A stretch of 42,835 nucleotides of DNA from Candidatus Gastranaerophilales bacterium (lineage in GTDB: Bacteria; Cyanobacteriota; Vampirovibrionia; Gastranaerophilales; Gastranaerophilaceae). The number at the start of each line of letters is the position of its first letter. Within the stretch, counting starts at the first letter, position 1. The position numbers and the translations under genes are program-made. The notes beneath the pieces are model-generated. The model searched no databases. It saw nothing but the letters and a program-made list of their open reading frames with translations, and was not told where the DNA came from. The stretch covers positions 1 to 42,835 of the forward strand of contig CALUVH010000015.1 of NCBI GenBank assembly GCA_944324175.1. The letters run 5' to 3'. Below, piece after piece: positions 1 through 42,835 of the stretch.

Positions 1-150
1 AAAAATCAAGATATATTTGAAACACACCCCTATTAGTTCAAAAAAATTAAATTCCTGCAATGTCTGTCAAACCATAAAAATCAAGATATATTTGAAACAC
101 ACCCCTATTAGTTCAAAAAAATCAAATTTCTGCAATGTCTGTTCAATGAT
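1..150. repeat. 75-bp direct tandem repeat, two copies
   Basis: Bases 1-75 and 76-150 are near-identical, with a few differences (for example near 48 versus 123, and at 68-75 versus 143-150). Each copy carries the segment ATTTGAAACACACCCCTATT. No convincing coding frame crosses the array. Because the window starts inside it, further copies may exist upstream, and this is a likely assembly break point. Confidence 0.85.
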
Positions 151-203
151 ATCAATGATAGTCTGTTCAATGATACAAATTCCTGCAATGTCTGTTCAAT
201 GAT
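49..203. repeat. 27-bp interspersed repeat, three copies
   Basis: A core of the form AAATTcCTGCAATGTCTGT followed by tCAAtgAT occurs at 49-75, 124-150 and 177-203. The first two lie inside the 75-bp units and the third stands alone. The sub-element GTCTGTTCAATGAT also recurs near 161-174. The array lies just downstream, in transcription sense, of the two minus-strand tRNA genes. Its function is unknown. Confidence 0.75.
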
Positions 204-227
204 AATAATAGCAACAACCATAAAAAA

Positions 228-298
228 CTCCCGGAGATGGGTTCGAACCACCGTCAGAAGAGCCAGAATCTTCCGTCCTGCCACTAGACGATCCGGGA
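228..298 (-). tRNA. tRNA-Gln (anticodon CTG)
   Basis: Read on the minus strand, the 7-bp acceptor TCCCGGA (292-298) pairs perfectly with TCCGGGA (229-235), and the discriminator base is G. The anticodon arm GAAGA/TCTTC encloses the loop TTCTGGC, giving anticodon CTG (264-266). The T-loop GTTCGAA is present. No CCA is encoded. It lies 22 bp from tRNA-Asn and is probably co-transcribed with it. Confidence 0.9.
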
Positions 299-320
299 AT
301 GTTTCGTGTCCAATAAAAAA

Positions 321-392
321 CTCCCCAGGTTGGACTCGAACCAACAACCTACCGGTTAACAGCCGGTTGCTCCGCCATTGAGCTACTGAGGA
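321..392 (-). tRNA. tRNA-Asn (anticodon GTT)
   Basis: On the minus strand the acceptor TCCTCAG (386-392) pairs with CTGGGGA (322-328) with one G-U pair. The anticodon stem ACCGG/CCGGT closes the loop CTGTTAA, giving anticodon GTT. The T-loop is GTTCGAG. No CCA is encoded. It is upstream of tRNA-Gln in the same minus-strand pair. Confidence 0.93.
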
Positions 393-463
393 TTATCTGT
401 CTGTAGTTTTATTCTATTATAAAAAAAAATATTTGTAAAGACCTTTTAGCTATTTTTTTATAA

Positions 464-2272
464 TTATTTTATTGAGGACAAGCGAACTAAATTTTCAAAG
501 TCTTCATATTTTGCTGATAACTCATCAAATGTTCCTATGTCTATGATTTTACCATCTTTCATATAAACTAGTTTATTGCATGCCTTTAGGGTTGATAGTC
601 TATGCGCTATTGCTATAATTGTCTTTTGTTCTTTAAGTTGACTAAGCATTTCTGTAATTTCGTTTTCAATATGTACATCTAATGATGATGTCGCTTCATC
701 CAGTATTAGAATTTCAGGTTCTCTATATAGCGCACGTGCTATTGCTAGACGTTGCTTTTGCCCCTGAGAAAGACCTGTTGAATTAACTATTGGACTTGCC
801 TCAAGTCCTTCTTTAAATTCCATTACTACATCATATATCTGCGCTGCTAGTAATGCATGCTTAATCTTTTCATCATTTATTTCGTTTTTAGGTATTCCCC
901 ATGCTATATTCTCACGAAATGATTTATCTAATACATTTACTTGTTGTGGTACATAGCCTATTATGTGGCGAAAATACGGATAGTTCTTTTCACATAATTC
1001 CAGACCATCAAGCAATATTTCGCCTGACTTTACCGGTAATAGTCCCATAATTATATCTGCAAGTGTACTTTTACCTGCTCCTGATAGCCCTATAATGCCT
1101 ATAAAATCCCCTTTTTCTATTGTGAGTGATAAATTTTTAATTACCGGACGACCTTCTGTGTATTCAAAATTTACATTCCTAAGTTCCAGTTGATGTTTAA
1201 AAGTTAGCCTTTTTTTAGAATTAGCATGATGTGGTCTGAATTTTCCGAGTTGGAATTTTTCATGATAACTGTTTATACTCTTTACAAATTCACGTGATGA
1301 ATTTATACAAAGTATAGCCGTTTGAATCCTATTCAATGCAGGAGCTATTCTGAATATTGATGCTGCAATTATTGCGTAGGAAGCTATTAGTACAGAATTG
1401 CCGGACTTATTGCTTATTGAAATAATTGCACCCAAAAGTAATAGTGAACTTACTATTAGGATTTCTATAATATATGGCGGTATTGAACCATAAAATCCGT
1501 TTATGGTTTGAATGTGTCTATATTCTGCCTCTTGTAATGCATAGTTTTCATAAAAAGAGTTTTCTGCAGATAATATCTTGAATTCTTTTAGATTATTAAT
1601 TATTTCAAACATTGTCTTTGTATATTTTCTAGATTTTTCATTTAGAATTTTTGATAATTTAGCTATTTTACTTTTGAAATATTTGTTTTGTACACTCATG
1701 CTTACTATTACGAATACTACGGTTGTGGTCGCAGCTATTGGAAACTTTATGAAAAGTAGTAAGATAATCATGAATATTATCAAGGAATTAGTCATTAAGT
1801 TCAGCGCACGCATTACGAAGCCATCTATAGATTGACCGATGAGTGTTGTTAAAATATACATTTTATCGGATTGGGGGATATTCATAGTGTCTTTATAAGG
1901 GGCGTATATAAAGTATTCCATAAAACGTTTCGTTAAATCTTTTTTCCAATTAGCAACAAATTTTGATTGAATGAATGTGTTTATGATTATGTATATGTTT
2001 TTTATTATAAATGTTAAAAGTACGAAAAAACCGATTGCAAATGCAGTAAATATAATGTTATCAATTCCTGTAATTTGTACGTATTTATTGTAGTATGTAG
2101 AATTTGTTACAATATCAGGGTTGATAATCATCATTATGAATGGGTAAATTAAAGCAATTCCTATGAATTCTAAACAGCCCGCAATTAAAGACATGGCAAA
2201 GAAAATTCCTAATTTGATATATCGTCCTTGCCCAAAATTTTTTATGAATTGTTTAAAATTACTTAATTTCAT
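464..2272 (-). CDS. ABC exporter, fused permease and ATPase
   Basis: A 602-residue half-transporter with membrane and ATPase domains in one chain, as in the MsbA/PglK-type lipid and glycolipid exporters. Hydrophobic spans occupy roughly residues 20-50, 75-100, 160-190 and 265-315. The nucleotide-binding domain follows from about 360, with Walker A GLSGAGKS (395-402), Q-loop Gln443, signature LSQGQ (501-505), Walker B ILILDE (521-526) and switch His557. All catalytic motifs are intact, so it should dimerise and hydrolyse ATP. The N-terminal CLEFIGIALIYPF stretch resembles PglK-like flippases, but no glycosylation gene adjoins it, so the substrate is open. It stands alone, divergent from the Bax-inhibitor-like gene, with the tRNA pair downstream. 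Confidence 0.9.
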   Translation of the reverse strand: MKLSNFKQFIKNFGQGRYIKLGIFFAMSLIAGCLEFIGIALIYPFIMMIINPDIVTNSTYYNKYVQITGIDNIIFTAFAIGFFVLLTFIIKNIYIIINTFIQSKFVANWKKDLTKRFMEYFIYAPYKDTMNIPQSDKMYILTTLIGQSIDGFVMRALNLMTNSLIIFMIILLLFIKFPIAATTTVVFVIVSMSVQNKYFKSKIAKLSKILNEKSRKYTKTMFEIINNLKEFKILSAENSFYENYALQEAEYRHIQTINGFYGSIPPYIIEILIVSSLLLLGAIISISNKSGNSVLIASYAIIAASIFRIAPALNRIQTAILCINSSREFVKSINSYHEKFQLGKFRPHHANSKKRLTFKHQLELRNVNFEYTEGRPVIKNLSLTIEKGDFIGIIGLSGAGKSTLADIIMGLLPVKSGEILLDGLELCEKNYPYFRHIIGYVPQQVNVLDKSFRENIAWGIPKNEINDEKIKHALLAAQIYDVVMEFKEGLEASPIVNSTGLSQGQKQRLAIARALYREPEILILDEATSSLDVHIENEITEMLSQLKEQKTIIAIAHRLSTLKACNKLVYMKDGKIIDIGTFDELSAKYEDFENLVRLSSIK

Positions 2273-2306
2273 TTTACGCCTTTGTTAATAATTAATTAAG
2301 AAACTA

Positions 2307-2334
2307 TTGCACTTTATAAAAAATACTTTATACT
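2307..2334 (+). promoter_or_regulatory. Putative sigma-70 promoter of the Bax-inhibitor-like gene
   Basis: TTGCAC (-35, 2307-2312) and TATACT (-10, 2329-2334) are spaced by 16 bases. They lie about 30 bases before the start codon and its strong ribosome site AAGGAGAA. Other A/T-rich -10 matches overlap, so the exact hexamer is uncertain. Confidence 0.45.
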
Positions 2335-2363
2335 ATATAATATGGTAAAGGAAGGAGAATGTT

Positions 2364-3095
2364 ATGTCAAATCCTGTATTAAATGAGAATTTTTTGGAAA
2401 ATGAGAGAGTACTTCAAGGCGAGCCTATGACGGTTAATGGTGCAATTGCTAAATCTTTTACACTTTTTGGCGTGTTATTCTTGGCTGCGGCTTTTACTTG
2501 GTATTTGATGGCTTCTGGCTATACTGATATGGCAGCCATGCTTTCTATAGGTGGTGTCATTGTTGGTTTTGTTATGGCTATGATAATTATTTTTACAAGA
2601 AAAGCCATGTCTGTTTTAACTCCTATTTATGCTGTTTGTGAGGGCTTTTTTGTGGGCGGTATATCGGCTATGTTTGAGGCTTCTTACTCAGGTATTGTAT
2701 TCCAAGCTGTCGCTGCTACCTTTGCAGCAGTGTTTTCCATGCTCGCGCTATATCGTGTTGGTGCGATTAAGGCAACTGAAAAATTTCGTTCAGTTATCTT
2801 GATTTCTACCATGTCTATAGCAGTTATTTATCTGATCCAAATAATAGCTTCCTTTTTTGGAAGAGGTATTCCGCAAATATTTACTGCAAGTAATTTAGGT
2901 ATTTTGTTTAGCTTGTTTGTAGTTGCGATTGCTGCGTTGAATTTGATTTTGGATTTCGATTTCATTGAGCGTGGTGCCGAATCCATGTTAGAAAAACAGT
3001 ATGAATGGTACGGCGCTTTTGGGTTAATGGTAACTGTTGTATGGTTATACATTGAACTTTTGAAATTGTTGGCTAAGTTAAATAACCGTAGATAA
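2364..3095 (+). CDS. Bax inhibitor-1/YccA-like membrane protein
   Basis: A 243-residue integral membrane protein with about seven hydrophobic segments starting near residue 30. Its opening (MSNPVLNENF, then a MTVNGAIAKSF-type segment just before the first span) matches the bacterial Bax-inhibitor-1-like family (BaxI_1). Members are assumed to be pH-sensitive ion-leak or stress proteins, and the bacterial role is unsettled. The start is fixed by AAGGAGAATGTTATG. It is monocistronic, ends at a hairpin terminator shared with the convergent mtaB-like gene, and is full length for the family. Confidence 0.85.
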   Translation: MSNPVLNENFLENERVLQGEPMTVNGAIAKSFTLFGVLFLAAAFTWYLMASGYTDMAAMLSIGGVIVGFVMAMIIIFTRKAMSVLTPIYAVCEGFFVGGISAMFEASYSGIVFQAVAATFAAVFSMLALYRVGAIKATEKFRSVILISTMSIAVIYLIQIIASFFGRGIPQIFTASNLGILFSLFVVAIAALNLILDFDFIERGAESMLEKQYEWYGAFGLMVTVVWLYIELLKLLAKLNNRR

Positions 3096-3110
3096 AATTT
3101 TATTTCTATA

Positions 3111-3145
3111 AAAAAGACTCTTTGCTTTGCTAAGAGTCTTTTTTT
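3111..3145. terminator. Bidirectional rho-independent terminator
   Basis: GACTCTT (3116-3122) pairs with AAGAGTC (3132-3138). The hairpin is preceded by an A run and followed by a T run, so it can stop both the Bax-inhibitor-like gene (plus) and the convergent mtaB-like gene (minus). Confidence 0.85.
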
Positions 3146-3154
3146 GTGTCAAAT

Positions 3155-4438
3155 TTATATTATTTTACAATAAATTTTACCATTTTCGATTTTTAAAATT
3201 TCAGCTAGTTGTAATGTATTTGCTAGAGCTAAATCTTTAGAATTGGTGATTACTTTTAGGTAATTTCTTGTTATTCCTTTCATATAACCACTTTTTTTAT
3301 CGGGGTGTTTTTCTATTAAAATTTCTCTTTTTGTGCCTATATTTTTTGTGATGAATTCTTGATATTTTTTAGCAGAAATTGATTTGATTATATTTGTACG
3401 TCTTTCTTTTTCAATATCATCTACTTGCGTAAGGGATTTTGCGCCCTCGGTGCCTTGGCGGATTGAATATGGAAAGGTATGTATTTGAGAAAGTTCTGAC
3501 TTTTCTAAATTTTTCCTTGTGATTTCAAAATCATCAATACTTTCACCAGCAAATCCTGCTATTATGTCACTACCTAAAAATGGAAGGTCAAACATTTTAT
3601 TTATTTTTTTTATTTGAGCGAGATAATATTCAACACTGTAAAACCGGTTCATTGATTTTAAAGTCTTGTCACAGGCTGATTGTAATGACAAATGAAAATG
3701 AGGACAAAATTTATCAGATTTTTGTAAAAATTCAAGTAGTTCATCGGTTATCTCAAGTGGGTTTAGTGAACCTAATCTGTATCGAGCAATTTTGGTATGA
3801 GCTTCCACTTCTTTTAGCAAATCAAGCAGAGTTAAACCTTTTTCTTTACCCCATAGTCCTATATGTATTCCAGTAAATATTACCTCTTTAAATCCATGTG
3901 ATACAAAATTATTGATTTGTTCAAGGATGAATGGAATATCCGCACTTCTGCTTTTTCCCCTAGCAAAAGGGATTATGCAATATGAACAACGGTTGTCGCA
4001 TCCGTCTTGAATTTTTAGACTGGCTCTTGTCTTGGAGGTGTCATTTAATTCCGCTTTGTGAAAATTTTTCAATTCCATTATGTCAGATACGTTGCATTTA
4101 GCGTTTGGATTTAGAAAATTTTGAATGTTTAGTTTTTCATCATTCCCGATTACATAATCAATAAAATCATACTGAAGAAGTTCAGATTTTTCTATTTGAG
4201 CAAGACAGCCTGTCAAAATAGTTATGATAGAAGCATTTTTGTGCTTAGCGGCTCTAAGTAAATATAATGCTTCGTTGTCGCTTTTGTGTGTAACGGTACA
4301 AGAATTTAGTATGTAATAATCAGCAGATTCAATATCTTCTGATTCTGATAGCCCATTTGCGATCAGTTTTTCTTTTATTATCGCGCTTTCAAATTGGTTG
4401 GATTTACAACCCATTGTGTGAATGTAAAACTTTTTCAT
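3155..4438 (-). CDS. mtaB: tRNA t6A37 methylthiotransferase (MtaB family)
   Basis: A 427-residue radical-SAM methylthiotransferase, which converts t6A to ms2t6A at position 37 of ANN-decoding tRNAs. The N-terminal domain carries the three cluster cysteines Cys11 (MGCKSNQ), Cys47 (LNSCTV) and Cys78 (LTGCLAQ). The radical-SAM motif CxxxCxxC is at Cys147, Cys151 and Cys154 (CDNRCSYC). The last ~60 residues fit a TRAM domain. MtaB is preferred over MiaB and RimO because of the MGCKxNQxES start and the 'LNSCTVTHKSD' form of the second motif. No frame damage is seen. It is a single gene, convergent with the Bax-inhibitor-like gene. Confidence 0.88.
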   Translation of the reverse strand: MKKFYIHTMGCKSNQFESAIIKEKLIANGLSESEDIESADYYILNSCTVTHKSDNEALYLLRAAKHKNASIITILTGCLAQIEKSELLQYDFIDYVIGNDEKLNIQNFLNPNAKCNVSDIMELKNFHKAELNDTSKTRASLKIQDGCDNRCSYCIIPFARGKSRSADIPFILEQINNFVSHGFKEVIFTGIHIGLWGKEKGLTLLDLLKEVEAHTKIARYRLGSLNPLEITDELLEFLQKSDKFCPHFHLSLQSACDKTLKSMNRFYSVEYYLAQIKKINKMFDLPFLGSDIIAGFAGESIDDFEITRKNLEKSELSQIHTFPYSIRQGTEGAKSLTQVDDIEKERRTNIIKSISAKKYQEFITKNIGTKREILIEKHPDKKSGYMKGITRNYLKVITNSKDLALANTLQLAEILKIENGKIYCKII

Positions 4439-4510
4439 TCTAGTATTATATATGAAAAGATAGCAAATTGTAAATATTTATGAAATTACACTACAATAAT
4501 AGCAAAAAAA

Positions 4511-4539
4511 TTTACTTTTGATTTTAGATATTGTAGAAT
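4511..4539 (+). promoter_or_regulatory. Putative sigma-70 promoter
   Basis: TTTACT (4511-4516), a 17-base spacer ending in TG, and TAGAAT (4534-4539) precede the hypothetical membrane protein gene by about 28 bases. This is an extended -10 type match. Confidence 0.45.
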
Positions 4540-4567
4540 AAGTGTGTAAATAAAAAGGATGTGTGTT

Positions 4568-5380
4568 ATGCGGGTAAATGCAATAAATGAACAATCATTT
4601 GGAAACGGTGCTAGAACATCAAAAGAGGTGGGAAGCCACAGACGTGCGAATGTTGATGCTGCGTTAGCGTTGAGTGATAATGATTTGAAAAAAATTGCAT
4701 ATTATCAGGCATGTTTGCAAACAAATGAAGATAAACATAGAAAGATAAATAATTTGTCGATAGCTGCGTTACCAGTTGTTGCAGCTGTCAGAGATACAGT
4801 TCTTACCCGTGGAAATGGACTTGATTTGTTTGGTGGAAAATTAATGCCTGGTACGGCAACAAGGTTGTTGACAGGAACTAAGACGTTTGCAAAATGGACG
4901 GGTGCTTTGGCTTTAGCTTCTGCAGTGATTGCTGGTTTTAACAAGTTAGAAGATAAATCAGAGAAGTTTAGAAAATTTACTAAAGAGCAGCCATATACAG
5001 CGATGGCTGCGGCTTGGGGATCTGCTATTGCGTTATATTATGGCGTTGGAAAAGGTATATCAAAATTAGCTCAAAAGCTTATTAAGCCTGATGCTAAGTT
5101 TTGGAATAAATTATGCACGAATGTAGTTAAATTTAATCAAAATAAAGTAGTTAAAAATTTGACTAATGCATATATTAATGCTTCAGATAAGATTCATCCT
5201 GCATTGAAAGGTATGGGTGCTGTTGGTTTAGCGTTAGCTCCTACAGCTATGGTGCTTGGCGGTATACTTTATTCACTGAACCATTCTGCAAAAAGAAATA
5301 GACAGGCTGAAAATAATTATGTAGCGTTGAAAACGACTCAGGCTGTGTTGGCAAATGCCAGAGCAAGAGAATTAGCATAA
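4568..5380 (+). CDS. Hypothetical membrane protein with N-terminal FG-type motif
   Basis: Not recognised as any known family; 270 residues from the ATG at 4568. The ATG at 4559 overlaps the ribosome site AAAGGA (4554-4559), so 4568, eight bases downstream, is the better start. The N-terminus is polar (MRVNAINEQSFGNGARTS). Four hydrophobic alanine/glycine-rich segments follow, near residues 58-70, 105-125, 140-155 and 220-240, separated by lysine-rich stretches. No signal peptide, catalytic motif or repeat is visible. Base usage resembles the neighbours. It is monocistronic, facing nifJ across a bidirectional terminator. Confidence 0.7.
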   Translation: MRVNAINEQSFGNGARTSKEVGSHRRANVDAALALSDNDLKKIAYYQACLQTNEDKHRKINNLSIAALPVVAAVRDTVLTRGNGLDLFGGKLMPGTATRLLTGTKTFAKWTGALALASAVIAGFNKLEDKSEKFRKFTKEQPYTAMAAAWGSAIALYYGVGKGISKLAQKLIKPDAKFWNKLCTNVVKFNQNKVVKNLTNAYINASDKIHPALKGMGAVGLALAPTAMVLGGILYSLNHSAKRNRQAENNYVALKTTQAVLANARARELA

Positions 5381-5472
5381 TTTAATTTGGAGTGAGGTCA
5401 TTATTTTGTAAAGTTGCATTTGATGTGACTTATGCGGCTGTTTTGTCCAAGACTTATTTTGTTATAATTTCA

Positions 5473-5511
5473 AAAAACAAGAGATGAGTATTTAACTCAT
5501 CTCTTGTTTTT
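5473..5511. terminator. Bidirectional rho-independent terminator
   Basis: ACAAGAGATGAGT pairs with ACTCATCTCTTGT around a five-base loop, flanked by A and T runs. It separates the convergent hypothetical membrane gene and nifJ. Confidence 0.9.
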
Positions 5512-5531
5512 GATTAATCATTTTTGATTAA

Positions 5532-8500
5532 TTACTTCATCAATTCGCCGACTGCTTTGTAAACAGACATACGTTTTGCTGCATCTTCTTCAGCTTGGTT
5601 GTAAAGAGCTTCAGCAGCTTCAGGGTTGGTCTTCATTAATGATTTATAACGACCTTCTGATCTGATGAATTCTTGATAGCTACCTTTAGGATCTTTAGCA
5701 TCCCAAGTGAATGGTACTTCATTTTCTGGATTGTATCTGTATAGTGGGAAGTAACCGGCTTCTACAGCACGTTTTTGCTCTGTTTGAGTCTTACTCATAT
5801 CAATACCGTGAGCGATACAAGGAGCATAAGCAAATATGATAGATGGTCCATTGTATGCTTCAGCTTCTTGGAATGCTTTGAGAGTTTGAGCTCTGTCTGC
5901 ACCTAATGCTACTGATGCAACATAGACATAACCATATGACATGCTCATTAAGCCCATGTTCTTTTTATAAGTTTTCTTACCGCCTGTAGCAAACTTCGCA
6001 ACTGCAGCTGTAGGTGTTGATTTTGAAGCTTGACCACCTGTGTTAGAATATACTTCAGTATCAAGAACCAATATATTAACGTTTTGGTTTTGAGCGAGAA
6101 CGTGGTCTATACCGCCGTAACCGATATCGTTAGCCCAACCGTCACCACCGATAATCCAAACTGATTTATCTGTGAAGTAGTCTTGTAATTCTCTTACTTT
6201 TGCAAGATCAGGGCATTCACAGTCTGCATATTTTGCAAGAACTTTCTTAGCTTCTTCTTGAGCTTTGACAGCTTCTTCTGTTTTTGAATTATCCCAGTGA
6301 GACATAGCACCTTCTAAAGCTGCTTTTAAGTCTGCTGGAGTTTTTTCATTTTCAAGAACTTTAGCTACGTAAGTTTGCAAAGTGCTCCTGTTTTGGTCAA
6401 CAGCTAATCTCATACCGAAACCGAATTCTGCGTTATCTTCGAATAATGAGTTAGCCCAAGCCGGACCTCTGCCATCTTTGTTTGTTGTGTAAGGAATTGT
6501 AGGGAATGTTCCTGAGTATATTGAAGAACATCCTGTAGCGTTAGCAACTATTGCATTTTCTCCGAATAATTGAGATACCAATTTTACATAAGGAGTTTCA
6601 CCACAACCTGCACAAGCGCCTGAGAATTCAAATAGTGGTTTTCTCAACATTGCACCTTTAATTGTTTTAGTTGTGTTTTTACCCATTACATTATCAGGTA
6701 ATTCATCGAAGAATTTTTCATTTACAACTTCGCCAACTGCTTCTTCTTCCTCTATTGTAGACCAGCTTAAAGCTGCTTTTTCAGGGTTTTTAGCCATTGG
6801 ACATTGGTCGATACAAACACCGCATCCTGTACAATCTTTGCAATATACTTGAACTTTGAAGTGTTCACCGTTTTCATTTGGCTTAGCTTCTACTGTTTTG
6901 AATGATTCAGGAGCATCTTTCAAGTTATCTTTTTCTATTAACTTAGTTCTGATAGCTGCATGAGGGCATGCTGAAGCGCAGATACCGCATTGAATACAAA
7001 ATTCAGGATTCCATTTTGGAACTCTTGGTGCGATACCACGCTTTTCAAGACAAGCTGTACCAGTAGGAATTACACCATCTACGCTCATAGCTGATACAGG
7101 GATGTCATCTCCTTTTTGTCTCATTGATGGCTCAATGATTTTCTTAGCAAAATCACTTGCATCGTCTGAAATCAATTTGATTTCATCAGCAGCTTCAACG
7201 CCTTCTAATGATGCTGGGACTACAACTTCTTCTGTTGCATCTACTGCGGCATCAATTAATGCCAAGTTCATATTTACAACATCATCGCCTTTTTTCTTGA
7301 AGGTCTTTTTAGTCATTTCTCTCATACCTTCTAATGCTTGTTCAAAAGGAATGATTCCTGAAACCTTGAAGTATGCAACCATCATAACTGTGTTTGCACC
7401 TTTTCCGCGTAAGCCAGGTTGTTTTTCGATAAGAGCTTCTGCATCTACATTGTAGAATTTGATTTTCTTATCAATGATAGTCTTCTGCATATCACGTGTC
7501 AAATGAGAGAATGCTTCTTCTTTTGACCAAGGGCTGTTAAGTAAGAATGTTCCACCTTCTTTAATACCTTTCAACAGATCATATCTGCCAATATATGCAT
7601 GAGCTGAGCATGATACAAAGTCAGGAGCTGTTATAAGGTAGGTTGATTTAATCGGTTTATCGCCAAATCTTAAGTGAGATACTGTGACGCCAAATGATTT
7701 TTTTGAGTCATAAGCAAAATATGCTTGAGCATCTTTATTTGTGTATTGTCCGATAATTTTAATAGAGTTTTTGTTAGCACCAACGGTACCGTCAGAACCC
7801 AATCCCCAGAACATACAGTTTGTAGTCCCTTCAGGTTCAGTAACAATGTGCTCTGTAATTTTCAATGATTTATGAGTTACATCGTCTTCAATACCAACTG
7901 TAAATCCGTGGAAACCGTTATTTTCTGAGTGCTTGTAGATAGCATAAACCATAGAAGGGGTAAATTCTTTTGAAGACAAGCCATAACGACCGCCTATTAC
8001 TCTGATTGATTTATCTTCTAATGCTGCTACTACATCCATATATAAAGGTTCACCGATAGATCCAGGTTCTTTTGTTCTGTCTAATACAGCGATACGTTTA
8101 ACTGATTTTGGAAGAGCTTCATTGAAGCGTTTAACATCAAATGGTCTGTATAATCTAACTTTTACCAAACCATATTTTGTTCCGCGTTTAGCATTCAAGT
8201 ATTCGATTGTTTCTTCGATAGTTTCGCATCCTGAACCTATTGCAACGATTACATCTGTAGCATCAGGTGCTCCGACGTAATCAAATGGATGATATTGTCT
8301 TCCTGTAACTTGTGCTACTTTGTCCATGTATTCTTGTACAATATCAGGTACTGCATCGTAGTATTTGTTTACAGTTTCGCGACCTTGGAAGTATACATCG
8401 GTATTTTGAGCACCAACTTTACATATTGGAGCTTCCGGACGCATTGCGCGTTTTCTGAATTCTTCAATATATTTTGGCTCAACCAATTTTGCAATATCTT

Positions 8501-9065
8501 CATAAGAAATTTCTTCAATTTTGTGTACTTCATGAGAAGTTCTAAATCCATCAAAGAATTGTAAGAATGGAACTTTAGCTTTGTATGTTGCTAAGTGAGC
8601 AACAAGTGCTAAATCCATTTCTTCTTGAACTGAGTTAGCTGCAAGCATTGCATAACCTGTGTTACGGCATCCCATTACATCTGAATGATCACCGAAAATT
8701 GCTAATGATTGTGCAGCTAATGCACGTGCTGAAACGTGAATTACGTGAGGTAACATTTCACCTGCAGCTTTGTGCATTACAGGGATCATAAGTAATAAAC
8801 CTTGAGAAGCTGTATAAGTTGAAGTCAATGAACCAGCAACCAATGAACCGTGTACAGCACCTGCTGCACCTGCTTCTGATTGCATTTCGGCAACTTTTAC
8901 TTCTTTGCCCCAAATGTTTTTCTTTCCTTGTGATGCCCATTCATCAATCCACTCACCCATTGTAGATGAAGGAGTGATTGGATAAATTGCGGAAACTTCA
9001 CTTAGCGCATAAGCTATATGCGCAGCAGCATAGTTACCGTCAACTGTTATAGTTTTACCTGGCAT
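5532..9065 (-). CDS. nifJ: Pyruvate:ferredoxin (flavodoxin) oxidoreductase
   Basis: A 1177-residue single-chain PFOR, normal length for the family. It cleaves pyruvate with CoA to acetyl-CoA and CO2 and passes two electrons to ferredoxin. Visible in order: the N-terminal pyrimidine-binding domain (SAIYPITPSSTMGEW), the gamma domain in the middle, two ferredoxin-type clusters (CIQCGICASACP near 690 and CKDCTGCGVCIDQCP near 740), the proximal-cluster CAGCGETPY segment, and the TPP site GGDGWANDIGYGG near 970 followed by LDTEVYSNTGGQ. The start is set by the strong ribosome site GAAGGAGG (complement of 9073-9080). Its low-potential ferredoxin is the natural co-substrate for the hydCBA hydrogenase 9 kb away. 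It is monocistronic. Confidence 0.97.
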   Translation of the reverse strand: MPGKTITVDGNYAAAHIAYALSEVSAIYPITPSSTMGEWIDEWASQGKKNIWGKEVKVAEMQSEAGAAGAVHGSLVAGSLTSTYTASQGLLLMIPVMHKAAGEMLPHVIHVSARALAAQSLAIFGDHSDVMGCRNTGYAMLAANSVQEEMDLALVAHLATYKAKVPFLQFFDGFRTSHEVHKIEEISYEDIAKLVEPKYIEEFRKRAMRPEAPICKVGAQNTDVYFQGRETVNKYYDAVPDIVQEYMDKVAQVTGRQYHPFDYVGAPDATDVIVAIGSGCETIEETIEYLNAKRGTKYGLVKVRLYRPFDVKRFNEALPKSVKRIAVLDRTKEPGSIGEPLYMDVVAALEDKSIRVIGGRYGLSSKEFTPSMVYAIYKHSENNGFHGFTVGIEDDVTHKSLKITEHIVTEPEGTTNCMFWGLGSDGTVGANKNSIKIIGQYTNKDAQAYFAYDSKKSFGVTVSHLRFGDKPIKSTYLITAPDFVSCSAHAYIGRYDLLKGIKEGGTFLLNSPWSKEEAFSHLTRDMQKTIIDKKIKFYNVDAEALIEKQPGLRGKGANTVMMVAYFKVSGIIPFEQALEGMREMTKKTFKKKGDDVVNMNLALIDAAVDATEEVVVPASLEGVEAADEIKLISDDASDFAKKIIEPSMRQKGDDIPVSAMSVDGVIPTGTACLEKRGIAPRVPKWNPEFCIQCGICASACPHAAIRTKLIEKDNLKDAPESFKTVEAKPNENGEHFKVQVYCKDCTGCGVCIDQCPMAKNPEKAALSWSTIEEEEAVGEVVNEKFFDELPDNVMGKNTTKTIKGAMLRKPLFEFSGACAGCGETPYVKLVSQLFGENAIVANATGCSSIYSGTFPTIPYTTNKDGRGPAWANSLFEDNAEFGFGMRLAVDQNRSTLQTYVAKVLENEKTPADLKAALEGAMSHWDNSKTEEAVKAQEEAKKVLAKYADCECPDLAKVRELQDYFTDKSVWIIGGDGWANDIGYGGIDHVLAQNQNVNILVLDTEVYSNTGGQASKSTPTAAVAKFATGGKKTYKKNMGLMSMSYGYVYVASVALGADRAQTLKAFQEAEAYNGPSIIFAYAPCIAHGIDMSKTQTEQKRAVEAGYFPLYRYNPENEVPFTWDAKDPKGSYQEFIRSEGRYKSLMKTNPEAAEALYNQAEEDAAKRMSVYKAVGELMK

Positions 9066-9116
9066 AAAAAAACCTCCTTCTTAATATGCTATTACTTAAT
9101 ATAACTATACGAGTAT

Positions 9117-9145
9117 ATGATAATACAAAAATAAGATTTTAACAA
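9117..9145 (-). promoter_or_regulatory. Putative sigma-70 promoter of nifJ
   Basis: On the minus strand TTGTTA (complement of 9140-9145) and TATCAT (complement of 9117-9122) are 17 bases apart, about 50 bases before the nifJ start. Several other AT-rich matches exist nearby. Confidence 0.42.
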
Positions 9146-9266
9146 AAAATATCCTTTGTAAATAATTATTAAGATTTTTTGGAAAAAGTAAGAAAAAGGT
9201 AAATTTTAAAATTTAGCGACGTTCGATTTCATATGGTAAAAAAGTAAAATTGAAAGGGGCAGATAA

Positions 9267-10511
9267 ATGAGAGTGATGTTTTCTCAAAATTTTATTCCTT
9301 CACAACGGTTAAGTCCAAATTTTCAAGGTAAACTCAAAAATGATTCAAAAGCTCAGGTATCTAAAGGAACTCAGTCGCCGATACAAAACAATGCATCATC
9401 TTTGGATAATGTCAAAACGGGTCAATCAACAGGAGTTATTGGTGATGCAATAGCACAAGCGTACTTATCTAGAGTAGGTGCATTTATTGGTTATGCGGAA
9501 TCTTTTCATTTAGCATTGAAAAGAGTATGTGACGAGCTTAAGGATGAAGGATTTGTATATGATGAGGCATATAACAGTAAACATCCGATAAAATCTTTTG
9601 CTTCATTTATGGATAAGTATGGAAGACAAGGATATGTTCAAGATACCGTAAGAGGTACTGTATATTGGCCTGATCAGACTAACATTGCTTCATTTAAGAA
9701 GTTTTTAGATGCAATGCGTAAAGAAGGTTATGAAATGGCTATTGTTAGGGTGTTTAATGAACAAACAGGTAAATTGGAAAAAATGCCTGATCTTGAAATT
9801 CGTCAAAAAGGAGTTACAAAGGAGGACTTAGCTCCTTTAGGTGAATTTTTACAAAAAGCGGAGATTTCAAAACCGCGGAGTAGTACTTATGCTGATTATC
9901 AAATGCGTTTTGTGCCTATAAATAAAAGGGGAAAGAATGAAGATAAGCAGACATTGGAATTGATAATGCTTTATGGTCCGCATTATGCAAAGGCGAAAGA
10001 ATTAGAGTCTAAGTATGTCTACAGTGTAGCTCGATCTTTCGATAGGTTGCACATTGACTTGAAACAAAAATATGAAGAAAAAACTCCAGGCAGAAGAATA
10101 TCAAATAATATTGACGTTATAAAAACAAGACTTAGAGAAGATGTCTCAAAACCATTATTTGTAAACGCTTATAATGCTGACTTAAAAATCAGGGGAGAAG
10201 AAAAGTTACCGGTTGTAATAAGTAAAGCGCATTCAAAAATGCTTGATGGTTACATGTCCGGTATAAGACAAAAAATCCCTATGTATTACAAAAAGATGAG
10301 GCAAAAATTCAAATCGGATGAATACATAGCTAATTTGATAAAACAATCTGATTCTCAAGCTGAAAACAAAACAGTTTCAGCACAAGAGATTGCAGAGCGC
10401 AGAAAGTTTTATTTAGAAAGATTAAAGTTAATGGAAGCTGAAGATATAGCTACAATAGCAAAATCACAAGAAATGCTGAAAGAAACAATTGAAAGATTTG
10501 GTGAAAAATAA
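9267..10511 (+). CDS. Uncharacterised protein, possible divergent RelA/SpoT-like nucleotidyltransferase fold
   Basis: A 414-residue soluble protein with no signal peptide. Residues 1-55 are low-complexity and include SPNFQGKLK. Residues 70-255 have an order reminiscent of RelA/SpoT nucleotidyltransferase domains: helices, then DTVRGTVYW (126-134) where the family has a D-x-x-G-x-R-type strand, then YADYQMRFV (208-216), then TLELIMLYGPHYAKAKELE (229-247) where the family has E-x-Q and a following helix. The E-x-Q glutamine is not conserved, so activity may be lost or altered. The remainder (260-414) is basic and helical. The start is supported by GAAAGGGG nine bases upstream. Fold assignment is by eye and uncertain; a purely structural or effector-like role is equally open. 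Its stop directly abuts the stop of the convergent methyltransferase gene. Confidence 0.55.
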   Translation: MRVMFSQNFIPSQRLSPNFQGKLKNDSKAQVSKGTQSPIQNNASSLDNVKTGQSTGVIGDAIAQAYLSRVGAFIGYAESFHLALKRVCDELKDEGFVYDEAYNSKHPIKSFASFMDKYGRQGYVQDTVRGTVYWPDQTNIASFKKFLDAMRKEGYEMAIVRVFNEQTGKLEKMPDLEIRQKGVTKEDLAPLGEFLQKAEISKPRSSTYADYQMRFVPINKRGKNEDKQTLELIMLYGPHYAKAKELESKYVYSVARSFDRLHIDLKQKYEEKTPGRRISNNIDVIKTRLREDVSKPLFVNAYNADLKIRGEEKLPVVISKAHSKMLDGYMSGIRQKIPMYYKKMRQKFKSDEYIANLIKQSDSQAENKTVSAQEIAERRKFYLERLKLMEAEDIATIAKSQEMLKETIERFGEK

Positions 10512-11861
10512 CTAAACTTCGATTATTGCAACATTTTCGATGTGATAAGTGTGGCAAAACATGTCAAAGGGTTGTAGATTTTTGATTTTACAGCCTTTTG
10601 TTTTGAGGTATTTCAAATCCCTTGCTAATGTTGCCGGGTTACAGCTTACATAAACTATAGAACCTTTAGATAGTCTGATGGCTTCATCTAATGAAAGTTG
10701 ACTACAGCCTTTTCTTGGAGGATCCAAAATTACTACATCAAATTTACGTTTTTCTTGTTGAAAAAATTTTGCAGCATCCATATTATGAATTTCAATATTT
10801 TTGATATTGTTAATTTCTACAATTTTGTGAGCTAGTTCTGTAGATGATTTATTTTCCTCGACACTTACAACTTTTTTGCAAATATCAGAGATGCAAATTC
10901 CAAAAGAAGAAACTCCCGCGTAAGCATCAAGTGCTGTAGCTTGAGGATAGTTATTTTGTATATATTCTTTTACATAATCAAAAATATTTTCAGCACTTTT
11001 GGGGTTTACCTGAAAAAATGTATTGGTACCTATTAAAAAAGTTTTATCAAGAATTTTTTCAGTAATAAATTCCTTCCCGAAAAGGCATACAGTTTTATTC
11101 CCTAAAATTACGTTAGTTTTTTTTATGTTGAAATTTATACAGACACCTGCTACTTGTTCAAAGTTTTCATATATACTTTTCGCAAAGTCTTTCATATTTG
11201 TAGAAATTTTTTGAGAGTTAATAACCAGTGTTACTAAATTTTCACCTGAATAAGCAGATGTCCTAATTGCTACATGGCGTAGTTCACCTGAATGAGTTTT
11301 TTCATCATATCCGCTAATTTTGAATAATTGCGCATTCGCTCTAACAAAGTCAATTATATCATCACATATTTTAGGTTGAATAGGACAGTACTTTATATTG
11401 ACTATTTCATGAGTTTGGGGTTTGTAGTAGCCTGCGAGTATTTTTTTAGAAACTTTGGTTTGAGATATCGGATATTGAATTTTATGCCTATAGGCTTTGG
11501 TTTGCGGGCTTTGAATTGGCATAGGAATTTTAATGTCTAAATTTCCTATTGTGCGCATTGCATCTTGGACTATTTCTCTTTTTAATTCAAGTTGATAATT
11601 ATAGTCAATATGTTGCATCTGGCATGCACCACACACCTTTTGCATTGGACAGAATGGGGTTGCTCGATGAACGGAAGGGGTAATTATTTCTGCGATTTTA
11701 GCAGTTGCATAATTTTTATTGACTTTAGTGATTTTTATCTTTACTTTGTCATCAGGACATGTGTCCTTGACAAAAACCACACAACCGTCAACTTTTGCAA
11801 TTCCCAGTCCGAGATTTGAAAATTTCTCGATATTTACAATTAATTCATCATTCACTTGCAT
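10512..11861 (-). CDS. rlmD: 23S rRNA (uracil-5-)-methyltransferase, RlmD/TrmA family
   Basis: A 449-residue SAM-dependent m5U methyltransferase. An N-terminal TRAM domain (about 1-60) is followed by the [4Fe-4S] ligands Cys71, Cys77, Cys80 and Cys159. The Rossmann domain has ALDAYAGVSSFG for SAM binding, DPPRKGC (380-386) and the catalytic Cys407 in SCNPATLARD. Family members modify U1939 or U747 of 23S rRNA, or tRNA U54. Cluster plus TRAM favours RlmD-type, but the exact target cannot be read from sequence. The stop codon is immediately adjacent to that of the convergent gene, with no terminator between. Full length. Confidence 0.88.
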   Translation of the reverse strand: MQVNDELIVNIEKFSNLGLGIAKVDGCVVFVKDTCPDDKVKIKITKVNKNYATAKIAEIITPSVHRATPFCPMQKVCGACQMQHIDYNYQLELKREIVQDAMRTIGNLDIKIPMPIQSPQTKAYRHKIQYPISQTKVSKKILAGYYKPQTHEIVNIKYCPIQPKICDDIIDFVRANAQLFKISGYDEKTHSGELRHVAIRTSAYSGENLVTLVINSQKISTNMKDFAKSIYENFEQVAGVCINFNIKKTNVILGNKTVCLFGKEFITEKILDKTFLIGTNTFFQVNPKSAENIFDYVKEYIQNNYPQATALDAYAGVSSFGICISDICKKVVSVEENKSSTELAHKIVEINNIKNIEIHNMDAAKFFQQEKRKFDVVILDPPRKGCSQLSLDEAIRLSKGSIVYVSCNPATLARDLKYLKTKGCKIKNLQPFDMFCHTYHIENVAIIEV

Positions 11862-11971
11862 AAAACTATTATAGCATGGAATATTTTAACGGATTTTGTA
11901 TATACTAGTTTACTACTTGTTAATCAGGTGAATTGGTTAACAAGATTTTTGTCGGGGGGTAATTTTAAAAT

Positions 11972-12003
11972 AAAAAAAAGAAGTCTAAATGACTTCTTTT
12001 TTA
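11972..12003 (-). terminator. Rho-independent terminator of tRNA-Val
   Basis: AAAAGAAGTC (11976-11985) pairs with GACTTCTTTT (11991-12000) around a five-base loop, directly 3' of the minus-strand tRNA-Val gene. Its A/T flanks make it symmetrical. Confidence 0.85.
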
Positions 12004-12079
12004 TGGTGGGCGTTAGAAGACTCGAACTTCTGACCCTCTCCTTGTAAGGGAGACGCTCTACCAACTGAGCTAAACGCCC
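12004..12079 (-). tRNA. tRNA-Val (anticodon TAC), CCA encoded
   Basis: On the minus strand the acceptor GGGCGTT (12073-12079) pairs with AACGCCC (12008-12014), followed by discriminator A and an encoded CCA (12004-12006). The anticodon stem TCTCC/GGAGA closes the loop CTTACAA, giving TAC. The D-loop TTGGTAGAG and T-loop GTTCGAG are present. It is the only tRNA in the window with CCA in the gene. Confidence 0.95.
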
Positions 12080-12096
12080 TCCTCTCAACAAATTCT

Positions 12097-12125
12097 ATAC
12101 TAGTATAAAGATTTTTTGTTGTCAA
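12097..12125 (-). promoter_or_regulatory. Strong sigma-70 promoter of tRNA-Val
   Basis: On the minus strand a perfect -35 TTGACA (complement of 12120-12125) is 17 bases from TAGTAT (complement of 12097-12102). The tRNA begins about 17 bases further on. Confidence 0.8.
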
Positions 12126-12229
12126 CCCTTTTTGCATTTTTTTTAAATGAAACATTTTTTATTTTATCTCGTCACTAAATTTATCAGATTAGTTTTAATG
12201 GTTATTTTATTTAAAAGAGAGGAATTTAG

Positions 12230-13222
12230 ATGGTTGCGAATTTACGAATAAAAAATTTTGAATCGACTTTGTATAAAGATTTAAAATACGATTATTCAAT
12301 GATTGATGATTGTGATATTTCTAATTTTGATTTGGAGGATTCTTTTGAGCAAGAACCGAAAACTTTTAATTCGATTTCTCATGACGATGATATTTTGCAG
12401 ATGTATTTGAAAGATATTGGTAAGGTGAAACTTTTATCTGCAAATGAAGAAAAACTTTTGGGAAAACAAATTAAAGATGGAGGTAAGTCTTATACTGCTC
12501 AAGTTGCAAAACGAAAATTAATTCAGGCTAATTTGCGCTTGGTGGTTAGTATCGCTAAAAAATATGTGGGACAAGGTGTACTTTTTATGGACTTGGTTCA
12601 GGAGGGGTCGTTAGGGTTAATAAAGGCTGCTGAGCGCTTTGATTATTCCAAAAATTTCAGGTTTTCAACTTATGCGACTTGGTGGATAAAACAGACAATC
12701 ATGCGCGCTATTTCAAATAGTTCACGTACAATCAGAATACCTGTTCATATGGCAGATAAAATAAGAAAATATAAAAGAATGTTTACTACCTTGTCATTTG
12801 AGTTAGGACGATCGCCAAATGATTTTGAAATTTCTCAAAGAATGGGAATTAGTGTGAAAAAACTTACAAATATTAAAAAATCTATTCTTAAGGAGCCGAT
12901 AAGTTTAGAAACACCGGTTACTGATGATTTGAATGTTGGAGATTATATAGAAGACAAGAGTTATCGCTCTCCTGAAATTCAAGCCAAAAATCAAGTGCTA
13001 AAAAATAGTATAGGAGTACTACTTTCTGAGTTAGAGGAGCGAGAAAAAGTAATTATAAGTAATCGTTTTGGTATAAATGGTGAGATGCCCAAAACACTTG
13101 CTCAATTAGGAGAAATACTTGGCTATTCTAAGGAAAGAATTAGGCAATTAGAAGAGGCTGCTTTAGCAAAACTAAGAGCAAATGAGGATTTACATCATTA
13201 TAAAGATTATATTGAGGATTAG
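12230..13222 (+). CDS. RNA polymerase sigma-70 family factor (RpoD/SigA-like)
   Basis: A 330-residue sigma factor. A short acidic N-terminus (about 55 residues) replaces a full region 1.1. Region 1.2 follows ([18 protein letters not shown]), then region 2 with [20 protein letters not shown] and the -10-reading [17 protein letters not shown], then region 3, then region 4 with the -35-reading helix-turn-helix [19 protein letters not shown]. All core motifs of group 1/2 factors are intact. Whether it is the housekeeping SigA or a group 2 paralog cannot be decided from one locus; the short N-terminus favours caution. The two promoters found here with TTGACA and TATAAT-like boxes fit such a factor. 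Ribosome site AGAGAGGAA. Confidence 0.92.
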
Positions 13223-13243
13223 AGTATTATTTGAAAATATTGA

Positions 13244-13274
13244 TATGGCAAGACGTTTTTAACGCCTTGCCATA
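13244..13274. other. Hairpin downstream of the sigma factor gene
   Basis: TATGGCAAG (13244-13252) pairs with CTTGCCATA (13266-13274), and an inner CGTT/AACG stem closes on a three-T loop with one A-C mismatch. No T run follows, so it is not a standard terminator. It may be a 3' mRNA-stabilising or rho-assisted element. Its CTTGCCAT arm recurs in the hairpin at 37911-37939. Confidence 0.6.
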
Positions 13275-13378
13275 AAATGTAGCAAAATTTTGACTAAATT
13301 TAATTCATTATTAATATAAATAGAGGATAACAAATAATATTTATAAATATAGAATAAAAATGGACAAGGGTAGGTAGT

Positions 13379-14110
13379 ATGTTTTCAAGTTTTATTCAAA
13401 ATTTATTGTCATCTGGCGGTGAGGCAAATGCAATGCAAAGAGCTATGCAGATTAATCAAAAGATTATTGCTTCGTATCCTAAAAATAATCAGGTTAATGC
13501 AGTTCCTGCAAATCCTCTTGATGCTATATATCCGAATAATCAGAACGTTAAATCTTTTGAAAAGGTTCTACAGTCTTCGACAACTGCGAACTTTGGGTCG
13601 TTGTTACTTAATCCAAAAAATTTAAATGTAAATGCGCAACTGGCAAAACCGGACTCTACAAATGCTGTAAATCAGGCTATTCAAAAGGCGGTTAATGCTC
13701 AGAATGTAAATCAAGCTCAAAATCAACAGGTTTCTCGAAATCAGATATTGAACATAATTTCTCAAATTTCTGAAAAGCATGGAGTTGATGAAAATTTGAT
13801 AAAAGCTGTAATCAAACAGGAGTCAGGATTTAATCCTAAGGCTAAATCAAAAGCCGGAGCTATGGGGTTAATGCAATTAATGCCTCAAACTGCTAAACAT
13901 CTTGGTGTAAAAGATCCATATAATGCGGTTCAAAATATTGATGGTGGTGTTCGCTATTTGAAATCTATGCTGGATAAATATAACGGCAATGTTATTTTGG
14001 CTCTGGCTGCTTATAATGCAGGTCCTAATGCTGTTGACAGGTATGACGGTGTACCTCCATACTCTGAGACTCAAAATTATGTAAAAAGTATTTTAGCTAA
14101 CTATCTATAG
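13379..14110 (+). CDS. Lytic transglycosylase, SLT/goose-lysozyme-like domain
   Basis: A 243-residue protein. Residues 1-120 are Asn/Gln-rich and low-complexity, with no signal peptide or lipobox. Residues 125-243 form a complete SLT domain: catalytic Glu148 in KQESGFNP, then [13 protein letters not shown], then the [15 protein letters not shown] motif. The family cleaves the MurNAc-GlcNAc bond of peptidoglycan to give 1,6-anhydro ends. Missing a Sec signal is odd for an enzyme that must reach the periplasm; export by a specialised apparatus is possible. The start follows AAGGGTAGGTAGT. It sits between the sigma factor and the MCE/LpxK envelope genes. Confidence 0.88.
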
Positions 14111-14192
14111 TGTGTTTGTAAATTTTTTGCAAGTTTCTGTTGTTTTTGCTACAATTATTTTGTAGACAAAAATATGTAAGGATAGGTAGTTA

Positions 14193-15554
14193 ATGAAATT
14201 TTCTTCATCGTTTAAAGTAGGACTGCTAACGCTAATTGCGTTAATTCTTCTGGTCGGAATTGTATTTAAGGTAAAAGGAAGAGCTTTTTCCTCTGCCAAG
14301 CGTATAGAAGTGCAGTTTAATGATGTAAACGGTATGCGCCCCGGGGCTGGTGTTCAGATGATGGGAATTCGAGTCGGACAAGTTGAACAGATTGAGCCTG
14401 TTATTGATGGTGAAAATAGTCATGTTAATGTTAAATTTGTTATTACAGAACCGAATATATCTATACCAAAGGCTTCTATGTTCTCAATTCAACAATCAGG
14501 CTTGATTGGTGAGTTGTTTTTGGAGATAACACCTCCTAAAAATAGAACTATATTTATTCCAATGACAAATGCAAATATCTTATATAAAGATGACTATGTG
14601 CAAATGAAACTTGATGATAAATATTATAACGTAGGGCAAATAACAAATATAGAGGTGGTTTCACGAGAGGTTATTCCTTACAATTTAAAAGAAATTATAA
14701 AAACGGATTATGCGTATAAAATAGATTATATTGTAGATTTACCGGGGTTGATTTTGCCTGAATTTTTAAAAGGGCGTGTGGTAAAAGATAATGATAAATA
14801 TAAATTGAGAATTTCAACCTTGGATAATGTGGTGTTGCCCTATCCTGAACAAAATTCGCCATATACCATAATTGAGCCAATGCGTATTGCAGATTTTATG
14901 GACTGGCAGTATAAGGCTGCTGAATCATTGACTGAAACTAATAAAAAAATCAATGATTTATTATCCGATGAAGTTATAGCTGAGTTAAGAGATTCTGTGG
15001 CAAACATAAACAGCTTGACTTCTCAAACAAGCTCTACAATGGAAAAAATCAATGATTTGATAGATGCTTCAAAAGGCGATATAGAGCAAATGATGGTAAT
15101 GATGGATCAAGCTACAAAAGATTTTCATGAAATTTCTGCTAACGTAAATAACATAATAGGTGATCCACAGTTTAAAACAACTGTATATTCTACAGCTAAT
15201 TCTGTAGAGCAGTTGGCTCAAAATCTTAACAAATTAATCGGTGATGAGCAGGAGGCTCAAAAAATGGCAGAAGATCTAAGAGCAATTGCACATAATGTAA
15301 ATGAAATAAGTGCTTATGTTAATTCTTTGACAAAGGATGACCAACTTAAAAATGATTTGACACGTGCAGTCAATAATGTAAATAATGCGATGTGTGATAT
15401 ATCAAAAACACTTGCTACTGTAAATAAGTTGACTCCGGAAAATAAAACTGAGTTGCAAAAGATTATTGAAGATACCTCAGCTACGACATCAAACTTAAGA
15501 AAATTTTCAGATAAATTAAACAAAAGATTTTTATTGTTTAGATTGATGTTCTAA
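14193..15554 (+). CDS. MCE/MlaD-family lipid-transport protein
   Basis: A 453-residue periplasmic protein anchored by one N-terminal transmembrane helix (residues 7-26). A single MCE domain follows (about 35-115; VQFNDVNGMRPGAGVQMMGIRVGQV and LIGELFLEI). A long, mostly helical Asn/Lys-rich tail runs to the end, with repeated VNxxNxLxxD-like phrases that suggest a coiled coil. MCE proteins form hexamers that carry lipids between the two membranes. The permease and ATPase partners (MlaE, MlaF) are not adjacent. Only 20 bases separate it from lpxK, so an envelope operon is likely. The start is the ATG after AAGGATAGGTAGTTA. Confidence 0.88.
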   Translation: MKFSSSFKVGLLTLIALILLVGIVFKVKGRAFSSAKRIEVQFNDVNGMRPGAGVQMMGIRVGQVEQIEPVIDGENSHVNVKFVITEPNISIPKASMFSIQQSGLIGELFLEITPPKNRTIFIPMTNANILYKDDYVQMKLDDKYYNVGQITNIEVVSREVIPYNLKEIIKTDYAYKIDYIVDLPGLILPEFLKGRVVKDNDKYKLRISTLDNVVLPYPEQNSPYTIIEPMRIADFMDWQYKAAESLTETNKKINDLLSDEVIAELRDSVANINSLTSQTSSTMEKINDLIDASKGDIEQMMVMMDQATKDFHEISANVNNIIGDPQFKTTVYSTANSVEQLAQNLNKLIGDEQEAQKMAEDLRAIAHNVNEISAYVNSLTKDDQLKNDLTRAVNNVNNAMCDISKTLATVNKLTPENKTELQKIIEDTSATTSNLRKFSDKLNKRFLLFRLMF

Positions 15555-15574
15555 TCTTATAATGGAATTTTACT

Positions 15575-16600
15575 ATGAATTTGAAAACTAAAATAACAGA
15601 AATTCATTATAATAAAAATGCAAAGGGCGTTTTGTTTGCTGTGCTCAAGTTCTGTTCGTTATTTTATGGTGTTGGCAGTAGCTTAAAAAATCTGTTATAT
15701 GACAAGAAAATTTTGTTTCCTAAAAAAGTTGAAGCATTTGTTATATCAATAGGAAATGTTACTACAGGTGGTGTTGGTAAAACGCCAGTTGTAGCTGAAT
15801 TTGCAAAGTACTTGATGGAGCAAGGTAATAAAGTAGCAATTGTATCTCGCGGATATGGTGGAAAATTGTCTAATAAAAAAGTTAATGTGATATCTGATGG
15901 GGGTAAGATTTATTACGAAGCATATTTAGCGGGTGATGAACCTTATTGGCTTTCAGTTAATACAAATGCAATAGTTATAACAACTAAAGATCGTTTTTCT
16001 GGAGCCAAATACGCGATAGAAAATTATAATGCAAATTACATCATTTTGGATGACGGATTTCAGCACAGAAAACTACATCGCGATTTAGATATAGTGCTTG
16101 TTGATAGTGAAAAAGGATTTGGAAATGGAAATCTTTTACCCGCAGGTCCTTTACGTGAAGGTCAGGAAGCGTTTGGTAGGATTGATCGTCTTATTGTTGT
16201 GAGTAAGAATGTTGAACATTCCAGAGCTGAAAAAATGGCGAAAATTATGAGTAAGAGGAATAGCGTTCCTTCAGTAGTTTGTTATAGTGAGCCTGAGTGT
16301 GTTTACAATGTAAAAAATGGTGAGTATTTACAAAAAGGTGCTGAAATTACAGCATTATGCGCAATAGGACAGCCAGAGCAGTTTTTTAAATTTCTAAAAG
16401 ATTATACAATAACAAATCAAATCACATTTGACGATCATCATCAGTATTCATTAGAGGATGTAGTCAATATAGCTGGTAGTATTGTTGTTACAGAAAAAGA
16501 TGCGGTAAAACTTCAAAAATTCGGATTAGACAACGTATATGCGTTAAAATTAAAAACTTCAATAGATGTCGGTGAGGTTTTAAATGGTAAAAAGATTTGA
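15575..16600 (+). CDS. lpxK: Tetraacyldisaccharide 4'-kinase (lipid A synthesis)
   Basis: A 341-residue kinase that phosphorylates the 4' position of the lipid A precursor at the inner membrane. Near the N-terminus a hydrophobic helix (about 17-35) serves as membrane contact. The P-loop SIGNVTTGGVGKTP (58-71) and the following SRGYGGK motif are typical of LpxK, as are the DDGFQHRKLHRDLDIVLVD block and GPLREGQ. All are intact. Its presence argues for an outer membrane with lipid A. It overlaps the nth gene by 17 bases and follows the MCE gene closely. Confidence 0.95.
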   Translation: MNLKTKITEIHYNKNAKGVLFAVLKFCSLFYGVGSSLKNLLYDKKILFPKKVEAFVISIGNVTTGGVGKTPVVAEFAKYLMEQGNKVAIVSRGYGGKLSNKKVNVISDGGKIYYEAYLAGDEPYWLSVNTNAIVITTKDRFSGAKYAIENYNANYIILDDGFQHRKLHRDLDIVLVDSEKGFGNGNLLPAGPLREGQEAFGRIDRLIVVSKNVEHSRAEKMAKIMSKRNSVPSVVCYSEPECVYNVKNGEYLQKGAEITALCAIGQPEQFFKFLKDYTITNQITFDDHHQYSLEDVVNIAGSIVVTEKDAVKLQKFGLDNVYALKLKTSIDVGEVLNGKKI

Positions 16601-17231
16601 TGATAAAAACATAGATTTTGTTGTGGAAACTTTGAAAAAAGCCGATCAACCAAAAAGTGATTTTGTCTCTCTTATGGATTCGTTTAATGATCCGTATTTG
16701 GTTTTGATAGCATGCATATTGAGTCTGCGTACAAATGATAAGACCACTTATCCGGCAACTTTAAGGATGTTGCAGTTAGGTAGAACTCCTCAAGAGTTTG
16801 CTAATTGTGATGTAAAAAAATTAGAGCAAGCTATTTATCCGGTCGGATTTTACGCTAATAAAGCTAAACAAATTATAGAGTTGTCCAGACAAATTATTGA
16901 AAAATACTCAGGTCGTGTCCCTGAATCTATTGATGAATTGGTAAAATTCAAAGGAGTCGGACGTAAAACGGCTAATTTGACTGTTGCAAGAGGGTTTAAT
17001 AAGCCTGCAATTTGTGTAGATGTGCACGTTCATAGAATATTCAACAGAATGGGGTATGTCCAAACAAAAACACCGGAAGAGACTGAGTTTGCTTTACGAA
17101 AAAAACTACCCATAAAGTATTGGATTGATATTAATACTCTTATTGTAACTCATGGACAAAATATCTGTAAACCACAAAAACCAATGTGTGAAAAATGTCC
17201 GGTATCCCTGTATTGTTCAAAAAATATTTAA
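16584..17231 (+). CDS. nth: Endonuclease III (DNA glycosylase/AP lyase)
   Basis: A 215-residue base-excision repair enzyme removing oxidised pyrimidines. The helix-hairpin-helix is in VKFKGVGRKTANL and carries the catalytic lysine. The catalytic aspartate lies in CVDVHVHRIFNRMG. The C-terminus has the [4Fe-4S] spacing C-x6-C-x2-C-x5-C (CKPQKPMCEKCPVSLYC). It is full length and starts inside lpxK (17-base overlap), with GGTGAGG upstream as ribosome site, so the two are translationally coupled. Confidence 0.95.
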   Translation: MVKRFDDKNIDFVVETLKKADQPKSDFVSLMDSFNDPYLVLIACILSLRTNDKTTYPATLRMLQLGRTPQEFANCDVKKLEQAIYPVGFYANKAKQIIELSRQIIEKYSGRVPESIDELVKFKGVGRKTANLTVARGFNKPAICVDVHVHRIFNRMGYVQTKTPEETEFALRKKLPIKYWIDINTLIVTHGQNICKPQKPMCEKCPVSLYCSKNI

Positions 17232-17316
17232 TATTTATTAATATTTTGTACCAGAAAAGCAAAAAATGTTGTTCATATGTTTTAAAAACAGTGGTCAAAC
17301 GTGAAAGGTGTGTAGT

Positions 17317-17808
17317 ATGAAAATATCAAAGATTTTAGTTAATATGCAAAATAGATTAAATAAAGAAGCTATAATTAGACGAGAAAAGGAAATTGATAAT
17401 TTTATTAATATCCACGATGTTGATACGTATGGAGATTCATTCAGTCAAATGTATACGGTAAGGGATGGTTTGGCTGATTATGCAAAATCTAAGGGAGTAC
17501 GTATAGATATATACAAGGCAGTAAAAGAAGCTCAAAACAAATCAGAAGTATTTACAAATGAGTTATCAAATAAGATAAATGTTGTAGTAACAAATCTATT
17601 GAGCGGTAAAAAGACCGAACGCTTTGTTTCAGCAGACACTACCGCGATGACGCCTAAGATAAAGACATCAACGGTGATTATCCCTTTACGTGACTGCGAC
17701 ACAGAAAGAGTTGGCAAATCTGTACATATGACAGAAGATAATTTCTTGCGTAATTTGTACAGAAATATAGAAGAAATGACTCATGCTATAGCTCGAAATA
17801 AAGCCTAG
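17317..17808 (+). CDS. Hypothetical protein
   Basis: A 163-residue soluble protein not recognised as any family. It is rich in Lys, Glu and Asn, with predicted helices at both ends and a short beta-rich middle (KTSTVIIPLRD). No signal peptide, membrane span or metal motif is present. The ATG at 17317, eight bases after GAAAGG, is preferred to the in-frame GTG at 17308, which overlaps the ribosome site. It is monocistronic between nth and hydC. Confidence 0.65.
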   Translation: MKISKILVNMQNRLNKEAIIRREKEIDNFINIHDVDTYGDSFSQMYTVRDGLADYAKSKGVRIDIYKAVKEAQNKSEVFTNELSNKINVVVTNLLSGKKTERFVSADTTAMTPKIKTSTVIIPLRDCDTERVGKSVHMTEDNFLRNLYRNIEEMTHAIARNKA

Positions 17809-17833
17809 TAAGTATTTGTAAATTTTAAAAAAC

Positions 17834-17862
17834 TTGCTTTTCTCTTATATATGTGTGATAAT
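17834..17862 (+). promoter_or_regulatory. Possible promoter of the hydrogenase operon
   Basis: TTGCTT (17834-17839) and GATAAT (17857-17862) with a 17-base spacer precede hydC by about 78 bases. The -35 match is poor, so this is tentative. Confidence 0.33.
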
Positions 17863-17939
17863 CAAGTCAGAATTATGCAAATTTTGGGTTAATGATTGCA
17901 TGATTTACGAGTCAATACATTTATATATAGGAGTTCAAG

Positions 17940-18434
17940 ATGAGTGTAACAAATCCTCATGGAATTAGCACATCAAAGTTGGATGAGATTTTGGCATCTT
18001 ACGACTATAAAAAGTCTAATTTGATTGCTATTTTACAAAAGGTACAGGAAGTATACCGATATCTTCCTGAAGATGCAATGATTTATATCGGTACCAAAAT
18101 TGAAGGATTGTCACCTGCAACGGTTTTTGGTGTAGCAACGTTTTATGCACAGTTTTCTTTAGAGCCAAAAGGCAAGTATGAAATTAAGGTATGTGACGGA
18201 ACAGCATGCCATGTTAGGGGGTCCATGCCTGTATTGAATGCGATAAAAAATAAACTAAATCTGGTAGATGGTGCGATGACAACTAATGATGGGCTTTTCT
18301 CCTTAGAAACGGTAAGTTGTTTGGGAGCATGCGGTTTAGCTCCGGTTGTGGTGATTAATGATAAAGTATATCCACAGATGACTTCAGATGCTATAAGCAT
18401 TGTTTTGGATACTTTACTTAAGGAGGAGCGTTAA
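17940..18434 (+). CDS. hydC: Electron-bifurcating hydrogenase subunit, NuoE-like [2Fe-2S] protein
   Basis: A 164-residue thioredoxin-fold ferredoxin of the NuoE/HydC/HndA type. The four ligands Cys85, Cys90, Cys127 and Cys131 (CDGTAC and SCLGAC) bind one [2Fe-2S] cluster. The N-terminal three-helix part (LPEDAMIYIGTKI, SPATVFGVATFYAQF) is typical. First gene of hydCBA; the length matches the ~160-residue HydC of bifurcating hydrogenases. The next gene starts one base after its stop. Its role is electron transfer between the HydB flavin and the rest of the complex in the cytoplasm. Ribosome site TAGGAG. Confidence 0.93.
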   Translation: MSVTNPHGISTSKLDEILASYDYKKSNLIAILQKVQEVYRYLPEDAMIYIGTKIEGLSPATVFGVATFYAQFSLEPKGKYEIKVCDGTACHVRGSMPVLNAIKNKLNLVDGAMTTNDGLFSLETVSCLGACGLAPVVVINDKVYPQMTSDAISIVLDTLLKEER

Positions 18435-18435
18435 T

Positions 18436-20298
18436 ATGGAGAAAACTAGTTTGAACATAGATATAAAAGAAGAACAAAAAAAAGCTCAGGAAAACATTAA
18501 AAAACAAGGGTTGAGAGTTTTAGTTTGTGCAGGTACCGGTTGTGTTGCAAATGGTTCTTTGAAAGTAATAGAAAAATTCAAAGAGTTAGGCGCAGATGTT
18601 TCAGTGTTGACTGATTACGATAAAATGACGATTGTTCCAACAGGTTGCCATGGTTTTTGTGAGCAAGGTGTTTTGGTGATTATTCCAGATATGCATGTTA
18701 CTTATGTAAAAGTTAAAGTTAGTGATGTAGAGGAAATTTATGAAAGCCATATAAGAAATGGTCAACCAGTAGAAAGGCTTTTATATACTGATCCGAAAAC
18801 GCATGAACATATTCATAAAAATGAAGAAATCAACTTTTATGCCAAGCAGACAAGAACTGCACTTGCAAATTGCGGTCATATTAACGCTGAATGTATAGAT
18901 GAGGCAATTGCGGTAAGAGGTTATGAAGCGTTATCCAATATTTTAGAGGCAAATGATCCTGATGCAGTGATTGCAGAAATTGAAAAATCAGGGCTTCGTG
19001 GTCGCGGTGGCGGCGGATTCCCTACAGGGCGTAAATGGAGATTTACTGCAGCTAATAAAGGTGGTAAGTCATATGTAGTTTGTAATGGTGATGAAGGTGA
19101 CCCTGGAGCATTCATGGATCGTAGTATTATGGAGGGGGATCCTCATAAATTGCTTGAAGGGATGGCTATTGCTGCCTTTGCTATAGGTGCGGATGAAGGA
19201 TATATCTACGTCCGTGCAGAGTATCCTCTTGCAATTAAGAGATTGCGAAAGGCTATTGCTGATGCTGAGCAAAGGAATTTCTTAGGTAAAAATATAATGG
19301 GAAGTGACTTTTCATTTACATTACATATAAAAGAAGGTGCAGGGGCTTTTGTGTGTGGCGAAGAAACAGCTTTGATTGCATCAATAGAAGGTGAAAGGGG
19401 TATGCCTCGTCCAAAACCACCATTCCCAGCTAATAAAGGCTTATTTGGTAGACCTACGCTTATAAATAACGTAGAAACTTTAGCTAATGTCCCTGTGATA
19501 ATGCTAAAAGGTGCAGATTGGTTTGCTAAAATGGGAACTGAGACTTCAAAGGGTACAAAAACTTTTGCACTGACAGGTGAAGTAAATAATACTGGTCTTA
19601 TAGAGGTTCCGATGGGAACTACTTTGAGAGAAATTGTTTTTGATATCGGTGGTGGTATTCGAGGAGGGAAGAAATTTAAAGCAGTTCAAATCGGTGGTCC
19701 GTCAGGTGGTTGCTTGACTGAGGAACATCTTGATTTACCTCTTGATTATGACAACTTAATGAAAGCCGGTGCTATGGTTGGCTCAGGTGGTTTGGTTGTT
19801 ATGGCTGAGAATACCTGTATTGTTGAAGTAGCAAGATTTTTCATGAATTTTACGCAGCATGAAAGTTGCGGAAAATGCGTTCCTTGTCGTGAAGGTACTA
19901 AAAATATGTTGAAAATTCTAGAAAAAATTGTTGCAGGTAAAGGAGAAATGAAAGATTTAGAACTACTGGAAGAGCTTGCAATATCAGTAAAAGAAGGCTC
20001 ACTGTGTGGTTTGGGAAAAACTGCGCCAAATCCGGTCCTTTCTACATTAAAATATTTCAAAGATGAGTATATAGCTCACATAAAAGATAAAAAATGTCCG
20101 GCTGGTGTATGTGCAGCAATGAAAAAAGTTGTTATTCAACCTGAATTATGTAAGGGATGTACAAAATGTGCAAGGACCTGTCCTGTCGGAGCTATTGATG
20201 GTGTTGTTAAACAACCTCACAAAATCAATCAAGATAAATGTATTAAATGTGAAGCTTGTCTGACAAGCTGTCCGTTTAGAGCTATAGTACTTGAGTAA
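18436..20298 (+). CDS. hydB: Electron-bifurcating hydrogenase subunit, NuoF-like flavoprotein
   Basis: A 620-residue NAD-binding subunit. It has an N-terminal [2Fe-2S] thioredoxin-like domain (Cys31, Cys36, Cys71, Cys75), then the NuoF core with the glycine-rich RGRGGGGFPTGRKW NADH/FMN site and the GDEGDPGAFMDR loop, then an SLBB-type segment. The cluster motif SCGKCVPCREG is near 477-487, and two C-terminal [4Fe-4S] ferredoxin motifs follow (CKGCTKCARTCP and CIKCEACLTSCP). This domain order matches HydB/HndC, not respiratory NuoF. The start is the ATG at 18436 behind AAGGAGG. It should carry the FMN where electrons are split between NAD and ferredoxin; the bifurcation itself is inferred from homology. 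Confidence 0.94.
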   Translation: MEKTSLNIDIKEEQKKAQENIKKQGLRVLVCAGTGCVANGSLKVIEKFKELGADVSVLTDYDKMTIVPTGCHGFCEQGVLVIIPDMHVTYVKVKVSDVEEIYESHIRNGQPVERLLYTDPKTHEHIHKNEEINFYAKQTRTALANCGHINAECIDEAIAVRGYEALSNILEANDPDAVIAEIEKSGLRGRGGGGFPTGRKWRFTAANKGGKSYVVCNGDEGDPGAFMDRSIMEGDPHKLLEGMAIAAFAIGADEGYIYVRAEYPLAIKRLRKAIADAEQRNFLGKNIMGSDFSFTLHIKEGAGAFVCGEETALIASIEGERGMPRPKPPFPANKGLFGRPTLINNVETLANVPVIMLKGADWFAKMGTETSKGTKTFALTGEVNNTGLIEVPMGTTLREIVFDIGGGIRGGKKFKAVQIGGPSGGCLTEEHLDLPLDYDNLMKAGAMVGSGGLVVMAENTCIVEVARFFMNFTQHESCGKCVPCREGTKNMLKILEKIVAGKGEMKDLELLEELAISVKEGSLCGLGKTAPNPVLSTLKYFKDEYIAHIKDKKCPAGVCAAMKKVVIQPELCKGCTKCARTCPVGAIDGVVKQPHKINQDKCIKCEACLTSCPFRAIVLE

Positions 20299-20315
20299 TA
20301 AAAGGAATATAAACT

Positions 20316-22067
20316 ATGACAGATAAAAAGACTTTATTTATAGATGGAAAAGAAATTGAATTTTCTAATGAGCCAAATTTGCTAGAGGTAATTAGAAAAG
20401 CGGGCATGAATGTTCCTACTTTTTGTTATCGTCCTGATTTGACTTCTTTCGGAGCTTGTAGAATGTGTGTAGTTGAAGTTGAAGGCAGAGGAATTCAGTC
20501 TTCATGTACGATGCCTCCAGAAGCCGGCTTAAAAATTCATCTTAATACCGAAAAAACGCGTCGTATAAGAAAAACAGTATTGGAGCTTTTGCTTGCTAAT
20601 CATGATAAAGAATGTTTGACTTGCGATAAATCAGGAAGTTGCGATTTACAACGATATGCAGAAGAGTATGGAATTAAAAAGATCAGGTATCCTGAAAAAA
20701 CATTAGAGGAATACCTGCCTGTGGATGATAGTAGCCCTTCAATTGTCAGAGATCCTAATAAGTGTATTCTTTGTGGTGCTTGTGTGAGGGCTTGTACTGA
20801 ATTCCAAGGTCATTCAGTTTTAGGGTTTGCAAATCGTGGTTCAAAAACAATTGTTCAGCCTATGAACGGTCGTCCTTTAGGTCAAGTTGATTGCGTTAAC
20901 TGTGGACAGTGTGCTGCAGTCTGCCCGACCGGAGCTTTAACAATAAAATCAGACATTGAAGCTGTTTGGAGTGAAATTACTAACCCGCAAAAAACTGTTG
21001 TCGTTCAAATGGCTCCTGCTACCCGCGTTGCGATAGGAGAAATGTTCGGGATAGAAAAGGGCTTGAATTCTATAAAATTGATGAACGCAGCATTAAGAAA
21101 AATTGGATTTAATATGATTTTTGATACTAATTTCAGTGCTGATTTGACGATTATGGAAGAAGCTACAGAATTTTTAGAAAGGCTGAAATCTGGTAAAAAC
21201 TTGCCAATGTTTACTTCTTGCTGCCCAGCATGGGTGAAATATCTTGAAGATTCTCATCCTGATATGCTGAATCACTTATCAAGTTGTAAATCTCCAATGT
21301 CTATGCTTTCACCTGTTCTTGTTAATTTAATACCTAAGTATTTTGATGTGAAACGTGAAGACCTTGTTGTGGTAGCAATAATGCCTTGTACAGCTAAGAA
21401 ATATGAGTGCAAACGCCCAGAATTAACTGAAAATGGCCGTCCTGATACTGACTATGTGTTAACGACTCAGGAGCTTGGTCGAATGATTAAAAGTGCGGGC
21501 ATTGACTTTAATGCATTGGAGCCTGAGGAAGCTGATTCACCGTTTGGTGAGTACACAGGAGCGGGCACAATATTTGGTGCTTCTGGCGGAGTTGCAGAGG
21601 CGGCTGTTAGAACAGCTTATGAATTTGCAGTTGGAGAACCTTTAAAGGATGTTGATATTAAACAATTAAGAGGTACTTCAAACCGTTGTAGAGATGTCGA
21701 ATTAGATCTAAAGGGTACTAAACTTGTTGTAAGAGTTGTCTCTACTCTTAAAGAAGCTGAAAAATCTTTGAAAGAGATTAAAGAGGGTACCGCGCCATTC
21801 CAATTGTTAGAAGTCATGGCATGCCCTGGTGGGTGTATAAATGGTGGCGGACAGCCAAGAAGTTGTGATGATAGTAAAGTTAAGGCAATTCGTGCAGAAG
21901 GATTATACAAAGAAGATAGAGAATTACCACAAAGAAAATCTCACATGAATCCTTCCATTCAAAAGCTTTATCAAGAGTATTTAGAGTATCCTAATTCTCA
22001 TAAGGCTCATGAATTGCTTCATACAATTTATACAGATAAATTTAAGAATTCATATAAAAATGTTTAA
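20316..22067 (+). CDS. hydA: [FeFe] hydrogenase catalytic subunit
   Basis: A 583-residue hydrogenase. In order: an N-terminal [2Fe-2S] domain (Cys37, Cys48, Cys51, Cys64), the His-ligated cluster motif (His96, Cys100, Cys103, Cys109), two [4Fe-4S] clusters (Cys150-Cys160 and Cys193-Cys203), then the H-cluster domain. L1 is TSCCPAW (300-306), L2 is MPCTAKKYE (356-364) and L3 is MACPGGCINGGGQP near 500. A small-subunit-like C-terminal segment follows. All H-cluster ligands are present, so it should be active. The maturases HydE, HydF and HydG are not in the window. It ends hydCBA and is closed by a strong terminator. Confidence 0.96.
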   Translation: MTDKKTLFIDGKEIEFSNEPNLLEVIRKAGMNVPTFCYRPDLTSFGACRMCVVEVEGRGIQSSCTMPPEAGLKIHLNTEKTRRIRKTVLELLLANHDKECLTCDKSGSCDLQRYAEEYGIKKIRYPEKTLEEYLPVDDSSPSIVRDPNKCILCGACVRACTEFQGHSVLGFANRGSKTIVQPMNGRPLGQVDCVNCGQCAAVCPTGALTIKSDIEAVWSEITNPQKTVVVQMAPATRVAIGEMFGIEKGLNSIKLMNAALRKIGFNMIFDTNFSADLTIMEEATEFLERLKSGKNLPMFTSCCPAWVKYLEDSHPDMLNHLSSCKSPMSMLSPVLVNLIPKYFDVKREDLVVVAIMPCTAKKYECKRPELTENGRPDTDYVLTTQELGRMIKSAGIDFNALEPEEADSPFGEYTGAGTIFGASGGVAEAAVRTAYEFAVGEPLKDVDIKQLRGTSNRCRDVELDLKGTKLVVRVVSTLKEAEKSLKEIKEGTAPFQLLEVMACPGGCINGGGQPRSCDDSKVKAIRAEGLYKEDRELPQRKSHMNPSIQKLYQEYLEYPNSHKAHELLHTIYTDKFKNSYKNV

Positions 22068-22071
22068 TATG

Positions 22072-22105
22072 AAAAATACCGGCTTGATAAGCCGGTATTT
22101 TTTTT
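22072..22105. terminator. Terminator of hydCBA
   Basis: AAAAATACCGGCTT (22072-22085) pairs with AAGCCGGTATTTTT (22089-22102) around a three-base loop, followed by more T. It is symmetrical, so it may also stop the convergent ompH-like gene. Confidence 0.92.
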
Positions 22106-22116
22106 GATTGATAAAT

Positions 22117-22578
22117 TTATTTTATAGCTTTTGATACTGCATCAGTGATGTCAGTTCCTCCGTATAGGACAGCTCCTTTAGCCAGTACAACGTCAAAATT
22201 ACCCGCTTTTGCTTGTGCTGCAATAATCGATGATATTTTAGAGTCAATTGCAGATAATTTAGAGGTATAATCTTTTTCAATTTTAGTTTTTCTTTCTTTT
22301 AATTCTTTATTATACTTGTCCTCTAGAGCTTGTTTTTTTGTAGCGTCAGGTGCTGCAGCCACGTCTTTTCTCGCTTTTTCTATGAATGTCACAACCTCTT
22401 GAGCTTTTGCCTGTTGTTCTTTTTTTAATGCTTGTACTTGAGGGGAAGAGTTTACAACTTTTTGTACATCAACTACAGCTATTTTGGCTGGTACATCAGA
22501 GATTGCATAATTGTTTATGCCGAAACCAATAGCGAATGCTGCTAACCCTACAACTAAAAATTTAGACTTGTTGTTCAT
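22117..22578 (-). CDS. OmpH/Skp-family periplasmic chaperone
   Basis: A 153-residue protein with a hydrophobic N-terminal segment (about 7-22) that acts as a signal peptide or membrane anchor. It continues with KIAVVDVQKVVNSSPQVQALKKEQ, the standard OmpH/Skp opening. A long Lys/Glu/Ala coiled coil (about 45-120) forms the tentacles, and the closing beta part ends with GGTDITDAVSKAIK. It would hold unfolded outer-membrane proteins in the periplasm. It is divergent from the TpsB gene rather than next to bamA. Ribosome site AAGGAGAA. Confidence 0.88.
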   Translation of the reverse strand: MNNKSKFLVVGLAAFAIGFGINNYAISDVPAKIAVVDVQKVVNSSPQVQALKKEQQAKAQEVVTFIEKARKDVAAAPDATKKQALEDKYNKELKERKTKIEKDYTSKLSAIDSKISSIIAAQAKAGNFDVVLAKGAVLYGGTDITDAVSKAIK

Positions 22579-22823
22579 ATTTTTCTCCTTATTTTATCCA
22601 AAAATACAATACTTAATCCTAAAAAAAAAATCAACTACCATAGATGATTGATTTTTTAAAAAAACTATTTACATTGTGGAGAAAAATCCGTATAATAAGG
22701 TAGAAATATTTTTTGTAGTTAAAAATATATTACAATTTAGTAACAATAGAGTAAAATTTCATTCTCTTTTATCTTTAATAGTAGTATGATATTTACAGAT
22801 ATAATTTAATTTTATAAAGGTGT
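22579..22823. promoter_or_regulatory. Divergent intergenic region between ompH-like and tpsB-like genes
   Basis: 245 very AT-rich bases that must hold both promoters. An inverted repeat AATCAACTA/TAGATGATT at about 22629-22649, flanked by A and T runs, is visible and could be an operator or a weak hairpin. I cannot choose promoter hexamers with confidence. Confidence 0.4.
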
Positions 22824-22826
22824 ATG

Positions 22827-24746
22827 ATGAAAAAGATTGGCAAAAAACTCATAAAAACAGTCCTATGTATCTCTGCTTGTTGTGTGTTTGTATCTCCTGC
22901 ATTTTCTATAGATTTGCCGGCAAGTGTTCAAGATGCTGCACGTCAAGAGGGTGGTTTGAATTACCGTCATGACATGGATTTAGAAAGGTTTCAAAACCGC
23001 GAAAGGTATATCCGTGATGATTATTCAAATCGTGAACATGTGAAAGAAAATTCAGAGCCTGTAGAAAATAAGGAAGAGTATTCTGCTCCTCAGGATGTTA
23101 TAAAGGCTACAATTGATGAAGTGGATACAAAAGGTGTATATATAAATAGTGTTACCTTGGCTCCATCCGAGATTTTAACCAAGGAAGAAACTGATCCGAT
23201 TATTCAAAAATTGGTGGGTAGAAATGTATTTATAACAGATATTCAAAAAGTAATTGATGAAATTAACACTTTATATGCAGATAAAGGTTATGTAACGGCC
23301 AAGGCTTTTTTACCTGAGCAGACTGTTACTGATGGAAATATCTACATTGACGTGATTGAAAGTAGAATAGGTAATATTTCGGTTCAGGAGAATCGTTGGA
23401 CTCGTTCAAAGTATATTACTGACAGATTGCCTCAAAAGGAAGGTGATTTGTTTGATATCGTAGATTTAGAAAAAGATGTACTTGATTTTAACAGATATAA
23501 TGAAGGTGTAAAGTTATCTGCAAATTTAAAAGCTGGAACTAAGCCTGGTACAACCGATATTGAAATAAAAGCGGATGAAAAATTCCCATTCCATCTGGTT
23601 GGTGTTATGGATAACCAAGGTCGTTATTCGACCGGTAGTTTACGTGGTGGAGCGATGATGTATGCCGACAGTTTATTTGGCTTACGTGATAAGATGTCCA
23701 TCGGTACGTATTTAAGTGGTGGGGTGACGAGTCCGTTTTTTGATTATAACATACCTGTAAATAAGTATGATGGTCGTGTCGGATTCTTATTCTCTAGTGG
23801 TTTTGCAAAAGTTAAGTGGGGTGATTATTCACCATATGATTTGAAAAGTAAGTCATATCAATATAGTTTGTATTATTCTCAGCCGATTGTTAGAAAGCCT
23901 GGATTTGAGTTAAAGGGTTATGCTGCATTAAATTACAAAAGAGCTAGAACTTCATTGTTTGATGATTTGATTCAGCTGGGTGTTGATAATGTAACAAGTG
24001 TAGAGGCGGCTTTGAATATGCGTAAGGATACTAAATATGGTATTTGGTATGCTAGCCAAAGTGCTTATTATGCAATTCCAATATTTAATTCTCAAAATGA
24101 TAATCACTACTTCAAATATAGTGGTGGAGTTGTAAGGTTGCATGATTTTTCTCATGGTGTAATTGGTCAATTAAGAAGTAATTACCAAATTATTCCGGGA
24201 AGTGAGAATGTTCCATACTTAGATCAAATCCAAGCCGGTGGTCTTGCGACGGTTAGAGGTTATTCTGAAGGTTTGATGATTGGTAAGAATGGTTACTTCG
24301 TAAGTGGAGAATTGATGTTCCCACTTTTACCTAGAGAAATAACAAGTCCAAGATCAGGACAGAAAATCCCATTTTTGGGTCGTTACGTAAAGGGTGCAAT
24401 TTTTGCAGACCACGCAGGAATATTCCCTGCTGCAAGTTATGATCCGTATGGTGGTAGTTACTTTATGGCTTCTGTTGGTATGGGGTTAAGAGTTCAGTTG
24501 CCTGGTGATTTGAGTGCTCGTTTATACTGGGGATTCCCAATTCTTAATGATACTAGATATGAAGAAAACAAATATGGACGATTCCATTTTGAGTTGACTA
24601 TGGCACCTGATTTTGATGCTTTATTAAGAAGTAGACACGGAGCACCTAGAGTTGAGGAAAAACGTGTTGAAGCCGAATACATAAATAATTATGACGATGT
24701 TCGCCACTACGATTACTACCTTGATGGTGGTGGAGGAAATTTATAA
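22827..24746 (+). CDS. TpsB-type two-partner secretion porin (FhaC/ShlB family)
   Basis: About 639 residues. A Sec signal peptide occupies the first ~28 residues (hydrophobic core before SPAFSIDLPAS). A charged linker is followed by a POTRA_2 domain near 105-180 (the ADKGYVTAKAFLPEQ and IYIDVIESRIGNI segments), then a 16-strand-type barrel region from about 235 to 590, with the GGLATVRGYSEG motif of this superfamily near 470. These porins export large beta-helical TpsA proteins. No TpsA neighbour is seen. About 45 residues follow the likely final strand (FHFELTMAPDF), which is unusual because the barrel normally ends the chain. The ATG at 22827 is spaced better from AAAGG than the ATG at 22824. 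Confidence 0.87.
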   Translation: MKKIGKKLIKTVLCISACCVFVSPAFSIDLPASVQDAARQEGGLNYRHDMDLERFQNRERYIRDDYSNREHVKENSEPVENKEEYSAPQDVIKATIDEVDTKGVYINSVTLAPSEILTKEETDPIIQKLVGRNVFITDIQKVIDEINTLYADKGYVTAKAFLPEQTVTDGNIYIDVIESRIGNISVQENRWTRSKYITDRLPQKEGDLFDIVDLEKDVLDFNRYNEGVKLSANLKAGTKPGTTDIEIKADEKFPFHLVGVMDNQGRYSTGSLRGGAMMYADSLFGLRDKMSIGTYLSGGVTSPFFDYNIPVNKYDGRVGFLFSSGFAKVKWGDYSPYDLKSKSYQYSLYYSQPIVRKPGFELKGYAALNYKRARTSLFDDLIQLGVDNVTSVEAALNMRKDTKYGIWYASQSAYYAIPIFNSQNDNHYFKYSGGVVRLHDFSHGVIGQLRSNYQIIPGSENVPYLDQIQAGGLATVRGYSEGLMIGKNGYFVSGELMFPLLPREITSPRSGQKIPFLGRYVKGAIFADHAGIFPAASYDPYGGSYFMASVGMGLRVQLPGDLSARLYWGFPILNDTRYEENKYGRFHFELTMAPDFDALLRSRHGAPRVEEKRVEAEYINNYDDVRHYDYYLDGGGGNL

Positions 24747-24760
24747 AAAAATATTTATTA

Positions 24761-24795
24761 GAGCGATAACTTTATAAAAGTTATCGCTCGTTATT
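24761..24795 (+). terminator. Hairpin terminator after the TpsB gene
   Basis: GAGCGATAACTTT (24761-24773) pairs perfectly with AAAGTTATCGCTC (24777-24789). The T tract behind it is weak (GTTATT). Confidence 0.75.
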
Positions 24796-24815
24796 AGGAG
24801 AGTGAGGCAAAATAT

Positions 24816-25499
24816 ATGGCAAAAGGGATATTTGTGACAGCAACTGGTACAGATGTAGGTAAAACTTACGTATCAGGTTTGATAGTAAAAAAAATGCGTG
24901 AGCTAGGAAAAAATTGTGGATATTATAAACCAGCTCTCAGTGGTGCTATGTGTATAAATGGTCACCTTATTCCGGGTGATTGTGTTAGTGTGTTGACTAC
25001 TGCTGGAATTGAGAAAGCTCCTAGTGATGTGGTTTCATATATTTTTGAACAGGCTGTTTCTCCACATTTAGCCTCTGAAATAAATAATGTACCGATCAAA
25101 CTTGATAAAATTCAAAATGACTTTTCTATGATAAAGTCTTTGTTTGATTATGTTGTTGTGGAGGGGGCTGGGGGGATTGTATGTCCGTTTAACCTTCAAG
25201 ATAATTTGTTGTTGCCTGATGTAATAAAAGCTTTAAATTTAGATATAATTATTGTGGCCTCAGCAGAGCTAGGTACTATTAATTCTACTGTATTGACATA
25301 TGAATATGCAAAAAACGCTGGTATTAATACTGTTGGTATAATACTGAATAATTATGATGAGAATAGTGAAATGCAAAGAGATAATAAAAAATGCATAGAG
25401 TTACTCACAAAAATTCCTGTAATTGCAACTGTTGCCCAAAATGATACCAGTTTATCCATAGAAAAAGATATGATTTTGAATTTGTTTAAGGAGATATGA
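24816..25499 (+). CDS. bioD: Dethiobiotin synthase
   Basis: A 227-residue ATP-dependent synthase that forms the ureido ring of dethiobiotin from DAPA and CO2. The P-loop TGTDVGKTYVSG (residues 9-20), KPALSG and the EGAGGIVCPF motif are all intact. It precedes bioA, whose start lies two bases after its stop. The order is pathway-inverted, since BioA acts before BioD. bioB and bioF are not in the window. Confidence 0.93.
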   Translation: MAKGIFVTATGTDVGKTYVSGLIVKKMRELGKNCGYYKPALSGAMCINGHLIPGDCVSVLTTAGIEKAPSDVVSYIFEQAVSPHLASEINNVPIKLDKIQNDFSMIKSLFDYVVVEGAGGIVCPFNLQDNLLLPDVIKALNLDIIIVASAELGTINSTVLTYEYAKNAGINTVGIILNNYDENSEMQRDNKKCIELLTKIPVIATVAQNDTSLSIEKDMILNLFKEI

Positions 25500-25501
25500 T
25501 A

Positions 25502-26857
25502 ATGGACAATGTTAGTACTTGGGCAGAAAAAGATTTAAAATACATATGGCATCCTTGTTCTCAAATGAAGGACTATGAAGAATTACCACCAATAGTAATT
25601 GAGCGTGGCAAAGGGATAAAACTTTTTGATGTAAACGGGAAAGAATACTACGATGTTGTAAGTTCTTGGTGGTGTAATCTTTTGGGACATTGTAATCCTC
25701 GAATTAATGCTGCTGTTAAAAAACAGATTGACACACTTGAACATGTTATTTTTGCTAATTTTTCTCATAAACCTGCGATTACTTTATGTGAAAAGCTTTC
25801 AAAGGTCCTTCCCAAAGGGCTGTGTAAATTTAATTTTGTTGATAATGGTTCCGCGGCAATAGAGGCAGCTATGAAAGTTAGTTTTCAATATCATGCCCAA
25901 ACTGGTAACCCTCAAAAGAAAAGGTTTATGGCTTTATCGGATGCTTACCACGGGGAAACTATCGGAGCTTTGTCTGTTGGAGGGGTTGATTTATACTCGG
26001 AAATTTACAAGCCAATATTGCTTGATATTGCAAGAATAGAAGGTCCTGATTGTTACAGGTGTCCTTATGGAAAGTGTCGTGATAATTGCAGTTGTGAGTG
26101 TATTGAAAAAGCTGAGAAAACTTTTGAGAAATTTGGTAATGAAACTTGCGCATTGCTTGTGGAACCTCTTTTACAAGGCTCTGCTGGAATGCGAGTTTAC
26201 CCGCCTTTGTATTTGAGAAAGCTCAGGGAATTGTGTGATAAGTACAATGTGCATTTGATTGCCGATGAAATTGCAACCGGTTATGGTAGGACAGGAAAAA
26301 TGTTCGCTTTTGACCATGCAGGTGTTTCACCTGATATTATGTGCCTTTCTAAAGGGCTTACTGGCGGATATATGCCTATGGCAATTTTTGTAACGACTCA
26401 AAAAATTTATGATGCGTTTTATGCAGATTACAATGAAGGTAGGGCGTTTATGCATAGCCATACTTATAGTGGTAATCCTCTTGCTTGTTCTGCAGCTATT
26501 GAGGTTTTAAATATACTTGAAGATGAGAATATTATAGAAAAAGCGCAAGAAAAGGCAATATATTTCAATCGTATTATTAAAGAAAAATTCCTTTTACATG
26601 AAAATGTCGGTGAGGTACGCTCAATTGGTTTAATTAATGCTATTGAATTGGTTAGAGATAAAATAAATAAAATACCTTTTGATAGTAAACTTAGAACTGG
26701 GTATCAGATTTACAAAAAAGCACTACAAAAGGGTGTCCTCTTGCGACCTTTAGGGGACGTTATTTACTTTAATCCGCCGCTAATTATTACCCCCGAAGAA
26801 ATGGATTTTGTTGTAAATGTAGCCTATGATTGTATGACAGATGTGCTAGGACGCTAA
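25502..26857 (+). CDS. bioA: Adenosylmethionine-8-amino-7-oxononanoate aminotransferase
   Basis: A 451-residue class-III PLP aminotransferase that makes DAPA from KAPA using S-adenosylmethionine or lysine as amino donor. Visible are WHPCSQMKDY at the N-terminus, SSWWCNLLGH, the substrate-lid DNGSAAIEAAMK, the PLP-contact DEIATGYGRTGK, and the Schiff-base lysine in CLSKGLTGGYMPMA near 285. A Cys-rich stretch near 180-200 (CYRCPYGKCRDNCSCEC) is an elaborated form of a segment common in this group. The ATG at 25502 is chosen because the ATG at 25496 leaves only two bases after AAGGAG. It is coupled to bioD. Confidence 0.94.
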   Translation: MDNVSTWAEKDLKYIWHPCSQMKDYEELPPIVIERGKGIKLFDVNGKEYYDVVSSWWCNLLGHCNPRINAAVKKQIDTLEHVIFANFSHKPAITLCEKLSKVLPKGLCKFNFVDNGSAAIEAAMKVSFQYHAQTGNPQKKRFMALSDAYHGETIGALSVGGVDLYSEIYKPILLDIARIEGPDCYRCPYGKCRDNCSCECIEKAEKTFEKFGNETCALLVEPLLQGSAGMRVYPPLYLRKLRELCDKYNVHLIADEIATGYGRTGKMFAFDHAGVSPDIMCLSKGLTGGYMPMAIFVTTQKIYDAFYADYNEGRAFMHSHTYSGNPLACSAAIEVLNILEDENIIEKAQEKAIYFNRIIKEKFLLHENVGEVRSIGLINAIELVRDKINKIPFDSKLRTGYQIYKKALQKGVLLRPLGDVIYFNPPLIITPEEMDFVVNVAYDCMTDVLGR

Positions 26858-27212
26858 AAGACAACACCACATAAGTCTATACATTAATAATGTACAAACT
26901 ACACTTTATAAAACTCATAACCATCTTCTTTGGTAAAATAATCGGACAAATAAACTATTCAATGAAACAATTTTTAGTTTCTGACGTCTATGTTCGTAGG
27001 ATTAACCTTCTGTTGTAAGTTCTTCCCAGATGCTAGGAACAACGATTAAAGCAGTGTAAACGATAAATCCGAACAAGATTAAATTGATAGCTTCCATGAC
27101 GAAATTCTCCTAAATGTTTACAATTATATTATTCCCTTATAGTAATATTTTGTAACATATTTTAAAGAAAATTTTAAAAAGATTATGATACAATTCAAAG
27201 AAAGAGTGATTT
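26858..27212. other. Intergenic region holding one microprotein gene
   Basis: 355 bases between bioA and the zinc-ribbon gene. 27002-27097 (minus) encodes a 31-residue membrane microprotein, described separately. No RNA gene or clear terminator is visible in 26858-27001. 27098-27212 is AT-rich and must carry divergent promoters. Confidence 0.6.
27002..27097 (-). CDS. 31-residue single-span membrane microprotein
   Basis: On the minus strand an ATG at 27097 opens 31 codons ended by TAA (27002-27004). The start sits seven bases behind TAGGAGAA, one of the better ribosome sites in the window. The peptide begins MEAINLILFGFIVY, forms one hydrophobic helix of about 20 residues (5-24), and ends with an acidic tail (WEELTTEG). 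The shape is that of the small subunits of membrane complexes. I cannot match it to a named photosystem, cytochrome or transporter subunit. It is isolated: flanking genes are on the other strand. Real translation is likely but unproven. Confidence 0.7.
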   Translation of the reverse strand: MEAINLILFGFIVYTALIVVPSIWEELTTEG

Positions 27213-27524
27213 ATGAAAAAGAAATTAAAATATTTGTTTGAAAATTTGTGCTGTTCTCAGTGTAAAAATGGATTTGATGAAGATTCTATAGAAATCAAGC
27301 GTGAGGAAAGCGGGCTTTTGGTCACACATTTGACTTGTCAAAAGTGTGGAAAATCTTTTGGAGTAGCTTTTGTAGGGTTATCAAATATAGAATTGAAAGA
27401 TAATAAAAACTTAGCACTAGAGGTGCAAGACGGACCAGATGCGATTAGTTATGATGATGTGATTGATGCTCATAGATTTATTCAAAATCTGGATTCTGAT
27501 TGGCATAAGTACTTACCAAAGTGA
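27213..27524 (+). CDS. Small zinc-ribbon protein
   Basis: A 103-residue protein. Two knuckles, CSQC (about 14-17) and CQKC (about 46-49), are separated by a beta-rich stretch (SIEIKREESGLLVTHLTC) and fit a zinc ribbon. The acidic C-terminal half ends YDDVIDAHRFIQNLDSDWHKYLPK, which looks like a separate helical motif. No DNA-binding or enzymatic motif beyond the ribbon is visible. The function is unknown. It is monocistronic, with an AT-rich promoter region shared with the divergent microprotein gene. Confidence 0.75.
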   Translation: MKKKLKYLFENLCCSQCKNGFDEDSIEIKREESGLLVTHLTCQKCGKSFGVAFVGLSNIELKDNKNLALEVQDGPDAISYDDVIDAHRFIQNLDSDWHKYLPK

Positions 27525-27578
27525 TTCTATTAAGTTATATTAAATTATGTCTTAAATAATATGCAAATTTTTTAATTT

Positions 27579-30449
27579 ATGTGTTTTTATTATTGTATGG
27601 GGCATAACATTCAAATTTCAAATACAAACTATGTAGAACAATACAAAAATACGCTAAACTCGAAGACTCAAGGTAATAATGTCTTTAAAAAGCCTGTGTC
27701 TTCATCAATTGAAAGTGTCCCGAATATAACTCCTGATTATAATGTCCAAGTGCCAATCGGATATCAAAAAATCAAAGATCTGGCATTACCATACGATTTA
27801 AAAGCATCTTGGTATAAACTTGCAAATGGTCAAAATGTTATTATAATACCTAAAGAAGGGACAACAGTCGTAAAAAGTTATGTGAAAACCGGTTCCATGA
27901 ATGAGCCTGATAATTTGCGAGGTATTAGTCATTATATTGAACATAACTTATTTAATGGTTCTGAAGGTTTGGAAGCAGGAGAATTTTTTGAGCGAGTTGA
28001 TGATATGGGTGCTAGTACAAATGCGGCTACTGGGTTTGCAGAAACTAATTATTACATAAGTTCTAATTTACTGAAAAAGGACGATTTGGAACAAAAAATT
28101 AAACTCCATGCGTCAATGCTTCAATCGCCACGTTTTGCGGTTGATATGTTGGAAAAAGAAAAAGGAATTGTTAATTCTGAGATAAATATGATTTTGTCAG
28201 ATCCGCAAAATATTGGATTTAACAGAGTTATTAAAAGTTTGTACGGAATAAATTCTACGTCGACAGATTTAATAGGAGGTTCAACTCAGAATATTACAAA
28301 CTTAACTCGTGATGATGTTGTAAGTTATTTTGATAGAAATTATTACCCTGCAAATATGGTGACAGTGGTGTCTGGTGAGGTTGATCCTGATGAGACAATG
28401 AGCTTGATCTCTAAGTATTTCAATTCCAAAAAACTGCCTCCGGCAAGTCGTAATTATGAAAAATTAACCCCAACTCAAAGTCCAAAACGTGAAGATTTGA
28501 TTTCTGATAAGGCCTATTCAACCGGTATTTATGTTGGTTTTAACGGTCCTGCAAATAATGATGCCAAGGGACAAGTGTTAATTCAGGCACTTGCAAAAAT
28601 TTTAACTGATTCAAAGAATTCTCGTATTTCGAATGAGGCTAGAAAATACAATACAGACGTATTTATGAATGTCGAGACAGTAAGTAACAAACCAGATGAT
28701 GGGCTAGCTATTATATTTGATTCAGAAACTACAGAGGAAAATTCAGCACCTGTATTGAGGATAATCGGTAGTAAAATTGATGAATTAAAATATAAATTGC
28801 CAACTAACGAGGAAATGAATTGGGTTAAAAAAAGTCTTAAAAAAGAGTTTGCTTCAAGATTTGAATGTTCAGAAGACTTAAACACACTTGTAGGTAGTTG
28901 CGTTTTGGATGGAATTTTTAACAGTATAAACGATTATGAAAAAATTGTTGATAACTTGACTCCCCAAGATATTTCAGATGCGGCAAGAAAATATTTGGAC
29001 ACTCAAAAAGCTGCTATTGTACTGATTCATCCTGATTCTGTAGATGAAGCTACAATTCGTAAAAATCATGTGTCGGCTCAAAATATTACCTTCACCGGGA
29101 ACATAGAAAAAAATACGAGTAATAACAATAATATCAAAAAAGCTTTAAATATTAACAATGTAAAACAATATAAATTGTCAAATAATATGGTCGTAGTGAC
29201 CAATGATGTAAAGACTAATAATTGCAAATTTTTACTATCAATAGATGCTCCGCTTCCTGCGAATGTAAATCCTGTAACTCCTATTATTCTTGGCAAAATG
29301 TTAAATGCTGGTTCAGCATTCAGAAATGAATCTGATTATTTAAAAGAACTTGATAATGATGCTATTAGCGTGGGATTTTCAGCTGGAGAAAAAGCAATAT
29401 CCACTAGTGGATCATTTTGTGCAGAAGACCTCGAAAAAACTTTGAATGCAATTAATGAGGTTTTGTATAATCCAAGACTTTTTGAAGCAACTTTTGAAAT
29501 TGCTAAATCACAGCTGAAAGACGGATTAGCCCTTGCTGAAAAAACGCCGGTTGAAAAATTGTATAAAGATCTTTTCCCAAATGATAATTATGGTGCGACT
29601 AATGATGATTTGAAAGAAGCATTGAAAACAGTTACTTTAGCTGATGTTAAAGGACTTTATCAGTATATTATGCAAAATCCGAGTGCCACATTGGTGATTT
29701 CTGCGCCATTTAGTAAGCGTCCTGAAATGTTTAACATACTAGTCAATAAAATGGCATGTACAAGACCGTTTGATGAGTTAAAAATTAAAAAATTTGATAA
29801 TTATGAACCGATAGCTCAGACAAAGGTTTTAACAGATGTTCATAATAAAAATCAAGCTGATATTATTGAAGCGTTTAAATTTAAAAATAACGGTAACTTG
29901 AAGGACGATGTCACTGTTTTACTACTTAATACAATATTAGGAGGCAATTCTTCATCTAGATTATTTAATGATTTACGAGAGCAACAAAAACTTGCTTATT
30001 CGGTGCGATCTAGAGTAAACTATTACAAAAATACGGGTGTTTTAATGCTGCGTATAGGGACAACTACGGAGAATAAAACTACAAACGAGCAAAGCTATGA
30101 TAATGTTCAGAAATCTATTGACGGTTTTAATAAACATATTCAAAAAATAAAAAGTGAAAAAGTTAGTGAAAAAGAACTTGAAAATGCAAAATTGTACTGC
30201 AAGAATATGGTGCTTTCAGCTAATGAAGATGTTGCAGGTAAAACAAGTAGTCTTGAGTCTGGATTGTATGATTATTATGGGTTGAATAAAGAAAATTTGA
30301 TTTTAGAAATGATTGATAAAATCACAGTAGATGACATTTACAACGCGGCAAACAATATCTTTAATTCAAAACCTGTGTATTCTATTAATGCGACTCAAAA
30401 TACACTTGATGCTAACAAAGATTATTTCGCAAGATTAGAAACAGTTTAG
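27579..30449 (+). CDS. M16-family zinc metallopeptidase, two fused halves
   Basis: 956 residues from the first ATG; 27597 is an alternative start, and neither has a clear ribosome site. The N-terminal half is the active M16 unit: inverted zinc motif HYIEH (near residue 118 from the first ATG), with the third ligand about 75 residues on in EKEKGIVNSEIN. The second half, from about 520 (KQYKLSNNMVVVTND), lacks the zinc motif but keeps the C-terminal SSRLFNDLREQQKLAYSV signature. This is the usual active-plus-inactive clamshell. Such enzymes degrade peptides. No signal peptide is present, so it would be cytosolic unless exported otherwise. The first ~65 residues are low-complexity. Its stop overlaps the convergent nupC gene by four bases. 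Confidence 0.9.
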   Translation: MCFYYCMGHNIQISNTNYVEQYKNTLNSKTQGNNVFKKPVSSSIESVPNITPDYNVQVPIGYQKIKDLALPYDLKASWYKLANGQNVIIIPKEGTTVVKSYVKTGSMNEPDNLRGISHYIEHNLFNGSEGLEAGEFFERVDDMGASTNAATGFAETNYYISSNLLKKDDLEQKIKLHASMLQSPRFAVDMLEKEKGIVNSEINMILSDPQNIGFNRVIKSLYGINSTSTDLIGGSTQNITNLTRDDVVSYFDRNYYPANMVTVVSGEVDPDETMSLISKYFNSKKLPPASRNYEKLTPTQSPKREDLISDKAYSTGIYVGFNGPANNDAKGQVLIQALAKILTDSKNSRISNEARKYNTDVFMNVETVSNKPDDGLAIIFDSETTEENSAPVLRIIGSKIDELKYKLPTNEEMNWVKKSLKKEFASRFECSEDLNTLVGSCVLDGIFNSINDYEKIVDNLTPQDISDAARKYLDTQKAAIVLIHPDSVDEATIRKNHVSAQNITFTGNIEKNTSNNNNIKKALNINNVKQYKLSNNMVVVTNDVKTNNCKFLLSIDAPLPANVNPVTPIILGKMLNAGSAFRNESDYLKELDNDAISVGFSAGEKAISTSGSFCAEDLEKTLNAINEVLYNPRLFEATFEIAKSQLKDGLALAEKTPVEKLYKDLFPNDNYGATNDDLKEALKTVTLADVKGLYQYIMQNPSATLVISAPFSKRPEMFNILVNKMACTRPFDELKIKKFDNYEPIAQTKVLTDVHNKNQADIIEAFKFKNNGNLKDDVTVLLLNTILGGNSSSRLFNDLREQQKLAYSVRSRVNYYKNTGVLMLRIGTTTENKTTNEQSYDNVQKSIDGFNKHIQKIKSEKVSEKELENAKLYCKNMVLSANEDVAGKTSSLESGLYDYYGLNKENLILEMIDKITVDDIYNAANNIFNSKPVYSINATQNTLDANKDYFARLETV

Positions 30450-31732
30450 TTGAACAATATCCCCACAATTGCTGCAGACATATAACAAGTTAAAGTTCCG
30501 CAAATTAATGCTCTGACACCTAGTCTTGCGAGGTTTTTACGTTGATTTGGTGCTAATTCACCTATTCCTCCGAGTTGAATTGCAATAGATCCGAAGTTTC
30601 CAAAACTGCAAAGTGCAAAGCAAGCTATAAGGTAGCTTTTAGGTGATAGTTGTTGCGGTAAATTTGATAAATCAACATAAGCAACCATTTCGTTTAATAC
30701 AAGTTTAGTTCCCATAAGACTTCCGACGGTTGTCGCTTCGTTTATAGGAACTCCCATAAAGTATGCAAATATAGCAAAAATCTTACCTAAAATCATTTTT
30801 AGTGAAAGATGAGTAAGATCAACACCAATACCTGTTAGGTTAAAATGAAGGTATTTTACCAGAATATTACCAAAATTCGCCAGAATCCAGTCTACCATAG
30901 CTACTAACGCAACGAGGGCTAAAATCATTGCAACAACATTAATCGCTACCTTCATACCTTCAGAGGCGCCTGCTGAAATTGCATCAAATAAATTTATGTA
31001 TGGACGACGCCTTTTACTGAATTTGATTTGAATATCTTCACTGGTCTCCGGTGTGTGTGTTTCGGGATAAACTATTTTGGATATTACAAGAGCTCCAGGA
31101 GCAGCCATTATTGATGCGGCAAGCAGATATTGAGCTGGAATACCCAAACCTATGTAAATTGGCATTGTAGCCCCTGAAATACAAGCCATACTTCCTGCCA
31201 TAGACGCTAACAACTCAGAGCGTGTGAGTTTAGCCAAATATGGTCTAATCATGATTTGTGCTGCAATTTGTCCTACAAAGGCACTTGCAACATTAGATAG
31301 TGCTTCTGCTCCGCTTACGGACATTAATTTGTTCATAGCTTTTCCAAATATAGGTACAATACGTTGCATAATACCGTAGTAGTAAAGTATATTAACTAAT
31401 ATCATCATGAAAATTAATGAACATATTAACTGTAGCGCAAACACATTTGCACCCGAGCTGAATACAGCGTCCAATTTTGCATTATCGATTAAAGGACCAA
31501 ATACAAAATATCCGCCTTCTTTTGCAAAATCCAATATTTTTTGGATGAATAATCCTATATTAAAAAATATTGCTCGTCCGAGAGGTACTTTAAAAATAAA
31601 TACAGCCAGCAATACTTGTAGTAAAAATCCCATGCCGACTGTCTTGTAATTTATTGCTTTCTTGTTATTTGACATCAAATAGCAAATTCCAAATATCAAT
31701 ACTATCCCGAGTAATCCAAAAAATCTTTCCAT
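30446..31732 (-). CDS. nupC: Concentrative nucleoside transporter (NupC/CNT family)
   Basis: A 428-residue inner-membrane symporter for nucleosides. Multiple hydrophobic segments are spread along the chain. The family hallmarks seen are GGYFVFGPL near 75, SGAEALSNVASAFVGQIAAQIMIRPY in the core, and CFALCSFGNFGSIAIQLGGIGELAPNQR near the C-terminus. Length matches bacterial CNTs. It probably brings in purine or pyrimidine nucleosides with H+ or Na+. Its stop codon overlaps that of the convergent peptidase gene, with no terminator between. Confidence 0.93.
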   Translation of the reverse strand: MERFFGLLGIVLIFGICYLMSNNKKAINYKTVGMGFLLQVLLAVFIFKVPLGRAIFFNIGLFIQKILDFAKEGGYFVFGPLIDNAKLDAVFSSGANVFALQLICSLIFMMILVNILYYYGIMQRIVPIFGKAMNKLMSVSGAEALSNVASAFVGQIAAQIMIRPYLAKLTRSELLASMAGSMACISGATMPIYIGLGIPAQYLLAASIMAAPGALVISKIVYPETHTPETSEDIQIKFSKRRRPYINLFDAISAGASEGMKVAINVVAMILALVALVAMVDWILANFGNILVKYLHFNLTGIGVDLTHLSLKMILGKIFAIFAYFMGVPINEATTVGSLMGTKLVLNEMVAYVDLSNLPQQLSPKSYLIACFALCSFGNFGSIAIQLGGIGELAPNQRKNLARLGVRALICGTLTCYMSAAIVGILFN

Positions 31733-31770
31733 TTCTACCCTTTAATAAAATTTATTTTACCTCTTTATTA

Positions 31771-31806
31771 TACAAAAAAAGGAGCTAACTTAACTCCTTT
31801 TTTTTG
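31771..31806. terminator. Terminator of the starch synthase gene
   Basis: GGAG (31781-31784) pairs with CTCC (31794-31797), extended by the flanking A7 and T8 runs that pair with each other. It lies directly 3' of the minus-strand GT5 gene and upstream of nupC. Confidence 0.75.
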
Positions 31807-31835
31807 TAAATGTGATAAAAATTAACTTTAAATTT

Positions 31836-34769
31836 TTATGCAGCGACAGCAACCTCAGGTAAATCTTCTCTATTGAATCCGAGTTTATCGGTATATTCAA
31901 AGATAGATCCTTTTTTGCCAGGTTGATTCCAACTGAAATCAACTTGTAAATCGTTAGCTACCATTTGTTTGTAACTGTCGTAATCGTAGAAGTACATTTT
32001 GAGGGCTTCTACCATCTTGTCGTACACCGCATCTTCACTAGGGTATGCTGCTAAAAATCCTGTTACACCGTCTACAATTGTGTCGTGGAATCCTCCTACA
32101 TCAGTTGCAATTACAGGAGTTCCTTTTGCAAAACATTCACCTTGAATTAATCCGCATGGTTCGTAATCTGAAGGTCCCATAAAGAATGTGCTGGCTGACA
32201 TTATTGCAGGGTTTGGTAAGTTGCCTTTTAAAGCTATGGTTCTGTCTATACGTGCTTTGTTTGAACCAAAATCAGGGTTTTTGAGTTCGTTTAGATATAC
32301 CAACTCATCAGCACTTTCAGGAGGTCCGCCTGCTAAAATTATCGGCATCGGTTTTCCTGGGAATAAATTTTCCCAATTATCAAACAATTTGAAAGTTGCA
32401 CCTTTTAAATGTTTTAAACCTTTTTGTGATGAAAGTCTGTGAGCGAAAGAAATTAATGGTGCGTTCAAGAAATCTTCTTCTGAAATGTATGTGTTACCTG
32501 CATCAGGTCTAACTATTTCAGGACCATTTTTATAGTTTTTATCTATTACAAGTGGTTTAAAGTATTGTTGATAGAAAAGACGTTTGTTTTCACGGCGCTT
32601 TTCCATAACTTCGTCTATTGGAGTATTTTCGTCATATACATTGAGTTCTAATCCTTTGACGTAGTTGTTCTTTGATATTGCTTTCATATTAACTTTGTTT
32701 TTATCTAAGCCGTTTAGAATGCCACCAATTGTACCTGTGTGTTTTCTGCGTTGTAGAAGCGGATACAAAATTCTGGATTGCATTGGATCGTTAATACATT
32801 CATTTGCATGGTTAGGAGATACAATTTCAAACCAATCTGCTAATGAGGCTCCTAAGAAAAGATTATTGTAATGTTTATCACCGGTTTTACGTTTTAATAA
32901 AACCGTATTCCACATATCATCATTTGTATCTTGGGATTTTCTCAGACCGCTTTCTGCGTGTTGAGTGATTGCAATAGCGTAATTATCATATAAAGTGTTA
33001 ATTACATTTTCCGTAACGTGATTTTTGGCTAGTAATGAACCGCTTCCTCCGTTGGTATTACCTTGTACTCCAAGGTTATGACCTATCATTAATAGCGGCA
33101 TATCTTTCATTGCTTCATAGACATTTTTATCTAGTTCATTGTATGCATATTCCATAGGGGCACGATATCTCAAAAGACCCGCCATTGAGCCGGCATGCCA
33201 GTCGTTTAATATCATGGAGTTTGGCGCTTTTACATCCTTAAATGCTTTGTTATCAATAATTTTGATGTTTTCAACGCCTGTGTTTTGTGAATTTAGAGCT
33301 GATGCAACTTTATATTTTGCGAGTGTGTATACAGCTTTTGTTAAAAATGCAAATTTTTCTGTTTCTTCTGCAAAAGTTGTTGAATCGTACAAATCATCTT
33401 TAAAGTAGTCATTGTTTTTTACAAAAATAAGTGTTTTTGTCTTGTCAGAGTCAGGAATTTTTATTTTTGTACTGAAAAATTCTACTTTTTCATGTAATTG
33501 TTTTCCATTTCTGTATGTTGGGATATTTATTTCTGCGAGTTTGTCTAGTTTAAATACATCTTTGCCGTATTTGTATGTGTACTGAGTTTCTGTTTTATCG
33601 TTTAACGGATTATATTCTGTTATAGCTTTGAATTCTCCTTGGTTTTTCTTTAAATACATTGGCACAAATGTAGGTGCATCTATTCCCATTTTTTCAAAGT
33701 TATCTTGCAAGTCTACAGGAACAACTCCCAATCCGCCTTTTTTAATAGGTGCATATTCAGCTGTTATTGCCCATTGTGAAGTGAGTTGAGGGTGTTTTTC
33801 TTTGTAGTTTTTGATATCTCTTATTGTATCTTCAGCACTTCTGTCCAGCCTGATTGAAGCAGCACTTTCAATGTTTTTCATTGCTTCTGCTGATTTAGTA
33901 ACGTCGATTTTCTTTTGCCAATCGAGGACTGTCATTAGGCGGAGATCGTAATAAGGTTCTGTATACAGTTTCATAAGAGGGCTTGTGTGACCGCTAACCG
34001 CATCTTTTGCATCTCTAGCATTTTCCATTGCTTCTGATATTCTTCCATCATAGGCGTATGCAGTGTTTCGTGCTTCGTATGCAACACTTCTTGCTTCATT
34101 TGCTATGCCTGTGACTTCATTAGCTTTATTGATGGCTTTTTCCGGATTATCTATTATTGAAATAGCTTTATTTTTAGCTGTGTTAATTTCGTCTTCGCTA
34201 AATCCTTGCTCTTTTATTCTTTCTTTATTGTTTTTCAAAAATTCATTGATACCTAAGCCTGTACCGATACCTAGTAGCGCAGTAGTTAATATTGACTGCT
34301 TTGATACCGGAATTGTTGTATTTGCTGATGTTTCAGATTTGATATGTTTGGTTGCTTCTTCTACGGCTTCTTTTATTTGTTTTTCAATATCAAGTTTTTT
34401 AATCTTACCTGAAAGGTCAGTAATTGATTCTTGAATACCGTTTAGTAATTGTGTATTTGCCTTTTTCCCTTTTTTATAAGCTAACGGAATACCAATGGCG
34501 CTAGTTATAATTGCTGCTGAGCCTGTCACAAGACCACCATATTTTACAGCCATATCTTTAATACTGTTTTTATTTTCCTGTTTAGTTTTAGAACTTATAT
34601 ATTCATCTTTATTTGGTTGCGTTTGAAGTTGTGTTTTAGGATCGTTTTTAATGCTTGCGTCCTCACTTTTTACCGTTTTGGACGGTTGCGCAATTGAATT
34701 TTGATAATTGACTTTTGTTTGACTAAAGGATGCCAATAAATTTGTTTTCGGTTGAATTTCTATACTCAT
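31836..34769 (-). CDS. GT5 starch/glycogen synthase with long N-terminal membrane/coil extension
   Basis: 977 residues, about twice the length of bacterial GlgA (~480). From about 330 the GT5 catalytic region is recognisable: KKGGLGVVP (343-351, the K-x-G-G-L ADP-glucose site), LNDWHAGSM, and the C-terminal PSDYEPCGLIQGECFAKGTPVIATDVGG block with the catalytic glutamate. Insertions between these blocks account for part of the excess. Residues 1-65 are polar and Gln/Lys-rich. Two hydrophobic segments (about 78-97 and 158-176) suggest membrane anchoring. Between and after them lie coiled-coil-like Glu/Ala/Lys helices up to ~330. Expected role: alpha-1,4-glucan chain elongation. No other glycogen gene is adjacent. 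Start behind AAAAGGTG. Confidence 0.87.
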   Translation of the reverse strand: MSIEIQPKTNLLASFSQTKVNYQNSIAQPSKTVKSEDASIKNDPKTQLQTQPNKDEYISSKTKQENKNSIKDMAVKYGGLVTGSAAIITSAIGIPLAYKKGKKANTQLLNGIQESITDLSGKIKKLDIEKQIKEAVEEATKHIKSETSANTTIPVSKQSILTTALLGIGTGLGINEFLKNNKERIKEQGFSEDEINTAKNKAISIIDNPEKAINKANEVTGIANEARSVAYEARNTAYAYDGRISEAMENARDAKDAVSGHTSPLMKLYTEPYYDLRLMTVLDWQKKIDVTKSAEAMKNIESAASIRLDRSAEDTIRDIKNYKEKHPQLTSQWAITAEYAPIKKGGLGVVPVDLQDNFEKMGIDAPTFVPMYLKKNQGEFKAITEYNPLNDKTETQYTYKYGKDVFKLDKLAEINIPTYRNGKQLHEKVEFFSTKIKIPDSDKTKTLIFVKNNDYFKDDLYDSTTFAEETEKFAFLTKAVYTLAKYKVASALNSQNTGVENIKIIDNKAFKDVKAPNSMILNDWHAGSMAGLLRYRAPMEYAYNELDKNVYEAMKDMPLLMIGHNLGVQGNTNGGSGSLLAKNHVTENVINTLYDNYAIAITQHAESGLRKSQDTNDDMWNTVLLKRKTGDKHYNNLFLGASLADWFEIVSPNHANECINDPMQSRILYPLLQRRKHTGTIGGILNGLDKNKVNMKAISKNNYVKGLELNVYDENTPIDEVMEKRRENKRLFYQQYFKPLVIDKNYKNGPEIVRPDAGNTYISEEDFLNAPLISFAHRLSSQKGLKHLKGATFKLFDNWENLFPGKPMPIILAGGPPESADELVYLNELKNPDFGSNKARIDRTIALKGNLPNPAIMSASTFFMGPSDYEPCGLIQGECFAKGTPVIATDVGGFHDTIVDGVTGFLAAYPSEDAVYDKMVEALKMYFYDYDSYKQMVANDLQVDFSWNQPGKKGSIFEYTDKLGFNREDLPEVAVAA

Positions 34770-34999
34770 ACAAACACCTTTTTACTTTTCATTACTACGT
34801 ATCAAGTCAAAATCCGTAAAAACTTCTTTTTGCTAAAATGAGTATTCATTTTTAAAAGTTGTTACAAATCTTCACCCAAGGTTATCTAAGAGACCATAGC
34901 CAATTGTTAGCATGAATATTTTTTGAAGTCAATCAAAAAAGTTGCCCCATTGGGGGATTTTGATGAAAAAATAATGTATATTTTTTTTGAAAAATTTCC

Positions 35000-35028
35000 T
35001 TGACAATAAAAAATGTTCTTGTTATAGT
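35000..35028 (+). promoter_or_regulatory. Strong sigma-70 promoter of tRNA-Lys
   Basis: A perfect TTGACA (35000-35005) and TATAGT (35023-35028) are separated by 17 bases. Transcription should start near 35035, about 30 bases before the tRNA. Confidence 0.82.
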
Positions 35029-35063
35029 AAACGTATTGACGAAATGAATAGCAAATAATGCTT

Positions 35064-35136
35064 GCGCTTGTAGCTCAGCAGGTAGAGCACTCCCCTTTTA
35101 AGGGATAGGTCGCGCGTTCGAATCGCGCCAAGCGCA
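35064..35136 (+). tRNA. tRNA-Lys (anticodon TTT)
   Basis: The acceptor GCGCTTG (35064-35070) pairs perfectly with CAAGCGC (35129-35135), discriminator A. The anticodon arm is CTCCC/GGGAT, with a mismatched outer pair, around the loop CTTTTAA, giving TTT. The D-arm AGCTCAGCAGGTAGAG and T-loop GTTCGAA are present. No CCA is encoded. It lies immediately upstream of the phage-tail-like cassette and is a plausible integration target, but no second copy of its 3' end is visible downstream. Confidence 0.95.
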
Positions 35137-35137
35137 T

Positions 35138-35169
35138 AAAAAAGAGGATCCAGAGATCCTCTTTTTTTT
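35138..35169 (+). terminator. Terminator of tRNA-Lys
   Basis: AAAAAAGAGGATC pairs with GATCCTCTTTTTT around CAGA, followed by more T. It separates the tRNA transcript from the tail cassette. Confidence 0.92.
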
Positions 35170-35283
35170 ATGTTGAATGTATCAATTTAGGTAAAGAGTT
35201 TATTAAATTTATATAGTATAGTGTATATTTTTTCGACGACTTGAGGTTTTTAGAATAATTCGTTATATTGAGAATGGCCGGAG

Positions 35284-35376
35284 TTGGCATACAAAGGTTT
35301 AGCTGTTTTAAAGCATTTGCATAAGGCTTTTCCAGAACAGATTGTCAACATTGATGGGGGGCTTGGCATTGAATAA
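35284..35376 (+). other. Possible short ORF or gene remnant leading into the tail cassette
   Basis: An open frame from a TTG at 35284 runs 30 codons (MAYKGLAVLKHLHKAF, then PEQIVNIDGGLGIE) to TAA at 35374-35376. Its composition looks protein-like, and its stop overlaps a TTG (35369) that could start the next gene. It has no good start or ribosome site and may be the tail of a lost phage gene, or chance. Confidence 0.3.
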
Positions 35377-35725
35377 ATATTTATATTGTTGCGGGCGTAA
35401 TCAGGTTTGTAAAGTTTATGATTTGCCTGTGAATTTTGGAGCATGGAAACGGTTATATTTTTTAGATGAGTGTGCTATGTGCAAACGTTCGGTTGCTGTA
35501 TTGCAATTTTGTAGTGCTAGAGGCGAGGTTAAGACTTTAAAAAGAGCTGTTGGTCAAAAAGCTGTAGAATTGCGTGATAAATTGACACTGAAAGTATTAA
35601 TTTTTAAAGGAAATTTGTCGAAAGGTACGATAGCTGATGAACGTCGTTTTTATAATAATTTTGGAGTTATTTACAATTTTAATAACAAAAGAATCGGTAC
35701 AAATGCTGAGTTTGTAAAAATGTGA
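35354..35725 (+). CDS. Cys-rich phage-like protein at the head of the tail cassette
   Basis: About 123 residues from the ATG at 35354. A TTG at 35369, just behind a GGGGGG run, would give 118 residues and is also plausible; the ATG has no ribosome site. The N-terminal half carries CCGRNQVC and DECAMC, a spacing that could hold a zinc finger or treble clef. The rest is basic with beta-strand character (KLTLKVLIFKG). Not recognised as a family. It is first in the same-strand tail cassette, seven bases before the tail-terminator gene. A structural or regulatory phage role is inferred only from place. Confidence 0.6.
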   Translation: MGGLALNKYLYCCGRNQVCKVYDLPVNFGAWKRLYFLDECAMCKRSVAVLQFCSARGEVKTLKRAVGQKAVELRDKLTLKVLIFKGNLSKGTIADERRFYNNFGVIYNFNNKRIGTNAEFVKM

Positions 35726-35732
35726 GGGAAAA

Positions 35733-36287
35733 ATGGGAACCAATGAAGTAAAAAAATATATTTATGATTATTTAATAGATAAATTAATTGAGAATTTCCC
35801 ACGGTATTTCCAGTTAATGGAACGTGTTGATTATGAAATTTTTTGGGGACAACTTAGTGATTTAATTTCAGATAAAATATATGTAACAATAGTTGATAAG
35901 CGAATTTCAAAGGTAGGTAAACGCTATGAAGAATACTTGAAAAACGGAAAGTATTACCGTAGAAGAACAAAAAAAATGTTTGTTAATTTCGAAGTATATG
36001 TTCAGGCGTCTGAGGATTTTTATCATAAAGCTGATTTTGCTACTGTTGAAGTTATTGAATTTATTGAATCGCTTTTTACCGAAACTCAAGAAACATTTAA
36101 CTTTTTTTTGCAAAAAGGGATTGTAATTAAAGAATTAGAAGCGTCTGATATTAGGGATTTTAGTAGGCTAAATCTAAAGACGCAAGAATTTAGAAAAGAA
36201 ATTGAAATTCCTTTTGAATATGAGGAAATATTTGAATATATTCCAGAGTTTGGTAATGATTTAGAAACTGATATTAATGTATTGTAG
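35733..36287 (+). CDS. Tail terminator (neck)-like phage protein
   Basis: A 184-residue acidic protein with several aromatic-rich helices and strands (MFVNFEVYVQASEDF). Its size and its place directly before the sheath gene match tail-completion/neck-terminator proteins of contractile tails (LIC_12616-like group), which cap the tube and sheath at the head-proximal end. No sequence motif is decisive, so the assignment is largely positional. In a capsid-less particle the same protein would form the cap. Ribosome site GTGAGGG, five bases before ATG. Confidence 0.55.
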   Translation: MGTNEVKKYIYDYLIDKLIENFPRYFQLMERVDYEIFWGQLSDLISDKIYVTIVDKRISKVGKRYEEYLKNGKYYRRRTKKMFVNFEVYVQASEDFYHKADFATVEVIEFIESLFTETQETFNFFLQKGIVIKELEASDIRDFSRLNLKTQEFRKEIEIPFEYEEIFEYIPEFGNDLETDINVL

Positions 36288-36337
36288 TTGTACTACAGTT
36301 TATTATTGTGCGTACTTTTAAATGAAAAGGAGAACTG

Positions 36338-37477
36338 ATGAGCATTTATGATGACTTAGTAAGTATTCTTTTTAAACTTCCTGATGGGCGTAGTTTAGAA
36401 GAATATTTCAAAAATGTACTTTTGGTCGGGAAATTTTCAGAGCTGGATTTTCAGCCTGAGGTTGAATTTCCTGAGTGTGGGGTAAAAAAATACTCTTCTT
36501 ATGATGAGGTGATTACAGATTTTCTACCAACATCTCAAATTGCATTGGAAGCTAATGCAATTTTTAATCAGAAAAATAATACACAAACCACTTCACAAAT
36601 TATGTATTTGATTGTGACTCAACAACAGGAGGAAGAGACTGTATCTCAAGCTCTTGATAGGGCAAGAACTTATGATGGTCGTTTTGCAAAGGTTGTTCCA
36701 GTATCAAGGGAGGCAGATGATGTCAAGGATGCGGCTCAATGGTGTATGACAAATGACAGATTTTGTGATTTTGCAATTACTGACATTTCAGCTGTTGAGG
36801 ACATAATTGCCGCTGAAAATAATTATGCTTATGCAATTTTCAGAAAAACTAAAAATGATCCGATAGCTTCAGCTATAGCATCGACTTCTACTTGCGGGTA
36901 TTTTGGTGGAAAAGATGGTTCGGCTCAATTTACTCAATTAATAGGAGTGCTGCCTGAAACTTATACCGGTAGTGAGATTTCAGACATGAAGTCTAAAAAT
37001 GTTGCTTTTTATACGAATGTATCGCCTATCGAAGGTGGTCAAACCGACAGTTTCGGATATAACTGGGTGATTGGTTCCAGAATGCTTGGAGGTGAGCTTA
37101 GACAACGTCAAATGATTATGCATTACATCAAAAAATCAATTGGCTTAATGGCGTTAGAATTTTTTAACCAAAAACCGGTATATGATGAAACCGGAAATAA
37201 TTTACTCTTGTCTATGGCTCAAAAACGCTTTAGAAATTTTCAGACTTATAATCTTGTAATTCCGACAAATAATTTACAAACAGGTTTTGAATTAAATGTG
37301 ACTCCAATAAGAGTTGGTGCAGATAGTATTATGAATACTGATTTGGATGCTTACAATGCTAAAAAGTTTAAACTTACAGGATACTATTATGATTCTATTG
37401 TCGGTGAAAAGGTCGATTTCACGTTTTATGTTGATCCTTCAGATGAACAAATTGAACAAATTTTAGGTGATGAATAA
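36338..37477 (+). CDS. Contractile tail sheath protein, DUF3383 type
   Basis: 379 residues, in the size range of DUF3383 phage sheath proteins. The N-terminal half has the alpha/beta arrangement typical of sheath domains. The middle has FAITDISAVEDIIAAENNYAYAIF followed by AIASTSTCGYFGGKDG and the NVAFYTNVSP stretch, the segment order of the DUF3383 family. The C-terminus, QTGFELNVTPIRVGADSI then a final beta hairpin, would supply the arm that links subunits. It is followed by the tube gene, which is the standard order. Ribosome site AAAAGGAGAA. Identification rests on family pattern and gene order together. Confidence 0.82.
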   Translation: MSIYDDLVSILFKLPDGRSLEEYFKNVLLVGKFSELDFQPEVEFPECGVKKYSSYDEVITDFLPTSQIALEANAIFNQKNNTQTTSQIMYLIVTQQQEEETVSQALDRARTYDGRFAKVVPVSREADDVKDAAQWCMTNDRFCDFAITDISAVEDIIAAENNYAYAIFRKTKNDPIASAIASTSTCGYFGGKDGSAQFTQLIGVLPETYTGSEISDMKSKNVAFYTNVSPIEGGQTDSFGYNWVIGSRMLGGELRQRQMIMHYIKKSIGLMALEFFNQKPVYDETGNNLLLSMAQKRFRNFQTYNLVIPTNNLQTGFELNVTPIRVGADSIMNTDLDAYNAKKFKLTGYYYDSIVGEKVDFTFYVDPSDEQIEQILGDE

Positions 37478-37513
37478 TTTTAGGTGTTAAAAAGTCCATA
37501 GGAGAGATTAAAA

Positions 37514-37894
37514 ATGACAGTTTATGATAGTAAGAATATTGAGTTTACTTGGCGAAATCTTACATTGACAGGTACAGGAGATGAGTATGCGTACAGTATA
37601 ACCCAGCAAGGTGATAGTATCCAAGCGTACAAAGGAGTTCAAGGCGAGGGGTTAAATATTATAAATAATCAGCGCAGTTGGCTAATTTCCAGAACTTTTA
37701 AAGCGGATAGCCCATGTTTACCTGCTTTAATTGAAGATAATATGAATTTTATTGAGGATACTTTAGTCGTTCGTGACTTAAATACTGGTATATCGGATAC
37801 TTTTACTGATTGTGTAATTTTAAACATATCGGGAGAACAGGATTCCAAGACGAGAACAGTTACTTGGAGTGCTTTATATAGAAATGGCCGATAG
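37514..37894 (+). CDS. Tail tube protein, DUF3277 type
   Basis: A 126-residue beta-rich protein. Features of this small-tube family are TWRNLTLTG near the start, EDTLVVRDLNTG in the middle and RTVTWSALYRNGR at the end. It should form hexameric rings stacked inside the sheath. It lies directly after the sheath gene and before a hairpin and the tail chaperone, as in many myophages. A second, clearly related protein occurs at 41859-42236. Ribosome site TAGGAGAG. Confidence 0.8.
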   Translation: MTVYDSKNIEFTWRNLTLTGTGDEYAYSITQQGDSIQAYKGVQGEGLNIINNQRSWLISRTFKADSPCLPALIEDNMNFIEDTLVVRDLNTGISDTFTDCVILNISGEQDSKTRTVTWSALYRNGR

Positions 37895-37910
37895 TTATGC
37901 CAAAAGGCTG

Positions 37911-37939
37911 CATGGTGAGGCTTTTTAAGCCTTGCCATG
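37911..37939 (+). other. Strong hairpin between tube and chaperone genes
   Basis: CATGGTGAGGCTT pairs with AAGCCTTGCCATG (13 pairs including two G-U) around a TTT loop, 17 bases after the tube stop codon. The T tract behind it is short. It could lower expression of downstream assembly genes or protect the abundant sheath-tube mRNA. Its right arm resembles the hairpin at 13244-13274. Confidence 0.65.
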
Positions 37940-37981
37940 TATGTTTTTGAGAAAAATATTGTGATGAATAAGGAGAACTTT

Positions 37982-38452
37982 ATGGCAATTCAATGTACGG
38001 TTAATGGACGAGTATATTCTACTGCGCCGTTATATTTTGAAGATTTTACCACACTCGGAGTGATTACAGAGGAAAAAATCTACCCTTTGTTAATGGTGTT
38101 GTATGCTTGTATGAAAAATAATTTCGATGAAGTTGAATTATTTAGACTTTTATACACAGCAAGCCGTGAGGCGTTTAATCGAGATGATTTAAGATTGATA
38201 TCTAACTTGGTATTGAATAGAGAACACCTGTTGATAGATGGTAAAAAGCTTGATAAAGTTGAATGGGAAAAACACTGGCAAAGTGTTGGTTTTGTTGAAT
38301 ATCGCGTTGTTGTGATAAAGTTTGTTGAGGCAAATCTTGGAAATTTTACGAGTTTGTCTGCGCTGATTCCACAGTTGCAGACAGAGGAGTTAAAGAGTTA
38401 TATAACAAAGATTTTGCCAATCTTATTTCTAGGTCTAAACGTTCAAAAGTAG
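37982..38452 (+). CDS. Tail assembly chaperone, short form (G-like)
   Basis: 156 residues from the ATG at 37982, eight bases behind AAGGAG; a further-upstream in-frame ATG lacks a ribosome site. The protein has a small beta N-terminus, then helices (LLMVLYACMKNNFDEVELFRLLY), with no membrane span. It lies between tube and tape-measure candidate, the fixed place of tail assembly chaperones. These are typically made in two forms by a ribosomal frameshift, and a suitable slippery heptamer occurs at 38341-38347. Function is inferred from position, size and the frameshift architecture. Confidence 0.75.
   Translation: MAIQCTVNGRVYSTAPLYFEDFTTLGVITEEKIYPLLMVLYACMKNNFDEVELFRLLYTASREAFNRDDLRLISNLVLNREHLLIDGKKLDKVEWEKHWQSVGFVEYRVVVIKFVEANLGNFTSLSALIPQLQTEELKSYITKILPILFLGLNVQK
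38341..38347 (+). promoter_or_regulatory. Programmed -1 frameshift site, A AAT TTT
   Basis: The heptamer AAATTTT is in the X XXY YYZ register relative to the chaperone frame (codons AAT 38342-38344 and TTT 38345-38347). Slipping back one base joins the chaperone to an open -1 frame that runs to 38640. The -1 frame is closed upstream by TGA at 38326-38328, so a slip must lie between there and the zero-frame stop at 38450. No other canonical heptamer is seen in that interval. Confidence 0.72.
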
Positions 38453-38640
38453 AAATAGAAAGACATGTTATATCAAGCATATTAAGACTTACGGCTTCAA
38501 ACAGAGCTGCTCAATTAGGATTTACGTATTCTGAAATTAAGCATATGTCTGTAAAAGAAATATGGGTTCTGCAAAATGAGATAAAAAAACGACTTCAGCA
38601 AATGAATCAAAGTATTCATTGTAGCAGGTCAAAAAGGTAG
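38347..38640 (+). CDS. Tail assembly chaperone, -1 frameshift extension (T-like)
   Basis: 97 codons in the -1 frame relative to the chaperone, ending TAG at 38638-38640, eleven bases before the next gene. The frame has coding character: helical, charged, and ending in MSVKEIWVLQNEIKKRLQQ. It fills what would otherwise be a 190-base gap. It has no ribosome site or start of its own (the first in-frame ATG, 38545, is unsupported). The slip at 38341-38347 would give a ~219-residue fusion of 122 chaperone residues plus this extension, equivalent to lambda gpGT or its myophage counterparts. It probably recruits tube subunits to the tape measure. Confidence 0.7.
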   Translation, partial: YEFVCADSTVADRGVKELYNKDFANLISRSKRSKVEIERHVISSILRLTASNRAAQLGFTYSEIKHMSVKEIWVLQNEIKKRLQQMNQSIHCSRSKR

Positions 38641-38650
38641 GGATTAGAAA

Positions 38651-39715
38651 ATGGAAGAAAAATTATTACAGGAGCTTATTGTAAAATATGATGAAGAGGT
38701 TGAAAAAATTGTCCGACATTACTCGAGTCAAAAATACGTAAATAATTCTAAGTCTTATGACAATCAGAAGTCTATTGAAAATCCTATAATAAATCAATTA
38801 TCAGAAAAAGCTTTGTCTTTATATTTAAAATCTGATTTGAGTGAGGAAATTGATTTTATTGATAACTTACAAAAAGATTTAGTAATAAATTATAAGGAAG
38901 CATTAAAAAGTTATTTAAATGATTTTTATCCGCTAGCAAAAGAGATTGGTTTTAATAAAGATACTACTCATAAATTAGCTAGCGAGATTTTTAAATCAGC
39001 TGCTAAAAATAATATTAAGTCTGATATCCTTCAGGGGGTTATATCTGAAATTGCCTTAACTCAAGAGAATATACCTTCAGAGAAAAATTCTGCTTCCGTT
39101 TTAGATATGCAATTTGATAAAAGTATCTCAAAAAAATTGCTTTCGAAATCTAATAAAGCAGCTTATAGCTCAAAAGATTTATCCGGTTTAATATCGAGTT
39201 ATATCTCTAATTATGTAAGGAAAGTTGCAAAATTACCTGTATTATCAAGTTCAAATGAGGTGATTTTTGCAGATGCCTCTGAAAATTACGAAAGTAATGC
39301 CTTCTCCAATAACATAGCTGCTAAATACATTACAGATGCAGATCTAAAATCGAAAAAAAATACAGCATTGAACTTTCCTTTTTCTTTGTTTCAGAAAAAT
39401 ATATATAGGAGGATTGGTATGTTTTCTCCATCCTCCTTTTTTGAAATGGGGAGTTATTTAGATTTGCAGCCAAAAGGGGATTTGCCTCTAATAACTGATA
39501 ATGCTCAGGAAAGTATGGAAAATTTATTGTCTGAAAATGTAAGGCTTACAAATGAAAGTATAGAGCAGGCTGACTTGGAGCAAAATGAGGTTAGGGAAAT
39601 TTCCCAAAATTTATACTCGTACTCTCAAGCTGATATAGAAAATCAGATTAAAGAAACTATGATAAATATTTTTGAAGATTTTACAGATTTAAAAGGTTTC
39701 AAAACTGTCAAGTAA
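38651..39715 (+). CDS. Putative short tape-measure protein
   Basis: 354 residues, mostly helical, rich in Ser, Lys, Asn and Glu. No enzyme motif or clear transmembrane segment is present. Its place, directly after the frameshifted chaperone and before the baseplate genes, is that of the tape measure, which sets tail length. At 354 residues it would be short: the usual rule of about 1.5 angstrom per residue predicts a tail near 50 nm. No homologous motif was recognised, so the call is positional. Ribosome site GGTAGGGA. Confidence 0.55.
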   Translation: MEEKLLQELIVKYDEEVEKIVRHYSSQKYVNNSKSYDNQKSIENPIINQLSEKALSLYLKSDLSEEIDFIDNLQKDLVINYKEALKSYLNDFYPLAKEIGFNKDTTHKLASEIFKSAAKNNIKSDILQGVISEIALTQENIPSEKNSASVLDMQFDKSISKKLLSKSNKAAYSSKDLSGLISSYISNYVRKVAKLPVLSSSNEVIFADASENYESNAFSNNIAAKYITDADLKSKKNTALNFPFSLFQKNIYRRIGMFSPSSFFEMGSYLDLQPKGDLPLITDNAQESMENLLSENVRLTNESIEQADLEQNEVREISQNLYSYSQADIENQIKETMINIFEDFTDLKGFKTVK

Positions 39716-39796
39716 AGTAGGTTTATATTGTTTAAGACTATTTTTAATAGTTATTAGTAAAAAATGGAAATCGTTGAAATAGATAGAAAGGCACTT

Positions 39797-40114
39797 ATGA
39801 AAACATACAGTTTACCGAATTTGCTGATCAATCCGAGTATAAGGTTGGTGTACATAATAAATAATAAGCAATATACATTTTCATTTAGGTGGTTGAGTAA
39901 TTTTTGCCATTTGTCAATTTATCAAATAAAAGATAACAAGCAGATCTATCTGGTTAAAGGTCGGGCGATTACGCCAAATACAAACTTGATAGAGCGTGTT
40001 AACGACAATAGCTTAATCTGCGGACAACTAATCATAAAAAATAAGTATGGACAGGATGTTGAGATATCAAGATATAATTTCCATACCGATTTTGAAATGG
40101 AGTATTATGAGTAG
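39797..40114 (+). CDS. Baseplate plug-like protein
   Basis: 105 residues from the ATG at 39797, five bases behind AGAAAGG; the upstream ATG at 39764 has no ribosome site. The order of beta strands fits the small baseplate-plug proteins of contractile tails: a QYTFSFRWLSNFCHLSIY segment, a VKGRAITPNTNLIERV segment, then LICGQLIIKN. The protein would close the hub lumen around the tape-measure end. Its stop lies inside the start of the hub gene (ATGAGTAG), so translation is coupled. Confidence 0.65.
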   Translation: MKTYSLPNLLINPSIRLVYIINNKQYTFSFRWLSNFCHLSIYQIKDNKQIYLVKGRAITPNTNLIERVNDNSLICGQLIIKNKYGQDVEISRYNFHTDFEMEYYE

Positions 40115-40928
40115 TAATTATTTGAACTTTGATTTTATCATAACCACCTTGGAAGAAGATATAACGATTGATAATCTCGATGTGGAATTTGATATTTGTA
40201 AAAATAACAAACTAGAATCTAACAGAGCCTATTTGAATATCTGGAATTTGAGCGATGTAAAGTATAATACTTTAATGGAAAAAGATGTTATGCTGAATAT
40301 AAGCATCAGTTTTGGAGGCGAAGATCCGACACTATTATTTTGCGGAAAGTTAGATCGAGCACGGGTCAAACGAGGCAGACCTTGGAATCGTGTTGATGTA
40401 GCCAATAGGTTTATTTTAATTGACGGTGCAGATGCTTTTTGTAAGTTTATAAACAAAAATTATCGAGAGCAGGTGAATTCAACTAAAATTATACAGGATT
40501 GCATATCTTTAATGGGAGCAGGCAGTGGCAGGATAAGTGAAAATTTACCAATTCAACAGTATGAAAGTTATAAATTGTTAGGTTATCCTCAGGATGTGCT
40601 TGAAAAAATTTGTACGCCTCTAGGTATAAGTTTTAGTATCCAAAATAATTTGGTAGATGTAATATCTCCATTTGAGGTATTTCAGGGTGGAGATGTCCCC
40701 ACATTTAATGCTTCAAATACGTTAAAACTTAACAACTCAGGAAAAGATGAAGTGACAATAACAACTGGGCTAACTTCTTTGGTTAACCCAAACGACTGGG
40801 TCGAATGTGATTATGAAGATTTAAAAGGGGTATTTCAGGTAAACCAAGTTCGACATTATGGAAACAATTATGGGAAAGTTTGTTTAACAGAGATAACGGT
40901 GGGGTATAAAATCAGTGGTCAGAAATAG
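40107..40928 (+). CDS. Baseplate hub protein (gp27/gpD-like)
   Basis: 273 residues from the ATG at 40107, which overlaps the plug stop codon; GGAG lies just upstream. The first domain (EFDICKNNKLESNRAYLNIWNLS, LLFCGKLDRARVKRG) and the TKIIQDCISLMG to YPQDVLEKICTPLGISF segment follow the pattern of phage late-control D/Mu gp44-type hubs. A final beta domain (ITTGLTSLVNPNDWVECDYEDLKGVFQVNQVRHYG) matches the typical hub C-terminus. It would form the trimeric ring holding the spike. It overlaps the spike gene by 14 bases. Confidence 0.75.
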   Translation: MSSNYLNFDFIITTLEEDITIDNLDVEFDICKNNKLESNRAYLNIWNLSDVKYNTLMEKDVMLNISISFGGEDPTLLFCGKLDRARVKRGRPWNRVDVANRFILIDGADAFCKFINKNYREQVNSTKIIQDCISLMGAGSGRISENLPIQQYESYKLLGYPQDVLEKICTPLGISFSIQNNLVDVISPFEVFQGGDVPTFNASNTLKLNNSGKDEVTITTGLTSLVNPNDWVECDYEDLKGVFQVNQVRHYGNNYGKVCLTEITVGYKISGQK

Positions 40929-41481
40929 TAATGATGTATTAAATGATGTTATAAACGGAATTAGTTCAGCAATACTTGTGGAAAAGCCATGCAAAATCAT
41001 TAATATACATTCACAGTATTGCGTGGATATAGAATACTACGACAATAACGTAGCTGATTGTTTGTACAAAGTACCTGTAAAGCACATACAAACCTCAAAG
41101 GCTTATGTATATTTGGGGCTAAGCGTAGGCGACAGAGGTACGGTGAGATTTTTTGACACTGACGTATCGAACTATAAAAGCGGCAGTAGCAAAACAGGAG
41201 GAGCCGTAAGACGACACAATATAAATGATAATATCTTTACTTGCGGCTTTTATCCCTCACCGTCCCAGTATTTGTTTCCTAGTGGGGATGTTGTCATAGG
41301 TACAACATCAGGAGCTCAGATAAGTATTTCAGGCAATGAGGTTGCTATAGTTGGTGGAAGTATTTCAATAACTGGTGGTACAGTGACACTTGATGGAAAT
41401 ACGACGATAGATGGTAAGGTGTTTTTGGAACATACGCATTCAAATGGAAACGAAGGCAGTCCGACAGGTGCAGTGATTTAG
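40915..41481 (+). CDS. Baseplate spike protein (gp138/gpV-like)
   Basis: 188 residues from a GTG at 40915, with GGTGGGG upstream. Residues about 20-90 fit an OB-fold domain of the Gp138 spike group (VDIEYY, YVYLGLSVGDRGTVRFF). Residues 130-170 are a short beta-prism or helix (ISISGNEVAIVGGSISITGGTVTLDGN). The end carries HTHSNGNEGSPTG, whose His pair could bind a metal at the spike tip. It would pierce the target envelope. It overlaps the hub gene and is followed closely by the W-like gene. Confidence 0.78.
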   Translation: MVRNSNDVLNDVINGISSAILVEKPCKIINIHSQYCVDIEYYDNNVADCLYKVPVKHIQTSKAYVYLGLSVGDRGTVRFFDTDVSNYKSGSSKTGGAVRRHNINDNIFTCGFYPSPSQYLFPSGDVVIGTTSGAQISISGNEVAIVGGSISITGGTVTLDGNTTIDGKVFLEHTHSNGNEGSPTGAVI

Positions 41482-41489
41482 GAGGGAAA

Positions 41490-41834
41490 ATGACAGATAT
41501 AAAAATGGAAAACAACCGTTTGGTAATGCAAGACGGTGATTGGGTAATTGTAGAAGGTGTGGATATGGTAAAACAGCATATCATTGTGGCATTGAATACT
41601 TTTTACAAAGACTGGATTTTGGATTATACAAAAGGGGTAGATTACGCCTATGGAATGCGTAATACAGAGTTTTTGGAATACGATGTCAAACGTCAAATTT
41701 CAGGTGTAGATGGTGTGAATTCAATAAGCGATTTTTCGCTTTCATTGAACCGTGCTGACAATTCAGTGCAGATAACTGCTGTTGTTAAAACCGCTTATGG
41801 CAACATTAATTTGCAAGAAAATATTTACAGATAA
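41490..41834 (+). CDS. Baseplate gp25/W-like sheath initiator
   Basis: A 114-residue protein of the gp25-like family that nucleates sheath polymerisation on the baseplate. It shows the expected opening beta pair (NNRLVMQDGDWVIVEG), the helix VKQHIIVALNTFYKDWILDYTKGVDY with the conserved start of the family core, and the closing strands. A strong TTAGGAGGG ribosome site lies three bases before the ATG. In contractile tails the next gene is usually the large J wedge; here a second tube-like gene follows. Confidence 0.8.
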   Translation: MTDIKMENNRLVMQDGDWVIVEGVDMVKQHIIVALNTFYKDWILDYTKGVDYAYGMRNTEFLEYDVKRQISGVDGVNSISDFSLSLNRADNSVQITAVVKTAYGNINLQENIYR

Positions 41835-41858
41835 ATGAATAAATAGGAGAAATGATAA

Positions 41859-42236
41859 ATGCCGATATATAACATAAGAAATACTGAACTTGTATGGCGT
41901 GGGTTGACAATGACAGGTTTTTCAGATGTAAAAATTTCATTAGGTTCAGATAGGTTAAGTAACATTCAGGTGATTGGAATATCAGGTGAGTGTTTTGTGC
42001 ATCCAAATCCTTCTAGAATATGGGTCATATCATCAATGTTCAACATAAACAGTTTGAGCTACCCTATTTTGGAACAAGACAATCTGGATAATGTCGAAGA
42101 TACGCTGATAATAAGAGATTTAAATATCGGAACAACAGACATATATACAAAGTGTACCATAATGTCAATAACAAATAACCAAGATAATTATTTCAAGACT
42201 GTTACTTGGCATGCAATTAAACGTAACGGCAGATAA
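41859..42236 (+). CDS. Second tail-tube-like protein (paralog of 37514-37894)
   Basis: 125 residues, clearly related to the tube protein at 37514: WRGLTMTG against WRNLTLTG, VEDTLIIRDLNIGTTDIYTKC against IEDTLVVRDLNTGISDTFTDC, and KTVTWHAIKRNGR against RTVTWSALYRNGR. It diverges most at residues 20-60. Sited after the W-like gene, it may be a tube initiator that joins hub to tube, or a variant tube. Ribosome site TAGGAGAAA. The sequence relation is certain; the special role is inferred. Confidence 0.78.
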   Translation: MPIYNIRNTELVWRGLTMTGFSDVKISLGSDRLSNIQVIGISGECFVHPNPSRIWVISSMFNINSLSYPILEQDNLDNVEDTLIIRDLNIGTTDIYTKCTIMSITNNQDNYFKTVTWHAIKRNGR

Positions 42237-42279
42237 GAATATTTTTATAATAATGTGATTTAGGTGGTGATTCTTTGTG

Positions 42280-42661
42280 ATGTCAAAAAGTTCTATGTTC
42301 AATTTCAATAGAATTAACAGGGCATATAGCAAGTGAAAATCTTGAAATATGGTCGATGTGTGATTTCGCATCAAAAATTGCTGACGCGCAGGCAAGCAGC
42401 AAGAAGGTATGCCTAAGGATAGGCAAAACTATATATGAAAATTGTACTATTAAAAGTAACACGATTACCGTAAAAAATATTTATGATACATCATTTGTAT
42501 TGCAAGTTAACTATAAACATGAGCCATCCAATCCTACCAAGTCACAACAAAAGAAAACTAGTACAATTAATTTGGAAGATAAGAATAGCGGGTTTAAGGG
42601 CAAGGTAAAAAAATTTTTTTGTAAAGAAAAGAATGGTGGTATTCAAGGACCTAAGTCTTAA
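42280..42661 (+). CDS. Small tail-cluster protein with a broken reading frame near its start
   Basis: The frame ending TAA at 42659-42661 is open back to 42281 but has no start there; its first internal ATG (42356) gives 101 residues with no ribosome site. An ATG at 42280, behind AGGTGG, is in another frame that stops after 18 codons. Removing one base from the A5 run 42285-42289 joins the ATG to the long frame, giving a ~126-residue protein beginning MSKVLCSISIELTGHIASEN. The downstream part has CLRIGKTIYENC and a Lys-rich C-terminus. The function is not recognised. Either a real or sequencing indel, or frameshifting, must be invoked. Confidence 0.5.
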
Positions 42662-42682
42662 AATGTGTAGCATTAGTCTCAT

Positions 42683-42835
42683 TTAAGTTTTGTGCAGAGT
42701 GTATTCTGTATTACTACTATCAGCGTAGTTAAAGCCATAAATTTGATTACCAGAGATGGTGTATTCTGTATTACTACTATCAGCGTAGTTAAAGCCATAA
42801 ATTTGATTACCAGAGATGGTGTATTCTGTATTACT
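42683..42835 (-). CDS. C-terminal part of a protein made of 20-residue repeats (truncated by window edge)
   Basis: The minus strand is open from the window edge to TAA at 42683-42685, 50 codons. It encodes perfect repeats of SNTEYTISGNQIYGFNYADS, closing with SNTEYTLHKT. The Asn/Thr/Gly-rich repeat with regularly spaced hydrophobics suggests a beta-solenoid of a surface adhesin or fibre. The plus strand of the repeat contains stops, which supports the minus frame. The N-terminus is outside the window. It is convergent with the tail cassette, 21 bases from its last stop. Confidence 0.65.
   Translation of the reverse strand, partial: SNTEYTISGNQIYGFNYADSSNTEYTISGNQIYGFNYADSSNTEYTLHKT
42701..42835. 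repeat. 60-bp perfect tandem repeat
   Basis: 42701-42760 and 42761-42820 are identical, and 42821-42835 begins a third copy; the bases just before 42701 differ. The period of 60 is 20 codons of the minus-strand gene. Perfect identity indicates recent expansion or homogenisation, and the window ends inside the array. Confidence 0.95.

Follow-up and report, generated by a model that had tools for sequence, protein, structure and literature searches.

A conserved 31-residue, predicted single-helix membrane microprotein in one family of Gastranaerophilales

The stretch of DNA analyzed here (hereafter, the window; 42,835 nucleotides of contig CALUVH010000015.1, from a Candidatus Gastranaerophilales bacterium) contains an open reading frame of only 31 codons. 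We asked whether this frame is a gene, how widely it is distributed, and what a protein of this size may do in a non-photosynthetic relative of the cyanobacteria. The features of the locus are as follows.

27002..27097, minus strand: gene for a 31-residue, predicted single-helix membrane microprotein, ATG to TAA (tblastn-type and profile matches, selection counts, AlphaFold2)
27105..27112, minus strand: Shine-Dalgarno sequence TAGGAGAA, separated from the microprotein ATG by 7 bases
27128..27156, minus strand: promoter-like site, GTTACA - 17 - AATAAT, upstream of the microprotein gene
27213..27524, plus strand: gene for a zinc-ribbon-like protein of 103 residues, divergent from the microprotein gene, with CxxC...CxxC and a His in its C-terminal DDVIDAH

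The frame runs from 27097 to 27002 on the minus strand and encodes the peptide MEAINLILFGFIVYTALIVVPSIWEELTTEG, and the plus-strand reading of the same interval is interrupted by stops. The initial annotation had placed a small gene at exactly these coordinates, with a strong, correctly spaced ribosome site, one transmembrane helix and an acidic tail. All of these hold, the strand being minus: TAGGAGAA lies 7 bases before the ATG, and a hydrophobic helix is followed by the tail WEELTTEG. Relatives carry AGGAG-type sites at the same place as the Shine-Dalgarno sequence. At the place of the promoter, their upstream sequences show a recurrent TGTTAM, about 15 bases and then GGGNATAATATA (consensus read by eye). 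We rejected a regulon sharing this promoter because the genome of the window has four sites of the pattern versus two for the reversed control, and these adjoin unrelated genes. In some loci (L048, L049, L054, L056, and L057) the 5' leader is longer, and what looks like an inverted repeat, possibly an RNA control element, separates the Shine-Dalgarno sequence from the conserved promoter. A non-coding RNA at the locus itself was rejected, as 26800-27300 gave no Rfam match up to E 1.

The initial annotation had staked its claim on conservation of the frame in close relatives, to be checked by tblastn and synonymous substitutions. Among 56 distinct core loci, the 28 with an identical peptide comprise 27 different DNA sequences, with 12 differences on average and 23 at most. 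Over 53 aligned loci, the numbers of variable sites at the three codon positions are 12, 5, and 28. Nei-Gojobori counts for 1378 pairs of these gave a pS of 0.611 and a pN of 0.042 (pN/pS 0.068), and dN/dS is about 0.034, with dS near saturation. Stops are present in four of the other five frames in 48-53 of the 53 loci, and in the fifth in 41. The 27 DNA versions of one peptide, together with the low dN/dS, argue that the frame is translated and under strong purifying selection. The claim thus survived both checks, with the frame conserved in close relatives.

In the tblastn-type search, 41 of 59 relatives had a match to the microprotein at E <= 1. We treated the matches in G013, G035, G038, G044, and G055 as chance, and G013 has a true copy elsewhere. 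The identical 31 residues were found in 11 genomes including that of the window, some of them from other genera. Agreement on this scale greatly exceeds what chance would produce. When 382 genomes of the class were scanned with a profile built from 25 variants, 322 matched at E <= 1. By hand count of this listing, 272 of the 276 genomes in the family of the window matched at E <= 1 and 265 had a homologue at E <= 0.0035, mostly as one strong match per genome. The remainder are 7 genomes with weak matches and 4 with none, and a rescan of 9 of these 11 revealed nothing at E <= 0.01. Two genomes of a sister family (f7) matched at about 6e-12. The other 48 matching genomes of the class had E >= 0.0199 and were treated as chance, leaving no credible homologue beyond the two families among the 382 genomes.

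Sampling more widely gave the same picture. A profile of 36 variants, run over 292 genomes sampled across the phylum, matched 126 genomes of the window's family, and outside that family only one weak stretch within a 369-residue frame. A DNA pattern for FGFIVY[TAS]AL was detected in at least 114 stretches of 84,980 species genomes. Among the 114 listed, the profile recognizes the microprotein in 103, L242 is an incomplete true copy, and the other ten belong to unrelated proteins or frames; the record titles of these stretches, where informative, mostly read 'Candidatus Gastranaerophilales' or 'Melainabacteria'. On the genomes searched, the microprotein appears confined to a single Gastranaerophilales family and its sister family.

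In the one IMG/VR hit (contig L331), the microprotein and zinc-ribbon genes lie together next to phage-like genes and a frame resembling a reverse transcriptase, and the pair looks like the host flank of a prophage. Given this, and the lack of any tblastn match to the microprotein in plasmid and phage collections, a phage or plasmid gene was rejected.

Comparison of 36 members with Pfam (24736 models) and NCBIfam (18950 models), using filters that drop weak matches, and with PHROGs revealed no convincing match. The best were weak (E 0.002-0.03) and under every curated cut-off existing for them. Among the papers listed in literature searches, none was a relevant report on small proteins of Gastranaerophilales or Melainabacteria. 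Judged by these searches, the microprotein is absent from the family libraries and represents a new family of predicted single-pass membrane microproteins.

AlphaFold2, run from the single sequence, modeled one helix over residues 2-30 (mean pLDDT 94). Across 43 variants, Y14 and P21 are invariant, and L6, F9, G/A10, and E/D25 nearly so, giving the motif LxxF[GA]xxxYx6PxxxE. L6, F9, G/A10, P21, and E/D25 lie on the same helix face as Y14, and the conservation is helix-periodic, its moment at 100 degrees being reached by 130 of 20000 shuffles. Lys and Arg are distributed very unevenly in the 43 variants, with 0 before Y14 and 66 from P21 on. Positively charged residues flanking membrane helices are known to favor the cytoplasmic side (the positive-inside rule), so this suggests an N-out/C-in topology. 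The C-terminal tail contains a His in 30 of the 43 variants, though not in the window's own copy. There is also a form of 44-54 residues with a conserved tail, EEF...YF.HL...NS.G[KR] (L111, L114, L117, L119, L122, and L125); several loci of this form have GAAAGCGAGG directly before the start codon.

Codon usage provides an indication of expression level. Of the 10 two-choice positions in the window's microprotein, 8 have C-ending codons. The NNC fraction for the 56 loci together is 342/572, which 3 of 479 neighboring genes reach. Because composition in the window is biased by strand, with clearly more C-ending codons in minus-strand than in plus-strand genes, the test was repeated against same-strand neighbors. 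With amino acids matched, 202 NNC codons of 426 were observed where 114.5 were expected, and 32 of 41 loci were above the same-strand expectation. The excess is found mainly in the core lineage and is weak or absent in several deep lineages (G009, G010, G034, G041, G046, G243, G248, and G276). For EF-Tu of the same genome the NNC count is 51/95, and the two genes beside it have fractions of 0.30 and 0.18. The codon usage of the microprotein thus looks EF-Tu-like, which suggests that it is highly expressed and abundant.

Taken with its near-universal presence in the family, the single confident helix, and the recurrent promoter and Shine-Dalgarno sequence, these features are consistent with an abundant single-helix protein, specific to this lineage, that serves a larger membrane protein as accessory subunit or regulator, which we regard as the probable identity of the microprotein. 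The general kind, a small single-pass membrane accessory protein, fits what was found: a short open reading frame, one hydrophobic helix, and purifying selection. The resemblance to a small subunit that the initial annotation had remarked on is borne out to that extent. In the proposed mechanism, a translated and probably abundant single-pass microprotein would sit in the inner membrane, most likely N-out/C-in, its conserved face (L6, F9, G/A10, Y14, P21, and E/D25) would pack on a larger integral membrane protein, and the docked helix would act as a stabilizing or regulatory small subunit.

KdpF and AcrZ-type microproteins are single short helices that dock on larger transporters. The microprotein is likewise a single short helix, but it has no Pfam or NCBIfam match to them, including no match of any of the 36 members to a KdpF model (with filters that drop weak matches). 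In addition, a transporter gene does not adjoin it in most of 41 loci compared (the window and 40 fetched loci, hand-picked with one to several per genus).

The conserved face would be equally expected from a helix that assembles with itself, i.e., an abundant homo-oligomer that shapes or stabilizes the membrane with no foreign partner. A small residue at position 10, Y14, and P21 on one face would suit such packing, as would the strong expression signature from codon bias, although the same observations fit docking to another protein, and we consider self-assembly rather unlikely.

Another candidate partner is encoded next door. The initial annotation had described the gene as isolated among unrelated neighbors, which is not the case for the divergent gene at 27213-27524: a zinc-ribbon gene adjoins the microprotein in 34 of the 41 loci, the sister family included, and where both genes occur in one stretch they are on opposite strands in 87 of 87. 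CxxC...CxxC and the His are invariant in this neighbor. Other neighbors vary. Downstream genes differ between genera (bioA, for example, is no more than 4 kb away in 15 of the 41 loci), and no operon of the microprotein with a membrane complex was found in the 41. In the window, the downstream neighbors are a presumed bioA and bioD and, by Pfam, a peptidase M16 and a nucleoside transporter. Farther away (35733-42661, plus strand) is a gene run recognized by eye as resembling a contractile phage tail or tail-like particle, with a sheath-like protein of 379 residues at 36338, likewise recognized by eye, and two similar proteins of 125-126 residues (37514-37894 and 41859-42236, plus strand), both opening W-R-x-L-T-x-T-G and apparently paralogues.

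The zinc-ribbon protein itself had only insignificant zinc-ribbon or Yippee-like similarity in Pfam, PDB, and Foldseek (best Foldseek E 0.22). It resembles the Trm112-like and Yippee-like zinc-ribbons in its two CxxC pairs and by weak sequence and fold similarity, but differs in having no significant family or fold match. Outside the microprotein families, its gene is beside a presumed enolase-like gene and a second gene opening ...YQLVWWLLEQD in family f8 (L174-L182), and beside a presumed thioesterase-like gene and a presumed phosphoribosyltransferase-like gene in f9 and f15.

If the zinc-ribbon protein were the partner, the microprotein would anchor or sense it at the membrane, and their divergent adjacency amid variable neighbors argues for this. 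The two genes are separable, however. Of 382 class genomes, 266 have the zinc-ribbon, some of them in families that lack the microprotein. In 30 loci from other families, we recognized no convincing microprotein upstream of the zinc-ribbon, so a distant homologue at that position was rejected. Conversely, no zinc-ribbon was detected at E <= 0.001 in the listed genomes of five genus-level groups (g21, g24, g26, g29, and g52), although these carry the microprotein, and in G014 the zinc-ribbon is located elsewhere in the genome, away from the microprotein. A shared divergent promoter space can by itself hold such a pair together, and we judge this partnership unlikely. As for the genomes with neither gene, at least five of six checked (G158, G165, G183, G205, and G289) also yielded no bioA at E <= 1e-50, and those assemblies may simply lack the entire locus.

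Components of the Sec machinery were also considered. A substitute for SecG was rejected, as each of the 17 genomes compared encodes a canonical SecG at another place. A second reading is that the microprotein replaces the SecDF accessory protein YajC by a transmembrane helix alone. It draws on the YajC helix being the sole match of the family profile among PDB chains (E 3.7 and 2.6), with F-G-x-I-x-Y common to both, and on the lack of any YajC above the cut-off in all 17 class genomes. These E values, above 1, are at chance level, and the YajC model (PF02699) does not match the microprotein. The distribution is also unfitting, with no YajC above the cut-off in microprotein carriers and in families without the microprotein alike. 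The microprotein has no cytoplasmic, soluble domain, and its proline is offset by one from that of YajC. A YajC stand-in is thus very unlikely.

The initial annotation had also raised a leftover or repurposed photosynthetic subunit, which did not stand: apart from the one weak stretch in a 369-residue frame, there is no homologue beyond the family in the 292 phylum genomes, and no match to a photosynthetic small subunit in Pfam, NCBIfam, or PDB, and neither homology to a photosystem or b6f small-subunit family nor presence in photosynthetic relatives was found. Melainabacteria genomes, as described in the excerpted text of PMC3787301, have no photosystems, b6f, or respiratory complexes. CydX, in the excerpt of PMC4325964, is likewise a protein of about 30-37 residues with one short helix, few conserved residues, and a conserved E/D at position 25, but its motif there, YxxWxxGx15E/D, does not occur in the microprotein alignment. 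The absence of cytochrome bd from the 14 carriers tested (subunit I, CydA, in 0 of 12 genomes of the family and 0 of 2 of the sister family; controls matched in 10 of 14) excludes CydX. With size and a single helix as the main likeness, a remnant small subunit from photosynthesis or respiration (PSI, PSII, b6f, or CydX) is most improbable.

We therefore return to an accessory helix that would dock on a larger membrane protein. Cyanobacterial NDH-1 contains single-helix subunits. A lineage-invented counterpart of these, in which the microprotein would be an obligatory, lineage-specific subunit of an ion-pumping complex I-like or NiFe-hydrogenase-like complex, is a more specific proposal that we hold to be doubtful. 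These bacteria are fermenters that depend on ion-pumping complexes. The membrane machines that the excerpted text of PMC3787301 names include a membrane pyrophosphatase, an oxaloacetate decarboxylase, and an F-type ATP synthase, besides an 11-subunit complex I-like enzyme and the NiFe-hydrogenase-like complex. Each of these is a candidate partner.

A gene of 31 codons, of a size often skipped by annotation pipelines, is thus near-universal and strongly constrained in a family of common gut bacteria. If the microprotein is an accessory subunit, it would mark a membrane machine with a composition not yet fully described for this lineage.

Follow-up and report, generated by a model that had tools for sequence, protein, structure and literature searches.

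Results

The window analysed here, a stretch of 42,835 nucleotides from a Candidatus Gastranaerophilales bacterium (contig CALUVH010000015.1), carries a set of tail genes that begins directly after the host gene glgA (34769), with the tail terminator at 35733. It continues with sheath, tube, the gene G with its GT extension, tape measure, plug, hub, spike and sheath initiator, and its last member before the contig ends is a second tube-like gene. The sheath gene (36338-37477, forward strand) matches phrog_205 (E 1.8e-21), and the tube gene (37514-37894, forward strand) matches phrog_280 (E 3.4e-9) and encodes a protein 73% identical to the tube of prophage L024. In the window and in most relatives, G lies between the tube and tape measure genes, which is where the initial annotation had placed it. 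The position stands, but the "tape measure" is a short, divergent protein of 354 amino acids (38651-39715, forward strand) identified only via relatives: it shares 25-34% identity with proteins of L021 and L022, and the L021 counterpart gives a sub-threshold match to Pfam TMP_3. Another contig of the same genome, C31, starts with the end of a gpJ-like gene, followed by gpI, a fibre gene and a regulator, and then the host gene pth.

Two further genes of this region have counterparts elsewhere. The second tube-like protein (41859-42236), encoded after the sheath initiator, is similar to the tube at 37514 and is found in many relatives. An open reading frame of 127 amino acids (35342-35725) directly before the tail terminator has no family match, and each of the six genomes of the genus has it, at 63-72% identity.

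Gene G (37982-38452, forward strand) starts at an ATG at 37982, just 3' of a ribosome-binding site AAGGAG, and encodes a 0-frame protein of 156 amino acids, which was aligned across 21 protein sequences. The heptamer AAATTTT at 38341-38347, covering codons 121-122 of G, stands in the X_XXY_YYZ register relative to this ATG and reads A_AAT_TTT. Between 38329 and 38640 the -1 frame stays open; a TGA at 38326-38328 closes it on the 5' side, a TAG at 38638-38640 ends it, and the next open reading frame begins at 38651. A slip at the heptamer would add an extension of 97 amino acids plus stop, T (38347-38640), and give a GT fusion of 219 amino acids. The initial annotation had described this layout, that is, a canonical heptamer in the correct register, a 97-codon -1 frame filling an otherwise empty gap and an upstream TGA that narrows the slip window, and it proved right on each of these points and in all its positions. 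The window has roughly one in-register X_XXY_YYZ heptamer for every 125 codons, and 0.33 of them would be expected by chance in the 41-codon overlap (0.03 for AAATTTT itself); since such heptamers are not rare by chance, the motif alone is weak evidence, and it is conservation that carries the case.

We therefore rely on 22 copies of the site, the window and 21 others drawn from related genomes, named genome contigs and viral contigs; most counts below cover 21 copies, the 22nd being the more divergent G349/L059. The 19 matches on named contigs come from Candidatus Gastranaerophilales metagenome-assembled genomes or uncultured bacteria, and one copy is from an IMG/VR contig; among viral contigs, a single-protein query returned no match and an alignment query returned one. 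Homologues outside the same family were not found in the wider class and phylum samples, and a tblastn search of G and sheath against 50,697 phage records found no credible relative. The heptamer, whose retention in homologous loci was a check suggested with the original proposal, occurs at the same place after GGA in all 22 copies, which amount to fewer than 22 independent tests because several are closely alike, and which are not fully independent homologues because all are from one bacterial family. The whole string GGA-AAT-TTT is kept in 21 of 21 copies, and the 22nd homologue keeps the heptamer too. In the same genes GGA accounts for 27% of Gly codons, AAT for 60% of Asn and TTT for 91% of Phe, so that TTT is uninformative; invariant Gly positions elsewhere in these genes use three or four different codons.

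The -1 frame has been kept as well. It is uninterrupted in all 22 copies, extending 84-108 codons past the slip, and dN/dS past the 0-frame stop is 0.06-0.24 in eight of nine pairs and 0.53 for the pair L038/L039, from which we conclude that the T region is translated and selected as a protein. The site is also kept where gene order is rearranged, in L038 (10001-13717) and L039 (172-3929), where G/GT precedes the scaffold, capsid and sheath genes. Breaks between frames are common in draft metagenome assemblies, and the site could on that account be read as an assembly error or as a decaying pseudogene that was formerly a single open reading frame; an identical break at the same codon in 22 separately assembled copies, with both frames under selection, rules this out and leaves it a probability close to nil.

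An independent start for the downstream frame, one of the outcomes named at the outset as refuting the frameshift, was also looked for. If the T region were a separate small gene whose translation began within G or beyond it, no frameshift would be needed, and an in-frame GTG 36 nt after the heptamer start, present in 15 of 21 copies, is where one ORF caller would begin such a gene. This GTG is, however, absent from the window and from five other copies, and where it is present it belongs to the 3' arm of the hairpin described below. In the window, ATG, GTG and TTG are all missing from the -1 frame 5' of position 38545, which already lies well within the conserved domain, and an independent start for T in the window is thereby ruled out. 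A separate gene would also leave the invariant heptamer and the GGA codon upstream of it unexplained, and we regard it as very improbable.

The initial description of the site, which stands, did not mention two putative stimulators that we add here, a Shine-Dalgarno-like element upstream and an RNA hairpin downstream. The upstream element is GAGG at 38327-38330 on the forward strand, and its AGG ends 10 nt 5' of the heptamer in the window and 10, 11 or 12 nt across copies. AGG is present in 20 of 21 copies, with GGAG in the remaining one; no 8-nt window elsewhere in the gene has AGG in more than 10 of 21. All three codon phases are seen, which argues that it is the RNA that is kept and not the encoded residues. 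The predicted energy of pairing with the anti-Shine-Dalgarno sequence, about -3 to -9 kcal/mol, is moderate, and several copies have equally strong windows elsewhere. The proposed downstream stimulator (38353-38385, forward strand) starts about 7-8 nt 3' of the heptamer, with a stem in the window pairing 38353-38365 with 38372-38385 (minimum free energy -17.3 kcal/mol, z -3.27); the stem common to relatives begins at about 38355. Mean folding z over 21 copies is -3.06, and on the 18 copies that could be aligned 93.5% of cells are paired, against at most 56% for slid structures. Covariation is modest, with three pairs (four cells) showing changes on both sides, and in L036, L038, L039 and L040 a hairpin folds at the same place with a stem that is not alignable in a shared register. 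The stem lies where both frames are coding, which leaves its support good but short of overwhelming. A search of Rfam gave no match. Taken together, the Shine-Dalgarno-like element, heptamer and hairpin would form a tripartite signal like that of dnaX.

These flanking elements also bear on how the second frame would be reached. Some bacterial genes rely on transcriptional slippage, as opposed to ribosomal frameshifting, where about nine A or T follow one another (PMC5009743), whereas the site has only A3T4, or T5 in some relatives. An upstream Shine-Dalgarno-like element and a hairpin exert their effect on ribosomes, and a slip by the polymerase would not explain why they are kept. Given the short runs and the conserved ribosomal stimulators, slippage during transcription is not favoured, and we hold it to be extremely improbable; ribosomal frameshifting is the reading retained below.

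The identity of G as a tail assembly chaperone, proposed in the initial annotation together with its GT partner, gains support from its predicted fold. The model of G (pLDDT 80.7) is confident up to about residue 120, where the slip site falls, and has many matches among viral structures (E 1e-4 to 1e-2, TM about 0.5-0.6), including proteins named as tail assembly chaperones or tape measure chaperones, A0A8S5QIZ7, A0A8S5TJ35 and A0A0A0RQ75 among them. These matches support homology of G to known tail assembly chaperones at the level of the predicted fold. At the sequence level, matches of G to chaperone families are weak, the best being to phrog_1688 (E 0.001) and involving two of 21 sequences. 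Neither G nor T gave anything above the cut-off in Pfam or a credible match among PDB sequence profiles, and Foldseek of G against the PDB gave no match at E <=0.001. VIA-align of G returned 5ir0 at Z 7.3 and the HK97 chaperone 2ob9 at Z 3.5 over residues 1-120, scores in the range of common helical arrangements. T is modelled as a flexible linker followed by a helical domain, for which Foldseek found nothing significant among viral structures. A Pfam match of T to RapH_N (E 0.0015) was seen in one member only and taken as chance.

The surroundings of the site call for a correction: the cluster appears to be a headless tail and not an ordinary tailed prophage. The contractile tail cluster at 34769-42835 of the window, continued on G000:C31 1-2806, lies between the host genes glgA and pth. 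Searches with the capsid and terminase of related prophages, which cover relatives of these two genes in the assembled contigs (the stretch joining C15 to C31 is unsequenced), gave no match in any of the six genomes of the genus. Both genes are present in all seven other genomes tested, which carry related prophages. On this ground, the cluster is likely a domesticated, headless contractile tail of tailocin type common to the genus, to judge from gene content. In the sheath tree, the six genus genomes form one clade (100/98). A 24-base DNA match on G000:C26 has no phage genes nearby and was taken as chance.

Gene content varies among relatives. In the sister genomes L021 (10670-19408), L022 (10706-18267) and L023 (3999-12701), G/GT is followed by at least two tandem tape-measure-like proteins of about 390-420 amino acids with a common C-terminal motif like DDFxxLKGF, and small reverse-strand, membrane-looking genes are scattered among them. 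These tandem proteins may serve as cargo, or they may be alternative tape measures that have partner proteins. The window has one tape-measure-like protein and none of the small reverse-strand genes. L070 (G002:C29, 142-12086) has four gpJ-like baseplate genes, some of them truncated, in alternation with copies of a protein that begins MAKTYAAFYLPPEE, an array that suggests exchangeable modules.

Discussion

The conserved heptamer and the protein-level selection on the -1 frame lead us to conclude that the tail assembly chaperone gene almost certainly uses a programmed -1 ribosomal frameshift, yielding mostly G and, by slippage, GT. Slippage itself is inferred, as are how often it happens, the ratio of G to GT and what G and T do in assembly. 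Most ribosomes would stop at 38452 and release G, whereas a fraction would pause at A_AAT_TTT, held by GAGG on the 5' side and by the hairpin on the 3' side, slip back one base and continue to 38640 to make GT. In the model for lambda, G coats the tape measure and the T part of GT brings in tube subunits (PMC5009743); by analogy, the tape measure protein would here be coated by many G and few GT molecules, and recruitment of tube subunits by the T part would let the tail polymerise to a fixed length. Other chaperone sites reached frameshift efficiencies of 6-7% in an experimental test (PMC3711429), and the putative stimulators seen here suggest that efficiency at this site may be higher.

We found no report of frameshifting in phages or tailocins of Gastranaerophilales in the open-licence papers searched. 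GT is invisible to routine gene calling, and the T half of the chaperone would therefore be absent from annotation in this lineage. The site offers a compact natural case in which each stimulator of a chaperone frameshift could be tested separately, and its retention where head genes were not detected suggests that tail assembly, and not only phage reproduction, maintains the selection on it. A wider scenario, which we put forward tentatively and think rather unlikely as a whole, is that domestication of a phage tail in a gut lineage of Gastranaerophilales went along with loss of the head, while a dnaX-like chaperone frameshift with its stimulators was retained and set to a G:GT ratio other than the one in lambda-like phages. 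Where relatives have several tandem tape-measure-like genes, a single G/GT pair would then work with two or more tape measures, and hence with two or more tail lengths or cargoes.

Frameshifting between G and GT defines a long-known class in tailed phages, of which lambda is the type, and the site described here is a well-supported further member; the wider class is that of Xu, Hendrix and Duda (2004). In lambda the -1 slip takes place where an X_XXY_YYZ heptamer lies towards the end of a small gene flanked by those for tube and tape measure. The arrangement here is the same, and both products would likewise have one N-terminal domain in common, with the extension coming from the -1 frame. The chaperone of HK97, a non-contractile siphophage, shows a weak structural likeness to residues 1-120 of G (2ob9, Z 3.5, in the range of unrelated helical matches). 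R-type tailocins such as the R-pyocins, although from a different host phylum, resemble the cluster in having sheath, tube, chaperone, tape measure, plug, hub, spike, baseplate and fibre genes, no detected head genes and host genes on the flanks, a likeness in gene content. What distinguishes the present site is its conserved three-part dnaX-like signal and its survival in a cluster in which head genes were not detected. Certain tailed phages show low-level frameshifting without evident stimulators (PMC5009743), whereas a Shine-Dalgarno-like element and a hairpin are conserved here. The same tripartite layout is found in Escherichia coli dnaX, where a Shine-Dalgarno-like stimulator lies upstream of the slippery heptamer and a hairpin downstream (PMC3711429); the dnaX heptamer, on the other hand, is A_AAA_AAG and not A_AAT_TTT, and slippage there leads to an early stop and a shorter product, whereas slippage at the site in G would give the longer one.
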